Shown in pieces: positions 1 to 64,000 of a stretch of DNA of 64,000 nt. Position numbers and translations under genes: made by a program. The number at the start of each line of letters is the position of its first letter. The first letter of the stretch is position 1. The notes under the pieces are model-generated. The model was not told where the DNA came from. It did not search any database and saw nothing but the letters and a program-made list of their open reading frames with translations. Location: the NCBI RefSeq assembly GCF_019237615.1, contig NZ_JAFAGT010000059.1, positions 62,001 through 126,000 on the forward strand, written 5' to 3'. This DNA comes from Roseateles sp. Lineage in GTDB: Bacteria; Pseudomonadota; Gammaproteobacteria; Burkholderiales; Burkholderiaceae_C.

Positions 1-938
1 ACCAGTACGGCCGCATGGCGGTGCAGGTCTTCCTGGTCGTCGGCGGGTATCTGAGCGCGCGCGGCCTGTCGCCGCGCGGCAAGGCCTTGCAGGCCGCCGT
101 GCCCGCGCTGCTGTGGCGGCGCTACCTGCGCCTGACCCTGCCCTTCCTCGCCGCGCTGGCGCTGACGCTGGGTGCCTGCGGCCTCATCGCGTCGTCCTGG
201 CCCGAGCTGGTGCCAGCCGACATCAGCCTGGGCCAGCTGCTGGCCCATGCGCTGCTGCTGCACGACGTGCTCGGCTACGAGGCGCTGACGGTGGGCGCCT
301 GGTACGTGGCCATAGACCTGCAGCTCTTCGCGCTGCTCGTGGGCCTGCTGTGGCTGGCGCGACGCGGCTGGCGCCACCCCGGCCGCCTGGTCGTCGGCCC
401 GCTGCTCGTCGCGGTCGCCGCACTGGCCTCGGCCTTCGTCTTCAATCGCCAGCCGGAGCTGGACGCCTTCGCACCCTATTTCTTCGTGTCCTACGGCCTG
501 GGCGCACTGGTGCACTGGCTGGGCCTGTGGCGACACCGCGGCACCGGCCTTGTCCTGCTGGCCTTGGCGATGGGCGCCGCACTGTTGCTGGACTGGCGCG
601 ACCGCCTGGCCCTCGCGCTCACGACGGCGCTGTGGCTGGCCTGGGCGCAACAGCGCCACGCCGAGGGCCGGCCGCTGCTTCCGACGGCCTGGGCCGCGCT
701 GTTGGCCGCCGGCTCGACGCCGTCCTATGCCCTCTTCCTGCTGCATTTCCCGGTGCTGCTGCTGACCAACGCGCTGCTGGCCCAGCTGCCCGGCGCGACG
801 CCGGCCATCGGCCTGCTGCTGCTGCTGGCCACCTGGCTGCTGGCCAACTGCCTGGCCGTGCCCTTCCACCGGTGGGTGGAGGCACCGGCCGCGCGCCTCG
901 ATCCGCTGGCCTGGCTGCCGCGTCTGCGCACCGCCTGA
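1..938 (+). CDS. Acyltransferase 3 family membrane protein, 5' end outside the window
   Basis: The reading frame is already open at the left edge: codons before the first ATG (position 15) continue the same protein, so the true start lies upstream. The visible part reads QYGRMAVQVFLVVGGYL, like the segment after the first membrane helix in acyltransferase-3 (OafA/YrhL-type) proteins, where VQVFFVISGFL is typical. About eight hydrophobic helices follow, with the C-terminal pattern SYALFLLHFPVLLL and then PFHRWVEAPAARL that closes this family. Family members move acetyl or succinyl groups across the inner membrane onto surface glycans. The acceptor cannot be told from the sequence. Confidence 0.82.
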   Translation, partial: QYGRMAVQVFLVVGGYLSARGLSPRGKALQAAVPALLWRRYLRLTLPFLAALALTLGACGLIASSWPELVPADISLGQLLAHALLLHDVLGYEALTVGAWYVAIDLQLFALLVGLLWLARRGWRHPGRLVVGPLLVAVAALASAFVFNRQPELDAFAPYFFVSYGLGALVHWLGLWRHRGTGLVLLALAMGAALLLDWRDRLALALTTALWLAWAQQRHAEGRPLLPTAWAALLAAGSTPSYALFLLHFPVLLLTNALLAQLPGATPAIGLLLLLATWLLANCLAVPFHRWVEAPAARLDPLAWLPRLRTA

Positions 939-1034
939 GCGGGCCCCGCGCAGGTGCCCGAAACCCCGAAAACCATCAGAGGCGGGCCCGCCCCTGCGTG
1001 CTAATGTCGCGCGCAGCCACGAGGACGCGTTTCC

Positions 1035-3854
<2,820 letters not shown>

Positions 3855-3868
3855 GAGGAGGAATCCGC

Positions 3869-4258
3869 ATGGCCATCTGCATCGTCCGCCTCGGCAGCCC
3901 CCGCACGCCCGACGAGGGCACCCGCATCGGCACCGTGCGCCGCCCGCCACGCGGCGTGCCCAAGGCCGAGTTCGCCTCGCGCGACTTCTACGACGTCTGG
4001 TTCCCCAACCTGGCGCCCAGCCTGGAGACGATGAAGCTGGGCCAGGCCGCCGAGACGGAGGCCCAATGGCAGGCCTTCAGGAAGAAGTACCGCGCCGAGA
4101 TGAGCGAGCCCGAGGCCCAGCACGCGCTGTCACTGCTGGCCACGCTGTCGGCGCAGACCCACTTTTCGGTGGGCTGCTACTGCATGGACGAGGCGCACTG
4201 CCACCGCTCGGTGCTGCGCGAATTGCTGGTGGACAAGGGCGCCGCCATCAAGGCCTGA
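3869..4258 (+). CDS. DUF488 family protein
   Basis: This 129-residue cytosolic protein belongs to the DUF488 family. The diagnostic C-terminal block VGCYCMDEAHCHRSVLRELL is present. The family is widespread and has no agreed function; the conserved Cys-His cluster suggests a catalytic or metal site, which is inference. The start at 3869 is well supported by a GAGGAGG ribosome binding site a few bases upstream. A long artefactual open frame extends upstream through the kinase gene in the same phase, so the start has to be read from the ribosome binding site and the family boundary. Confidence 0.85.
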   Translation: MAICIVRLGSPRTPDEGTRIGTVRRPPRGVPKAEFASRDFYDVWFPNLAPSLETMKLGQAAETEAQWQAFRKKYRAEMSEPEAQHALSLLATLSAQTHFSVGCYCMDEAHCHRSVLRELLVDKGAAIKA

Positions 4259-4286
4259 GCCCGGCTCTCCCATGCGGGCCGAGCGC

Positions 4287-4308
4287 CGGGCCGCCCCGAG
4301 CCGGCCCG
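4287..4308. terminator. GC-rich hairpin between convergent genes, possible bidirectional terminator
   Basis: CGGGCCG is followed after eight bases by its exact complement CGGCCCG, between the convergent DUF488 and WYL regulator genes. There is no T-run on either side, so a classical intrinsic terminator is not shown. The rest of the roughly 165-base gap shows nothing recognisable. Confidence 0.3.
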
Positions 4309-4423
4309 CTCTGGCGATGTGCTTGCGGCTCGGTGTCGCGGGCACCGCCACCCCCTCCCGGCATGCAGGACCGACCAGTTGCGCCCACGTACGGCGATGC
4401 ACGACTGGGCGAAGGCAGTGATC

Positions 4424-5119
4424 TCAAGCCCCACCACTCTCCTGCGCCTCGCGCTGGCGGTTCATGTCCGCCAGCGTCTTGCCCGGCTCGTCGCGGAAGG
4501 TTTCCTCCAGCACCTGCAGCGTCTCGACGCGATCGACGCGGAAGCTGCGGAAGTCGTTGCGCAGCTCGCACCAGGCGGCCAGCGTCCAGACAGGGCCCCA
4601 GAACAGGCAGGCCAGCGGCCGCACGACGCGCTCGCTCCTCACGCCACCCAGGTCCAGATACCCCATGCTGAGCTTGCGCCGCGCCTCGGTGGCCTCGCGC
4701 ATGGCCGTCAGGTGGGCGCTGGTCGCCGGGTCCAACGCCGGCAGCGGCGCGTACAAGGCCAGGCTCTCGGCCGCGGCGCGGGCGTCCAGCGGCAGCACGG
4801 CGAGGATCTTGGACAGCGCGTTCTCGGCCTGGCGCGCCAGCGCCGCATCCAGACGCGACTCGGACATGCGCACCGCCGCGACCAGCGCCTGGGCCTCCTG
4901 CTTGCTGAACATCAGCGGCGGCAGGTCGAAACCCACCCGCATGCGGTAGCCCACGCCGGCCTCGCCCTCGATGGGCACGCCCTGCTGGCCCAGCGCCGCG
5001 ATGTCGCGGTAGACGGTGCGCATGGACACCTCCAGCCGCTGGGCCAGGTAGTCGGCCGTCGTGAGGCGGCGTCCGCGGATGAGCTGGACGATCTGGAAGA
5101 GGCGGTCGGCACGGCGCAT
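4424..5119 (-). CDS. YafY/DeoR-type transcriptional regulator with WYL domain
   Basis: This 231-residue regulator starts with a winged helix-turn-helix at residues 3-55 (MRRADRLFQIVQLIRG, then LEVSMRTVYRDIAAL for the recognition helix). A WYL-type ligand-binding domain lies at about 130-225, including FWGPVWTLAAWCELR and FRVDRV. WYL regulators sense small ligands or nucleic acids. The start was set at the ATG opening MRRADRLF, because the upstream extension does not match the family. The nearest gene on the same strand upstream is the VOC protein, 68 bases away, which is a possible target or operon partner; no operator is evident. Confidence 0.88.
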   Translation of the reverse strand: MRRADRLFQIVQLIRGRRLTTADYLAQRLEVSMRTVYRDIAALGQQGVPIEGEAGVGYRMRVGFDLPPLMFSKQEAQALVAAVRMSESRLDAALARQAENALSKILAVLPLDARAAAESLALYAPLPALDPATSAHLTAMREATEARRKLSMGYLDLGGVRSERVVRPLACLFWGPVWTLAAWCELRNDFRSFRVDRVETLQVLEETFRDEPGKTLADMNRQREAQESGGA

Positions 5120-5187
5120 GGGCGGGCATTGTGCGGGAGCATCGCCGCGCCTCCTGCCACCCAAGACCCCATGGGCCTCAGGCCGGC

Positions 5188-5583
5188 TCAGCCCATGGCC
5201 GTGCAGAGCTCCACCAGCGTACCGTCCGGGCAGCGCACATACGCCACCGTCTGGCCCCAGGGCTTGGTGACGGGCGCGGCCAATGCGCGCGCGCCAGCGG
5301 TGATGGCGCGGTCGTAGGCTGCCTGCACGTCGGCCACCGTGAAGCCGATCTCAATGCCCAGCGGCCGGGGGCTGGTGTCGGCGGCGACGTAGTCGTGCTG
5401 CACGCTGTCGCGGGCCGTCGCATGGTCGACAAAGGCCAGCGTGGTGCCGCCGGCGCCGGTATCGACCTCGCCGTAGGCGCCGCTCTCGTGCAGGAAGCGC
5501 GTCTTCAGGCCGAAGGCGCGATCGAAGAAGGCCAGCGAGGCCGCGACGTCGGGTACGTAGACGAGGGTGTAGGCGAAGTTCAC
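5188..5583 (-). CDS. VOC (glyoxalase/bleomycin resistance) family protein
   Basis: This 131-residue protein has one vicinal-oxygen-chelate unit. It opens NFAYTLVYVPDVAASLAFF, the usual first strand and helix, and ends with the PDGTLVELC strand. The family includes glyoxalases, dioxygenases and drug-binding proteins; the substrate is not predictable here. The start is a GTG with AAGGAG placed just upstream (AAGGAGCCGCACGTG on the coding strand). The open frame continues much further upstream, antisense inside glpK, but nothing there looks like this family. Confidence 0.85.
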   Translation of the reverse strand: MNFAYTLVYVPDVAASLAFFDRAFGLKTRFLHESGAYGEVDTGAGGTTLAFVDHATARDSVQHDYVAADTSPRPLGIEIGFTVADVQAAYDRAITAGARALAAPVTKPWGQTVAYVRCPDGTLVELCTAMG

Positions 5584-5666
5584 GTGCGGCTCCTTGGCGT
5601 TGGCAACCCACATGCTGCGCCGGGCCGGCTGCCAAGTCCTGTCAGCAGCAACACCTCGGCGGCGCG

Positions 5667-7133
5667 CTACCCGGCCAGCACCTGGCGCACCGCTCTCTCC
5701 CATTGCGCCATGCGCGCGCCGGCGTCGTCGCGGGACATGCGCGGCTCGAAAGCACGCTCCAGCTGCCAGATCGCGCCGATCTCGGCCGTGGAAGCATAGA
5801 GGCCGCAGCCCAGCCCGGCCAGCAGCGCGGCGCCCAGCGCCGTGGTCTCGATGACGCGCGGGCGCAGTACGGGGATGCCCAGCAGGTCGGCCTGGAACTG
5901 CATCAGCAAGTCGTTGGCGCTCGCGCCGCCGTCCACGCGCAGCTCCGTCAGGCGCTGGTCCTCGCCCACGTCGGCATTCATCGCGGCCAGCACGGCGGCG
6001 CTCTGGAAGGCGATGCTCTCCAGCGCCGCATGGGCGATATGGGCTTGCGTCGTCCCGCGCGTCAGGCCCAGCAGCGCGCCGCGCGCGTCGGGCCGCCAGT
6101 AGGGCGCGCCCAGGCCGGCAAAGGCCGGCACGAAAACCACGCCCCCTGCATCGGGCACGCTGCCGGCCAGCGCCTGCACCTCGGCGCTGGATTGCACGGC
6201 GTGCAACCCGTCGCGCAGCCATTGCACGACGGCGCCGCCGACGAATACGCTGCCCTCCAGCGCGTACTGCGCGGCCCCGCCCACCTGGGCCGCGCGCGTC
6301 GTCACCAGGCCCTGCGTGGAGGTGCGCGCCTGCGCGCCGGTGTGCATCAGCAGGAAGCAGCCGGTGCCGTAGGTGTTCTTGGCCTGCCCCGGCTGCAGGG
6401 CCGCCTGGCCGAACAGGGCGGCCTGCTGGTCGCCCGCGATGCCCGCAATGGGCACGCCGAACTCCACGGCCAGGCCGAAGTCGCCGGCCGACGGGCGCAC
6501 CTCGGGCAGCAGGCTGCGCGGGATGTCGAAGGCCGCGAGCAACTCGTCGCTCCAGTCGCCGCGGTGGATGTCGAACAACAGCGTGCGCGAGGCATTGCTG
6601 GCGTCGGTGGCATGGACCCGCCCCTCGGTCAGGCGCCACAGCAACCAGCTGTCGACGGTGCCGAAGGCCAGCTCGCCGCGGGCCGCCCGCTCGCGGGCGC
6701 CAGGTACGTTGTCCAGCAGCCAGCGCAGCTTGGTGGCGGAGAAGTACGGATCCAGCAGCAGGCCGGTGAGCTCGCGCACGCGGGGTTCCAGACCTTGCCG
6801 CTTCAGGCCTTCGCAGAAGGCCGCCGTGCGCCGGTCCTGCCAGACCAGGGCGCGGTGCAACGGCCGGCCGGTGCGGCGGTCCCACAGCACCACCGTCTCG
6901 CGCTGGTTGGTGATGCCTACGGCCGCCACCCGGACGCCCGCCTTGGCCAGCGCCTCGCGGGCACATTCGACCTGATGGGCCCAGATCTCCTCGGCGTCAT
7001 GCTCCACCCAGCCCGGCTGCGGGAAATGCTGGGGCAACTCGCGCTGCGCCACGGCCAGCAGCCGGCCCGAGCGGTCGAAGACCAGGGCCCGCGAACTCGA
7101 AGTCCCCTGGTCAAGCGCGAGCAGAGCATCCAT
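5667..7133 (-). CDS. glpK: Glycerol kinase
   Basis: This 488-residue FGGY-family kinase phosphorylates glycerol to sn-glycerol 3-phosphate with ATP in the cytosol. The N-terminal phosphate-binding strand [11 protein letters not shown], the substrate-site segment [14 protein letters not shown] and the C-terminal FGGY signature around [16 protein letters not shown] are all present. Length matches glycerol kinases (about 490-500). The gene is head to head with glpD, so the two steps of glycerol catabolism are paired. No glpF facilitator or glpR repressor lies beside them in this window. Confidence 0.95.
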
Positions 7134-7160
7134 GGCGGCCGTTCACTTAGAGTGGTCGAT

Positions 7161-8636
7161 ATGGATGATTTTGACGTCGTGGTGGTGGGAGGCGGCATCA
7201 ACGGCACGGGCCTGGCGCGCGACCTGGCCGGGCGCGGCTGGCGGGTACTGCTGGCCGAGCGCGACGACCTCGCCGCTCACACCTCTTCGGCCTCGACCAA
7301 GCTCGTGCACGGCGGCTTGCGCTATCTGGAAACCTACCAGTTCTCGCTGGTCGCCAAGGCGCTGCAGGAGCGCGAGGTGCTGCTCAGGAGCGCGCCCCAT
7401 CTCATCCATCCGCTGCGCTTCGTGCTGCCGCACGCGCCACATCTGCGTCCGGCCTGGATGATCCGCATCGGCCTCTTCCTCTACGACCACCTGGCCCGCC
7501 GCGAACTGCTGCCCGGCTCCCACGGCCTGGCGCTGGACGGCAGCATGTACGGCGCGCCGCTGCGGCCGGAGTTCAGGCGCGGCTTCGTCTATTCCGACGG
7601 CTGGGTGGATGACGCACGCCTCGTCGTCGCCAACGCCCAGGATGCGCGGGCCCGCGGCGCCGAGGTGCTGACGCGCTGCGCCGTCCTGCAGGCCCAGCGC
7701 GGCGGCGAAGTCTGGCAAGTGACGCTGCAGGGCGGGCGCCGCCTGCAGGCCCGCGCCCTGGTCAACGCGGCCGGCCCCTGGGCCGAGCGCTTCCTGCGCG
7801 ACCACACGCGGGGCGGCGACGGTCGTCCGCTGCCCACGCGCGGCCTGCGCCTCGTCAAGGGCAGCCACATCGTCGTGAACCAGCGCTTCGCGCACGACCA
7901 TGCCTACATCTTCCAGAACGCCGACGGCCGCATCCTCTTCGCCATCCCCTACCAGCAGCGCTTCACGCTGATCGGCACCACCGACGTCGAGCTGCCCGAG
8001 CACGAGGAACCGCCGGCGCGCGCCGCCATCGACGCGGCCGAGACCGCCTACCTGTGCAAGCAGGCCAGCCGCTATCTCGTGCAACCCGTGACGCCGGCCG
8101 ACGTGCTGTGGAGCTACGCCGGCGTGCGCCCGCTGCTCGACGAGGGCGGCTCGGCCTCCAGCGTCACGCGCGACTACCTCCTGGAGGCCGACATGGCCGG
8201 CGGTGCGCCACTGCTAAACGTCTGGGGTGGCAAGCTGACGACCTACCGCAAGCTGGCCGAGGACGGCGCGACGCAGCTGGGGCGTCTGCTCGGCGATGCG
8301 CGCCGCCCCTGGACCGCAACCGCCCGGTTGCCCGGCGGCGACCTCGGCGTCCATGGCGTCGACATCGAGGCCTTCGCCGCCGAGCTGCAGGACCGCCATG
8401 CCGACCGGCCGGCCGTGCGCCGCATCGCGCACGCCTACGGCGGCGATGCGCGCGAGCTGCTGGCGGCGCCGCGCGGCAGGGAGGTCGCACCGAGCCTGTT
8501 CGAGTCCGAGCTGCGCCATCTGGTGGAGCGGGAATGGGCCTGCAGCGCCGAGGACGTGCTGTGGCGACGCAGCAAGCTGGGCCTGCACTACACGGCCGCC
8601 GAGCGCGAGGCCGTCGCCGACTGGCTGGGCGCCTGA
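7161..8636 (+). CDS. glpD: Aerobic glycerol-3-phosphate dehydrogenase (FAD)
   Basis: This 491-residue flavoprotein oxidises glycerol 3-phosphate to dihydroxyacetone phosphate and feeds electrons to the quinone pool at the inner membrane. The dinucleotide-binding GGGINGTGLARD lies at the very N-terminus. It is followed by the family block STKLVHGGLRYLE and, in the middle, KGSHIVVN and IGTTDVE. The ATG at 7161 directly precedes the FAD-binding strand, so the start is secure. Only 27 bases separate this ATG from that of the divergent glpK. Confidence 0.95.
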   Translation: MDDFDVVVVGGGINGTGLARDLAGRGWRVLLAERDDLAAHTSSASTKLVHGGLRYLETYQFSLVAKALQEREVLLRSAPHLIHPLRFVLPHAPHLRPAWMIRIGLFLYDHLARRELLPGSHGLALDGSMYGAPLRPEFRRGFVYSDGWVDDARLVVANAQDARARGAEVLTRCAVLQAQRGGEVWQVTLQGGRRLQARALVNAAGPWAERFLRDHTRGGDGRPLPTRGLRLVKGSHIVVNQRFAHDHAYIFQNADGRILFAIPYQQRFTLIGTTDVELPEHEEPPARAAIDAAETAYLCKQASRYLVQPVTPADVLWSYAGVRPLLDEGGSASSVTRDYLLEADMAGGAPLLNVWGGKLTTYRKLAEDGATQLGRLLGDARRPWTATARLPGGDLGVHGVDIEAFAAELQDRHADRPAVRRIAHAYGGDARELLAAPRGREVAPSLFESELRHLVEREWACSAEDVLWRRSKLGLHYTAAEREAVADWLGA

Positions 8637-8673
8637 CGCCCGTCCGCGGCCGGCGGCGGCGGCGGGATGACGG

Positions 8674-9654
8674 ATGATGTCGGCCATGCTTCTTGGCTTG
8701 CTGTTCGCCCTCGCCGCCGGGCTGATGTGGGGGCTGGTGTTCGTCGCCCCGGTGATGCTGCCGGGCTATGCGCCCGCCCTCCTGACGGTGGGGCGGTACC
8801 TGGCTTTCGGCCTGATCGCGTTGCCGCTGGCGCTGGCGCTGGACCGGCGCGCGCTGCGCGAGTTGCGGCCGGCCGACTGGTGGGAGGCCGCGAAGCTGAG
8901 CCTGGTGGGCAACTTTCTGTACTACCTCTGCCTGTCGGCCGCCATCCAGCGCGCCGGCGCGCCGCTGCCGACCATGATCATCGGCACGCTGCCCGTCGTC
9001 ATCGCCGTCTGCGCCAACCACCGCAACCGCGTGCGCGACGGCCAGCTGCCCTGGCCCAAGCTGGCGCCATCGCTGGCGCTGATCGCCGTCGGCCTGGCCT
9101 GCGTGAACCGCGACGAGCTGGCTGTGCTGCGTGCCGAGGCGGGCGACCCGCGCCGCTATGCCGAGGGCGCGCTGCTGGCCATCGCGGCCGTGGCTTGCTG
9201 GACCTGGTATCCCATCCGCAACGCCGACTGGCTGCGCGCCCACGCCGACCGCAGCCCGCGCGCCTGGGCGACGGCGCAGGGCCTGGTCACGCTGCCGATG
9301 GCGCTGCTCGGCGCTTTGCTGCTGGGCGGCGTGCACCTGCTGGCGCCGGGCACGCTGGTCCCGGCCGGCTACGCCTGGCCACTGGGCGAGAAGCCCTGGG
9401 CCTTCGTCGGCCTGATGGTGGCCATAGGCCTGTGCTCGTCCTGGCTGGGCACGCTGTGCTGGAACGAGGCCAGCCAGCGCCTGCCGACCTCGCTCTCCGG
9501 CCAGCTCATCGTCTTCGAGACGCTGGCGGCACTGGCCTACGCCTTCATCTGGACGCAGCGCCTGCCGCCACCGGCCACGCTGGCGGGCGTGGCGCTGCTG
9601 GTGGCGGGCGTCGTCTGGGCGCTGCGCATCAAGCCGGTGAAAACACCTCAATAG
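8674..9654 (+). CDS. DMT-superfamily (EamA) transporter
   Basis: This 326-residue inner-membrane protein has about ten hydrophobic helices in two EamA-like repeats. The first begins LLFALAAGLMWGLVFVAPV and the second around AIAAVACWTWYPI. Such proteins export amino acids or other small metabolites; the substrate is unknown. Several in-frame ATGs (8674, 8677, 8686) are possible starts and none has a strong ribosome binding site. The 3' end overlaps the convergent phosphoesterase gene by 26 bases. Confidence 0.85.
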   Translation: MMSAMLLGLLFALAAGLMWGLVFVAPVMLPGYAPALLTVGRYLAFGLIALPLALALDRRALRELRPADWWEAAKLSLVGNFLYYLCLSAAIQRAGAPLPTMIIGTLPVVIAVCANHRNRVRDGQLPWPKLAPSLALIAVGLACVNRDELAVLRAEAGDPRRYAEGALLAIAAVACWTWYPIRNADWLRAHADRSPRAWATAQGLVTLPMALLGALLLGGVHLLAPGTLVPAGYAWPLGEKPWAFVGLMVAIGLCSSWLGTLCWNEASQRLPTSLSGQLIVFETLAALAYAFIWTQRLPPPATLAGVALLVAGVVWALRIKPVKTPQ

Positions 9655-10396
9655 TCCGCAGGCCGTCGAAGCCGTCGGCCTCGCCGCGCTTCATGTGCCC
9701 CCGGGCATTGCTGACGACACGGGTGCTGCCCAGTCGATAGTCGTGCCGGCAATGCAGGTGGCCGTGCAGCCAGAGGTCGACGCCGGGCAGCAGTGCCTCG
9801 TCGTCATTGCAGAAGCTGGCCGTACCGGGCTGGCGGCCGTAGCGCGGGTCGGCGCTCCGCAGGCTGGGCGCGAAATGCGTGATGGCGACGGTGGCGTCCC
9901 AGTCTCCCGTGCTGGCCAGCTCGCCGGCCAGCCAGGCGCGGCTCTCCAGCGCCAGCGCGCGCACGGCGTCGACGCCGAAGTCCTCGCCATGACGCGTGGC
10001 CTGCATGACCTTCTGGAAATAGCCGCCGGCCCGCATGGCGCGCTCGCGGCCCGCCGGGCCGAAGGCGTCGAAGTCGCACCAGCGCGTGCAGCCGACGAAG
10101 CGCACCCGCCGGCCCTCGGCGTCGCGCATGACGACGGACTCGTCGTCCAGCATGCGCAGGCCGACGTCCTGCACATGCGCGCGCAAGGCCGCGCGCGCCG
10201 CGTCCACGTCCCGCTGGTCATACTCATGGTTGCCAGGGACGAATAGCACCGGCACCGGCCAGCCGCGGAACAGCTCGAAGCTGCGCCAGGTCGTGTCGAT
10301 GTCGCCGGCCAGCACCAGCAGCTCGGCCCCGGGGGCGGGCGTGGGAACGTAGCTCTCGGTCTCCAGGTGGAGATCCGAGAGCAGTTGCAAACGCAT
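9629..10396 (-). CDS. Calcineurin-like metallophosphoesterase
   Basis: This 255-residue phosphoesterase shows the full set of metal-binding motifs in order: SDLHLE near residue 6, AGDID near 30, GNHEY near 55, and the C-terminal WLHGHLHCRHD. Related proteins hydrolyse phosphomonoesters or phosphodiesters with two bound metal ions. There is no signal peptide, so it should be cytosolic. Its ATG overlaps the TGA of the upstream UPF0149 gene (TGATG), which suggests translational coupling. Confidence 0.9.
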   Translation of the reverse strand: MRLQLLSDLHLETESYVPTPAPGAELLVLAGDIDTTWRSFELFRGWPVPVLFVPGNHEYDQRDVDAARAALRAHVQDVGLRMLDDESVVMRDAEGRRVRFVGCTRWCDFDAFGPAGRERAMRAGGYFQKVMQATRHGEDFGVDAVRALALESRAWLAGELASTGDWDATVAITHFAPSLRSADPRYGRQPGTASFCNDDEALLPGVDLWLHGHLHCRHDYRLGSTRVVSNARGHMKRGEADGFDGLRTIEVFSPA

Positions 10397-11157
10397 CAGT
10401 TGCTACCGTGACACTGCTTGTACTTGCGCCCCGAGCCGCAGGGGCAAGGGTCGTTGCGCCCCACCTTGGGCGTGTCGCGACGGATGGTGTCGACGCGGTA
10501 GCGCTCTGCCTCGGTCAGGTCGGCGAGGTCGGCCACCGTGGCGATCAGCTCCTCGATGGCCTCGTCCAGGTCCTTCAGCGGATGCTCGCGGTTCAGCGTC
10601 GCGACGACCTCCTTCTCCTCGGCCGTCTCGGCCGGCAGGTGGCGGTACAGCCGCGCCATCGCCGCGGCGACGTCCTCGCTCGGCAGGTCTGCAAGTTCCG
10701 GGAAGCACAGGGCCGCATGCTGGAAGCCGGCCACCCAGGGCATCAACGCGCGCGAGATGGGCCCCAGCTCGTCATAGCTGGCGCGGGCGGAGCGCTCTTC
10801 ATCGCTGGCATCCTCGGGCAGGGGCTCGGGCTCCTGCTCCTCGTCGACGTCGAGGATGACGGGGTCGAACCAGCCGTCCTCGACGAGGCTGCGGTTCAGC
10901 GCTGCGTAGCGGCGCTCGACGAGCTGGGTCAGCTTGTCCAGCCAGCCCGCGTCCACCGTCTCGGGCAGCAGGCCGCCGTCGTAGTCGAAGATGTTGGGCA
11001 GCCATTCGTCGGCCTCGATGAGGCGGGGCTGCACGATGACGCCGCAGAGATAACCGTCCAGCATGGAGGCATCCAGCGGCTGCAGCGGCTCGGGCGTGGC
11101 GGCGAGGAGTTCGTCGAGTTCGGCGAACTCGGCGTCGGTGAGGTCATGGGTGCTCAT
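10396..11157 (-). CDS. UPF0149/YecA family protein with C-terminal SEC-C zinc motif
   Basis: This 253-residue protein has an N-terminal UPF0149 (YecA/YgfB-like) region starting [14 protein letters not shown] and containing [13 protein letters not shown]. The C-terminal SEC-C motif reads [19 protein letters not shown] and binds zinc in SecA and related proteins. The middle is strongly acidic. YecA-type proteins have been linked to ribosomes and nascent chains, but the exact job here is unknown. The start at MSTHDL fits the family; twelve upstream codons in frame were left out. It is coupled to the phosphoesterase gene downstream. Confidence 0.88.
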
Positions 11158-11229
11158 GGGCCGGGATTGTCGGGGTTCGCTCCCGCACGGCAAGCCGTCC
11201 CGCCAGCGTCAGGGTCGGATCGCCGCAAA

Positions 11230-11243
11230 TGCCATCGATGTCA
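11230..11243. promoter_or_regulatory. LacI-family-type operator, distal copy
   Basis: TGCCATCGATGTCA is an imperfect 14-bp palindrome with the central CG and outer TG/CA typical of LacI-family operators. It lies about 125 bases before the TonB receptor start. A second copy follows 43 bases downstream, centre to centre. No LacI-type gene is present in the window, so the repressor would be encoded elsewhere. Confidence 0.55.
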
Positions 11244-11272
11244 CGACTCCACCACACTGGTGTTTACCCAAA

Positions 11273-11286
11273 TGACATCGATAACA
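11273..11286. promoter_or_regulatory. LacI-family-type operator, proximal copy
   Basis: TGACATCGATAACA sits inside a longer imperfect palindrome, AATGACATCGATAACATT. It matches the distal copy in the central CATCGAT and in the outer TG/CA. The centre-to-centre spacing of 43 bp is about four helical turns, so dimers would sit on the same DNA face. Confidence 0.6.
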
Positions 11287-11367
11287 TTTGCCCTCAAAGT
11301 CCGCTCCATCGAAAGTGGCGACGGCCGCGCCGGCTTTCGGGACGCACAACAACCCACGGAGACACAC

Positions 11368-13884
11368 ATGACCAGCCCCTACGCCGCGCCGCGCGCCGCT
11401 GCCCGACTGTTCCGCCCGCAGTTGATCGCCCTGGCCGCCGCCACCCTCTGCGCCGCCGCACAGGCCCAGGACGCCGCCAAGCCCGCGGACAAATCGCCCG
11501 AAGTGAAGGAGTTGGACGCCGTCGTCATCACCGGCACGGCGCGCCGCGAGGGCGTGCGCAAGCTCGAAGCCGGCTTCTCGATCACGACGGCGACCGAGGA
11601 GCAGATCAAGCAGGCCGCGCCCAGCAGCACGGCCGACATCCTGAAGACCGTGCCCGGCATCTTCGTCGAGACCTCGGGAGGCCAGGCCGGCGCCAACATC
11701 CGCGTGCGCGGCTTCCCGACGCCGGGCGACGGCCCCTACTCGACCTTCCAGCTCAACGGCGCACCGCTGTACCACCTGCCCACGCTGAGCTTCTTCGAGC
11801 ACTCGCAGCTGTTCCGCCTGGACGACACCATAGACCGCATGGAAGTGCTGCGCGGCGGCCCGAGCCCCATCTTCGGCAGTGGTCAGCCCGGGGTGACCGT
11901 CAACTTCATCCAGAAGGACGGCCGCAACCCAGAGGCCAGCCTTCGCGTGACGACCGGCACCGGCAACCTCAAGCGCGTGGACGGCGTCTATGCGGGCAAG
12001 CTGTCGGACCAGTGGAACGTCATGGTGGGCGGCTTCTGGCGCCAGAGCCAGGGCCTGCGCGACACGCAGTTCCCCGCCGACGACGGCGGGCAGGCCAGCG
12101 TGGTGCTGAGCCGCAAGCTCGACAACGGCAGCCTGCAGCTCTACGCCCGCGCGCTGCATGACCGCAACGCCTTCTTCACGGCCATCCCGGTCGTCGGTGG
12201 CGCGGACGGCAAGAGCGTGTCCAGCTACCCCGGCTTCAATGCGCTGAAGGACTATTTCTACGGCAACGAGCTGCGTAGCATCGTGCTGGAGACCGGTCGC
12301 GCCACGGGCCGCACGCTGCCCAACGGCAAGCCCGAGATCCAGCGCACGACCGTCACCAGGGACCTGGCCGACGGCCGCGGCGCCGACGTGCAGACCTATG
12401 GCGCCAACCTCGACACCAAGCTGGGCGACTGGACGCTGACCAACAAATTCAGCCACACCGGCGGTGACACGCCCACCTACGCGCTGTTCTCCGGCGCGAA
12501 TCCGCAGACGCTGTCCAGCTACATCGCATCCCAGGTCGCGGCGGCCAACGGCGACGCGACCGTCGCCGCCGCCGCCGGCAGGGCGGCCGTCACCGGCAGC
12601 GCCACGTTCACGAACGGCGGCGGCGCGGTGGCCGGCAGCACGCCCGTCATCGTCAACGGCATGTGGGTGGTGGACAAGGCGCTGCGCTCGACCAGCAACG
12701 AGACCCGCCTGTCGCGCGAGATCGCACCGGGCAACAACCTCACCGTGGGCCTCTACCTGGCTGGCTACAGCTCGCACGACGTCTGGACGCTGGGCCAGGC
12801 CCAGCTGATGACGGTGCAGCCCCATGCCCGCCTCATCGACGTGCAGCTGGACAACGGCGTCAAGGCCTCGCGCAACGGCTATGTGACGCCGCCGTTCTCC
12901 TTCAATCTCGACGCCAGCTACAGCGGCAACACGCAGGCCTTCTTCGTCGCCGACGAATGGCAGCTGACCAAGGAGCTGCGCGTGGACCTGGGCGCGCGCC
13001 GCGAGACGCAGCGCATCACCGGCACCATCGCCAACGTCAGCAACGGCGACCTGGATAACGACCCGACCACGCTCTACAACAACAACCTCGCCTACTTCAA
13101 CGGCACGAACACACTGATCGACAGCAAGCTCAGCCGCAACTCCTTCACCGGCGGGGCCAACTACGCCTTCAGCCGCGAGTTCAGCGCCTTCGTGCGCGTG
13201 AACAAGGGACACCGCATGCCCGACTTCGACGTGCTGCGCGGCCGCGGCGCCAACGAGACGCGCGATTCGGTCGAGGACATCACGCAGTTCGAGATCGGCC
13301 TGAAGACCGCCACCAAGCTCTACAGCGCCTTCCTGACGGCCTACGCCAACAAGCTGACCAACTCCCAGACCCAGCAGTTCACCAACGCCGGCAACGTGGT
13401 GCTGCGCCCCAACAGCAAGGCCACCGGCCTGGAGTTCGAGCTGGCGCTGCGCCCGGGCCATGGCTTCGAGATTGCAGCCACCGGCAACTTCCAGGACGCC
13501 AAGTACCAGGACTTCCAGCAGTACAGCGGCAACCGCGTCGAGCGGGCTCCGCGGTTCCAGGCCCGCCTCACGCCCAGCTGGCAGACGCAGACCGGCTTCG
13601 GCCAGTTGCGCGCCTTCGCCACCCTCAGCCATGTCGGCGAGCGCTTCGCCGACCAGACCAACGCGCTGAAGCTGCCGGCCTACCGGACCATCGACGCGGG
13701 CGCCGTGCTCGCCATGGACAACGGCCTGGAGGTGCGCCTGACCGGCACCAACCTGACCAACAAGATCGGCCTGACTGAGGGCAACTTCCGCGTGCCCGGT
13801 CAGGGCGTTGGCCAGGACGGCGTGTTCCTCGCGCGGCCGCTGTTCGGTCGGGCCTACGAGCTCAGCGTCGGCTTCCAGTTCTGA
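11368..13884 (+). CDS. TonB-dependent outer-membrane receptor, probably for trehalose or related sugars
   Basis: This 838-residue protein has a signal peptide (cleavage likely after AAAQAQ). A plug domain follows, starting VVITGTARREGV with VRGFPTPGD and MEVLRGGPSPIFGSGQPG, and then a long beta-barrel ending in ...ELSVGFQF with the terminal Phe used for outer-membrane insertion. Such receptors use TonB and the proton gradient to import substrates. The next two genes, an MFS permease and a trehalase, follow at once on the same strand, so trehalose or an oligosaccharide containing it is the best guess. Two LacI-type operators lie upstream. Confidence 0.9.
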   Translation: MTSPYAAPRAAARLFRPQLIALAAATLCAAAQAQDAAKPADKSPEVKELDAVVITGTARREGVRKLEAGFSITTATEEQIKQAAPSSTADILKTVPGIFVETSGGQAGANIRVRGFPTPGDGPYSTFQLNGAPLYHLPTLSFFEHSQLFRLDDTIDRMEVLRGGPSPIFGSGQPGVTVNFIQKDGRNPEASLRVTTGTGNLKRVDGVYAGKLSDQWNVMVGGFWRQSQGLRDTQFPADDGGQASVVLSRKLDNGSLQLYARALHDRNAFFTAIPVVGGADGKSVSSYPGFNALKDYFYGNELRSIVLETGRATGRTLPNGKPEIQRTTVTRDLADGRGADVQTYGANLDTKLGDWTLTNKFSHTGGDTPTYALFSGANPQTLSSYIASQVAAANGDATVAAAAGRAAVTGSATFTNGGGAVAGSTPVIVNGMWVVDKALRSTSNETRLSREIAPGNNLTVGLYLAGYSSHDVWTLGQAQLMTVQPHARLIDVQLDNGVKASRNGYVTPPFSFNLDASYSGNTQAFFVADEWQLTKELRVDLGARRETQRITGTIANVSNGDLDNDPTTLYNNNLAYFNGTNTLIDSKLSRNSFTGGANYAFSREFSAFVRVNKGHRMPDFDVLRGRGANETRDSVEDITQFEIGLKTATKLYSAFLTAYANKLTNSQTQQFTNAGNVVLRPNSKATGLEFELALRPGHGFEIAATGNFQDAKYQDFQQYSGNRVERAPRFQARLTPSWQTQTGFGQLRAFATLSHVGERFADQTNALKLPAYRTIDAGAVLAMDNGLEVRLTGTNLTNKIGLTEGNFRVPGQGVGQDGVFLARPLFGRAYELSVGFQF

Positions 13885-13896
13885 CGACGCGCCAAG

Positions 13897-15183
13897 ATGG
13901 CGAGGCCCGAACTCAACGCTGCTCTCGAAATGACGCAACCCACAACACTCCCGGCGGTGCCTGTTTCGAGCGGCAGCCTGCGCATCAGGCTCGCCATCAT
14001 CCTGACCTACATGCTGTTTGGCGCGCTGCTGAACAGCGTCGGCGCGGTCAACCTGCTGGTCGTGCAGACGCTGGGCGTGGCGCGCGCCGAAGCGGCGCTG
14101 CTGGACGCGTGGAAGGACCTTCCCATCGCGGTCACGTCCTTCCTCGTCGCCTCGCTCCTGCCGCGGCTGGGCCTGAAGCGCGCCATGCTGCTGGCCCTCG
14201 CGGCCGTCGGCGCGGCCTGCCTGGCCATGCCGGTGCTGTCGGCGTTCTGGGCCATCAAGCTGCTGTTCTGCACGCTGGGCGCAGGCTTCGCGCTGGTCAA
14301 GGTGTCGGCTTATTCCATGATCGGCCTGGTCACCGAAAGCCGCGCCGGCCATGCGCGCTTCACCAACCTGCTGGAAGGCCTGTTCATGGTCGGCGTGCTG
14401 GGTGGCTTCCTGCTGTTCAGCCAGGCCGCACATGCCGAAGGGCGGGGCTGGCTGCAGGTCTATCCGCTGCTGGCCGCGCTGGCGGCGGGCGCCTTCCTGC
14501 TGCTGTTCGTCAGCCCGCTGGACGAAGGCCCCATCCGGTCGCCAGACACGACGCTGCGCGAGGACCTCGTCGCAATGGCACCGCTGCTGAAGATGGGCCT
14601 GGTCGTCGTCTTCCTGCTGTCGGCCTTCCTCTACGTGCTGATCGAGCAGGGCATCTCGACCTGGCTGCCCAGCTTCAACAACGAGGTGCTTCACCTGCCC
14701 ACGGCCATGAGCGTGGGCCTGGCGGTCATCATGCCTGCCACCACCGCGCTGGGCCGCCTCACCAGCGCCGCCGTCATCGGCCGGCTGGGCTGGTTCACCG
14801 TCGTCATCGCCTGCCTCGTCGGCATCGCGGCACTCATACTCGTCGCGCTGCCGCTGGCGCGCGGTGCCCGGCCGCTGGGCGCCGACGTCGGCTGGCTCAA
14901 CGCCCCGCCCGCGGCCTATCTGCTGCCGCTGACCGGCCTGCTGCTGGCCCCCATCTACCCGGCCATCAACTCCGCCATGCTGAGCGCGCTGCCGCAGCGC
15001 CGGCATGCGGCCATGACCGGCCTCATCGTCGTCTTCTCGGCCCTGGGCGGCACGCTGGGCAGCTTCATCACCGGCCGTCTCTTCGTCGCCTTCGACGGCA
15101 CTACCGCCTTCGGCCTGCTGCTGGTGCCCGTCGCGGCGCTGGCCGTCTCGCTCTCCCGGCTGCGCCGGCATCTCGCCCCATGA
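13897..15183 (+). CDS. MFS permease, probable sugar (trehalose) uptake
   Basis: This 428-residue inner-membrane protein has about twelve hydrophobic helices. The first is IILTYMLFGALLNSVGAVNLL. It belongs to the major facilitator superfamily. It lies 12 bases after the TonB receptor and overlaps the trehalase by an ATGA, so the three genes almost certainly form one transcript. Its inferred job is to carry the sugar delivered by the receptor from periplasm to cytosol. The start could also be the in-frame ATG at 13930 (MTQPTTL). Confidence 0.85.
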   Translation: MARPELNAALEMTQPTTLPAVPVSSGSLRIRLAIILTYMLFGALLNSVGAVNLLVVQTLGVARAEAALLDAWKDLPIAVTSFLVASLLPRLGLKRAMLLALAAVGAACLAMPVLSAFWAIKLLFCTLGAGFALVKVSAYSMIGLVTESRAGHARFTNLLEGLFMVGVLGGFLLFSQAAHAEGRGWLQVYPLLAALAAGAFLLLFVSPLDEGPIRSPDTTLREDLVAMAPLLKMGLVVVFLLSAFLYVLIEQGISTWLPSFNNEVLHLPTAMSVGLAVIMPATTALGRLTSAAVIGRLGWFTVVIACLVGIAALILVALPLARGARPLGADVGWLNAPPAAYLLPLTGLLLAPIYPAINSAMLSALPQRRHAAMTGLIVVFSALGGTLGSFITGRLFVAFDGTTAFGLLLVPVAALAVSLSRLRRHLAP

Positions 15184-16763
15184 CTCTCTCCTCCCTGCGC
15201 CCCGGCGACCTCGTCGCCACCGCGCCCTGCCACGCCGTCGCGCCCGCACGGGCCACGGCCGCCACGCCCCACGAGCTGTACGGCGAGCTCTTCATCGCCG
15301 TGCAGATGACGCGGGTCTTCAACGACGGCAAGAGCTTCGTCGACGCCCGCCCAAGAAGCGCGCCCGCGCTGATCCGCGCCCGCTTCGAGGCCGAGCGCCG
15401 CCTGCCCGGCTTCTCGCTGCCGGACTTCGTGCGGGCCCATTTCGCGCTGCCCGACCACGCTGCGGCCACCGGCCCCCGCCTGGGGCTGCGCGAGCACATC
15501 CGCGCGCTTTGGCCGCAGCTGGTGCGCGAGCACTCCCAGGCGCAGGACGGCGAAAGCCTGCTGGCGCTGCCCCAGCCCTATGTCGTGCCGGGCGGGCGCT
15601 TCCGCGAGCTCTACTACTGGGACAGCTATTTCACGATGCTGGGCCTTGTCGCGGACGGCCGGCGCGACCTGGCCGAGCACCTGCTCGCCAACTTCGCGCA
15701 CCTGCTGGCCACCTACGGCTTCATCCCCAACAGCAGCCGCAGCTACATGCTGAGCCGCTCGCAGCCGCCCTTCTTCTTCAAGATGGTGGCGCTGCTGCAC
15801 GCCGACGACCCCGCCGCCGGCTTCGCGGCCCACCTGGGATCGCTGCAGACCGAGCATGCCTACTGGATGGCGGGCGACGCGGGGCTCGCACCGGGCCAGG
15901 CCCACCGCCGCGTGCTGCGCACGCCCGACGGCGCGCTGCTGAACCGCTACTGGGACGACCACTGCACGCCGCGCGAGGAGAGCTGGCGCGAGGACGTGCT
16001 GACCGCCGAGGCCGCGCGCGGCCGCCCACCGACCGAGGTCTGGCGCGACCTGCGCGCCGGCGCCGAGAGCGGCTGGGACTTCTCCGGCCGCTGGTGCGCC
16101 AATCCCGCCGACATGGCCACGATAGAGACGACGGCGCTGGCGCCGGTTGACCTGAACGCGCTGCTGGCCGGCCTGGAGGACGCCATCGCACAGGGCGCCG
16201 CCCGCCTGGGCGATGCGGCCACCGCCCAGTCCTTCGAGGCGCGAGCGAACGCGCGCCGCCAACTGCTGCAGACGCGCTTCTGGCGCGCCGCGGAGGATGG
16301 CGGCCATTTCGCCGACCTGAACTGGCGCGACGCCCACGACCCGCGCCCGCTGACGGCGGCCGGCCTCATGCCGCTGTACCTGGGTCTGGCCACGACGGAC
16401 CAGGCCGACGCGATGGCCCGGCAGGTACAGCAGCGGCTGCTGGGCGCCAACGGCCTGCTGACGACGGCCGTCACCACCGGCCAGCAATGGGACGCCCCCA
16501 ACGGCTGGGCGCCGCTGCAATGGGTGGCCGCGCAGGGCCTGGCCCGCTATGGCCACCAGGCGCTGGCGCGTGATATCGCGGCGCGCTGGTGCGACAGCGT
16601 GCACCGCGTCTACCTTGCCACGGGCCGGCTGCTGGAAAAGTACGACGTGGCCCAGGACAGGCCCGGCGGCGGCGGCGAGTACGAGACCCAGGACGGCTTC
16701 GGCTGGACCAACGGCGTCTACGTCGCGTTCAAGGCGGGCCTGCTGAGAGCCGCGGCCCCCTGA
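15180..16763 (+). CDS. treF: Alpha,alpha-trehalase (glycoside hydrolase family 37), cytosolic type
   Basis: This 527-residue enzyme hydrolyses trehalose to two glucoses. Both trehalase signatures are present: PGGRFRELYYWDSYF from residue 137, and QWDAPNGWAPLQW at 436-448. The glycine-rich GGGGEYETQDGFGWTNGV near the C-terminus is also family-typical. No signal peptide is visible, which fits the cytosolic TreF form rather than periplasmic TreA. The symbol choice rests on that alone. The ATG overlaps the permease stop codon (ATGA). Confidence 0.93.
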   Translation: MTLSSLRPGDLVATAPCHAVAPARATAATPHELYGELFIAVQMTRVFNDGKSFVDARPRSAPALIRARFEAERRLPGFSLPDFVRAHFALPDHAAATGPRLGLREHIRALWPQLVREHSQAQDGESLLALPQPYVVPGGRFRELYYWDSYFTMLGLVADGRRDLAEHLLANFAHLLATYGFIPNSSRSYMLSRSQPPFFFKMVALLHADDPAAGFAAHLGSLQTEHAYWMAGDAGLAPGQAHRRVLRTPDGALLNRYWDDHCTPREESWREDVLTAEAARGRPPTEVWRDLRAGAESGWDFSGRWCANPADMATIETTALAPVDLNALLAGLEDAIAQGAARLGDAATAQSFEARANARRQLLQTRFWRAAEDGGHFADLNWRDAHDPRPLTAAGLMPLYLGLATTDQADAMARQVQQRLLGANGLLTTAVTTGQQWDAPNGWAPLQWVAAQGLARYGHQALARDIAARWCDSVHRVYLATGRLLEKYDVAQDRPGGGGEYETQDGFGWTNGVYVAFKAGLLRAAAP

Positions 16764-16819
16764 GCCCCGGGGGGTGCGCTGGGTTGGGCCGTCATGAGCG
16801 CGGGCTAAGCTGGCGCCCG

Positions 16820-17503
16820 ATGCCTGCCGCACCGCCCACCCTCAGCCCCGCCGCCCTCGCCCGCTGCATTCCGTTCTTCGTCTTCATGGCGCTGCTGGCG
16901 CTGCGCGGCTACCTGCCGGCCGAGCTGGGCCTGGACGCGCGCTGGATCTACGGCGTCCAGACCCTCATCGTCGCCGGCCTGCTGGCGGGGTACTGGCGCG
17001 GCTACGGCGAACTGGTGCGCCAGAACCTGCCCGACGCCCGCGAGACCGGCTGGGCCGTCATCGTGGGCATCGCAGTCTTCGCGATCTGGGTGCGGCTGGA
17101 CTCGCCCTGGATGCAGCTGGGCGAGGCCACGGCCAGCTTCGTGCCGCTGGACGCCGACGGCCGGCCGATCTGGCTCCTGGTCGCGTTGCGCCTGGCCGGC
17201 GCGACCCTGGTGGTTCCCGTCATGGAGGAGCTGTTCTGGCGCGGCTTCCTGATGCGCTGGGTGCAGCACCCGGGCTTCGAGCGCGTCGACCCGCGGACCG
17301 TGGGCCTGAAGGCCATCGTCGTCTCCACCGCCATCTTCACGCTGGCCCACACGCTGTGGCTGGCGGCCGTCATCGCCGGCCTGGCCTATGCACTGCTCTA
17401 CCGCAGGACCGGCAAGCTGTGGCCTGCCGTCATCGCCCATGCGGTGACGAACGGGCTGCTGGGCGCCTGGGTCATCGCGACCGGCCGTTGGGAGTTCTGG
17501 TGA
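16820..17503 (+). CDS. CPBP-family intramembrane protease, PEP-CTERM-associated CAAX-protease-related type
   Basis: This 227-residue membrane protein carries the three CPBP (Abi) active-site motifs: EELFWRGF (EExxxR), FTLAH (FxxxH) and HAVTN (HxxxN). The run MEELFWRGFLMRW and the C-terminus ATGRWEFW resemble, from memory, the CAAX-prenyl-protease-related subfamily (TIGR03008) that accompanies exosortase/PEP-CTERM systems. Two PEP-CTERM proteins occur elsewhere in this window. No exosortase gene is adjacent. The substrate is unknown. The gene converges on the XRE regulator with a 32-base overlap. Confidence 0.85.
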   Translation: MPAAPPTLSPAALARCIPFFVFMALLALRGYLPAELGLDARWIYGVQTLIVAGLLAGYWRGYGELVRQNLPDARETGWAVIVGIAVFAIWVRLDSPWMQLGEATASFVPLDADGRPIWLLVALRLAGATLVVPVMEELFWRGFLMRWVQHPGFERVDPRTVGLKAIVVSTAIFTLAHTLWLAAVIAGLAYALLYRRTGKLWPAVIAHAVTNGLLGAWVIATGRWEFW

Positions 17504-18248
17504 GGCCCAGGCCCGGGCGTTCCAGGTCCCTGAACGCCTCGAACACCCATGAGCGCAGCCCGATGACGACGCTGTAGGGCCGCTTCTCGGCGACCGGCAG
17601 GCGCTGGTCCAGCAGGTGCTGGCGCGCGAAGTCGTCGGCCGCGCGCTGCAGTCGCTCGGCCAGCTCGCGCGCGTGGCCGGCGCCGAACTCGCCATGCACC
17701 AGCGTCAGCAGCTCGCCCTCGCCGTCGAAGCCACCGGCGAAGAAGTCGGCCATCACGCGCTCGCGGAAGAACTGCATGACGGGGCCCTGCGGCCGCCAGC
17801 GCAGGGTCTTGGCCACCTTGAGCTTGTAGCGGTTGTGCGGCCGCAGCTCGATGACTCCCAGGCGGTCCAGCTGGGCCAGCGCCGCGACGGCATCGACCTC
17901 GGCGAGGCGGTAGCGCGCCAGCATGTCCTCAAGCGCCCAATGGCTGAGGCAGCAGATCGCGACCAGCAGCAGCACCGGCGACGCGACGACGGCCCGCTCC
18001 TGCTCCAGGCTCAGCTCGCGCAGCTCCGGCGCCTGCGCCGCCAGCCGCCCGGCCAACTCCGCGAAGTCCAGCTTCAGCACGCGGCAGATCTCGTCCACAC
18101 GCGACAGCGGCATCTCACCGCCCGGCGCCAGCATGCGCTTGACGCTGGACTCCGACAGATCCAGCGCCTGCGCCAGCTCAGCATAGCTCCGGCCCTGGCT
18201 CTTCAGCTCGGCCTTGATCAGGGCCACGAGGGATTGCGTGCTCGACAT
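17472..18248 (-). CDS. XRE-family helix-turn-helix regulator
   Basis: This 258-residue protein has an N-terminal Cro/C1-type helix-turn-helix at about residues 5-62, including SYAELAQALDLSESSVKRML. About 190 residues without a recognised domain follow. The C-terminal part contains a mixed alpha/beta stretch (VMQFFRERVMADFF...) that may be a sensor or oligomerisation region. The start is placed at MSSTQSL, where the family begins. Targets are unknown. Confidence 0.82.
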   Translation of the reverse strand: MSSTQSLVALIKAELKSQGRSYAELAQALDLSESSVKRMLAPGGEMPLSRVDEICRVLKLDFAELAGRLAAQAPELRELSLEQERAVVASPVLLLVAICCLSHWALEDMLARYRLAEVDAVAALAQLDRLGVIELRPHNRYKLKVAKTLRWRPQGPVMQFFRERVMADFFAGGFDGEGELLTLVHGEFGAGHARELAERLQRAADDFARQHLLDQRLPVAEKRPYSVVIGLRSWVFEAFRDLERPGLGLTRTPNGRSR

Positions 18249-18373
18249 GGGCGCGAACGGTAGCGCATGGCGGCACCGGCAGGCGCGGCGGCCGCGCCGC
18301 GCCGACAAAAGCGGCGACGCCGGGCCGGCGCACCGCGAAGCTCGCGGCCATCGCCACTTCCCACTCCGTCGAC

Positions 18374-19597
18374 ATGCTCACTCGACGCCACCTGCTGTGC
18401 TGCGGCGCGGCCGCCGGCCTGTTCACCGCGCTCGCCGGCCCGGCCCGCGCCGGCCTGCTCAACCCCTGCCGCGGCGGCCTGCCGGATGCACTGAGACCCC
18501 TCGTCGAGCGCAGCTTCGAGGGCCTGGACCCTGCCCAGCTCTGGGACGTGCACACCCATCTGCTGGGCACCGGCGACTCGGGCTCGGGCTGCACCGTCAA
18601 CGCCCAGCTGGGCCAGTGGTGGCACCCGGTCGAGATGCTGCGCAAGCGCGTCATCCTGAGCGCCGCCTGCGTGCCACCGGACGCGCCCAGCATCGACCGC
18701 GCCTACGTGCAGCGGCTGCGGGCGCTGACCGACGACTTCCCGGCCGGCCCGCGCTGGATGCTGTTCGCATTCGACCAGGCCTGCGACGACGCCGGTCGCC
18801 CTCACGCCGGCCACACGACCTTCCACGTGCCCGACGCCTACGCGGACCACGTCGCCGCCGAGACGCCGCAGCGCTTCGCCTGGGTCGCCTCCGTCCACCC
18901 CTACCGGCCCGACGCACTGGCGCGGCTGGACGCGGCCCTGGCCGGCGGCGCCGTGGCGCTGAAGTGGCTGCCGTCCAGCATGAACATCGACCTGCGCGAC
19001 GCGCGGCTGCGGCCCTTCTACGACCGCCTGGCCGCGGCCCGCCTACCCGTCATCGTGCACTGCGGCGAGGAGCGCGCCGTGCCCGGCGCCGGCCGTGACG
19101 CGCTGGGCAACCCGCTGCTGGTGCGCGCAGCGCTCGAACGCGGCGTTCGCATCGTCATCGCGCATTGCGCGTCGCTGGGAACGGCGTTGGACCTGGACCG
19201 CACTCGGCCCCGCGACGTGCCGGCCTTCTCGCTGTTCGCGCGGCTGATGGACGAGGGCTGGGGAGAGCGCCTGCTGGGTGACATCTCCGTCGTGCTGCAG
19301 ACCAACCGCGAGCCCGAGGTCGCGCGCACGCTGCTGACGCGCGAGGACTGGCAGCCGCGCCTGCTGCACGGCTCGGACTACCCGCTGCCCGGCATCCCGG
19401 CCGCCGTGCGGCTGCCCGTGCTCGTCGGCGCCGGCCTGCTGGACACCGCCGACGCTGCGCCGCTGCAGGCCCTGCGCGAGCACAACCCGCTGCTGTTCGA
19501 CCTGGCGCTGAAGCGCCTGGCCCGCTGGCGCGGCGCCCGCCTGTCGGCGGCGGTGTTTGCGACACGCCCGCATTTTCAGCGGCCGATGGGCGCGTGA
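18374..19597 (+). CDS. Exported amidohydrolase-family metal-dependent hydrolase
   Basis: This 407-residue protein begins LTRRHLLCCGAAAGLFTALAGPARA, a twin-arginine-like signal, so it is probably exported folded. The mature part fits a TIM-barrel amidohydrolase: WDVHTHLLG gives the first metal histidines (HxH), then VIVHCGEE, IVIAHCASLG and HGSDYPLPG, where the last Asp is the usual catalytic residue. The substrate is not predictable. It is followed on the same strand, after 101 bases, by the small exported protein and DUF2145 pair. Confidence 0.8.
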   Translation: MLTRRHLLCCGAAAGLFTALAGPARAGLLNPCRGGLPDALRPLVERSFEGLDPAQLWDVHTHLLGTGDSGSGCTVNAQLGQWWHPVEMLRKRVILSAACVPPDAPSIDRAYVQRLRALTDDFPAGPRWMLFAFDQACDDAGRPHAGHTTFHVPDAYADHVAAETPQRFAWVASVHPYRPDALARLDAALAGGAVALKWLPSSMNIDLRDARLRPFYDRLAAARLPVIVHCGEERAVPGAGRDALGNPLLVRAALERGVRIVIAHCASLGTALDLDRTRPRDVPAFSLFARLMDEGWGERLLGDISVVLQTNREPEVARTLLTREDWQPRLLHGSDYPLPGIPAAVRLPVLVGAGLLDTADAAPLQALREHNPLLFDLALKRLARWRGARLSAAVFATRPHFQRPMGA

Positions 19598-19698
19598 AAC
19601 GCTACTTCCCGGCGCTTGCCATGCGCCTCGGAGCGATTCCGGGATCCGGCGCCCTGGCATCACGCAAGATCGCACCCATCGCAACACTCGCTGACACC

Positions 19699-20136
19699 AT
19701 GAAACGCCTGCTCGTCATCACCGGCCTGTGCCTGGCGTTGGGCTCGCACGCCCGGGCCGCCAACCCGTCCGAAACCAGCGCCGCGCTATCGGTGGCCCCG
19801 CTGGTGCTGTCGGTCGGCGCGGTCGGCGCCACCGGCGCCGCGCTCAGCGCCCTGCCCGTGGGCATCCTGTCGGCCGGCGTCACACTGGTGGTCGTCAGCG
19901 TCGAAGTCGTCGGCGGCGCCACGATCTGGGTGCTGGAGCGCGCCTCGGATGGCGCGCGCATCAGCATCAAGGTCGCCGGCCGGTTGGCCAAGGGCGTCGT
20001 CGCGTCCACCGGCGCGGCCGTCACGGTGTCGGTCATCAGCGCGGGCACGCTGCTGTCCGTCGCCGGTGAGGTCATCGCCTTCATCCCCAGCGAGGTCGGC
20101 AAGGCCCTGCTCTACAACGAGCGGGTGAGCCGTTGA
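19699..20136 (+). CDS. Exported hypothetical protein, Val/Ala-rich
   Basis: This 145-residue protein begins with a signal peptide (MKRLLVITGLCLALGSHARAA). The rest is unusually rich in Ala, Val, Ser and Gly, with long hydrophobic runs that could be membrane or beta segments. I do not recognise the family. It overlaps the next gene by four bases (TTGA), so it probably works with the DUF2145 protein in the cell envelope. Confidence 0.7.
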   Translation: MKRLLVITGLCLALGSHARAANPSETSAALSVAPLVLSVGAVGATGAALSALPVGILSAGVTLVVVSVEVVGGATIWVLERASDGARISIKVAGRLAKGVVASTGAAVTVSVISAGTLLSVAGEVIAFIPSEVGKALLYNERVSR

Positions 20137-20915
20137 GACGGGCCGTCGCCATCGCGGCGCTGGTCACCGCCTCGGCGGCCCAGGCGGGCAGGCCCTGCGA
20201 GGACAGGCAGTCGACGCCACGCGAAATCGAGCAAGGCCTGAACCTCGCACAGGCCACCGCCCGCCAGCTCGACGACAGCGGCGCCCAGGTCGCCCTCCTC
20301 GCCCGCGCGGGGCAGGATCTGAGCCGGTACGGGCTGCGCTGGTCGCACCCGGGCTTCGTCTACCGCGACTCGAGCCAGCAGCCCGCAGTCTGGCGCGTGG
20401 TGCACAAGCTCAACCACTGCGGCAGCGACTTCGCGGCGCTCTATCGCCAGGGCCTGGGCGAGTTCTTCCTGGACCGCCCCTACCGGTACGACGCCGCCTT
20501 CGTCGCACTCAAGCCGGAGCTGCAGCAGGCCTTGCTTCCCATGCTGGCCGACAACGCCCGCCTGGCGCGCTTCAACGAACGCCGCTACAGCATGGTTGCC
20601 TATGCCTTCGCCACCAAGTACCAGCAGAGCAACCAGTGGGTACTGGAAACGCTGGCCGGCGCGGCCAGCCCCGGCATCGTCAGCCGCCGCGCGGCCCAGG
20701 ACTGGCTGCAAGCCCAGGGCTATCAGCCAACCGACCTGCACCTGTCCACGCTGACCCGCCTGGGCGGGCGCCTCACCCACGCCAACATCGCGTTCGACGA
20801 TCATCCGAGTGCGCGTCGCTTCGGCAGCCACATCGACACGGTCACCGTGGACTCCATGTTCACCTGGCTGCCGCGCGCGCAGCTCTCCGATCCGCCGCAA
20901 ATCGTCCAACCATGA
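20133..20915 (+). CDS. Exported DUF2145 family protein
   Basis: This 260-residue protein has a short signal peptide (RRAVAIAALVTASAAQAG). It carries the DUF2145 pattern: GFVYRDSSQQPAVWRVVHKLNHCG in the first third, and HANIAFDDHP with the segment TVDSMFTWL at the end. The function is unknown. The start is a TTG overlapping the preceding stop codon, and the stop overlaps the next ATG, so three genes are translationally linked. The downstream partner is a phospholipid flippase/acyltransferase, hinting at an envelope role. Confidence 0.82.
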   Translation: MRRAVAIAALVTASAAQAGRPCEDRQSTPREIEQGLNLAQATARQLDDSGAQVALLARAGQDLSRYGLRWSHPGFVYRDSSQQPAVWRVVHKLNHCGSDFAALYRQGLGEFFLDRPYRYDAAFVALKPELQQALLPMLADNARLARFNERRYSMVAYAFATKYQQSNQWVLETLAGAASPGIVSRRAAQDWLQAQGYQPTDLHLSTLTRLGGRLTHANIAFDDHPSARRFGSHIDTVTVDSMFTWLPRAQLSDPPQIVQP

Positions 20916-22819
20916 GCCCAGACCATCCGAACCAGTTCGCCCTGCTCGGCCAGCGCCGCTTCGCCCCCTTCTTCTGGACGCAGTTCCTCGGCGCCGCCAA
21001 CGACAACGTCTTCAAGTTCGCGTTCACGCTGATGGTGACCTACCAGCTGCAGCTGCAATGGCTGGAACCCAAGATGGCCGGCCTGATCATCGGTGCGCTG
21101 TTCATCCTGCCCTATGTGCTGTTCTCGGCGACCAGTGGCCAGCTCGCCGACAAGCACGACAAGGCGCGGCTGATGCAGCTCGTGAAGAGCCTGGAGATCG
21201 CCATCATGGCCATCGCGGCCTGGGGCTTCTACACCGCCAATGTGCCGGCGCTGCTGGCCTGCGTGTTCCTCATGGGCCTGCATTCGACGCTGTTCGGTCC
21301 GGTCAAGTACGCCTACCTGCCGCAGCGCCTGAGCGAGCGCGAGCTGACCGGCGGCAACGGCATGGTGGAGATGGGCACCTTCGTCGCCATCCTGCTGGGC
21401 CAATTGCTGGGCGGCGTGCTGGTCGACGAGCCGCTCGTCGGTCCGCAGCATGTGGCCTGGGCCTGCCTGCTGCTCGCCATCCTCGGCCGCGCGACGGCCC
21501 AGGCCATTCCGGCGAGCCCGTCCACCGACCCGCACCTCGTCATCAACTGGAACCCGGTCACCGAGACCTGGCGCAACCTGCGGCTGGCCCGCGAGGACGT
21601 GGCTGTGTTCCGCTCCCTGCTGGGCATCTCGTGGATGTGGTTCTTCGGCGCGGTCTTCCTCAGCAACTTCCCGGCCTTCGCCAAGGAGGTGTTGCACGGC
21701 GGCCCGCAGGTGGCTTCGCTGCTGCTGGCGGTGTTCTCCGTCGGCATCGGCATCGGCTCGCTGCTGTGCGAGATGCTGTCCAAGCGCCACGTGGAGATCG
21801 GCCTGGTGCCGCTGGGCGCCATCGGCATGAGCGTGTTCGCAATCGACCTGCACTTCGCCGCCAGCGGCCTGCCGGCCGCCCAGCCCTATGGCGTTAGCGC
21901 CTTCCTGGCCCAGCCGGCACACTGGCGCGTGCTGGCGGACCTGGCGCTGCTGGCACTGTTCGCGGGCCTGTACAGCGTGCCCATGTACGCGCTGATCCAG
22001 CTGCGCGCCAAGGTCACGCACCGCGCCCGCATCATCGCGGCCAACAACATCCTGAACGCGATCTTCATGGTCGCCAGCTCCGTCATCGCCGGCGCGATGC
22101 TGGGCGCTGGACTGACGATCCCGCAGATCTTCCTGGCCGTCGGCATCGCCAACGCAGTGGTGGCGGCCTACATCTTCCTGATCGTGCCGGAGTACCTGCT
22201 GCGCTTCGTCGCCTTCCTGCTCACGCGGCTGGCCTACCGCTTCCGCATCGTCAACGACCAGCGCATTCCCACCAGCGGCCCGGCCGTGCTGGTGAGCAAC
22301 CACGTCAGCTTCGTCGACGCCGTGCTGCTGATGGCCGCCAGCCCACGGCCCATACGCTTCCTGATGGACCACCAGATCTTCCGCATCCCGGTGCTGGGCT
22401 GGATGTTCAGGCTGGCCAAGGCCATCCCCATCGCTCCGCAGAAGACCGACCCGGCCACCTACGAGGCCGCCTTCGCCGCTGCCCGCGCGGTGCTGGCCGA
22501 TGGCGAGATGGTCTGCATCTTCCCCGAGGGCGGCATCACGCGCGACGGCAGCCTGCAGCCCTTCCGGGGTGGCGTCATGAAGCTCGTCGAGGGCCTGCCG
22601 GACATGCCCGTCATCCCGATGGCGCTGGGCAACCTGTGGGGCAGCTTCTTCTCGCGCGCAGAGGGCGGCCAGGCCATGGTGACGCCGCTGCGGCGCGGCA
22701 TCTGGAGCCGGGCCAGCCTGACGGTGGGCGAGGCGTTGCGGGCCGCGGAGATCAGCCCCGAGGGCCTTCGGGATCGTGTGGCCGGTCTGCTCGGAACAGC
22801 CGCCTCACCCGCAGCTTGA
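20912..22819 (+). CDS. LplT-like MFS flippase fused to PlsC-type acyltransferase
   Basis: This 635-residue protein has an N-terminal MFS domain of the lysophospholipid-transporter type (about residues 1-420, starting FFWTQFLGAANDNVFKFAF). A C-terminal glycerolipid acyltransferase domain follows at about 440-635, with NHVSFVD (the HX4D catalytic motif) and FPEGGITRDG. The expected role is flipping lysophospholipids inward and re-acylating them. Many relatives carry a third AMP-binding acyl-ACP synthetase domain (as in Aas); here the protein stops after the acyltransferase. The ATG overlaps the stop of the DUF2145 gene, and the 3' end overlaps a convergent gene by 68 bases. Confidence 0.9.
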   Translation: MSPDHPNQFALLGQRRFAPFFWTQFLGAANDNVFKFAFTLMVTYQLQLQWLEPKMAGLIIGALFILPYVLFSATSGQLADKHDKARLMQLVKSLEIAIMAIAAWGFYTANVPALLACVFLMGLHSTLFGPVKYAYLPQRLSERELTGGNGMVEMGTFVAILLGQLLGGVLVDEPLVGPQHVAWACLLLAILGRATAQAIPASPSTDPHLVINWNPVTETWRNLRLAREDVAVFRSLLGISWMWFFGAVFLSNFPAFAKEVLHGGPQVASLLLAVFSVGIGIGSLLCEMLSKRHVEIGLVPLGAIGMSVFAIDLHFAASGLPAAQPYGVSAFLAQPAHWRVLADLALLALFAGLYSVPMYALIQLRAKVTHRARIIAANNILNAIFMVASSVIAGAMLGAGLTIPQIFLAVGIANAVVAAYIFLIVPEYLLRFVAFLLTRLAYRFRIVNDQRIPTSGPAVLVSNHVSFVDAVLLMAASPRPIRFLMDHQIFRIPVLGWMFRLAKAIPIAPQKTDPATYEAAFAAARAVLADGEMVCIFPEGGITRDGSLQPFRGGVMKLVEGLPDMPVIPMALGNLWGSFFSRAEGGQAMVTPLRRGIWSRASLTVGEALRAAEISPEGLRDRVAGLLGTAASPAA

Positions 22820-23270
22820 TGGCCCGAGCCGTGCGCCACACCTGGCTGGCGCGCACCCAGGCCAGCAGCTCGGCCTTCCAGGTCGTCCAGTGCGCGTAGA
22901 GGCGGGTGAACCAGGGCAGCTGCATCAGCGCCGGCTGGATGAGCTGGAACAGCCAGGCCAGCAAGGCCGTGCCCACCACCTTGGCCGCGACGACGACCAC
23001 GACGCCCAGCACCACGCGGCCCTGGGCCACCAGCCATAGCGCCGCGAGCTTGACCGGCACGATCAGCAGGCTGGGCAGCAGCAGCACGACGAAGGCCCAG
23101 CGCGGCGGCAGGCGCCGCAGCAGCGCCTCGAGGTGGCGGATGAGGGGCAGCCGCGCCAGCAGCGCGAACAGGCGCCGCAGCGGCTCCCAGCCCCATTCCT
23201 CGAAGAGGATGAGCAGCGCGAGGACGACCCGGAAGATCCAGCGCAGCGGGGCGAGCAAGGCTTTCAGCAT
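22752..23270 (-). CDS. Hypothetical membrane protein
   Basis: This 172-residue protein has hydrophobic segments near residues 12-25, 58-84 and 85-112, and a basic C-terminus (RLFRADRPHDPEGPRG). I do not recognise a domain. Its 3' end overlaps the LplT-PlsC gene by 68 bases on the opposite strand. It lies upstream of nothing on its own strand except that convergent gene. It may be co-transcribed after tgt, whose stop codon region does not adjoin it directly (38-base gap). Confidence 0.65.
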   Translation of the reverse strand: MLKALLAPLRWIFRVVLALLILFEEWGWEPLRRLFALLARLPLIRHLEALLRRLPPRWAFVVLLLPSLLIVPVKLAALWLVAQGRVVLGVVVVVAAKVVGTALLAWLFQLIQPALMQLPWFTRLYAHWTTWKAELLAWVRASQVWRTARAIKLRVRRLFRADRPHDPEGPRG

Positions 23271-23308
23271 GCCGCTATCTTGGGGCCGCCGCGCGCTTCA
23301 CCAAGGGC

Positions 23309-25086
<1,778 letters not shown>

Positions 25087-26242
25087 CTGAAGAAGCGGTA
25101 TCGCTGCTCGATCGCGTGCGCGTAGACCGCCCGGATGTGCTCGTAGCCCGCCAACGCGCTGACCAGCATCATCAGCGTGCTCTTGGGCAGGTGGAAGTTG
25201 GTGACGAGGCGGTCCACGACGCGGAACTCGAAGCCCGGCGTGATGAAGATGTCGGTCTCGCGGGCGCCAGGCTGCAGCACCCCGCCGCTCGCCGCGGACT
25301 CCAGCGCCCTCAGCGTCGTCGTGCCCACGGCGACGACACGGCCGCCGCGCGCGCGGCAGGCGGCGATGGCGTCCACCGTGGCCTGCGGCACGTCGAACCA
25401 TTCGCTGTGCATCTTGTGCTCGGAGAGCTGCTCGACGCGTACCGGCTGGAAGGTGCCGGCACCCACATGCAGCGTCACATGGGCACGCTCGACGCCGCGC
25501 TCCGCCAGCCGGGCGAGCAGCGCCTCGTCGAAGTGCAGCGCGGCGGTGGGCGCGGCGACGGCGCCGGGCTCCTTGGCGAAGACGGTCTGGTAGCGGCGCT
25601 CGTCGTCGGCATCGTCGGCATGGGCGATGTAGGGCGGCAGAGGCACATGGCCATGTGCGTCCAGCAGCGCGAAGGGGTCGCCGGCCAGACGCAGGTGGAA
25701 CAGGCCGTCGTCAGGCCCGCAACGCCCCAGCACCTCGGCGTCGAAGGCGTCGGCGAAGCGCACGCGGCTGCCGGGCTTGGGCGACTTGCTGGCGCGCAGG
25801 TGCATCCACACCTCCCGCGTGCCGGGCAGCACGCGCTCGACCAGGGCCTCGACGTTGCCGCCCGTCGCCTTCATCCCGTACAGCCGCGCCTTGATGACGC
25901 GCGTGTTGTTGAAGACCAGCAGGTCGCCCGGCGACAGCAGCTCCGGCAGCTCGCGGAACACGCGGTCCACTGGAGCGGGGCCCGTGGCGTCCAGCAGCCG
26001 GGACGCACTGCGCTCGACCGCGGGATGCTGGGCGATCAGATCGGGAGGGAGGTCGAAATCGAAGTCGGCCACCACGTGGGCCGGTGGTGCGGAGAGGCTC
26101 ATGGACGCGCTTGAGGGCCGGACAGACCCGTGCCAAAGGGGCGGATTCTCCCATCGTCGCCCCTTGATGCAGCTCAAGGCAGGGCCGCCGGCGCGATGCC
26201 AGCATGGAGCCAACAGCCTTGCCGCCCCCCAAAGGAGCCCTC

Positions 26243-26611
26243 ATGTTCCACGCCGTCGTCCACCTCGATCACCATCACGCACAGGTGCTGCATTTCGATG
26301 CCCACCAGGTGCATGCCGCCCGCATCGAGCCCCATGACCGCCGCGCCCCCGGCCATGACGCGCACAGCGAGCATGCGCTCTTCGAGGCGATCTGCCAGGC
26401 CCTTCAGGACACGCCCAAGGTGCTGGTGACGGGTTCGCACCCGGTCATAGGCGAGTTCCGCCACTACGTCGAGGCGCACCGGCCCGGGCTGGCCGTGCGC
26501 ATCGCCGACTACCGGCCGGCCGCGCCGCTGAGCCAGGGCCAGATGCTGGCGCTGGCACGGCAGTTCTTCGTCGCCCACGACCGCATGGCCGGCGTGCCCA
26601 CGCCGAGCTGA
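26243..26611 (+). CDS. Small conserved protein of the kind annotated as translational machinery protein
   Basis: This 122-residue His-rich protein opens FHAVVHLDHHHAQVLHFD. It has the core KVLVTGSHPVIGEFRHYVEAHRPGL and ends near LALARQFF. That layout resembles, from memory, a small family related to domain 3 of release factor eRF1 and often labelled translational machinery protein. The function is unproven. An AAAGGAG ribosome binding site precedes the ATG at 26243. The 140 bases between queA and this gene hold no recognised signal. Confidence 0.7.
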   Translation: MFHAVVHLDHHHAQVLHFDAHQVHAARIEPHDRRAPGHDAHSEHALFEAICQALQDTPKVLVTGSHPVIGEFRHYVEAHRPGLAVRIADYRPAAPLSQGQMLALARQFFVAHDRMAGVPTPS

Positions 26612-26706
26612 GCGCGCCTGGGCGCGGGCATATCGCACGCCAGGGCTCCCCACCGCCGGGAGCTGTCATGCGGGACGCCTAGACTCGGCGCGCACCCCAT
26701 GCCGCC

Positions 26707-27453
26707 GTGAACCGCCGTTCCTGCCTCGCCCTGCCCGCCCTCCTCGGCACGCCGTTGCCCGTCGCAGCGGCCGACGGCACGCTGCTGGGCGTCACCGAGA
26801 ACCTGCCGCCTCTGAACTACCTGGACGGCGGTGGCCCTCAGGGCTTCAGCGTCGAGCTTCTGCGCCTGATGGCGGCCGGCGCCGGCGTGCGGCTCGAACT
26901 GCAGGTGCAACCCTGGCAGCGGGCCGTGCAGACCGCCGAGGCCCAGCCCAACAGCGTGCTGTTCTCGCTGACGCGCACGCCCGAGCGCGAGGCGCAGTTC
27001 CAGTGGGTGGGGCCCATCGCGCAGCGGCGAATCCTGCTCTACAAGCTGGCCAGTCGAGCGGACCTGGCGCTGGCCCAGCTCGACGACCTGGGCACGGCCC
27101 GCATCGGAGTCGTGCGCGATTCGGCGGCCGACCGCCAGCTGCAGGCCGCCGGCCTCAAGCCGGGCCTGCACCTCGAGCATGGGCTGGACGACGCCACCAA
27201 CATGCGCAAGCTGCTGGCCGGACGCATGGAGTACATCGCGCTGCTGGACTGGGCCGCCGCGTGGAACCTGCGCCAGCTGCAGCTGCCCTACGGCACGCTG
27301 CAGCCCGTCTTGGAGCAGGACGCGTCGCGCGCCTACTGGTACGGCCTGCGCCTGGATGCCGACCCGGCCCTGGTGCGCCGGCTGCAGGCGGCGCTGGACG
27401 GCCTGCGGCGCGACGGACGCTACGAGCGCCTGCGGCAGCGCTACTTCCGCTGA
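26707..27453 (+). CDS. Periplasmic solute-binding protein (SBP family 3-like)
   Basis: This 248-residue protein begins with a signal peptide (NRRSCLALPALLGTPLPVAAA). A bilobal amino-acid-type binding fold follows, with ENLPPLNYLDGGGPQGFSVELLRLMA as the first lobe entry and LDAVR-like helices at the end. No ABC partner genes lie beside it, so it may act alone as a sensor or feed a distant transporter. The start is a GTG, because the ATG just upstream runs into a stop after two codons. Confidence 0.78.
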   Translation: MNRRSCLALPALLGTPLPVAAADGTLLGVTENLPPLNYLDGGGPQGFSVELLRLMAAGAGVRLELQVQPWQRAVQTAEAQPNSVLFSLTRTPEREAQFQWVGPIAQRRILLYKLASRADLALAQLDDLGTARIGVVRDSAADRQLQAAGLKPGLHLEHGLDDATNMRKLLAGRMEYIALLDWAAAWNLRQLQLPYGTLQPVLEQDASRAYWYGLRLDADPALVRRLQAALDGLRRDGRYERLRQRYFR

Positions 27454-27496
27454 GCGCCGCGGCGGGCGACCTCCGCCTGCCGCCAGAATCGCGACC

Positions 27497-29551
27497 ATGA
27501 CTGCGCCGCCCCCGCCCCAGGACAGCAAGCCCAAGTCCGCGCCGCAGAAGGCGATGGAGAAGCTCGGCCTGCTGCGCGACATCGACCTGGCCCTACACCT
27601 TCCCATGCGCTACGAGGATGAGACGCGGCTCGCGCCCATCGCCACGCTGCGCGAGGGCGAGCCGGCGCAGGTGGAGGGCGTCGTCGTCGACTGCCAGGTG
27701 GAGTTGCGCGGCCGCCGCCAATTGCTTGTGCGCATGAAGGACGAATCCGGCACCTTGCTGCTGCGCTTCCTGCACTTCTACCCCTCGCAACAGAAGCAGA
27801 TGGCTGCAGGCGCCCGGCTGCGCGTGCGCGGCGAGGCCCGCGTCGGCTTCTTCGGCCGCGAGATGGTGCATCCGGTCGTCAAGGTGGTCGACGACGACAC
27901 GCCGCTGGCGCAATCGCTCACGCCCGTCTACCCGGCGTCGGCCCAACTGCCCCAGGCCTACCTGCGCAAGGCCGTGGCCTCGGGCCTGACACGCGCCGAC
28001 CTGCGCGAGCTGCTGCCGGCAGGCGTGGTGCCGCGTGGCCTGCCGTCGCTGAAGGAGGCGCTGCACTACCTGCACCATCCGCCGCCCGACGCATCGCAGG
28101 AGGCGCTGCACGAGCACCACCACCCGGCCTGGCACCGCCTCAAGTTCGAGGAACTGCTGGCCCAGCAGCTGTCGCAGCTGCAGGCCCAGCGCGAGCGCGC
28201 GGCCTTGGTCGCGCCGGCGCTGCGCGCCCGGCCGGGCGGCCTGCACGAGAAACTGCTGGCGGCCCTGCCCTTCCGGCTGACCGGCGCGCAGCAACGCGTG
28301 TCCGAGGAAATCGCGCAAGACCTGGCCCGGCCACAGCCGACACACCGGCTGCTGCAGGGCGACGTGGGCTCAGGCAAGACGGTGGTGGCCGCGCTGGCGG
28401 CGGCGGTGGCCATAGACGCCGGCTGGCAGTGCGCGCTCATGGCGCCCACCGAGATCCTGGCCGAGCAGCATTTCCGCAAGCTCGTCGACTGGCTGCAGCC
28501 GCTGGGCCTGCAGGTCGCATGGATCACCGGCAGCGTGAAAGGCAAGGCGAGGCAGAAGATGCTGGACGCCGCCGCGTCGGGTGAGGCCCAGTTGGTCGTC
28601 GGCACGCACGCCGTCATCGAGGACAAGGTGCGCTTCGCGAAGCTGGGCCTGGCCGTCATCGACGAGCAGCACCGCTTCGGCGTTGCACAGCGACTGGCGC
28701 TACGCAACAAGCTCAAGGCCATGGACCTGGAGCCGCACCTGTTGATGATGAGCGCCACGCCCATCCCGCGCACGCTGGCTATGACGTATTTCGCCGACCT
28801 GGACGTCTCCACCATTGACGAACTACCGCCCGGCCGCAGCCCCATCGTGACCAAGGTGTTCGCTGACGCCAAGCGCGACGAGGTCATCGCCAAGATACGC
28901 GGCGCGGTGGGCGACGGCGCACAGGTCTACTGGGTCTGCCCGCTGGTCGAGGAGAGCGAGGCCGTGGATCTGCGCAACGCCACCGAGACGCATGCGGAGC
29001 TGAGCGCGGCGCTGCCCGGCGTGTCGGTGGGCCTGCTGCATGGCCGCATGTCGCCGGCCGACAAGGCGGCCGTCATGGCGCAGTTCTCCGGCGGCGCGAT
29101 GCGCGTGCTGGTGGCCACCACCGTCATCGAGGTGGGCGTGGACGTGCCCAACGCCAGCCTGATGGTCATCGAGCATGCGGAACGCTTCGGTCTCGCGCAA
29201 CTGCACCAGCTCAGGGGGCGCGTGGGCCGCGGCTCAGTCGCCAGCGTCTGCGTGCTGATCTACACGCCGCCGCTGTCCGACACCGGCAAGTCACGGCTCA
29301 AGGCCATGGCCGAGACCACCGACGGTTTCGAGATCGCACGCCGCGACCTCGACATCCGCGGCCCCGGCGAGTTCATGGGCTCGCGCCAGAGCGGCGCCGA
29401 GCTGCTGCGCTTTGCCGACCTGCAGGAGGACGCGCCACTGCTGGTAGCCGCGCGCACGCTGGCGCCGCGCCTGCTGGACGAGCACCCCGAGGCCGCGCGC
29501 CGTCAGGTGGCGCGCTGGCTGGGGACGAAGGCGGAGTTCCTTAAGGCCTAG
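27497..29551 (+). CDS. recG: ATP-dependent DNA helicase RecG
   Basis: This 684-residue helicase remodels stalled replication forks and Holliday junctions. The N-terminal wedge/OB part spans about residues 20-240. The helicase core follows, with GDVGSGKTVVA (Walker A), IDEQHRFG (motif II), SATPIPRTLAM (motif III), and QLHQLRGRVGRG (motif VI). The C-terminal TRG-like segment ERRDLDIRGPGEF-type sequence is present as RRDLDIRGPGEFMG. The length fits the family. Confidence 0.96.
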   Translation: MTAPPPPQDSKPKSAPQKAMEKLGLLRDIDLALHLPMRYEDETRLAPIATLREGEPAQVEGVVVDCQVELRGRRQLLVRMKDESGTLLLRFLHFYPSQQKQMAAGARLRVRGEARVGFFGREMVHPVVKVVDDDTPLAQSLTPVYPASAQLPQAYLRKAVASGLTRADLRELLPAGVVPRGLPSLKEALHYLHHPPPDASQEALHEHHHPAWHRLKFEELLAQQLSQLQAQRERAALVAPALRARPGGLHEKLLAALPFRLTGAQQRVSEEIAQDLARPQPTHRLLQGDVGSGKTVVAALAAAVAIDAGWQCALMAPTEILAEQHFRKLVDWLQPLGLQVAWITGSVKGKARQKMLDAAASGEAQLVVGTHAVIEDKVRFAKLGLAVIDEQHRFGVAQRLALRNKLKAMDLEPHLLMMSATPIPRTLAMTYFADLDVSTIDELPPGRSPIVTKVFADAKRDEVIAKIRGAVGDGAQVYWVCPLVEESEAVDLRNATETHAELSAALPGVSVGLLHGRMSPADKAAVMAQFSGGAMRVLVATTVIEVGVDVPNASLMVIEHAERFGLAQLHQLRGRVGRGSVASVCVLIYTPPLSDTGKSRLKAMAETTDGFEIARRDLDIRGPGEFMGSRQSGAELLRFADLQEDAPLLVAARTLAPRLLDEHPEAARRQVARWLGTKAEFLKA

Positions 29552-29555
29552 TGCT

Positions 29556-29750
29556 TCACTTGCAGCTGAAGCTCTTGGCGTTGACATCCTTGACGTTGCC
29601 GGCCCCGCACGTGGCCAGGGCGCGTTCGCTGTTCTTGGCCATGGCGTCGGCATCAAACGCGTTGGAGGATCCCGCCGGCGGCGCGAAGACGCAGGCGCTC
29701 AGCAGGGCGGCGGCGGTCAGGGACAGGACAAAGGAGGCAAGACGGTTCAT
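29556..29750 (-). CDS. Small lipoprotein
   Basis: This 64-residue protein has a lipoprotein signal peptide with the lipobox LLSAC, so Cys20 should be lipidated. The mature part is only about 45 residues, with two further cysteines (CGAGN and SCK) that could form a disulphide. I do not recognise the family. It converges on recG with a 4-base gap. Confidence 0.65.
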   Translation of the reverse strand: MNRLASFVLSLTAAALLSACVFAPPAGSSNAFDADAMAKNSERALATCGAGNVKDVNAKSFSCK

Positions 29751-29875
29751 GTGGGCCAAGGGGTCAGGTGTTGATGAGGGGTGCATCCTCGCCTGAAACC
29801 GCGTCCGCCCTTCACGGAACGCGACAGGCTGCAGATCGGCCGGGACAGACTGCAATCCCGCCCGACTTGCGGCGC

Positions 29876-30997
29876 TCAGTCACCCAGGCACAGCCCCAGA
29901 TCTCGCGCGGTGGCCAGCGTGTCGCCGTCCAGCGGCACAGCCTTCATGCGGCCGGCCACCTCAGCCAACGGCACGGGGCGCACGTCGCCGCCGTCCAGCG
30001 CCACCATGACGCCGTGCCGCCCGGCCGCCAGCTCGCGCACCGCCGCCGCGCCGAAGCGCAGCGCCGCGACGCGGTCGAAGGCCGTCGGGCTGCCACCGCG
30101 CAGCAGGTGGCCCAGTACCACGCAACGAGCATCCTTGCCCGTCAGGCGCGCCAGCGCCTGGCCAACCTTCTCGCCCATGCCGCCCAGGCGTTCGGCATGG
30201 CCGGCCGCGGCCGGCGCGCTCAGCGCGCGCTCACCGTCGCGCGGGCGCGCGCCCTCGGCGACGACGACGATGGAATAGGCCTGGCCCTGGGCCTCGCGCC
30301 GCGTCACCATGCCGGCCACCGTCGCCAGGTTGAAGGGCAACTCGGGCAGCAGGATGGCGTGGGCGCCGCCCGCCAGGCCGGCGTGCAGCGCGATCCAGCC
30401 GGCGTAGCGGCCCATCACCTCCACGACCAGCACGCGGTGGTGGCTGGCCGCCGTCGTGTGCAGGCGCTCGATGCAGTCGCTGGCGAAGGCCACGGCGGTG
30501 TCGAAGCCGAAGGTCGTCACCGTGCGGTCCAGGTCGTTGTCTATGGTCTTGGGTACGCCGACGACGCGCATGCCACGCTCGGCGAGCCGGTGGGCGATGG
30601 CCAGCGAGCCGTCGCCGCCCACGGCCACCAGCGCGTCCATGCGCTCGCGGGCCAGCGCGTCCAGCAGGTCCTGCGAGCGGTCGACCTGCACGACGCCGCC
30701 ACCGGCCTGCAGGGTCGGGTAGGCGAAGGGGTCGCCCTGGTTGGTGGAACCCAGCAGCGTGCCGCCCAGCGCCGCGATGCCGTCGACGCGCTCGCGCGTC
30801 AGCGCCAGCAGGCCGCCGTCGCGGTAGCGCTCGGGGCGCAGCAGGCCGTCGTAGCCGTCGCGTATGCCCACGCAATCCCAGCCGCGCTGCAGGGCGGCGC
30901 GCGTGACGGCGCAGATCACGGCGTTGAGGCCGGGGGCGTCGCCGCCGCCGGTGGTGATGCCGATGCGGCGGATGGGCGGTGCAGGAGCGTCGGGCAT
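29876..30997 (-). CDS. pfkA: 6-phosphofructokinase with mixed ATP/PPi-type signatures
   Basis: This 373-residue enzyme phosphorylates fructose 6-phosphate. It shows GGGDAPGLNAVI at the N-terminus, then VGGDGSLAIA, PKTIDNDLDRT and the substrate-site VEVMGRYAGWIAL. The residue after the aspartate in GGDG is glycine, as in ATP-dependent enzymes. The residue before TIDND is lysine, as in pyrophosphate enzymes (numbering G104/K124 in the E. coli frame). That Gly/Lys pairing is known from ATP-using members of the PPi-like clade, so ATP is the likelier donor. Confidence 0.9.
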   Translation of the reverse strand: MPDAPAPPIRRIGITTGGGDAPGLNAVICAVTRAALQRGWDCVGIRDGYDGLLRPERYRDGGLLALTRERVDGIAALGGTLLGSTNQGDPFAYPTLQAGGGVVQVDRSQDLLDALARERMDALVAVGGDGSLAIAHRLAERGMRVVGVPKTIDNDLDRTVTTFGFDTAVAFASDCIERLHTTAASHHRVLVVEVMGRYAGWIALHAGLAGGAHAILLPELPFNLATVAGMVTRREAQGQAYSIVVVAEGARPRDGERALSAPAAAGHAERLGGMGEKVGQALARLTGKDARCVVLGHLLRGGSPTAFDRVAALRFGAAAVRELAAGRHGVMVALDGGDVRPVPLAEVAGRMKAVPLDGDTLATARDLGLCLGD

Positions 30998-31021
30998 GGC
31001 CGGGAGTCTGCCACTCTCGAT

Positions 31022-31049
31022 CCGGCAGTCGGGCGCGCCCGACTGCCGG
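31022..31049. terminator. Perfect 28-bp palindrome, probable transcription terminator stem
   Basis: CCGGCAGTCGGGCG is followed directly by its exact reverse complement. The element sits between the stop of the LytTR gene and the start of pfkA, both on the minus strand. As RNA it would fold into a stem of about 12 pairs with a tight GCGC loop. There is no U-tract, so its role as terminator is inferred from position and strength. Confidence 0.5.
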
Positions 31050-31057
31050 GTCCGGGG

Positions 31058-31771
31058 TCACAGCTCCAGCTTCTCGCGCAGCAGCCTGGCCTGGCGGCGC
31101 GACACTTCCACCTGGTGGCCGTCTCGGAGCAGGACGCGGTAGCCGTCGTTGCTCCAGGGCTGGATGTCCTGGATCCAGCGCAGGTTGATGAGGTGGCTGC
31201 GACTGGCACGGAAGAAGAGCTGCGGGTCCAGCTTCTCTTCCAGGGCGGTGAGCGTGCGCGCAAGCAGCGGGCGCTGGCCATCGAACCAGGCCTGGGCGTA
31301 GTTGCCGCAGGCCTCGAAGCCGGCGATGTCGCCCAGGCGCACGAACCAGCAGCGTTCGCCGTCGCGCAGGAAGACCATGTCGTCGGCGCCCTTCAGCCCG
31401 GCCGCTGCAACCGGCGCCGGCCGCAGCCGCTCGCGCGCCTTGGCCAGTGCCACCTCCAGCCGCACCGGGTCGATGGGCTTGAGCAGGTAGTCCAGCGCAT
31501 TGCGCTCGAAGGCGGCAAGCGCATGCTGGTCGTAGGCGGTCGTGAAGACGACCAGCGGCAGGTGCCCGAGCCGGTCCAGCAGGTCGAAGCCGGTGGCGCC
31601 GGGCAGCTCGACGTCCAGCAGCAGCAGCTCGGGCCGCAGCGCGTCGATGGCCTCCTGCGCCGGCGCCAGCTCGGCGGCCTCGCCGATGATGTCGGCATCG
31701 GGGACGGCGGCCAGCAGCGTGCGCAGCTCCTGCCGGGCCAACCGCGAGTCCTCGACGATGAAGATCCTCAT
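31058..31771 (-). CDS. LytTR-family response regulator
   Basis: This 237-residue regulator has an N-terminal receiver domain: FIVEDSR acidic pocket, predicted phospho-Asp53 in LLDVELPG, and the conserved Lys in LLKPIDP. The C-terminal LytTR DNA-binding domain spans about residues 135-237, with FRASRSHLINLRWI and VEVSRRQARLLREKL. The ATG overlaps the stop codon of the adjacent kinase reading frame, the usual arrangement for such pairs. The partner kinase is frameshifted in this sequence. Confidence 0.92.
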   Translation of the reverse strand: MRIFIVEDSRLARQELRTLLAAVPDADIIGEAAELAPAQEAIDALRPELLLLDVELPGATGFDLLDRLGHLPLVVFTTAYDQHALAAFERNALDYLLKPIDPVRLEVALAKARERLRPAPVAAAGLKGADDMVFLRDGERCWFVRLGDIAGFEACGNYAQAWFDGQRPLLARTLTALEEKLDPQLFFRASRSHLINLRWIQDIQPWSNDGYRVLLRDGHQVEVSRRQARLLREKLEL

Positions 31772-32807
31772 GCGGCCAGCTCCACGCTGACGTTCACGCG
31801 GCCGTCGGCCGCGTCGATGCGGCAGCCCGCGTCGTCGCCGCCGGCGCGTACCAGCCGCTCGCGCAGGTTGGCCAGGCCCAGACCCGTGCCGTCGGACGAG
31901 CCGGGCCGCCATTGCCCGGGGTTTCCGACATCGATGCGCAAGCGCTCGCCCGCGCGCGCCAGCGCAACGTCCACGACGCCGCCGCCGGGGGTGCGCGCGA
32001 TGCCATGCTTGATCGCGTTCTCCACCAGCAGCTGCAACAGCATGGGCGGCACGCTGGCGCCGGCTGTGGCCGGATCGACCCGCCAGTTCACACGCAGGCG
32101 CTCCTCGTGGTGCAGCTGTTCCAGCGCGACGTAGTCGCGCACCACGGCCAGCTCGTCAGCCAGAGGCACGCGCTCCTTGGCACTGTGCTGCAGCGTGTGC
32201 GCAACGTGTTGGACAGCCGGCTCAGCATCTCGCGGGCGCGGGCCGGGTCCTCGTTGACAAGGGCGCGCAGGTTGTTCAGCGCGTTGAACAGGAAGTGCGG
32301 GTTGATTTGCGCGCGCAGCACCTGCAGCTCCAGCGCGCGGGCGGCGGCCTCGGCCTGCCATTTGGCGATCTCGCCGTGGCGCCAGCGACCCAGCATCTGC
32401 ACCCCGACCCAGACGGCCATCCACAGCCACAGCATGATGCTGGTATTCAGCGTGTAGCCCAGCAGCACCATCCAGCCATGCGGCATGGAGGGCTGGAACT
32501 GCAGCAGGCCGAGCGACAGCCCGATGCGGTTGATGCCGAAGAGCAGCAGCTGCACGCCGAAGGCGAACAGCGGCGGCACAAGCACGAGGCGCAGGAGCAG
32601 CGAACGCGGTGGGCAGTCCAGCCAGCGCTGCCGCAACGCCAGGGCACGCAGGCCTTCGCTGGCCGCCCACAGGCCGGCGCCGACGCAGGCCATCACGAAG
32701 GCCAGCGTGCCGCTCAGGGCTCGGAAGCTCGCCAGCATCGCCAGCGACAAGGCCACATAGCTGCCCCACAGCAGCACCTGCAGCGCCATCCGCCCACGCG
32801 TCGTCAT
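31768..32807 (-). pseudogene. LytS/YehU-type sensor histidine kinase, broken by a single-base frameshift
   Basis: The N-terminal frame (from the ATG at 32807) encodes about four membrane helices and the kinase core start QINPHFLFNALNNLRAL, with His171 as phosphoacceptor. After codon 203 (bases 32199-32201) the family match jumps to another frame. That frame continues HTLQHSAKERVPLADELAVV, LLVENAIKHGIA and GLGLANLRERL to the stop at 31768. Adding one base, a C in the coding strand so that TTGCGC-ACACG becomes TTGCGCC-ACACG, restores a continuous protein of about 346 residues. Without it the product ends early at the stop near 32088. A sequencing or assembly error is as likely as a true mutation. 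Confidence 0.85.
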
Positions 32808-32823
32808 GCCCCTCCCCGATCGA

Positions 32824-33717
32824 TCACTTGGCAGCGGCCAGGAAGCCCTTCACCTCGCCGACCAGCCAGTCGGCATCGTCCCACATGAGGAAGTGGTAAC
32901 CGCGCTGGCTCATAGCGACGCGGGCGCCGCCAAGGCCGGCGTACTGGGCCTCGAAGATCTTCTTCGTGCTCTCCAGCGTGGAGCCCATGGGCTCGAAGGC
33001 GGCCCAGGCGCCCAGCACCAGCGTGGGTGCGGTAATGCGGGGCAGCAGGGGGCGCAGGTCCTCGCCCCAGAGTTCGGACATGGCCTGGGCCGAGGTCGCG
33101 CGGTCGCTGGCCAGGCTCCAGGCGACGACGCGCTCGCCAAACGCCGGGTTGCGGCTCATGCCCGCCGCGCCCTGGCGGGCGCCAGCCTCCCACTGCGCCG
33201 GGGTGGCGCCCAGCATCTGCTGACGCATCGCCAGCGCCGCGCCGCGCGCGGCCTCTGGCGTCATGCCGCGCAGGCCGGCGAGAAAGGGCAACGCATCGAC
33301 GATGACGAGGCGCTCGATGCGTCCGGGCTGCTCGGCCGCCATCTGCAGCGCCAGCGCACCGCCCAGGCTGTGGCCCATGACGACGGGCCGCTCCAGCTTG
33401 CGGTCGTCCAGGTAAGCCAGCAGGCGGTCGCGCATGCCGTGCAAGAAATGCTCGGCCGTGACGGCCGGCGCGCCGGCAAAGCCGGGCAACTGCACGATGT
33501 GGCACTGCACGCCGGGCTGCAGCGCGGCGCAGGTCTCCGTCCAGGTGGCGGCGGCGCTGTTCAGGCCCGGGATCATCAGCATGGGCCGGCCCTGGCCGAC
33601 GACGTCGACGCGCAGGTCACGGAACTCGGCCGGCGCGGCTTGGCCGTTGCCGACGCACAGAGCGGTCGCCAGGGCGGCGCAGAGCTGGCCCATCCAGGAA
33701 GATTTTCGGACTGACAT
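32824..33717 (-). CDS. Exported alpha/beta-fold hydrolase
   Basis: This 297-residue protein has a signal peptide ending near NGQAAPA and an alpha/beta-hydrolase core: MLMIPGLNS for the oxyanion region and MGHSLGGALAL for the nucleophile elbow Ser. A late His lies in QRGYHFLMWDD. It is probably a periplasmic esterase or lipase-like enzyme; the substrate is unknown. The start was taken at MSVRKSS, because GGAG lies seven bases before that ATG and overlaps the alternative upstream ATG at 33729. Confidence 0.85.
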   Translation of the reverse strand: MSVRKSSWMGQLCAALATALCVGNGQAAPAEFRDLRVDVVGQGRPMLMIPGLNSAAATWTETCAALQPGVQCHIVQLPGFAGAPAVTAEHFLHGMRDRLLAYLDDRKLERPVVMGHSLGGALALQMAAEQPGRIERLVIVDALPFLAGLRGMTPEAARGAALAMRQQMLGATPAQWEAGARQGAAGMSRNPAFGERVVAWSLASDRATSAQAMSELWGEDLRPLLPRITAPTLVLGAWAAFEPMGSTLESTKKIFEAQYAGLGGARVAMSQRGYHFLMWDDADWLVGEVKGFLAAAK

Positions 33718-33838
33718 GCGGGTCTCCATCGAGTTTGAGATGGCGGCATGTTGCCCAGATTTCCGCGCGCCGCCCGCACCGGGTGACGAACGGCGAGACG
33801 CGCGGACGAATGGTGAGCCGGCAGTGCCGGCGGCGACG

Positions 33839-34549
33839 CTACTTCAGTCGCTGCGCCCAGTAGACCAGCACCTCGGTGCGCGGCTCGATGTCCGTCGGGC
33901 TGTAGGTGTAGGTCGGCACGACGTTGATCGCATCCAGCGTGTTCAGGCCCGAGATGATGCGGCCGAAGACCGCATAGCCCGGGTTGGCGGGGCTCTGGTA
34001 GTCGAGGCTGGTGTTGTCGTTGACGTTGAAGAAGAACTGGCTGGTCGCCGAGTCTGGGTCGCTGCGGCGCGCCATCGCGATGGTCCCGCGCAGGTTGGAC
34101 AGGCCGTTGTTGCTCTCCAGCTTGATGGGCGCGTAAAGCGGTGGCTTGGCCACCATGCCGCTGGTGTAGCCACCACCCTGGATGACGAAGTCGCGGTCGA
34201 CGCGATGGATCAGCGTGCTCGTGTAGAAGCCCGCGGCGACGTACTTGTAGAAGTTGGCCACCGTCTGCGGCGCATAGCTGTCGTAGAGCTCGACGACCAT
34301 CTCGCCGCTGCTCGTCAGCATGCAGACCGTGCCCCATTTGCTCGCGGCTGACGCGGCCAGGCCGGCGGCACTGCAGGACAGCGTCGGGGGATTCGGATTG
34401 GGATTGGGGCGCGGGTATTGCGTGCCACCACCACCACCGCCACCACCTCCGCCGCCGATCTCGACCGAGACACCGCCGCCGCAGGCACTGAGCAGCGCTG
34501 CCGCGCCGAGGGCAAGGACGAGGCTGGCAAAACGGGCGGGCAGGCGCAT
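33839..34549 (-). CDS. Cyclophilin-type peptidyl-prolyl isomerase lipoprotein
   Basis: This 236-residue protein has a lipoprotein signal with lipobox LLSAC, a linker with eleven consecutive glycines, and a cyclophilin domain from about residue 75. Family blocks include VVELYDSYAPQTVANF, YTSTLIHRVDRDFVIQGG and SQFFFNVNDN. It should help fold proteins in the periplasm while anchored to a membrane. It is divergent from another PPIase lipoprotein of the FKBP type. The start is set at MRLPARF; an upstream ATG at 34615 in frame would put 22 residues before the signal peptide. Confidence 0.9.
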   Translation of the reverse strand: MRLPARFASLVLALGAAALLSACGGGVSVEIGGGGGGGGGGGTQYPRPNPNPNPPTLSCSAAGLAASAASKWGTVCMLTSSGEMVVELYDSYAPQTVANFYKYVAAGFYTSTLIHRVDRDFVIQGGGYTSGMVAKPPLYAPIKLESNNGLSNLRGTIAMARRSDPDSATSQFFFNVNDNTSLDYQSPANPGYAVFGRIISGLNTLDAINVVPTYTYSPTDIEPRTEVLVYWAQRLK

Positions 34550-34687
34550 GTCGGTCTCCGTGGAATGTCGGCACAACGCCTGACGCCAGGTTCTGTTGAC
34601 TCTGCTTACAAGCATTTACCGACGCTGGCTATAGTCCGCGCCGCCGCCCACGGGTGGCATTTCTCATAGCTGCCATCCATCCACCTC

Positions 34688-38144
<3,457 letters not shown>

Positions 38145-38173
38145 GCCATGCCGGACGATGATTCCGCCTATCA

Positions 38174-40462
<2,289 letters not shown>

Positions 40463-40472
40463 GGCGCCGACG

Positions 40473-40577
40473 ATGAAGCAAGTCGCACGCAGCGCCCGGC
40501 GCGGGCTCGGCTGGATCATCTTCGCCAGCGGCAGCTTCGTCGCGCTGGGCCTTCCGGCCCATGGCCCGGCGCCTTGA
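40473..40577 (+). CDS. Possible 34-residue small protein between katG and dps
   Basis: An ATG ten bases after the katG stop opens a 34-residue frame with a basic start (MKQVARSARRG) and a hydrophobic middle (WIIFASGSFVALGLP). It would suit a tiny membrane protein. There is no strong ribosome binding site, and no homologue is known to me. It may be chance. Confidence 0.3.
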   Translation: MKQVARSARRGLGWIIFASGSFVALGLPAHGPAP

Positions 40578-40584
40578 TTGACCG

Positions 40585-40604
40585 GCCAGCCCACAAGGGC
40601 TGGC
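40585..40604. terminator. Perfect 8-bp stem hairpin between katG and dps
   Basis: GCCAGCCC, the loop ACAA and GGGCTGGC form a compact hairpin 123 bases after the katG stop. No T-run follows. It could be a weak terminator or mRNA-end stabiliser that sets the ratio of katG to dps expression. Confidence 0.5.
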
Positions 40605-40661
40605 ATCTCTGGGGTGGGCCGAATCCGTTAGGCTCGCCCCGTACCGTTTCGGAGACCTCCC

Positions 40662-41162
40662 ATGGCCAAGAAGCCCACCGCCGCAGCCCCCGCCATCAGC
40701 ATCGGCATCAGCGAGAAGGACCGCGCCGCGATCGTCGCCGGCCTGTCCAAGCTGCTGGCCGAAACCTACACGCTGTACCTGACGACGCACAACTTCCACT
40801 GGAACGTCACCGGGCCCATGTTCACGAGCCTGCACACGATGTTCATGACCCAGTACACCGAGCTGTGGAACGCGGTGGACCCCATCGCCGAGCGCATCCG
40901 CTCGCTGGGCCACGCGGCGCCCGGCAGCTACGCCCAGTTCGCCAAGCTCAGCAGCCTGCCCGATGTGCCGGCCACGCCGCCCAAGGCCATGAAGATGGTG
41001 GAAGTGCTGGTGCAGGGTCATGAGGCCGTCGCCCGCACGGCGCGCGCCCTCTTCCCGCTGGTCGACAAGGCCGGCGACGAGCCCACCGCCGACCTGCTGA
41101 CCCAGCGCCTGACCGTGCACGAGCAGACGGCATGGATGCTGCGCAGCCTGCTGGCCGAGTGA
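40662..41162 (+). CDS. dps: Dps-family DNA-binding ferritin-like protein
   Basis: This 166-residue protein belongs to the Dps/ferritin-like family, which oxidises iron with peroxide and shields DNA. The ferroxidase region reads [18 protein letters not shown], with the conserved His and Trp and later acidic residues in [12 protein letters not shown]. The N-terminus is Lys/Ala-rich, as in forms that bind DNA through the tail. GGAG precedes the ATG. It follows oxyR-katG and overlaps the DJ-1 gene. Confidence 0.94.
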
Positions 41163-41779
41163 AGCCCGATGGCGTGAAGGTCGCCGTCCTTACCTTCGAC
41201 GGCTTCAACGAGCTCGACAGCTTCATCGCGCTGGGCCTGATCAACCGGCTGGGCCACCTGGGCTGGTCGGCCGAGATCACCAGCCCGAGCGAGCAGGTGC
41301 GCTCGATGAATGGCGTCGCCATCGCCGCGCAGCGGCCGCTGGAGTTCGCCAACGAGGCCGACGTGGTGCTGTTCGGCAGCGGCATCCACACCCGCACCAT
41401 CGCCGCCGATGGCGCGCTGCTGGACCGGCTGCGGCTGGACCCGGTGCGCCAGCTCATCGCCGGCCAATGCTCCGGCACGCTGCTGATGGCCCGCCTGGGC
41501 CTGCTGGCCGACATGCCCGCCTGCACCGACTCGACGACCAAGCCCTGGGTCGTCGAAGCCGGCGTGCGCGTCGTCGACGAGCCCTTCCACGCCCGTGGCC
41601 CCATTGCGACGGCCGGCGGCTGCCTGGCCTCGCAGTACCTGGCAGCCTGGGTCATGGCCTCGCGCGCCGGGCTGAGCGCCGCACGCCAGGCGCTGCACTA
41701 CGCGGCGCCGGTAGGCGAGAAGGACGTCTACGTCGAGCGGCTGCTGGCCGTCGTCAAGCCCTTCCTGTCGCCGGCCTGA
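41159..41779 (+). CDS. DJ-1/PfpI family protein
   Basis: This 206-residue protein has a glutamine-amidotransferase-like fold. It starts [17 protein letters not shown], and the nucleophile elbow [10 protein letters not shown] holds Cys104. DJ-1/PfpI proteins act as glyoxalases, deglycases, chaperones or regulators; which applies here is unknown. The GTG start overlaps the dps stop (GTGA), tying it to the peroxide-defence genes. A second GTG five codons later is an alternative. A decayed copy of its last 40 codons lies at 44404-44519. Confidence 0.87.
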
Positions 41780-41918
41780 TGTCCCGGACCTCCGCTGGTG
41801 TCGGTTTTCGACACCTTGCTGCGCGTCCAGGCCCCGCTCGCCCCATCGTGTCGCGGCGAAGGCCGCGGGCACCTAGCCTGCATGCGGACCGATTCGGGTT
41901 CTCAACGGGAGATTGGTT

Positions 41919-42488
41919 GTGAAAGCCTATGCCATCTTGGCCGCCATCGCGGTCGGCACCCTCGCCTCCGCGCTCGCCACACCCTCCGGGCTGCCGGCGG
42001 GCTGGCTGCAGACCGGCAGTGCCAAGACCTGCGAGGGCCGGGTCGTGTCGGCCATCAGCGCCCCCAGCACGAACGTGTTCAGCCTGGATTGCAAGCCCGA
42101 CACATCGGGTTTCTCGACCTTGATGCAGCAGGTGGCCGGCACCGACTATGCCGGCAAGCGCGTGCGCCTGAGCGCCCAGCTGCGCGCCGACCAGCTCGCT
42201 GCCTGGGGCGGGCTGTGGATGCGCGCCGACAGCGGCCAGCGCGTCACGGCCTTCGACAACATGCAAAACCGGCCGCTACGCGGCAGTTTCGGCTGGCAAC
42301 AGGCCCAGGTCGTGCTGGATATCCCGGCCGACGCCACCACGCTCAGCTTCGGCTTCCTGCTCCACGGCGCCGGCCAGCTGCAGGCCACGCAATTCAAGCT
42401 CGAAGCGGTCGGCAACGATGTTGCGGCCACGGGTGGCGTCGACGCCCCCGTGCTGCCGCGCCAACCCAAGGACCTGACGCCACCTTGA
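41919..42488 (+). CDS. Exported hypothetical protein co-encoded with a two-component system
   Basis: This 189-residue protein has a signal peptide (VKAYAILAAIAVGTLASALAT). A compact region follows containing GLWMRADSGQRVTAFDNMQ and, later, VVLDIPADATTLSFGFLLHG, which looks like a beta-sandwich of the carbohydrate-binding kind. The family has no known function. The start is a GTG with GGGAG at good distance. Its stop overlaps the TTG of the histidine kinase (TTGA), so it may supply or modify the signal for that kinase. The 139 bases before it carry no recognised signal. Confidence 0.75.
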   Translation: MKAYAILAAIAVGTLASALATPSGLPAGWLQTGSAKTCEGRVVSAISAPSTNVFSLDCKPDTSGFSTLMQQVAGTDYAGKRVRLSAQLRADQLAAWGGLWMRADSGQRVTAFDNMQNRPLRGSFGWQQAQVVLDIPADATTLSFGFLLHGAGQLQATQFKLEAVGNDVAATGGVDAPVLPRQPKDLTPP

Positions 42489-43522
42489 GCACCGCCGCGC
42501 CAACGCTGGGTAGCGATCTGGCCCAGGCCCTCCTGGAAGAAGGCGTGGGCTGGCAGCGCGCCGCACCGCTGCTGGCCGGCCTGGCGCTGTTCGGGCTGGC
42601 GGTGCCCTGGCTGCGCGAACAGCCGGCCTGGGCGCTGTCGCTGGGCCTGTGGCTGGGCCATGCCGCCACCGACGGCCTGGTCGGGCTGCTGGGCCGGCGC
42701 CTGCGCCCCGAGCACCGCGTCGCCCTGCCCAGCCTGCTGTTCCTGGCCCTGCTGCTGGGCGCCATGCTGGGCTGGAACGTGGAGCAGTTGCTGACGCAGG
42801 CGCTGCTGAGCGGCAACGACCGCATCACCCGCGCCTGGCTGCATTTCAGCTTCGGCGCGTTGATGCTGGGCCTGCCACTGCTGCAGGGACTGCGCCGGCT
42901 GCGCGCCGTGCGCCGCGTGGAGCAGGAGCGCGCACGACTTCGGGCCGAGCTGCAGATGCTGCAGGCCCAGATCGAACCGCATTTCCTGTTCAACACGCTG
43001 GCCACACTGCGCAGCTTCGTGCGCCAGGGCTCGGACCGCGCGCTGCCGCTGCTGGACGCGGTCAGCGGGCTGCTGGAGACGACGCTGGAGCGCGTGCGCC
43101 AGGCCGAGGACTCGACGCTGGGCCAGGAATGCCAGATCGTCGAGCACTACCTGGCCATCATGGCGCTGCGCCTGGGCGGGCGGCTGAGCTACCGCATCGA
43201 CGTGGACGCCGCACTGCTGGCCCTGCCGCTGCCGCCGCTGATGCTGCAGCCGCTGGTTGAAAACGCCATCCAGCACGGCATCGAGCCCAGCGAGGGCGGC
43301 GGCACCCTCCAGCTGCGGGCCGAGTCCGGCGCCGGCCGGCTGCTGCTGCGCGTCATCAACAGCGGCCTGGCGCTGACGGGCGTGACGCCCGCCGGCCACG
43401 GCCTGGCGCTGGCCAACCTGCGCCGGCGCCTGCAGGCCCTGCATGGCGACCGGGCCGGCCTGCAGCTCGCCACCAATGCCGACGGCCTCACCGAAGCCAC
43501 GCTCACGCTGCCCCTGCCATGA
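42485..43522 (+). CDS. LytS/YehU-type sensor histidine kinase
   Basis: This 345-residue kinase has about four membrane helices in residues 25-135. It continues with the His-kinase domain IEPHFLFNTLATLRSF, phosphoacceptor His166, then the ATPase domain with LVENAIQHGIEP and GHGLALANLRRRL. It lacks an obvious periplasmic sensor domain. The start is a TTG overlapping the stop of the exported protein gene. The LytTR regulator follows after 78 bases. Unlike the kinase at 31.8-32.8 kb, the frame is intact. Confidence 0.9.
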   Translation: MSTAAPTLGSDLAQALLEEGVGWQRAAPLLAGLALFGLAVPWLREQPAWALSLGLWLGHAATDGLVGLLGRRLRPEHRVALPSLLFLALLLGAMLGWNVEQLLTQALLSGNDRITRAWLHFSFGALMLGLPLLQGLRRLRAVRRVEQERARLRAELQMLQAQIEPHFLFNTLATLRSFVRQGSDRALPLLDAVSGLLETTLERVRQAEDSTLGQECQIVEHYLAIMALRLGGRLSYRIDVDAALLALPLPPLMLQPLVENAIQHGIEPSEGGGTLQLRAESGAGRLLLRVINSGLALTGVTPAGHGLALANLRRRLQALHGDRAGLQLATNADGLTEATLTLPLP

Positions 43523-43600
43523 AACTGCCCCCCAACACTCGCTGCGCTCGCGACCCCCGAGGGGCTGGTCAGCGGCTCCGGACGGCCAAGCGCCACTGAC

Positions 43601-44293
43601 ATGGCCACCGCCCTGATCGCCGACGACGAGCCCCAGCTGCTCGAGGAACTGCGGCAGCTGCTGGCCCAGGCCTGGCCGGAGCTGGACATCGTGGCCCTGG
43701 CCCGCAACGGCACCGAGGCGCGCCGGCTGCTGGACCAGCTGCGCCCCGACATCGCCTTCCTCGACATCCGCATGCCCGGCATCGACGGCCTGAGCCTGGC
43801 CCAGCTCGCGCCGGCCGGCACCCGCCTGGTCTTCGTGACGGCGCATGCCGAGCACGCGCTGGCCGCCTTCGAGCGCGCGGCGGTGGACTATCTGCACAAG
43901 CCCGTCACGCCCGCCCGCCTCGCGGCCACGGTGCAGCGGCTGCAGGCCACGCAAGCGCCGCGTGCCGGGCTGCGCTTCCTACAGGCCTGGACCGGCAACA
44001 CGATGAAGCTGCTGGACGTGGGCCGGCTGGCCGCGCTGCGCTCGGAGCTGCGCCACACGCGGGCGCTGAGCCAAGCCGGCGAACAGCTGCTGCTGCGCAC
44101 CTCGCTGGGCGAGCTGCAGAAGGAACTGGACCCGCAGCTGTTCTGGCAGATCCACCGCGGCTCGGTCGTCAATGCAAGCGCCATCGAGCACATCGAACGG
44201 CGCGACGACGGCGAGCTGTGGGTGCATCTGCGCGGCCTGTCCCAGGCCTTGCCCGTCAGCCGCGCGCATCGGTGGCGCTTCAGGGGGATGTAG
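43601..44293 (+). CDS. LytTR-family response regulator
   Basis: This 230-residue regulator has an N-terminal receiver domain: ALIADDEP acidic pocket, predicted phospho-Asp55 in AFLDIRMPG, and Lys in YLHKPVTP. The C-terminal LytTR DNA-binding domain is present, with FWQIHRGSVVNASAIEHIERR and LPVSRAHRWRF. It pairs with the kinase directly upstream. It is a paralogue of the regulator at 31058-31771. Confidence 0.92.
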   Translation: MATALIADDEPQLLEELRQLLAQAWPELDIVALARNGTEARRLLDQLRPDIAFLDIRMPGIDGLSLAQLAPAGTRLVFVTAHAEHALAAFERAAVDYLHKPVTPARLAATVQRLQATQAPRAGLRFLQAWTGNTMKLLDVGRLAALRSELRHTRALSQAGEQLLLRTSLGELQKELDPQLFWQIHRGSVVNASAIEHIERRDDGELWVHLRGLSQALPVSRAHRWRFRGM

Positions 44294-44343
44294 CCGGCGG
44301 GGCGGCGCGGCTAATTGCGGGTTGGCCTCGCCCAAAGAACTCC

Positions 44344-44519
44344 ACGTCCGAACCCAACGCGAGCCACATCGAGATGGAAGTCCGCAGCCGCACCTTCGCC
44401 ATCGCGCGCCCGCCTCGATGACGGCCCGGTGCGCGCTGCACTATGCGGCTTTATTGGGCGAGAAGGACGGCTACGCCAGGCGCCTGCTTGGCGTCGCGAA
44501 GCCTCTCCTGCCGGCCGAC
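44344..44519 (+). pseudogene. Chimeric gene remnant: prfC start joined to the end of a DJ-1/PfpI gene
   Basis: Bases 44344-44403 align with the first 20 or so codons of prfC at 45439. The shared pieces are GTCCGAA, CATCGAGA, GGAAGTCCGC and CCGCACCTTCGCCATC. The start ATG is changed to ACG and three bases are missing. From about 44404 the sequence switches to the last 39 codons of the DJ-1 gene (41662-41779), for example GCGCTGCACTA, GGCGAGAAGGACG and AAGCC..TCCTG, with a one-base shift. Neither part can make its protein. Much of the 295-base gap between the LytTR and PEP-CTERM genes is this remnant; a weaker prfC-leader-like match at about 44311-44332 precedes it. Confidence 0.75.
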
Positions 44520-44589
44520 TGGGGGCTGATGGCCTCGCGGTAGTCAGCCTCGTACCCTGTGGCGCGCGCGGCGAGGCGCGTGCTCGAAC

Positions 44590-45231
44590 TCAGCGAGCGC
44601 GGCGACGCCAAGCCACCAGGCCCATGCCCGCGGCGAGCAGCGTCATCGGCAGGCTGGCCGGCTCGGGCAACGCCCGCGAGGCCTGGCCATCCAGCCGCAC
44701 GTCGTCCAGGAACGCGGTCGTGTCTCCGACAGAGCCTGACAGCCCCTGGAAGGCCAATTCATGCGTGCCCATGGACAGCATGCCCAGGTTCAGGGTGTGT
44801 AGATGCCAGCCCGTTTCAGCGGTCGCTTCGCCGACGGTCTGGCCATCGACGCTGACGCGCACCACTTGGCCAGTGCCATAGTTTGGGCGCAGCGCCAGCT
44901 CGAAGCTCAGGCTCACATTCATCGCGTCAGCCAGCGAGAAGGTCTGGCTCATGGGATTGCTGGCGCCCTGCAGCAGCGCAAAGTGCGAGCCTTCGAACGC
45001 CGCCAGAAGACCGTAGGCACCAGCCACGCCCGTGCCGGCGCCGAACGACCAGCCCACGGCCGGGCCAGTCGGCGAGTAGTTGAAGGTCACGTAACCGTCG
45101 GAGCCGGCGGAAGCCACGCCAGTCCATTCGGCCTCGAAGCCGGCGTTGGTCAGCGCGATGGGGGCGGCATGGGCCATTTGCGCCACGGCAGCAGTCGCGA
45201 TTGCAAGGACGAATTTGTTCAGGCGTGTCAT
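44590..45231 (-). CDS. PEP-CTERM sorting-domain protein
   Basis: This 213-residue exported protein has a signal peptide ending AHAAP and a beta-rich middle. The C-terminal sorting tag LPEPASLPMTLLAAGMGLVAWRRRAR consists of the PEP motif, a hydrophobic helix and a basic tail. Exosortase recognises such tags and places the protein at the surface, often with exopolysaccharide. The middle (GFEAEWTG...WSFG...DDVRLDG) resembles the jelly-roll domains of this class. No exosortase gene is in the window. Confidence 0.88.
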   Translation of the reverse strand: MTRLNKFVLAIATAAVAQMAHAAPIALTNAGFEAEWTGVASAGSDGYVTFNYSPTGPAVGWSFGAGTGVAGAYGLLAAFEGSHFALLQGASNPMSQTFSLADAMNVSLSFELALRPNYGTGQVVRVSVDGQTVGEATAETGWHLHTLNLGMLSMGTHELAFQGLSGSVGDTTAFLDDVRLDGQASRALPEPASLPMTLLAAGMGLVAWRRRAR

Positions 45232-45438
45232 GAGGCAGTGAGTTTGGGATTCAACGGCAAGGCGCGCATTTCAAACTAAATCGCCGTCGCTGTGCGGGGC
45301 ACGGACGCCCCGCCCCCTCGGGTGCGGGGGCCAGGAGGCACTGAAGCGCAACGCCGAGCCCCGCACGGAGGAAGCAGGCGCGCCCTCGATAATCACGTGT
45401 TTGCCTGTCCGCGGGCACCAGCGCCTGCCACCTCCAGC

Positions 45439-47067
45439 ATGTCCGAAACCACCGCCAGCCGCATCGAGACGGAAGTCCGCCGACGCCGCACCTTCGCCAT
45501 CATCAGCCACCCCGACGCGGGCAAGACCACGCTGACGGAGAAGCTGCTGCTGTTCTCCGGCGCGATCCAGATCGCCGGCTCGGTGAAGGCGCGCAAGGCC
45601 TCGCGGCATGCGACGTCGGACTGGATGGAGATCGAGAAGCAGCGCGGCATCTCGGTGGCCTCGTCTGTCATGCAGATGGAGTACCGCGACTGCGTCATCA
45701 ACCTGCTGGACACGCCGGGTCACCAGGACTTCTCGGAAGACACCTACCGCGTGCTGACCGCCGTGGACGCGGCGCTGATGGTCATCGACGCTGCCAACGG
45801 CGTGGAGCCGCAGACGCGCCGCCTGCTGCAGGTCTGCCGCGCACGCAACACGCCCATCCTGACCTTCGTCAACAAGATGGACCGCGAGGTGCAGGAGCCC
45901 CTCGCATTGATGGACGAGATCGAGCGCGAGCTGGGCATGACCGTCGTGCCGTTCACCTGGCCGGTCGGCATGGGCAAGCAGTTCCACGGCGTGATGGACC
46001 TGCGCCAGCAGCGCATGCGCGTGTTCGCGCCCGGCGAGGATCGCGTGGCCGGCGACGAGGAAGTGCTGGAGGGGCTGGACAACCCGGTCTATGCGGACCG
46101 CTTCGGCATGCAGTACGACAACGCCCAGGGCGAGATCGAACTGGTCATCGAAGCCGCCCCGGCCTTCGACCGCGAGCAGTTCCTGACCGGCAGGCAGACC
46201 CCGATGTTCTTCGGCTCCGCCGTCAACAACTTCGGCGTGCAGGAGGTGCTGGACGCCCTCGTCGAGCTGGCGCCCGCGCCGGACGCGCGCCAGGCCATGC
46301 AGCGTACCGTGCAGCCGGAGGAGCCCAAGTTCACCGGCGTGGTGTTCAAGATCCAGGCCAACATGGACCCTGCCCACCGCGACCGCATCGCCTTCCTGCG
46401 CGTGGCCTCGGGCCACTTCGAACGCGGCATGCGGCTCAAGGTGGTGCGCTCCGGCAAGGAGCTGCGGCCCAACACCGTCGTGAGCTTCTTGTCCCAGCGC
46501 CGCGAGCTGCTGGACGAGGCCTTTGCCGGCGACATCATCGGCATTCCCAACCACGGCGTGCTGCAGCTGGGCGACACCATCACCGAAGGCGAGGCGCTGC
46601 AGTACACCGGCCTGCCCTTCTTCGCGCCGGAAATGTTCCGCTCCGTCGAAGTGGCCGACCCGCTGAAGACCAAGCAGCTCAAGGCCGGCCTGCAGCAGCT
46701 CGGCGAGGAGGGCGCCATCCAGGTGTTCCGCCCCATCGCCGGCAGCGTGCTGCTGCTGGGCGCCGTGGGCCAGCTGCAGTTCGAGGTCGTCGCGCACCGG
46801 CTGGAGCATGAGTACGGCGTGAAGGCGCGCATCACCGGCAGCCGCTTCCAGGTGGCCCGCTGGGTCACCTGCGACGACCCGCAGGAACTCAAGCGCTTCA
46901 TCGACGCCAACGACCACCGCATGGCCTACGACGCGGTGGACGCGCCGACCGTGCTGGTCGAGTACGCGCCGGAGCTGCGCGCCATCGAGAGCAACTGGCC
47001 CAAGATCAAGTTCCACGCGCTGCGCGAGCACGCGGGCCTGGTGTTCCAGCAGCGGCTGGACGGCTGA
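45439..47067 (+). CDS. prfC: Peptide chain release factor 3
   Basis: This 542-residue GTPase recycles release factors RF1/RF2 from the ribosome. It has G1 HPDAGKTTLTEKLLL, G2 region RGISVASSVM, G3 DTPGHQDFSEDTYR and G4 NKMDRE, followed by domain II and a C-terminal domain. The length and order match RF3. The upstream gap of about 200 bases contains GATAATC near 45388-45394, a possible -10. A decayed copy of the 5' end of this gene lies a kilobase upstream. Confidence 0.97.
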   Translation: MSETTASRIETEVRRRRTFAIISHPDAGKTTLTEKLLLFSGAIQIAGSVKARKASRHATSDWMEIEKQRGISVASSVMQMEYRDCVINLLDTPGHQDFSEDTYRVLTAVDAALMVIDAANGVEPQTRRLLQVCRARNTPILTFVNKMDREVQEPLALMDEIERELGMTVVPFTWPVGMGKQFHGVMDLRQQRMRVFAPGEDRVAGDEEVLEGLDNPVYADRFGMQYDNAQGEIELVIEAAPAFDREQFLTGRQTPMFFGSAVNNFGVQEVLDALVELAPAPDARQAMQRTVQPEEPKFTGVVFKIQANMDPAHRDRIAFLRVASGHFERGMRLKVVRSGKELRPNTVVSFLSQRRELLDEAFAGDIIGIPNHGVLQLGDTITEGEALQYTGLPFFAPEMFRSVEVADPLKTKQLKAGLQQLGEEGAIQVFRPIAGSVLLLGAVGQLQFEVVAHRLEHEYGVKARITGSRFQVARWVTCDDPQELKRFIDANDHRMAYDAVDAPTVLVEYAPELRAIESNWPKIKFHALREHAGLVFQQRLDG

Positions 47068-47071
47068 CGAC

Positions 47072-48223
47072 TCAGCGAGCCGGCCAGCTGGCGGCCGGGC
47101 GGCCGGTCAATGCTTCCACCCACTGCCAGGCCCGCTGCTGGCGCTCGCCGACGGCTTCGAAGCTGCGCTCCACGGCGGCAAGCTGTTGCTGCTTCTGCAG
47201 CGCGCAATCGGTCATGCAGGCCTGCTGGAGCTGTGCGGTTTCAGTCGACGCGGACAAGCTGCGCGCGACATGGAACCGTTGCTCCGGCGATTGCCTGAGC
47301 TCGGCGATGCGCGCCGTGCATGCCGGCTCGCGGCGCAGCTGATCGATACGGCTTCGGCAGGATTCGGCGCTTCCCTGCCACGGCCCCAGGGCGCGCAGCG
47401 GCGCCATGCGTTCGACCTGCGCGCCCGACGCGGCCCGCGGCCGCAGCGTCGCAGGCCGGTCCTCGGGATGCAGGCGCAGCAGCAGGCGGATCACGTGATG
47501 CATGCCCAGCGCATCGTCGGTGAGCCCAAGGGCCTGGAGTTGCGTTGCGTCGCTGAAGCGGAATCTCGCGAACTTCAGGGGCTGCATGCCGACGCGTTCG
47601 GAGCGCATGACGACCGACTGCGCCAGGGCCCGGGCCGTGGCGGCGTACGCCAGCAATGCGGTGTGCAGCTCGGGAAAGTGCGCCGCCGCGGCCAATGGCA
47701 TCACGGCCTCGAGCCGGCCCGCCTTCGGTGTCCAGGGCAGGCGCGACTGAGGGATGCCGTCCAACCCAAGGTCCGCATCCAGGCCGACCACGTACAGCAC
47801 CAGCCACTCGGCCTGAACCGTGGCGAAGCCGGGCAGCAGCCGGTCCAGGGGCAGCTCGTCCGCCGTCGCTTGCCCAAGCACCAGGCGCAGAGCGTCATGC
47901 GAGCAGTCGCGTGCGGTGCAGGCGCTGTGCTGCAACGCCTCTATCTCTGGCGGTGCATGGTCGGGTCGCGGCAAAGACGATTGCCAGGCCCAGCGCAGCG
48001 AGGCCGGGCAGGGATCCTCGTCCTGCCGCGCCAGCAGGCGCGGCGCGCGCAAGGTGACGCTCGACAACGCTCCGTTGCGCACCCACAGCAGCACCGGCAG
48101 GCCGCCGCTGGCATCCGCATCCGCCCGCCCCAGGACCCGGATGAAGTCCTCGTCCGCGGCCGGTGCGGCCCCCGCCGCGCAGGCCGCCAGCAGAAATGCC
48201 AGGGACCGAAGTCGTTGCAGCAT
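47072..48223 (-). CDS. Exported hypothetical protein
   Basis: This 383-residue protein has a signal peptide (LRSLAFLLAACAAGAAPAA). The mature protein has no domain I recognise. It contains eight or so cysteines, several in paired positions (CTARDC, CMTDC), which suggests disulphides in the periplasm, and an alpha-helical C-terminal part rich in Gln and Arg. It converges on prfC with a 4-base gap and diverges from the zinc-finger gene. No function is proposed. Confidence 0.72.
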   Translation of the reverse strand: MLQRLRSLAFLLAACAAGAAPAADEDFIRVLGRADADASGGLPVLLWVRNGALSSVTLRAPRLLARQDEDPCPASLRWAWQSSLPRPDHAPPEIEALQHSACTARDCSHDALRLVLGQATADELPLDRLLPGFATVQAEWLVLYVVGLDADLGLDGIPQSRLPWTPKAGRLEAVMPLAAAAHFPELHTALLAYAATARALAQSVVMRSERVGMQPLKFARFRFSDATQLQALGLTDDALGMHHVIRLLLRLHPEDRPATLRPRAASGAQVERMAPLRALGPWQGSAESCRSRIDQLRREPACTARIAELRQSPEQRFHVARSLSASTETAQLQQACMTDCALQKQQQLAAVERSFEAVGERQQRAWQWVEALTGRPAASWPAR

Positions 48224-48294
48224 GGCTCCCTTGGGCTTGCGTCTTCGCGGTCGGCCATGCTATCGAGCCGGCATGGACCATCTAACATCCGGCG

Positions 48295-49026
48295 ATGCTC
48301 GCGGCCCCATCACGTCCCTGCCCGTCCTGCCACCAGGCCATGCAGGTGCACGTGCTGCCCGCCGTCTACGACGGCAAGGTGGAGCTCGACTTCTGCTTCA
48401 CCTGCCAGGGCATCTGGTTCGACCACCTGGAGAACCTCAAGCTGGCGCCCGAGGCCATCGCGACGCTGTTCAAGCAGATACACCGTCACCGCGACGACGC
48501 CCGCACGCCGTTCGCCGAGCGGCTGAGCTGCCCGCAATGCCAGGGCCGGCTGGTGCAGGGTTTCGACATCGTGCGCAGCGGCCGCTACATCACGCACCGC
48601 TGCGAGCACCGGCATGGCCGCTTCAGCAGCTTCGCGTCCTTCATGATCGAGAAGGGCTTCGTGCGCCAGCTCACCAGGCCCGAGATCGCCGACATCGCGA
48701 CCAAGGTCGGCGTCATCCATTGCAGCAGCTGCGGCGCGCCGGTGGACCTGCGCAAGGAAGACGCCTGCTCGCACTGCCGCTCGGCGCTGTCGCTGCTGGA
48801 CCCGCAGGCCGTGGAGCGGGCGCTGCAGCACTATGCCAAGGCGGTGCCCCGCCCCGCATCCAGCAGCGAGGACTTGGCCGACGCCCTCGTCGCGATGGCG
48901 CGGGCGCGTTCGCGCGCGCAACGGGAGAGCCCCAGGGCGGCCCTCCCCGGTGTCGTGGGCGCCGTCCTGACGGTGGACCTGGTCAGCGCCGGCCTGGGCT
49001 TTCTGGGCGGCCTGTGGGAGGACTGA
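48295..49026 (+). CDS. TFIIB-type zinc-ribbon protein
   Basis: This 243-residue protein has several zinc-ribbon CxxC pairs: CPSCHQ near residue 9, CFTCQGIWFD near 34, CPQCQG near 80, CSSCGAP near 143 and CSHC near 160. The CQGIWFD pattern is the signature of the bacterial zf-TFIIB family. The C-terminus has a Gly-rich hydrophobic stretch (AVLTVDLVSAGLGFLGGLW) that might contact the membrane. The function is unknown. Confidence 0.8.
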   Translation: MLAAPSRPCPSCHQAMQVHVLPAVYDGKVELDFCFTCQGIWFDHLENLKLAPEAIATLFKQIHRHRDDARTPFAERLSCPQCQGRLVQGFDIVRSGRYITHRCEHRHGRFSSFASFMIEKGFVRQLTRPEIADIATKVGVIHCSSCGAPVDLRKEDACSHCRSALSLLDPQAVERALQHYAKAVPRPASSSEDLADALVAMARARSRAQRESPRAALPGVVGAVLTVDLVSAGLGFLGGLWED

Positions 49027-49087
49027 AGCCGCCGGCCCCGGCGACTGCGATGATGCGGGACCGCCCTTTGGCCCGACTCCGATCCCG

Positions 49088-50194
49088 ATGAGCAAGCACC
49101 TCCTCCTTCCCCTCGTTGCCGCCCTCGCAGCGGCGCCTGCCGCGCAAGCCGCTCCCGAGCTGGAAACCGTCGTCGAAGGCCTGAAGACCCCTTGGGCGCT
49201 GGCCTTCCTGCCCGACGGCCAGTTCCTCGTCACCGAGCGCGACGGCACGATGCGCACCGCCAAGGCCGGCGGCAAGCCCAGCGCGCCCATCCAGGGTGTG
49301 CCGGCCGTCGACGCCGTCGGCCAGGGCGGCCTGCTGGACGTGCAGCTGGACAGCGACTTCGCCCGCAACCGCACGATCTACTTCTGTTTTGCCGAGCCCA
49401 GCGCCGACAAGAAGACCAACGGCACCGCGCTGGCTCGCGCCCGGCTGAGCGAGGACCTGAAGCGCCTGACGGACGTGAAGGTCATCTTCAGCCAGCAGCC
49501 CAAGATGGACAGCAAGCTGCACTTCGGCTGCCGCATCGCCGAGGCGCCGGACGGCAAGCTCTTCCTGAGCATGGGCGAGCGCTACAAGGGCATGCAGAGC
49601 GCGCAGACACTGGACAACCACCTCGGCAAGATCGTTCGCGTGGGCAAGGACGGCAGCGTGCCGGCCGACAACCCCTTCGCGAACACACCCGGCGCCCTGC
49701 CCGAGATCTGGAGCTACGGCCACCGCAACTCGCAGGGCCTGATCATCGATGCGCAGGGCCGCCTCTGGGAGCATGAGCATGGCCCGCAGGGCGGCGACGA
49801 ACTCAACCTCATCGCGCCCAAGCTGAACTACGGCTGGCCCGTCATCACCTATGGCGAGAACTACGGTGGCGGCAAGATCGGCGAGGGCATTGCCGCCAAG
49901 GCCGGCATGGAGCAGCCCGTCGTCAAGTGGGTGCCGTCCATCGCGCCTTCGGGCCTGGTGCGGCTGAAGAGCGCCAGGTACGGCGCGGCCTGGCAGGGCA
50001 ACTTCTTCATCGGCTCGCTGAAGTTCGGCTACCTGGAGCGCGTGAAGCTGGACGCCGACAACCGCCCCGTCGAGCAGGAGAAGCTCTTCCCCGACACCGG
50101 CCGCATGCGCGATGTGCGCGAGGGCCCGGACGGGCTGCTCTACCTTGTGCTGGAGACGGCCGGGCGCATCGTGCGCGTGAAGCCGGCGCCCTGA
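49088..50194 (+). CDS. Periplasmic PQQ-dependent aldose sugar dehydrogenase (YliI-like)
   Basis: This 368-residue protein has a signal peptide ending AQAAPE. The six-bladed beta-propeller of soluble sugar dehydrogenases follows: LKTPWALAFLPDG, GQGGLLDVQLD, HFGCRIAEAPDGKLFLSMGER, and SYGHRNSQGLIID ... WEHEHGPQGGDELN around the cofactor site. Relatives oxidise aldoses with pyrroloquinoline quinone. PQQ synthesis genes are not in the window. Confidence 0.88.
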   Translation: MSKHLLLPLVAALAAAPAAQAAPELETVVEGLKTPWALAFLPDGQFLVTERDGTMRTAKAGGKPSAPIQGVPAVDAVGQGGLLDVQLDSDFARNRTIYFCFAEPSADKKTNGTALARARLSEDLKRLTDVKVIFSQQPKMDSKLHFGCRIAEAPDGKLFLSMGERYKGMQSAQTLDNHLGKIVRVGKDGSVPADNPFANTPGALPEIWSYGHRNSQGLIIDAQGRLWEHEHGPQGGDELNLIAPKLNYGWPVITYGENYGGGKIGEGIAAKAGMEQPVVKWVPSIAPSGLVRLKSARYGAAWQGNFFIGSLKFGYLERVKLDADNRPVEQEKLFPDTGRMRDVREGPDGLLYLVLETAGRIVRVKPAP

Positions 50195-50218
50195 GGCGCC
50201 GCGGGGCGACAGGTGGCC

Positions 50219-50989
50219 TCAGCCGCCGCGGCGCTGCAGCTCATACTCGCGCAGCGAGCGCAGCAGCGCCTGCTGACGCGCGCCGGGCGGCAGCTGACGG
50301 GCCACCTGCTCGAAGCGGCCGACATTGCCGGCGTTCAGAAAGGGGCTCACGTTCTCGGCCACCGACTGCGCGGCCTGCCAGCCGCCGGTGTGCACGAGGC
50401 CGACGAACATGTCGTCGTAGCCGCTGGACAGGCCCAGCTGCTGCCATTGCCGCAGCACCGGGTAGGCCTTGGCGAGCAACACGGCGTCATAGCTCTTGCC
50501 CAGGGCCGTCACGGCAGCGGACACCGTCTCGGCCGAGGGCGGCAGCCGGGCCGCCAGCGCAAGCGCGGCGGCCTGCACATGCCCGTCCGGGAAGGCCAGC
50601 AGCTCGCGCACGGCCGCCACCTGCTCGGCCGAGCTGCCCTGAGCGGCGAGGCGCTCCAGCTGCTGGAGGAGCCCAGCGACGACCTCGAAGTGCTCGTCCA
50701 TGCCGTCGCGGCTGCTGACGCGGCAGCTGTTGGCCGCGTAGCACTGCTGCAGCGCCCGCAGCGCCTGCGCCGGCGGCAAGGCGGCAAGGGCGGCCGCCGA
50801 GGCCGCCCCGGCCGCCACGGCGCTGGCCGCGCCGTCCCCGGATGACAAGGGCGGGCTCGCCGGCAAGGCCGTCGTGGGCGGCGCCGCGACGGGCGCCGCC
50901 GCGGGCGCGACGGCCGCCTCGTCGCGCGTGCCCCACCACAGGGCTACGCCCAGGATGGCGGCGAGTGTCAGCGCGGGAACCGCCTTCAT
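50219..50989 (-). CDS. Exported or anchored hypothetical protein, Ala/Pro-rich N-terminus
   Basis: This 256-residue protein starts with one hydrophobic helix (ALTLAAILGVALWWGT). A low-complexity Ala/Pro/Ser linker to about residue 65 is followed by an alpha-helical domain resembling repeat-type helices (QALRALQQCYAANSC ... LPPGARQQALLRSL). No family is recognised. A GTG directly before the ATG is an alternative start. It lies 6 bases after the stop of the lysozyme-like gene, so it is the last gene of a three-gene operon of exported proteins. Confidence 0.7.
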   Translation of the reverse strand: MKAVPALTLAAILGVALWWGTRDEAAVAPAAAPVAAPPTTALPASPPLSSGDGAASAVAAGAASAAALAALPPAQALRALQQCYAANSCRVSSRDGMDEHFEVVAGLLQQLERLAAQGSSAEQVAAVRELLAFPDGHVQAAALALAARLPPSAETVSAAVTALGKSYDAVLLAKAYPVLRQWQQLGLSSGYDDMFVGLVHTGGWQAAQSVAENVSPFLNAGNVGRFEQVARQLPPGARQQALLRSLREYELQRRGG

Positions 50990-50995
50990 CACCGC

Positions 50996-53047
50996 TCAGG
51001 GCTGCAGCGCCAGGAAGGTCGCCGCCGGCCAGCGGTTGCCGCGGCAGTAGGCCGCGTTGCCGGAGCGCGCCAGGCAGGCGTTGACGAGGCCGGTGCCGAA
51101 GGGCCCGTACACATCGGTCTCGGCTACGCCGTCGCGCATCACCGTCTCGGTGCAGTGGAAGCGGTGGTCCAGCGACCGCGCCGCGCCGCGCGGGCAGTCA
51201 CCGTTGCCGGTGGCGGCCTGTGCCAGCGCCTTGCTCCAGATCGGCATCGTGACGGCCACGCCGTCCACGACGGTCGGCCGGTTCGCCGTGCAGACCGCGC
51301 CGCCGCCAGCGTCGGCGCAGGCCCGCGTGCTGGCCGCGGTGAAGGGGCCATAGGTCTGGCTGGCGCTCATGCATTGGCGCAGGTGCTGGTCGTAGCGCGT
51401 GCCGTTCGGGCAATGGGCATGCTTGGCCGCGGAGGGCGCCGTCGTCGGCACGGCCCAGTTGGCCAGCGTGGAGGCGGGGTAGAGGTTGCCGGCAAAGATC
51501 CAGCCCTCGCGCAGCACGCCATCGGTATGCGTGTACTCGACGCGGTAGTAGAGGTTGTTTGCCGACGCCGTGCCGAAGACCTCCTTGACCTGAACGGCGG
51601 TGTTGGCCGTGATCGCCACCAGCAGGGCGCCGCCCGGCGTGGCGCGCATGTTCAGGTTGGGCACGACCTTGACCCAGTCGCCGGCATAGGCGATGGTGCC
51701 CGCCCCGGTGGGTGCCGCGCCGACGGCCAGCGCAGCCTGCGTGGCCGCGGTGCCGGCGTCGATCCAGCCGTCGGTCAGCACGCCGTTGACTAGGGCTCGG
51801 ATGCGGTACAGGCGCGTCTGCTGCTGCGCGCCCACCACCATGAAGTCCAGCACCTGGTAGGTGCCGGCCGCGGCCTGGCCCAGCACCATGCCGTTGGGGG
51901 CGGAGCGCAGGTCCAGCGGCTGCAGCGTGGCGATGGCGCTGGCCAGCGACTGCAGGCCCGGCACCTGGGCGCGGCAGAGCTGGTGGCGGTTGTGGTCTAT
52001 GCGCGGGAAGCCCGAGGTCTGCGCGACGTAGACGGGCGTGATGCTGGCGTCGTCGAAGCTCGCGCGGCCGGCCAGACAGGCGGCGTCACGCACGTCGTCC
52101 ACGCATTCCAGCGTGCCGCCATTCAGCACGCAGGCGGCGCTGCCCACCTGCAGCAGCTTGCCGGGCTGGACGCTGCCGCCCGTGGGCACGGGGCAGGACG
52201 GGCCGTCATCCATCAGGCAGGCCACGTCGATGGCGGCGGCCTTGGTGAGGTCCGCCACGTCGGCCAGCCACAGGCGGTTGTCGTAGTTGTCGCGGTAGCC
52301 GTTGTCCTTGGCGACGTTGGCATCGGCCGCGTTCTGCCAGCGGCAGACCTTGGTGGGGCCGCCGTTGTAGGCCGACCAGGCCGAGCGCGCGCGGCCGCGC
52401 CAGTACTCGTCGACCTGGGCCGTCGTGCCGGTGGGCGCGGTCACGCCGCCCAGGCAGGCGGCAGGTGCAGACTCCCACGCGGCGTAGTAGATGTCGATCG
52501 CGTAGGTGAAGTTCTGCATCATGTTCCAGCCCTTGCCTTCCTGGAGCTGGACGAAGTGGTAGCGGTCGTCGACCTGCATCATCCCGTGGCCATGGCCGCT
52601 GTCGCCGCGCATCATCTTCAGCAGATACGGCTCGCCCGCGGCGAGCTGGGCGTCGCGGTAATGGGACCAGAAGGTCTCCTGGCGCAGCGTCGCGTAGGTG
52701 CCGCGCTGGAAGGCCTCCAGCTCACGCGCCGACACGGCGGGCTTGCGCGAGCGCAGGTAGCGCTCGCTCGCGTCGCGGATGACCGGGTACATGGTCTGCA
52801 TGTAGCGCTTGCGCTCGTCGACAAGGCTGGCCGCGCCGTCGTTGAAGATGGTGCCGGCGTAGTTGCCGCGCACGAAACTGTCCGGGCCGAAGGCCGAGGC
52901 GTCGCAGCCCGAGGGCGCGCGGCCGTGGGTCCAGGCGCCGCCGACCTTGTTGGTGCAGGCCCAGTCGTTGGGCGTGGCGGTGTAGCCGGCCTGGGCGCTG
53001 CCGGCCAGGCCCAGGCACAGCGTGGCGAAGAAGGCGAGTCGTTTCAT
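50996..53047 (-). CDS. Large exported protein with a lytic-transglycosylase-like domain and SH3-like repeats
   Basis: This 683-residue protein has a signal peptide (residues 1-20). Residues 110-235 resemble a lysozyme-like transglycosylase: QETFWSHYR with Glu124 as possible catalytic acid, GHGHGMMQVD at 151-160 and SAYNGGP at 225-231. Two stretches around 385-440 and 455-530 (VKVVPNLNMRATPGG...) look like bacterial SH3 modules, which bind cell wall. The C-terminal 150 residues hold many cysteines in repeated units (CPNGTRYDQHLRQCM, CPRGAARSLDHRFHC). It is probably a secreted cell-wall enzyme; the exact class is uncertain. Confidence 0.75.
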   Translation of the reverse strand: MKRLAFFATLCLGLAGSAQAGYTATPNDWACTNKVGGAWTHGRAPSGCDASAFGPDSFVRGNYAGTIFNDGAASLVDERKRYMQTMYPVIRDASERYLRSRKPAVSARELEAFQRGTYATLRQETFWSHYRDAQLAAGEPYLLKMMRGDSGHGHGMMQVDDRYHFVQLQEGKGWNMMQNFTYAIDIYYAAWESAPAACLGGVTAPTGTTAQVDEYWRGRARSAWSAYNGGPTKVCRWQNAADANVAKDNGYRDNYDNRLWLADVADLTKAAAIDVACLMDDGPSCPVPTGGSVQPGKLLQVGSAACVLNGGTLECVDDVRDAACLAGRASFDDASITPVYVAQTSGFPRIDHNRHQLCRAQVPGLQSLASAIATLQPLDLRSAPNGMVLGQAAAGTYQVLDFMVVGAQQQTRLYRIRALVNGVLTDGWIDAGTAATQAALAVGAAPTGAGTIAYAGDWVKVVPNLNMRATPGGALLVAITANTAVQVKEVFGTASANNLYYRVEYTHTDGVLREGWIFAGNLYPASTLANWAVPTTAPSAAKHAHCPNGTRYDQHLRQCMSASQTYGPFTAASTRACADAGGGAVCTANRPTVVDGVAVTMPIWSKALAQAATGNGDCPRGAARSLDHRFHCTETVMRDGVAETDVYGPFGTGLVNACLARSGNAAYCRGNRWPAATFLALQP

Positions 53048-53061
53048 GGGAAGCCTCAAGG

Positions 53062-53706
53062 TCAGATCGAACGGCGGCGGGCAATGCCCGCGACGGCGGC
53101 CAGGCCGGCCAGCAGCAACATGACGCTGCCGGGTTCCGGCACGGCGGCCACGTCGCCCACGCGCACGGCCCAGGCCTGGCCCAGGGTGTCGGTGGCGAGC
53201 TGGTCCTGGGCGCCCATGCCCATGAAGAAGGCCAGGCCCCAGCCGGGCTCGCCGGCCGTACCCGTCCAGAACACCGGGCCGACGGCGTTGCGCGGGTCGG
53301 CAAGCCCGCTGAAGCTGCCTGTGTTCCTGAGGCCGGCCGCGGAGTTGCCGAGGCCGGCGTAGTAGAGGTTGCCAAGCTCGCTGTTCCTGCCGGCGTTGTT
53401 GAGGCCCACATCGGTCGAGCCGTCATCCGCGTAGTCGAACTGCAGGCTCACGCCGTTGACCGGCAGGACCGTGGGCAGGCGCCAGTCGTCGAAGCCGCCG
53501 AAGCTCAGCGAAGCCGCCCATTGCATCGCATCGGCCTGGGTCCGCAGGCCGCCCAGGCCGGCGTCCGTGATCCAGGTCAGGTTGGTGGCGGTGTCGTAGA
53601 CCATGCTGCCGTTGGCGCGCAGCTGGAGTTCGGCCCGGGCCGCCCCTCCGATCAACAGGCCCGTCAGGGCGAGGGTGGCGAGCAGCTTGTTCTTGAACGG
53701 GATCAT
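53062..53706 (-). CDS. DUF1566-like exported protein with PEP-CTERM tag
   Basis: This 214-residue protein has a signal peptide (LLATLALTGLLIGGAARA). A domain opens with VYDTATNLTWITDA and contains GGFDDWRLPTV, typical of DUF1566/Lcl-like folds. The C-terminal sorting signal is VPEPGSVMLLLAGLAAVAGIARRRS. The family role is unknown; the tag predicts exosortase-dependent surface placement. It begins a three-gene run with the lysozyme-like protein 14 bases downstream. The 238 bases between this gene and the next divergent one show nothing beyond GC-rich spacer. Confidence 0.85.
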   Translation of the reverse strand: MIPFKNKLLATLALTGLLIGGAARAELQLRANGSMVYDTATNLTWITDAGLGGLRTQADAMQWAASLSFGGFDDWRLPTVLPVNGVSLQFDYADDGSTDVGLNNAGRNSELGNLYYAGLGNSAAGLRNTGSFSGLADPRNAVGPVFWTGTAGEPGWGLAFFMGMGAQDQLATDTLGQAWAVRVGDVAAVPEPGSVMLLLAGLAAVAGIARRRSI

Positions 53707-53944
53707 GGCGGGTGCGACGGCGTCGCGGAGCTGAGGCGGGTCGCATGGTCTGCAAACCGGCCGAGCCAGCGTCAGCGGGTTAGTCCGCAACCTTGCTGCC
53801 AATTCGAGCGGGCCGCATAACCACCGGGTATGCGCCATCGCGCCATGCACCGCCGGGCTGTCCTGGCGTGGGCGGGACAATCGGGCCCTCGCCCCGCCAA
53901 CCCCCTTGTTCGCGGGGGTCATCGACCTCCGCGCCCCCCACAGC

Positions 53945-54478
53945 ATGCCTCTTTCCGACTGGCTCTCGCCCGCCCAGCTCTTCGGCTACGTCGCCTTCGT
54001 GCTGGGCGTCGGCTGCTTCCTGCAGACCGACGACCGACGCTTCAAGCTCTTCATGACCGGCGAATGCGTCGCCTACGTCGCGCACTTCGCGCTGCTGGGC
54101 AACCCGACGGCGGTGGCGAGTTCGCTGCTGTCCATGCTGCGCTCGGTGCTGTCGCTGCACACGCGCTCGCGCTGGGTGGCGGTGGGCGTGATCGCTGCCA
54201 ACATCGGTTTCGGCCTGGCGATCGCAACCAGGCCCAGCGACTGGCTGCCACTGACGGCCTCCTGCCTGGGCACCCTCGCCCTCTTCACGCTGCAGGGCAT
54301 TCCGATGCGTCTGCTGATGCTGTGCGGCACCGGGCTGTGGATCGCCAACAACCTGATCGCCGGCTCCATCGGCGGCACGGCGCTGGAGGTGGTCGTCGCG
54401 GCAGTGAACCTGGCGACCATCGTGCGCATGGCGCGTGCCGGCCGGCGCGCGGCGCTCAGCGATTCGCCGAGTAGTTGA
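53945..54478 (+). CDS. YgjV-family inner membrane protein
   Basis: This 177-residue protein has about six hydrophobic helices. It opens LSPAQLFGYVAFVLGVGCFLQTDDRRFK, and TGECVAYVAHFALLG matches the YgjV (Imp-YgjV) family of small membrane proteins with unknown function. A longer in-frame start at 53906 exists but lacks a ribosome binding site. The 3' end overlaps the convergent metallo-beta-lactamase-fold gene by 23 bases. Confidence 0.78.
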   Translation: MPLSDWLSPAQLFGYVAFVLGVGCFLQTDDRRFKLFMTGECVAYVAHFALLGNPTAVASSLLSMLRSVLSLHTRSRWVAVGVIAANIGFGLAIATRPSDWLPLTASCLGTLALFTLQGIPMRLLMLCGTGLWIANNLIAGSIGGTALEVVVAAVNLATIVRMARAGRRAALSDSPSS

Positions 54479-55391
54479 CCGGCAGCCAGTCGTAGCCCTT
54501 GCCGTCGGCGCGAAGCCGGCCGATGCCGGGGAAGCTGACATGCGCGACGGCGACGTAGTAGCCGCCCTGGGCCGCCGCGGCGTAGGCCTTCTCGCGCGCA
54601 GGCGCTGCGGCCTTGGGGTCGGTGTCGAACTGGATGGTCACCGCGGGCTCCTTGAACTGCACCGCGGCCACGTGCATCAGGTCGCCCCAGAACATCATCT
54701 TCTGGCCCTTGCTCTCGGCCACGTAGTTGCTGTGGCCGGGCGTGTGGCCATAGGCCGGGAAGGCCTTGACGCCCGGCACGATCTCGACGCCGTCCGCGCT
54801 GCCGTCGAACGGCTTGAAGCGCCCCGTGTCGGCAAAGGCCTTGACGATGGCGGCGGTGGACTTGGCGCCATCGCTCTTGGCCACCTTCTCGGGCGCGAGC
54901 CAGAAGTCGGCATCGCGCTTGTCCAGACGCAGCATGGCGTTGGGGAAGGCGGCAGCGCCGCCGATGTGGTCGCCGTGCATGTGCGTGATGACGACCTCGT
55001 CGACCTGCTCAGGCGCATAGCCCGAGGCCTTGAGGTTGGCCAGCACGCGGCCGGCCGTGGGGCCGAACAGGCCGGCCGCCCCGGTGTCCACCAGCACGAT
55101 CTTGGCGCCGGTGTTGATCAGGTAGGCATTGACCGAGGTTTCCAGCGGCAGGCCCAGGTAGGCATGCTGCAGCGCGCGCAGTGTGTTGGGCACGGGCTGC
55201 TGCAGCAACTTGTCCACGGCCAGGTCCAGCGTGCCGTCGGACAGGGCCGTGATCTCGAAGTCGCCCAGCTGCAGGCGGTACCAGCCGGGCGCCTGGCCCT
55301 TGAGCTGCGGGCCGGCGGCGAGGGCCGGCGCGGCGCCCAGGCCAAGACCGAGGGCGAAGGCAAGGGCGGCGGTAAGCGGGCGACGGGGCAT
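54456..55391 (-). CDS. Exported metallo-beta-lactamase-fold hydrolase
   Basis: This 311-residue protein has a signal peptide ending APALAAG. The metallo-beta-lactamase fold is clear: LVDTGAAGLFG, the zinc motif THMHGDHIGG (HxHxDH), GHTPGHSNYV and FWGDLMHV. It belongs to the quorum-quencher/hydrolase-like branch; the substrate is unknown. GGAG lies before the ATG. The gene is divergent from the TonB receptor, and the sigma-54 control region lies in the gap between them, nearer the receptor. Confidence 0.88.
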   Translation of the reverse strand: MPRRPLTAALAFALGLGLGAAPALAAGPQLKGQAPGWYRLQLGDFEITALSDGTLDLAVDKLLQQPVPNTLRALQHAYLGLPLETSVNAYLINTGAKIVLVDTGAAGLFGPTAGRVLANLKASGYAPEQVDEVVITHMHGDHIGGAAAFPNAMLRLDKRDADFWLAPEKVAKSDGAKSTAAIVKAFADTGRFKPFDGSADGVEIVPGVKAFPAYGHTPGHSNYVAESKGQKMMFWGDLMHVAAVQFKEPAVTIQFDTDPKAAAPAREKAYAAAAQGGYYVAVAHVSFPGIGRLRADGKGYDWLPVNYSANR

Positions 55392-55506
55392 CGTGGGTCT
55401 CCGGGGGGTGGAAGGAAGACGGCGCAGGATACCGGCGCCCCGGCATCCCCGCAGCCCCTCGGGGATGGCTGTCTGCCCGCTGGACAGCGCCGGCGGCAGC
55501 GACTGA

Positions 55507-55524
55507 CTGGAATCCGGACAATGC
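55507..55524. promoter_or_regulatory. Candidate upstream activator site for the sigma-54 regulator (receptor copy)
   Basis: CTGGAATCCGGACAATGC matches 15 of 18 bases with CTGAATTCCGGACACTGC at 59493-59510. Measured from the shared TCCGGACA core, both lie exactly 82 bases before their sigma-54 promoters. A weaker shared ACGCC block occurs at the same offset further in (55536 and 59522). Confidence 0.65.
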
Positions 55525-55594
55525 CGGCCCCGCGGACGCCGAAACCGCGGGTTAGCTCGCAAGGGTTTGTCTGGGGTTCGCCCCATGTTGGCGC

Positions 55595-55609
55595 GGGCAC
55601 GGCTTTTGC
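55595..55609 (+). promoter_or_regulatory. Sigma-54 (-24/-12) promoter of the TonB receptor gene
   Basis: GGGCACGGCTTTTGC fits the sigma-54 consensus TGGCACG-N4-TTGC in all but the first base, with the invariant GG and GC ten bases apart. The start of transcription would lie near 55621. The leader then carries GACAACAAACCAGGAGACAAGCC before the ATG, very like the leader of the ABC operon. Confidence 0.85.
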
Positions 55610-55654
55610 GCTTTGGGGGGCTGGCACCCAAGACAACAAACCAGGAGACAAGCC

Positions 55655-57850
<2,196 letters not shown>

Positions 57851-57868
57851 GCCGCGACCGAGGACAGG

Positions 57869-57914
57869 CCCTGCAGACCGTCCGACGCGCAGCGACGGAC
57901 GGCGACCTGCAGGG
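57869..57914. promoter_or_regulatory. Stable hairpin covering the ribosome binding site of the sigma-54 regulator
   Basis: CCCTGCAG pairs with CTGCAGGG, and inside it CCGTCCG pairs with CGGACGG, around an 11-base loop. That gives a two-part stem of 15 pairs. The 3' arm includes the first part of AGGGAG, the ribosome binding site for the ATG at 57922. It could block translation of the regulator when transcribed from the receptor promoter, or simply end the receptor transcript; no T-run follows. Confidence 0.5.
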
Positions 57915-57921
57915 AGCCGGC

Positions 57922-59492
<1,571 letters not shown>

Positions 59493-59496
<4 letters not shown>

Positions 59497-59510
59497 ATTC
59501 CGGACACTGC
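59493..59510. promoter_or_regulatory. Candidate upstream activator site for the sigma-54 regulator (ABC operon copy)
   Basis: CTGAATTCCGGACACTGC overlaps the last codon of the regulator gene. Its TCCGGACA core lies 82 bases before the -24/-12 promoter at 59581. It matches the receptor-side copy at 15 of 18 positions and in spacing. Confidence 0.65.
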
Positions 59511-59580
59511 ACGGGTCCATAACGCCTCAAAACCTGGGGGCAACCCGGACGAAATCCGCCTCCGGCGCCACTTCCCCGCC

Positions 59581-59595
59581 GGGCACGGCCCTTGC
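59581..59595 (+). promoter_or_regulatory. Sigma-54 (-24/-12) promoter of the ABC transporter operon
   Basis: GGGCACGGCCCTTGC, followed by A, matches TGGCACG-N4-TTGCA except for the first base. GG and GC are ten bases apart. The start of transcription would be near 59607, and the leader includes GACAACGAACCACAGGAGACAAGCC before the ATG. Confidence 0.87.
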
Positions 59596-59657
59596 AAAAA
59601 GGGAAGACAGCGTCTGCCGACAGAGCAGATGACAACGAACCACAGGAGACAAGCCCC

Positions 59658-60848
59658 ATGCGCCCCACCATGCGCCGCTTTGCCCTCGCCGCCGCACTCG
59701 TGCTGCCCGGTATCGCGCCGGCCGCCGGCAACGAGATCCGCATCGCCCATGTCTACAGCAAGACCGGCCCGCTGGAGGCCTATGGCAAGCAGACGCAGAT
59801 CGGCCTGATGATGGGCCTGGACTACGCGACCGGCGGCACCATGACCGTCGCGGGCAAGAAGCTGGTCGTCATCGAGAAGGACGACCAGGGCAAGCCCGAC
59901 GTGGGCAAGAGCCTGCTGGCCGCCGCCTATGGCGACGACAAGGCCGACATCGCCGTCGGGCCCTCGTCCTCCGGCGTTGCACTGGCCATGCTGCCGGTGG
60001 CCGAGGAGTACAAGAAGATCCTGCTGGTGGAGCCGGCCGTGGCCGACTCCATCACCGGCGACAAGTGGAACAAGTACATCTTCCGCACCGGCCGCAACTC
60101 GTCGCAGGACGCCATCGGCAACGCCGTCGCGTCCGACATCCCGGGCCTCAGCATCGGCATCCTGGCCCAGGACTACGCCTTCGGCCGCGACGCCGTGAAG
60201 GCCTACAAGGAAGCGCTGAAGAAAGCCAAGATCGTCCACGAGGAATACCTGCCCACGGCGACGACGGACTTCACCGCTGGCATCCAGCGCCTGGTGGACG
60301 CACTGAAGGACAGGCCCGGGCCCAAGGTCATCGGCGTCGTCTGGGCCGGCGGCACGCCGCCCTTCGGTGCGCTGGCCGCGCTGGACCTGCAAAAGCGCTA
60401 CGGCATCGCCGTGGGCTCGGGCGGCAACATCCTGCCGGCCATGACGGCCTACAAGCAGTTCCCCGGCATGGAGGGCGCGACCTACTACTACTTCGGCATC
60501 CCGAAGAACCCGGTCAACGAATGGCTGGTGGCCAACCACTACAAGCAATACAAGCAGCCGCCCGACTTCTTCACGGCCGGCGGCATGAGCGCGGCCATCG
60601 CCCTCGTCGAGGCGTTGAAGAGGACCAACGGCGACACGGCGACCAACAAGCTCATCAAGACCATGGAGGGCATGAGCTTCGAGACGCCCAAGGGCAAGAT
60701 GACCTTCCGGCCCGAAGACCACCAGGCCATGCAGTCCATGTACCACTTCCGCATCAAGGCGGACCCGGCCTTCCCCTGGGGCGTGCCGGAGCTGGTGCGG
60801 GAGATCAAGCCCGAGGAAATGAACGTGCCCATCCGCAACAAGCGTTGA
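59658..60848 (+). CDS. ABC transporter periplasmic substrate-binding protein, Liv-type
   Basis: This 396-residue protein has a signal peptide ending APAAGN and the type-1 periplasmic binding fold of the branched-chain amino-acid (LivK/J) superfamily: IRIAHVYSKTGPLEAYGKQTQIGL at the start, AVGPSSSGVALAMLPVAEE, and ILAQDYAFGRDAVKAY. Related proteins also bind aromatic acids, amides or other organic acids, so a leucine-type ligand is not assured. AGGAG precedes the ATG. It is the first gene of a five-gene transport operon behind a sigma-54 promoter. Confidence 0.92.
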   Translation: MRPTMRRFALAAALVLPGIAPAAGNEIRIAHVYSKTGPLEAYGKQTQIGLMMGLDYATGGTMTVAGKKLVVIEKDDQGKPDVGKSLLAAAYGDDKADIAVGPSSSGVALAMLPVAEEYKKILLVEPAVADSITGDKWNKYIFRTGRNSSQDAIGNAVASDIPGLSIGILAQDYAFGRDAVKAYKEALKKAKIVHEEYLPTATTDFTAGIQRLVDALKDRPGPKVIGVVWAGGTPPFGALAALDLQKRYGIAVGSGGNILPAMTAYKQFPGMEGATYYYFGIPKNPVNEWLVANHYKQYKQPPDFFTAGGMSAAIALVEALKRTNGDTATNKLIKTMEGMSFETPKGKMTFRPEDHQAMQSMYHFRIKADPAFPWGVPELVREIKPEEMNVPIRNKR

Positions 60849-60864
60849 TGGCGGACGACGGCCC

Positions 60865-61608
60865 GTGCTCGAGACAAAGAACCTGACGATACGCTTCGGC
60901 GGCCATGTGGCCGTCGACGGCGTGTCCTGCGCCTTCCAGCCCGGCACGCTGACGGCCATCGTGGGCCCCAACGGCGCTGGCAAGACGACCTACTTCAACC
61001 TGATCTCGGGCCAGCTGCCCGCGAGCAGCGGCGAGGTCTGGCTGGACGGCGAGAACCTGACGGGCCAGCCCGCGCCGCTGCGTACGCGCCGCGGCCTCGG
61101 CCGGGCCTTCCAGCTGACGCAGCTGTTCGCCCACCTGACGGTGCTGGAGAACGTACGGCTGGCCGTGCAGGCACGCCACGGCAAGGGGCTGCGCATGCTG
61201 TCGGTGTGGCTGTCGCACCGCGAGCTGATAGCCGAGGCGCGGGCCATCCTGGAGCGCGTGCGCCTGGCTTCGCGCGCCGACGACCTCGCCGCCAGCCTGC
61301 CGCATGGCGACCAGCGCAAGCTGGAGGTGGCGATGCTGATCGCGCTTGCACCGAAGGTCTATCTGTTCGACGAGCCGACGGCCGGCATGAGCGTGGACGA
61401 GGTCCCAGTCGTGCTGGACCTGATCCGCGCGCTGAAGGCGGAGAAGAAGCACACGCTGCTGCTCGTGGAGCACAAGATGGACGTCGTGCGCGAGCTGGCC
61501 GACCGCATCATCGTGCTGCACCAGGGCAAGCTTGTCGCCGATGGCGACCCCGCCACCGTCATCGCCTCGCCCATCGTGCAAGAGGCCTACCTCGGGGTCG
61601 CGGCATGA
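60865..61608 (+). CDS. ABC transporter ATP-binding protein, LivG-type
   Basis: This 247-residue ATPase has Walker A GPNGAGKTT, a Q-loop region FQLTQLFAHLTVLENV, a signature-like SLPHGDQRKLEVAML, Walker B VYLFDEPTAGMS and the switch His in LLVEHKMD. The HGDQ signature replaces the more usual SGGQ/YGQQ, as in several Liv-type carriers of organic acids. It begins with GTG, because the ATG overlapping the previous stop is in another frame. Its stop overlaps the next ATG (ATGA). Confidence 0.93.
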   Translation: MLETKNLTIRFGGHVAVDGVSCAFQPGTLTAIVGPNGAGKTTYFNLISGQLPASSGEVWLDGENLTGQPAPLRTRRGLGRAFQLTQLFAHLTVLENVRLAVQARHGKGLRMLSVWLSHRELIAEARAILERVRLASRADDLAASLPHGDQRKLEVAMLIALAPKVYLFDEPTAGMSVDEVPVVLDLIRALKAEKKHTLLLVEHKMDVVRELADRIIVLHQGKLVADGDPATVIASPIVQEAYLGVAA

Positions 61609-62336
61609 ACCTGCTGACGTTGAAAGGCGTTCATACGCACGTCGGGGCGTATCACATCCTTCACGGCGTGGACCTCGAAGTGCCGATCGGCCAGGTGACC
61701 ATGCTGCTGGGCCGCAACGGCGCAGGCAAGACCAGCACGCTGCGCACGCTGATGGGCCTGTGGACGGCCAGCGCCGGTGCGGTCTCGTTCAAGGGCGAGG
61801 ACATCACCAAGCTCGCCACGCCCGACATCGCGGCGCAGGGCATCGCCTACGTGCCCGAGACCATGGGTATCTTCGGCGAGCTCAGCGTTGCGGAGAACCT
61901 GCTGCTGGCGGCCCGCGGCGCCAAGCGCATCGTCGACCTCGACGCCAAGCGCCTGGACTGGCTGTTCGGACTCTTCCCTGCGCTGAAGACCTTCTGGACC
62001 CACCCGGCCGGCAAGCTCAGCGGCGGGCAGAAGCAGATGCTGGCCGTCGCCCGCGCCATGATTGAGCCGCGCGAACTGCTGGTCATCGACGAGCCCAGCA
62101 AGGGGCTGGCCCCGGCCATCGTGCAGAACCTCATCACCGCGCTGCGCGAACTGAAGGGCACGCGGACGACGGTCCTGCTCGTCGAGCAGAACTTCCGCGT
62201 CGCCACCGAACTGGGCGACAGCGTGGCCGTCATGGACGACGGCCGCATCGTGCACCGCGGCGCGATGCGCGAGCTGATCGAAGACTCCGGCCTGCAGCAG
62301 CGCCTGCTGGGCCTCTCGCTGGCGGCCCACCAATGA
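61605..62336 (+). CDS. ABC transporter ATP-binding protein, LivF-type
   Basis: This 243-residue ATPase has Walker A GRNGAGKTS, signature LSGGQKQMLAVARAM, Walker B LLVIDEPSKGLAP and the switch region VLLVEQN. It pairs with the LivG-type subunit to drive transport through the two permeases that follow. ATGA overlaps on both sides indicate tight translational coupling. Confidence 0.94.
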   Translation: MNLLTLKGVHTHVGAYHILHGVDLEVPIGQVTMLLGRNGAGKTSTLRTLMGLWTASAGAVSFKGEDITKLATPDIAAQGIAYVPETMGIFGELSVAENLLLAARGAKRIVDLDAKRLDWLFGLFPALKTFWTHPAGKLSGGQKQMLAVARAMIEPRELLVIDEPSKGLAPAIVQNLITALRELKGTRTTVLLVEQNFRVATELGDSVAVMDDGRIVHRGAMRELIEDSGLQQRLLGLSLAAHQ

Positions 62337-63307
62337 AGCTCGACCCCCGCCCTCTTGCCCTGCTCGCCGCGCTGATGCTGCTGGCGTTGCCGCTGACCGG
62401 CAGCGCCAGCACCTGGCTCAACCTGACGCTGGCCGGCGTGGCCATGGGCCTCATCATCTTCGTCATCGCCTCGGGCCTGACGCTGGTCTTCGGACTGATG
62501 GACGTACTGAACTTCGGCCACGGCGTCTTCATCGCGCTGGGCGCCTTCATGGCGACCACCGTGCTGGCCGCATTGGCGCCCTGGACCGGCAGCCCCGACG
62601 TACTGGCCAACCTCGCCGCACTGGCCGCCGCCTGCCTCGCCGGCATGGGCATCGCGGCGGCCGTGGGCGTCGTGTTCGAGCGCGTGCTGGTGCGGCCCGT
62701 CTACGGCCAGCACCTGAAGCAGATCCTCATCACGATGGGCGGCATGATCATCGGCGAGGAGCTGATCAAGGCCAGCTGGGGCGCGCAGCTGATCCCGCTG
62801 CCGCTTCCCGACGCGCTGCGCGGCATCTTCCTGATCGGTGACGTGGCGGTGGAGAAGTTCCGCGTGCTGGCCATGGTCATCGGCCTCGTCGTACTGGTCG
62901 CGCTGCTGCTGGTGCTGAACCGCACCAAGATCGGCCTCCTGATCCGCGCCGGCGTGCAGGACCGCGAGATGGTGGAGGCGCTGGGCTACCGCATCAAGCG
63001 CCTCTTCGTCGGCGTCTTCGTCGCCGGCTCAGCGCTCGCGGGTCTGGGCGGCGTGCTCTGGGGCCTGGTGCAGCAGGGCGTCACGCCGCAGATCGGCGCC
63101 CAGGTCAACCTGCTGCTCTTCATCGTCATCATCATCGGCGGCCTGGGCTCGACGATTGGCTGCCTGGTCGGCGCGCTGCTGGTGGGCCTGGTGGCCAATT
63201 ACGTCGGCTTCCTGGCTCCGAAAGCGGCCCTCTTCTCCAACATCGGGCTGATGGTCGCCATTCTTCTCTGGCGCCCGCAAGGCCTCTACCCGGTGGGGGC
63301 GAAATGA
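62333..63307 (+). CDS. ABC transporter permease, LivH-type
   Basis: This 324-residue inner-membrane protein has about eight helices. It shows the LivH-type blocks GLTLVFGLMDVLNFGHG in the first third and GYRIKRLFVGVFVAGSALAGLGG in the last third, where it contacts the ATPase. It ends LLWRPQGLYPVG. It forms the membrane channel with the LivM-type subunit. The ATG overlaps the livF-like stop. Confidence 0.93.
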   Translation: MKLDPRPLALLAALMLLALPLTGSASTWLNLTLAGVAMGLIIFVIASGLTLVFGLMDVLNFGHGVFIALGAFMATTVLAALAPWTGSPDVLANLAALAAACLAGMGIAAAVGVVFERVLVRPVYGQHLKQILITMGGMIIGEELIKASWGAQLIPLPLPDALRGIFLIGDVAVEKFRVLAMVIGLVVLVALLLVLNRTKIGLLIRAGVQDREMVEALGYRIKRLFVGVFVAGSALAGLGGVLWGLVQQGVTPQIGAQVNLLLFIVIIIGGLGSTIGCLVGALLVGLVANYVGFLAPKAALFSNIGLMVAILLWRPQGLYPVGAK

Positions 63308-64000
63308 TGATCCGCACGCTGCTCTCCCACGACCTACCGCGCAGCCGCATCCTGGCCGCACTGTTGATCGCCTGTTTCGTCGGGCTGCTCGGCGCGCCCT
63401 TCATCTTCCCCGGCACGCAGGCGCTCAACGTCGCGGCCAAGATCCTGGTCTTCATCCTGCTCGTCGCCAGCTACGACCTGCTGCTGGGCTATACCGGCAT
63501 CGTCAGCTTCGCGCACACCATGTTCGTCGGCATCGGCGCCTACGGCATCGCGATCGCGTCGACGCGGCTGGGGCCGGACTGGGCATCGCTGGGCATCGGC
63601 TTCGTCGCAGCACTTGCGCTGAGCGCCGTTCTGGCCCTGGCCGTGGGCCTGGCCAGCCTGCGCGTGAAGGCCATCTTCTTCGCGATGATCACGCTGGCCG
63701 TGGCCTCGGCCTTCATGACGCTGTGCTCGCAGCTCAGCGACTTCACGGGCGGCGAGGACGGGCTCAACTTCCAGCTGCCTGAAGCACTGCGCCCGTCCAC
63801 CGAGTTCTTGGAGGAGCCGGTACTGGGCGTCATGCTCGACGGCCGGCTGCTGACCTACTACGGGCTCTTCGTCGCCGTCACGGCCCTCATCGTCGTGCTG
63901 CTGCGCATCGTCAACTCGCCATTCGGCCGCGTGCTGCAGGCCATACGCGAGAACGAGTTCCGCGCCGAGGCTATCGGCTACCGCCCCGTGGTCTACCGCA
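63304..64000 (+). CDS. ABC transporter permease, LivM-type, 3' end outside the window
   Basis: The gene opens with ATGATG overlapping the LivH-type stop codon and stays open to the right edge, giving 232 residues here. It has the LivM-type pattern YDLLLGYTGIVSFAHTMFVGIGAYG, then LAVGLASLRVKAIFFAMITLAVA, FTGGEDGLNF, and the cytoplasmic coupling loop RIVNSPFGRVLQAIRENEFRAEAIGY. LivM-type subunits usually end about 80-110 residues later. Genes after it, which might name the substrate, are not visible. Confidence 0.93.
   Translation, partial: MMIRTLLSHDLPRSRILAALLIACFVGLLGAPFIFPGTQALNVAAKILVFILLVASYDLLLGYTGIVSFAHTMFVGIGAYGIAIASTRLGPDWASLGIGFVAALALSAVLALAVGLASLRVKAIFFAMITLAVASAFMTLCSQLSDFTGGEDGLNFQLPEALRPSTEFLEEPVLGVMLDGRLLTYYGLFVAVTALIVVLLRIVNSPFGRVLQAIRENEFRAEAIGYRPVVYR

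What the first reader, a model, noticed from the sequence alone, without database searches (positions are those of the whole stretch)
55507..64000. A sigma-54 switch controlling a two-membrane uptake route (TonB receptor plus Liv-type ABC transporter)
A PAS-AAA-Fis sigma-54 activator lies between a TonB receptor gene and a five-gene Liv-type ABC operon, and both transport units have near-perfect -24/-12 promoters (55595-55609 and 59581-59595). It is established that sigma-54 promoters need such an activator. The inference is that one signal turns on outer- and inner-membrane uptake together for a single unknown substrate. I know of no described system with exactly this make-up.
Basis: partly seen in the sequence, partly recalled or inferred. 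Interest (0 to 1): 0.8.

Follow-up and report, generated by a model that had tools for sequence, protein, structure and literature searches.

The report
Sigma-54 switch for bioplastic-fragment uptake
A single predicted genetic switch turns on an outer-membrane gate and an inner-membrane pump that most likely bring in pieces of the natural polyester PHB (3-hydroxybutyrate or its short chains), a bacterial route for eating bioplastic fragments that I did not find described.

Summary
In detail: TonB receptor (TBDR), PAS-AAA-Fis sigma-54 activator, Liv-type ABC operon, promoters at 55595-55609 and 59581-59595. Promoter counts alone are chance-level, but both promoters share a palindrome, TGNCTG-N5-CNGACA, ending 75 bp before the -24 element. 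In 20 congeneric genomes the combined palindrome-plus-promoter pattern occurs 29 times, always before the TBDR or the ABC operon. One activator driving both units is the best reading. The 'unknown' substrate can be named with fair confidence: (R)-3-hydroxybutyrate (3HB) or its oligomers from PHB. In relatives the activator-ABC operon can carry 3HB-oligomer hydrolase or secreted PHA depolymerase inside it; 3HB dehydrogenase adjoins it in several loci, including an alphaproteobacterial plasmid. Of 61 TBDR relatives outside this group, 54 have a PHB gene within about 10 kb. The activator resembles HbcR, a known 3HB-responsive sigma-54 activator, in architecture and genomic company. A sixth operon gene, an alpha/beta hydrolase, lies just right of the window. 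New variant of a known kind; no expression, binding or growth data. Ten searches of an open-access library showed no TonB receptor described for PHB fragments.

The parts
54456..55391 (-). MBL-fold hydrolase with signal peptide by eye (AidB-lactonase-like), divergent from the TBDR; possible accessory
   Evidence: PF00753 71 bits; NF047979 167 bits, below its cut-off of 360; divergent beside the TBDR in 11 of 11 loci L045-L055, found in none of the other 8 loci of the group (L056-L063, three of them with under 4 kb upstream)
55470..55486 (+). Upstream copy of the palindrome before the TBDR (TGTCTGCCCGCTGGACA)
   Evidence: ends 109 bp before the -24 GG
55504..55520 (+). Main predicted activator site (UAS) for the TBDR promoter (TGACTGGAATCCGGACA)
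   Evidence: ends 75 bp before the -24 GG; 0 of 200 shuffles as good
55542..55559 (+). Second element shared by both promoters (AAACC-CGGG...CG), function unknown
   Evidence: read by eye from the promoters
55595..55609 (+). Sigma-54 -24/-12 promoter of the TBDR gene
   Evidence: 9 of 10 consensus positions; palindrome-plus-promoter score >=18 in 16 of 18 TBDR loci of the group, 0 of 61 others
55655..57850 (+). TonB-dependent outer-membrane receptor, predicted importer of 3HB oligomers
   Evidence: PF07715, PF00593; relatives beside PHB genes in 54 of 61 loci outside the group
57869..57914 (+). Strong hairpin between TBDR and activator, no T-run
   Evidence: (z -3.9 for 57848-57930), coordinates
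57922..59496 (+). PAS-AAA-Fis sigma-54 activator, HbcR-like (start possibly 57988)
59490..59506 (+). Predicted activator site for the ABC operon (CGCCTGAATTCCGGACA), overlapping the activator's stop codon
   Evidence: ends 75 bp before the -24 GG; 3 of 200 shuffles as good
59530..59547 (+). Second shared element, copy in the ABC promoter
   Evidence: read by eye
59581..59595 (+). Sigma-54 -24/-12 promoter of the ABC operon
   Evidence: 9 of 10 consensus positions; promoter plus palindrome before this gene in other genera
59658..60848 (+). Periplasmic substrate-binding protein (SBP1)
   Evidence: PF13458 188 bits; nearest solved chains 3n0x, 3nnd
60865..61608 (+). LivG-type ATPase
61605..62336 (+). 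LivF-type ATPase
62333..63307 (+). LivH-type permease
   Evidence: PF02653 117 bits
63304..64000 (+). LivM-type permease, continues to 64389; then alpha/beta hydrolase 64389-65231 outside the window (L008)

Best explanation
This is a two-membrane scavenging system for breakdown products of the polyester PHB. Steps: (1) An HbcR-like PAS-AAA-Fis activator senses (R)-3-hydroxybutyrate or a close relative (inferred). (2) It binds the palindrome TGNCTG-N5-CNGACA about 75 bp upstream of two sigma-54 promoters and turns on the TonB receptor gene and the SBP-LivGFHM-hydrolase operon together (site, spacing and exclusivity shown; binding and activation inferred). (3) The TonB receptor carries soluble 3HB oligomers, made by secreted PHA depolymerases of the same or other cells, across the outer membrane; the Liv-type ABC transporter takes oligomers or monomer across the inner membrane (inferred from gene company). 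(4) The conserved alpha/beta hydrolase, which shows no signal peptide by eye, splits oligomers inside the cell, and 3HB dehydrogenase (encoded elsewhere in this genome) oxidises 3HB to acetoacetate (inferred). In many relatives without the receptor the same activator is found; where its locus was read it heads the same ABC operon, and in 34 of 133 listed genomes a 3HB-oligomer hydrolase lies within 12 kb downstream.
For: Activator and two promoters: UAS ending 74-76 bp before the -24 GG in 12 of 12 TBDR promoters (window + L045-L055; the L048 copy scores 8 of 10) and in 9 of 12 ABC promoters; 29 of 29 combined matches in 20 genus genomes lie before the TBDR (14) or SBP1 (15, one placed by hand), reversed-pattern control 1; all 16 genomes with the pattern are among the 18 with the activator orthologue; promoter plus palindrome also before TBDRs that have moved away from the activator (L056, L058, L060; there weaker and at 142-145 bp), and in 0 of 61 TBDRs from loci without the activator. 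Substrate: among 299 family genomes 16 of 16 TBDR genomes have the activator; 3HB-oligomer hydrolase PF10605 lies within 12 kb downstream of the activator on the same strand in 34 of the 62 listed genomes that hold both; 20 of 20 activator loci fetched have activator-SBP1-LivGFHM-hydrolase in that order, with oligomer hydrolase inside in 7 (chosen for it) and secreted-type PHA depolymerase NF050059 (above cut-off) inside in 4; 3HB dehydrogenase before the TBDR in L059 (NF009093 302 vs 258) and, by similarity, beside the operon in L227, L228, L234; Mariluticola plasmid has activator-3HB dehydrogenase-SBP1-LivGFHM-hydrolase; 54 of 61 other TBDR loci have a PHB gene within the fetched flanks; this genome encodes 3HB dehydrogenase (364 vs cut-off 258) and a type-1 scl-PHA depolymerase by model (179 vs 150). 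HbcR, a known sigma-54 activator, is activated by (R)-3HB (PMC10482368, passages) and has a PAS domain at 17-123 (PMC8694187, passages).
Against: No transcription, binding, growth or transport data. G007 and G018 have the activator but no exact combined match. The 3HB dehydrogenase gene is not in the predicted regulon of this genome. This genome lacks the 3HB-oligomer hydrolase. An oligomer hydrolase of Cupriavidus is described as intracellular, acting on products of intracellular PHB depolymerases (PMC2864759, passages), so that enzyme alone does not prove use of external PHB; the L217 copy begins with a lipoprotein-like signal by eye. In four alphaproteobacterial plasmids the SBP1-Liv-hydrolase set lacks the activator in the stretch read and sits by AMP-ligase, enoyl-CoA hydratase and MaoC genes, so a wider ligand range is possible. 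The hydrolase matches no characterised family above cut-off. The TBDR and the ABC transporter need not move the same molecule. 7 of 61 other TBDR loci have no PHB gene in reach, though 4 of those 7 are stretches shorter than 14 kb. Co-occurrence counts are not corrected for phylogeny.
Confidence: 0.73

Rival explanations
1. The ABC transporter takes up 3HB monomer under the activator, but the TonB receptor imports something else (for example a metal complex or cofactor) and is merely co-induced.
For: NCBIfam places the receptor nearest TonB-siderophore models, though below cut-off; most activator genomes sampled lack a TBDR hit (16 of 299 genomes against 153).
Against: TBDR relatives without the activator lie beside depolymerase, oligomer hydrolase, PhaE or 3HB dehydrogenase in 54 of 61 loci; 3HB dehydrogenase is the next gene before the TBDR in L059, L227, L228; among listed activator genomes the TBDR tends to replace the oligomer hydrolase (1 of 16 against 61 of 133, Fisher p 0.002, not phylogeny-corrected).
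Confidence: 0.12
2. The system serves a different hydroxy acid, lactone or ester oligomer (other hydroxyalkanoates, aromatic lactones), not 3HB.
For: Divergent lactonase-like MBL gene; hydrolase weakly like 3-oxoadipate enol-lactonase (65 bits, below cut-off); acyl-CoA gene sets beside alphaproteobacterial SBP1 homologues.
Against: Oligomer hydrolase, scl-PHA depolymerase and 3HB dehydrogenase recur in or beside the operon and the TBDR in several families.
Confidence: 0.12
3. The two promoters are real but answer to a different sigma-54 activator or to separate activators; the neighbouring activator is incidental.
For: Binding was not measured; this genome has 5 other matches to sigma-54 activators at E<=1e-60; G007 and G018 have the orthologue but no exact combined match.
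Against: All 16 genus genomes with the combined pattern have the activator orthologue, and G003 and G019, which lack it, have no match; 0 of 61 TBDR loci without the activator have the combination.
Confidence: 0.08

Closest known systems
HbcR (PA2005 / PFLU2630), sigma-54 activator of (R)-3HB catabolism in Pseudomonas
   Same: PAS-AAA-Fis layout, sigma-54 targets, company of 3HB genes; homologues at 51-58% in other families sit by TRAP or GntP transport genes, and in single loci 3HB dehydrogenase, CoA-transferase or acetoacetyl-CoA reductase
   Different: Here the predicted targets are a TonB receptor and a Liv-type ABC operon. HbcR's own sequence was not compared (not available here); its target genes are recalled, not read
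Liv/HAAT-type ABC transporters (LivKHMGF, UrtABCDE)
   Same: SBP, two ATPases, two permeases of these families
   Different: Below the Liv and Urt cut-offs shown; regulator, extra hydrolase and genomic company point to 3HB compounds
PHB degradation loci with 3HB-oligomer hydrolase (PF10605) or secreted-type scl-PHA depolymerase
   Same: Same activator and ABC operon in relatives; these enzymes can lie inside it
   Different: The window's version lacks them and instead has a TonB receptor and a divergent MBL hydrolase
TonB-receptor nutrient loci for glycans (CUT/PUL type; recalled)
   Same: Works like one: outer-membrane receptor, inner-membrane transporter, hydrolases and a dedicated regulator for one polymer
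   Different: Polyester, not glycan; sigma-54 control; Liv-type ABC

Membership tests
Sigma-54 promoter | GG at -24, GC at -12, TGGCAC-N5-TTGC consensus (consensus recalled) | tested here: met
   9 of 10 at both sites; conserved
Sigma-54 promoter | Transcript starts about 12 bp downstream, rpoN-dependent | not testable with these tools
   needs transcript mapping; an rpoN-type gene is present
Sigma-54 activator (bEBP) | AAA domain with Walker motifs and GAFTGA loop, Fis-type HTH | tested here: met
   PF00158, PF02954; GETGTGKE 221, GAYTGA 268 (Tyr variant), FLDEIG 291
HbcR family | N-terminal PAS, no receiver domain | tested here: inconclusive
   PAS_4 at 58-150, 23.0 bits against cut-off 23.1; no receiver domain listed
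HbcR family | Orthology to HbcR by sequence | not tested
HbcR family | Activation by (R)-3HB | not testable with these tools
   reported for HbcR (PMC10482368, passages); inferred here
HbcR family | Genomic link to 3HB catabolism | tested here: met
   in relatives; not in the window itself
Branched-chain amino acid (Liv) or urea transporter | Scores above NCBIfam Liv or Urt cut-offs | tested here: not met
   all five subunits below the Liv and Urt cut-offs shown (for the ATPases the best 25 models are shown)
TonB-dependent receptor | Plug and barrel domains above Pfam cut-offs, signal peptide | tested here: met
   PF07715 70 bits, PF00593 140 bits; signal peptide by eye
TonB siderophore receptor (TIGR01783) | Above curated cut-off | tested here: not met
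   171.5 against 223.5 bits

The most novel reading that the evidence does not exclude
The receptor belongs to a widespread beta/gammaproteobacterial clade of TonB receptors dedicated to importing PHB-derived 3HB oligomers: active outer-membrane uptake of polyester fragments. In Pelomonas/Roseateles it has been captured by an HbcR-like sigma-54 regulon together with a Liv-type oligomer transporter, tending to replace the oligomer hydrolase used by relatives (import first, hydrolyse inside).
Probability: 0.5. Interest if true: 0.75.

Novelty: new variant of a known kind. Interest (0 to 1): 0.62.

Why it matters
How cells take up the products of PHB and other polyester breakdown at the outer membrane is, to my knowledge, poorly known. 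This gives a named receptor clade, a named ABC transporter now annotated as branched-chain amino acid transport, a candidate oligomer hydrolase, a predicted regulator binding site and a short list of tests. The activator is in 153 of 299 family genomes sampled and headed the same operon in 20 of 20 loci read, so many annotations would change. It bears on biodegradation of PHA bioplastics and on cross-feeding among degraders.

Tried and rejected
One search used a combined pattern with a spacing error (one base too many): 0 matches; corrected. UAS pattern alone in the own genome: 6 matches, one of them here, so the palindrome alone is not specific. I first read the SDR of L262 as 3HB dehydrogenase; NCBIfam puts it above cut-off as acetoacetyl-CoA reductase (387 vs 302), so it is not counted as such. 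A GntP-like permease in Lysobacteraceae loci (L106) matched no Pfam or NCBIfam model at the limits used and is named by eye. Paper search for the PDB entries nearest to SBP1 gave only unrelated hits. I considered siderophore, urea and branched-chain amino acids as ligand classes: scores fall below cut-offs. Structure prediction was not used: folds are clear from sequence and would not name the ligand. The 20 activator loci were chosen by me out of 149 listed, 7 of them because the oligomer hydrolase was near, so 7 of 20 is not a frequency; 34 of 62 is the unselected count, on listed coordinates only (149 of 153 activator genomes). Of 34 plasmid records with an activator homologue I read one directly (H10) and one through its SBP1 (H16); of 6 with SBP1 I read 5.
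Full report
Check of the observation. By count the sites are no better than chance: 75 matches with up to two mismatches in the window against 97 in shuffles, and four with one mismatch, two of which are these. The two are, however, the only exact GGGCACGGCYYTTGC in the 4.8-Mb genome, and each stands before a transport gene. The contig's continuation shows that the ABC operon has a sixth gene, an alpha/beta hydrolase at 64389-65231, followed by a second, different Liv cluster to about 70029.

Names used. By 'the group' I mean the 19 loci L045-L063, whose titles are mostly Roseateles, Pelomonas, Paucibacter, Mitsuaria and Inhella or unplaced Burkholderiales assemblies; I call them Sphaerotilaceae from recalled taxonomy.

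One switch, two promoters. I compared the upstream regions of the TBDR and of SBP1 in the group and in the window. Both carry a palindrome TGNCTG-N5-CNGACA. In the window it ends exactly 75 bp before the -24 GG at both promoters (TGACTGGAATCCGGACA 55504-55520; CGCCTGAATTCCGGACA 59490-59506); it lies at 74-76 bp in 12 of 12 TBDR promoters and 9 of 12 SBP1 promoters of the window plus L045-L055 (in L047 it is at 86; L048 and L054 have only weak SBP1 sites). Mononucleotide shuffles did as well in 0 of 200 (TBDR) and 3 of 200 (SBP1) for the window. A combined pattern built from these sites, searched in 20 genus genomes, gave 29 matches in 16 genomes, never more than two per genome: 14 before a TBDR and 15 before SBP1, one of the latter (L158, contig end) placed by hand. 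The reversed pattern matched once. The pattern was built from these loci, so their presence is expected; the absence of any other match is the informative part. The activator orthologue (87% or more) is in 18 of the 20 genomes; all 16 with the pattern are among them; G007 and G018 have the orthologue but no exact match; G003 and G019 have neither.

The combination is older than the genus. In 20 activator loci from other genera, a promoter plus palindrome before SBP1 beat all 200 shuffles in 18, all but one in L223, and not in L216 (19 of 200 as good); spacing varies there. For TBDR promoters a combined score of 18 or more occurs in 16 of 18 loci of the group with enough upstream sequence, and in 0 of 61 loci outside it, which lack the activator and reach at most 15. 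The 16 include L056, L058, L060 and L063, where no activator lies within the fetched stretch; in the first three the palindrome is weaker (8-9 of 10) and lies 142-145 bp away. The two exceptions are L061 (17) and L057 (scored 0 because its promoter lies further upstream); L062 was dropped for short upstream sequence.

Substrate, from the activator-ABC side. In 299 family genomes the activator is found in 153, the 3HB-oligomer hydrolase PF10605 in 94 and the TBDR in 16 (only the best 3-4 candidates per genome were scored for the two proteins). All 16 TBDR genomes have the activator. Of 62 listed genomes with activator and oligomer hydrolase, 34 have the hydrolase within 12 kb downstream of the activator on the same strand, mostly 5-8 kb, one Liv operon away. 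I fetched 20 activator loci: 20 of 20 have activator, SBP1, LivG, LivF, LivH, LivM and the alpha/beta hydrolase in this order; 7 have the oligomer hydrolase between LivM and the hydrolase (picked for that reason); 4 (L217, L218, L219, L234) have a type-2 scl-PHA depolymerase between SBP1 and LivG, all above the NF050059 cut-off; a 3HB dehydrogenase, by similarity to the one of L059, adjoins the operon in L227 (84%), L228 (96%) and L234 (54%). On an alphaproteobacterial plasmid (Mariluticola halotolerans) the order is activator, annotated 3-hydroxybutyrate dehydrogenase, SBP1, LivGFHM, alpha/beta hydrolase.

Homologues of the activator elsewhere. In 321 genomes of the class, 5 outside the family have a homologue at E<=1e-95. 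Fetched neighbours: L261, TRAP binding protein and CoA-transferase; L262, acetoacetyl-CoA reductase and GntP permease; L263, 3HB dehydrogenase (365 bits, cut-off 258), two CoA-transferase subunits and thiolase, with TRAP genes by eye; L264, TRAP binding protein; L265 and L266, no clear 3HB gene. This is the company I would expect of HbcR, the Pseudomonas sigma-54 activator that responds to (R)-3HB (PMC10482368 passages; PMC8694187 passages; the original 2015 paper is not held, and was seen only in reference lists).

Substrate, from the receptor side. None has the activator in the fetched stretch. 54 of 61 have at least one PHB gene there: oligomer hydrolase in 35, type-1 depolymerase-like in 15, PhaE in 14, 3HB dehydrogenase-like in 10, type-2 depolymerase-like in 9 (by tblastn; one representative of each was checked by HMM, that of the dehydrogenase being from L059 inside the group). 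Within the group and its kin, 3HB dehydrogenase is the next gene before the TBDR in L059, L227 and L228. Among listed activator genomes the TBDR and the oligomer hydrolase tend to exclude each other (1 of 16 against 61 of 133, Fisher p 0.002; related genomes, so indicative only).

This genome. It encodes a 3HB dehydrogenase above cut-off and, on another contig, a protein with a signal peptide by eye above the cut-off of the type-1 scl-PHA depolymerase model (179 vs 150); its Pfam match is modest (42 bits, cut-off 23). It has no PF10605 match. So it could make oligomers outside the cell and would need a route for them.

How it most likely works. 3HB or a relative activates the HbcR-like protein; it drives the TBDR and the ABC operon; oligomers pass the outer membrane by the TBDR, the inner membrane by the ABC transporter; the cytoplasmic-looking hydrolase cuts them; 3HB dehydrogenase feeds acetoacetate to metabolism. 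The activator begins 71 bp (137 bp from the alternative start) after the TBDR, so read-through from the TBDR promoter could add positive feedback; a strong hairpin lies between them. Shown: genes, promoters, shared sites, their exclusivity, gene company. Inferred: ligand of each protein, binding, activation, direction of transport.

What it is and is not. It meets the sequence criteria for sigma-54 promoters, a bEBP and a TonB receptor. It fails the curated cut-offs for branched-chain amino acid and urea transporters and for TonB siderophore receptors, so those names should not be used. It works like a polymer-utilisation locus with a TonB receptor, but for a polyester. SBP1's nearest solved chains are 3n0x and 3nnd; their ligands are not visible here.

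Literature. Ten searches of the open-access PMC library found HbcR but, judged from the listings, no TonB receptor or Liv-type transporter for PHB products. Of the six papers that hold TonB-dependent receptor, 3-hydroxybutyrate, polyhydroxybutyrate and depolymerase together I read passages of three: in PMC11150862 TonB receptors are entries in a granule proteome table, in PMC10882806 a receptor is one of several plastisphere membrane proteins, and in PMC2864759 they are siderophore receptors, while its oligomer hydrolase is compared with an intracellular enzyme of Cupriavidus. The other three were not opened. Subscription papers are not held.

Limits. Gene company is not proof of ligand. The intracellular oligomer hydrolase of Cupriavidus shows that such an enzyme need not mean external PHB; the secreted-type depolymerases in the same operons and the transporters speak for it. 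Counts of related genomes are not independent. Alphaproteobacterial SBP1-Liv-hydrolase sets beside AMP-ligase, enoyl-CoA hydratase and MaoC genes without the activator fit 3HB-CoA metabolism but also other hydroxy acids.

Noticed in passing
L008:2292-7029 (right of the window, 65292-70029): A second Liv cluster (LivG2, LivF2, SBP2, LivH2, LivM2) follows the hydrolase; a same-order cluster lies divergent from the SBP1 operon on a Hoeflea plasmid (L270) and directly before an activator homologue on an Azospirillum plasmid (L273, LivH2 76%). It may serve a related compound; SBP2's nearest solved chain is 3i09.
   Followed up: partly
window 55542-55559 and 59530-59547: A second element, AAACCnCGGG...CCCG-like, is shared by both promoters between the palindrome and the -24 element; role unknown.
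   Followed up: no
window 57869-57914: Strong nested hairpin between TBDR and activator (-37.2 kcal/mol and z -3.9 for 57848-57930, no T-run), possibly tuning read-through into the activator.
   Followed up: no
window 54456-55391: MBL-fold hydrolase with a signal peptide by eye (AidB-lactonase-like, below cut-off), divergent from the TBDR in L045-L055 (11 of 11) and found in none of L056-L063; could cut oligomers or lactones in the periplasm.
   Followed up: partly
L216:4089-5630, L223:8927-10510: A chemoreceptor gene stands between activator and SBP1 in L216 (MCP models), and one that looks alike in L223 (by eye), suggesting chemotaxis to the substrate.
   Followed up: partly
L064-L124: TBDR relatives outside the group sit by a large sensor kinase (42 of 61), a LuxR-type response regulator (35) and a GntP-like permease (47) instead of the sigma-54 activator (labels partly by eye).
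   Followed up: partly
L248:2312-3193: In this genome an alpha/beta hydrolase that resembles the operon's hydrolase by eye lies divergent from the 3HB dehydrogenase gene.
   Followed up: no
window 53062-53709: A protein ending in a PEP-CTERM-like signal (VPEPGSVMLLLAGLAAVAGIARRR), left of the locus.
   Followed up: no
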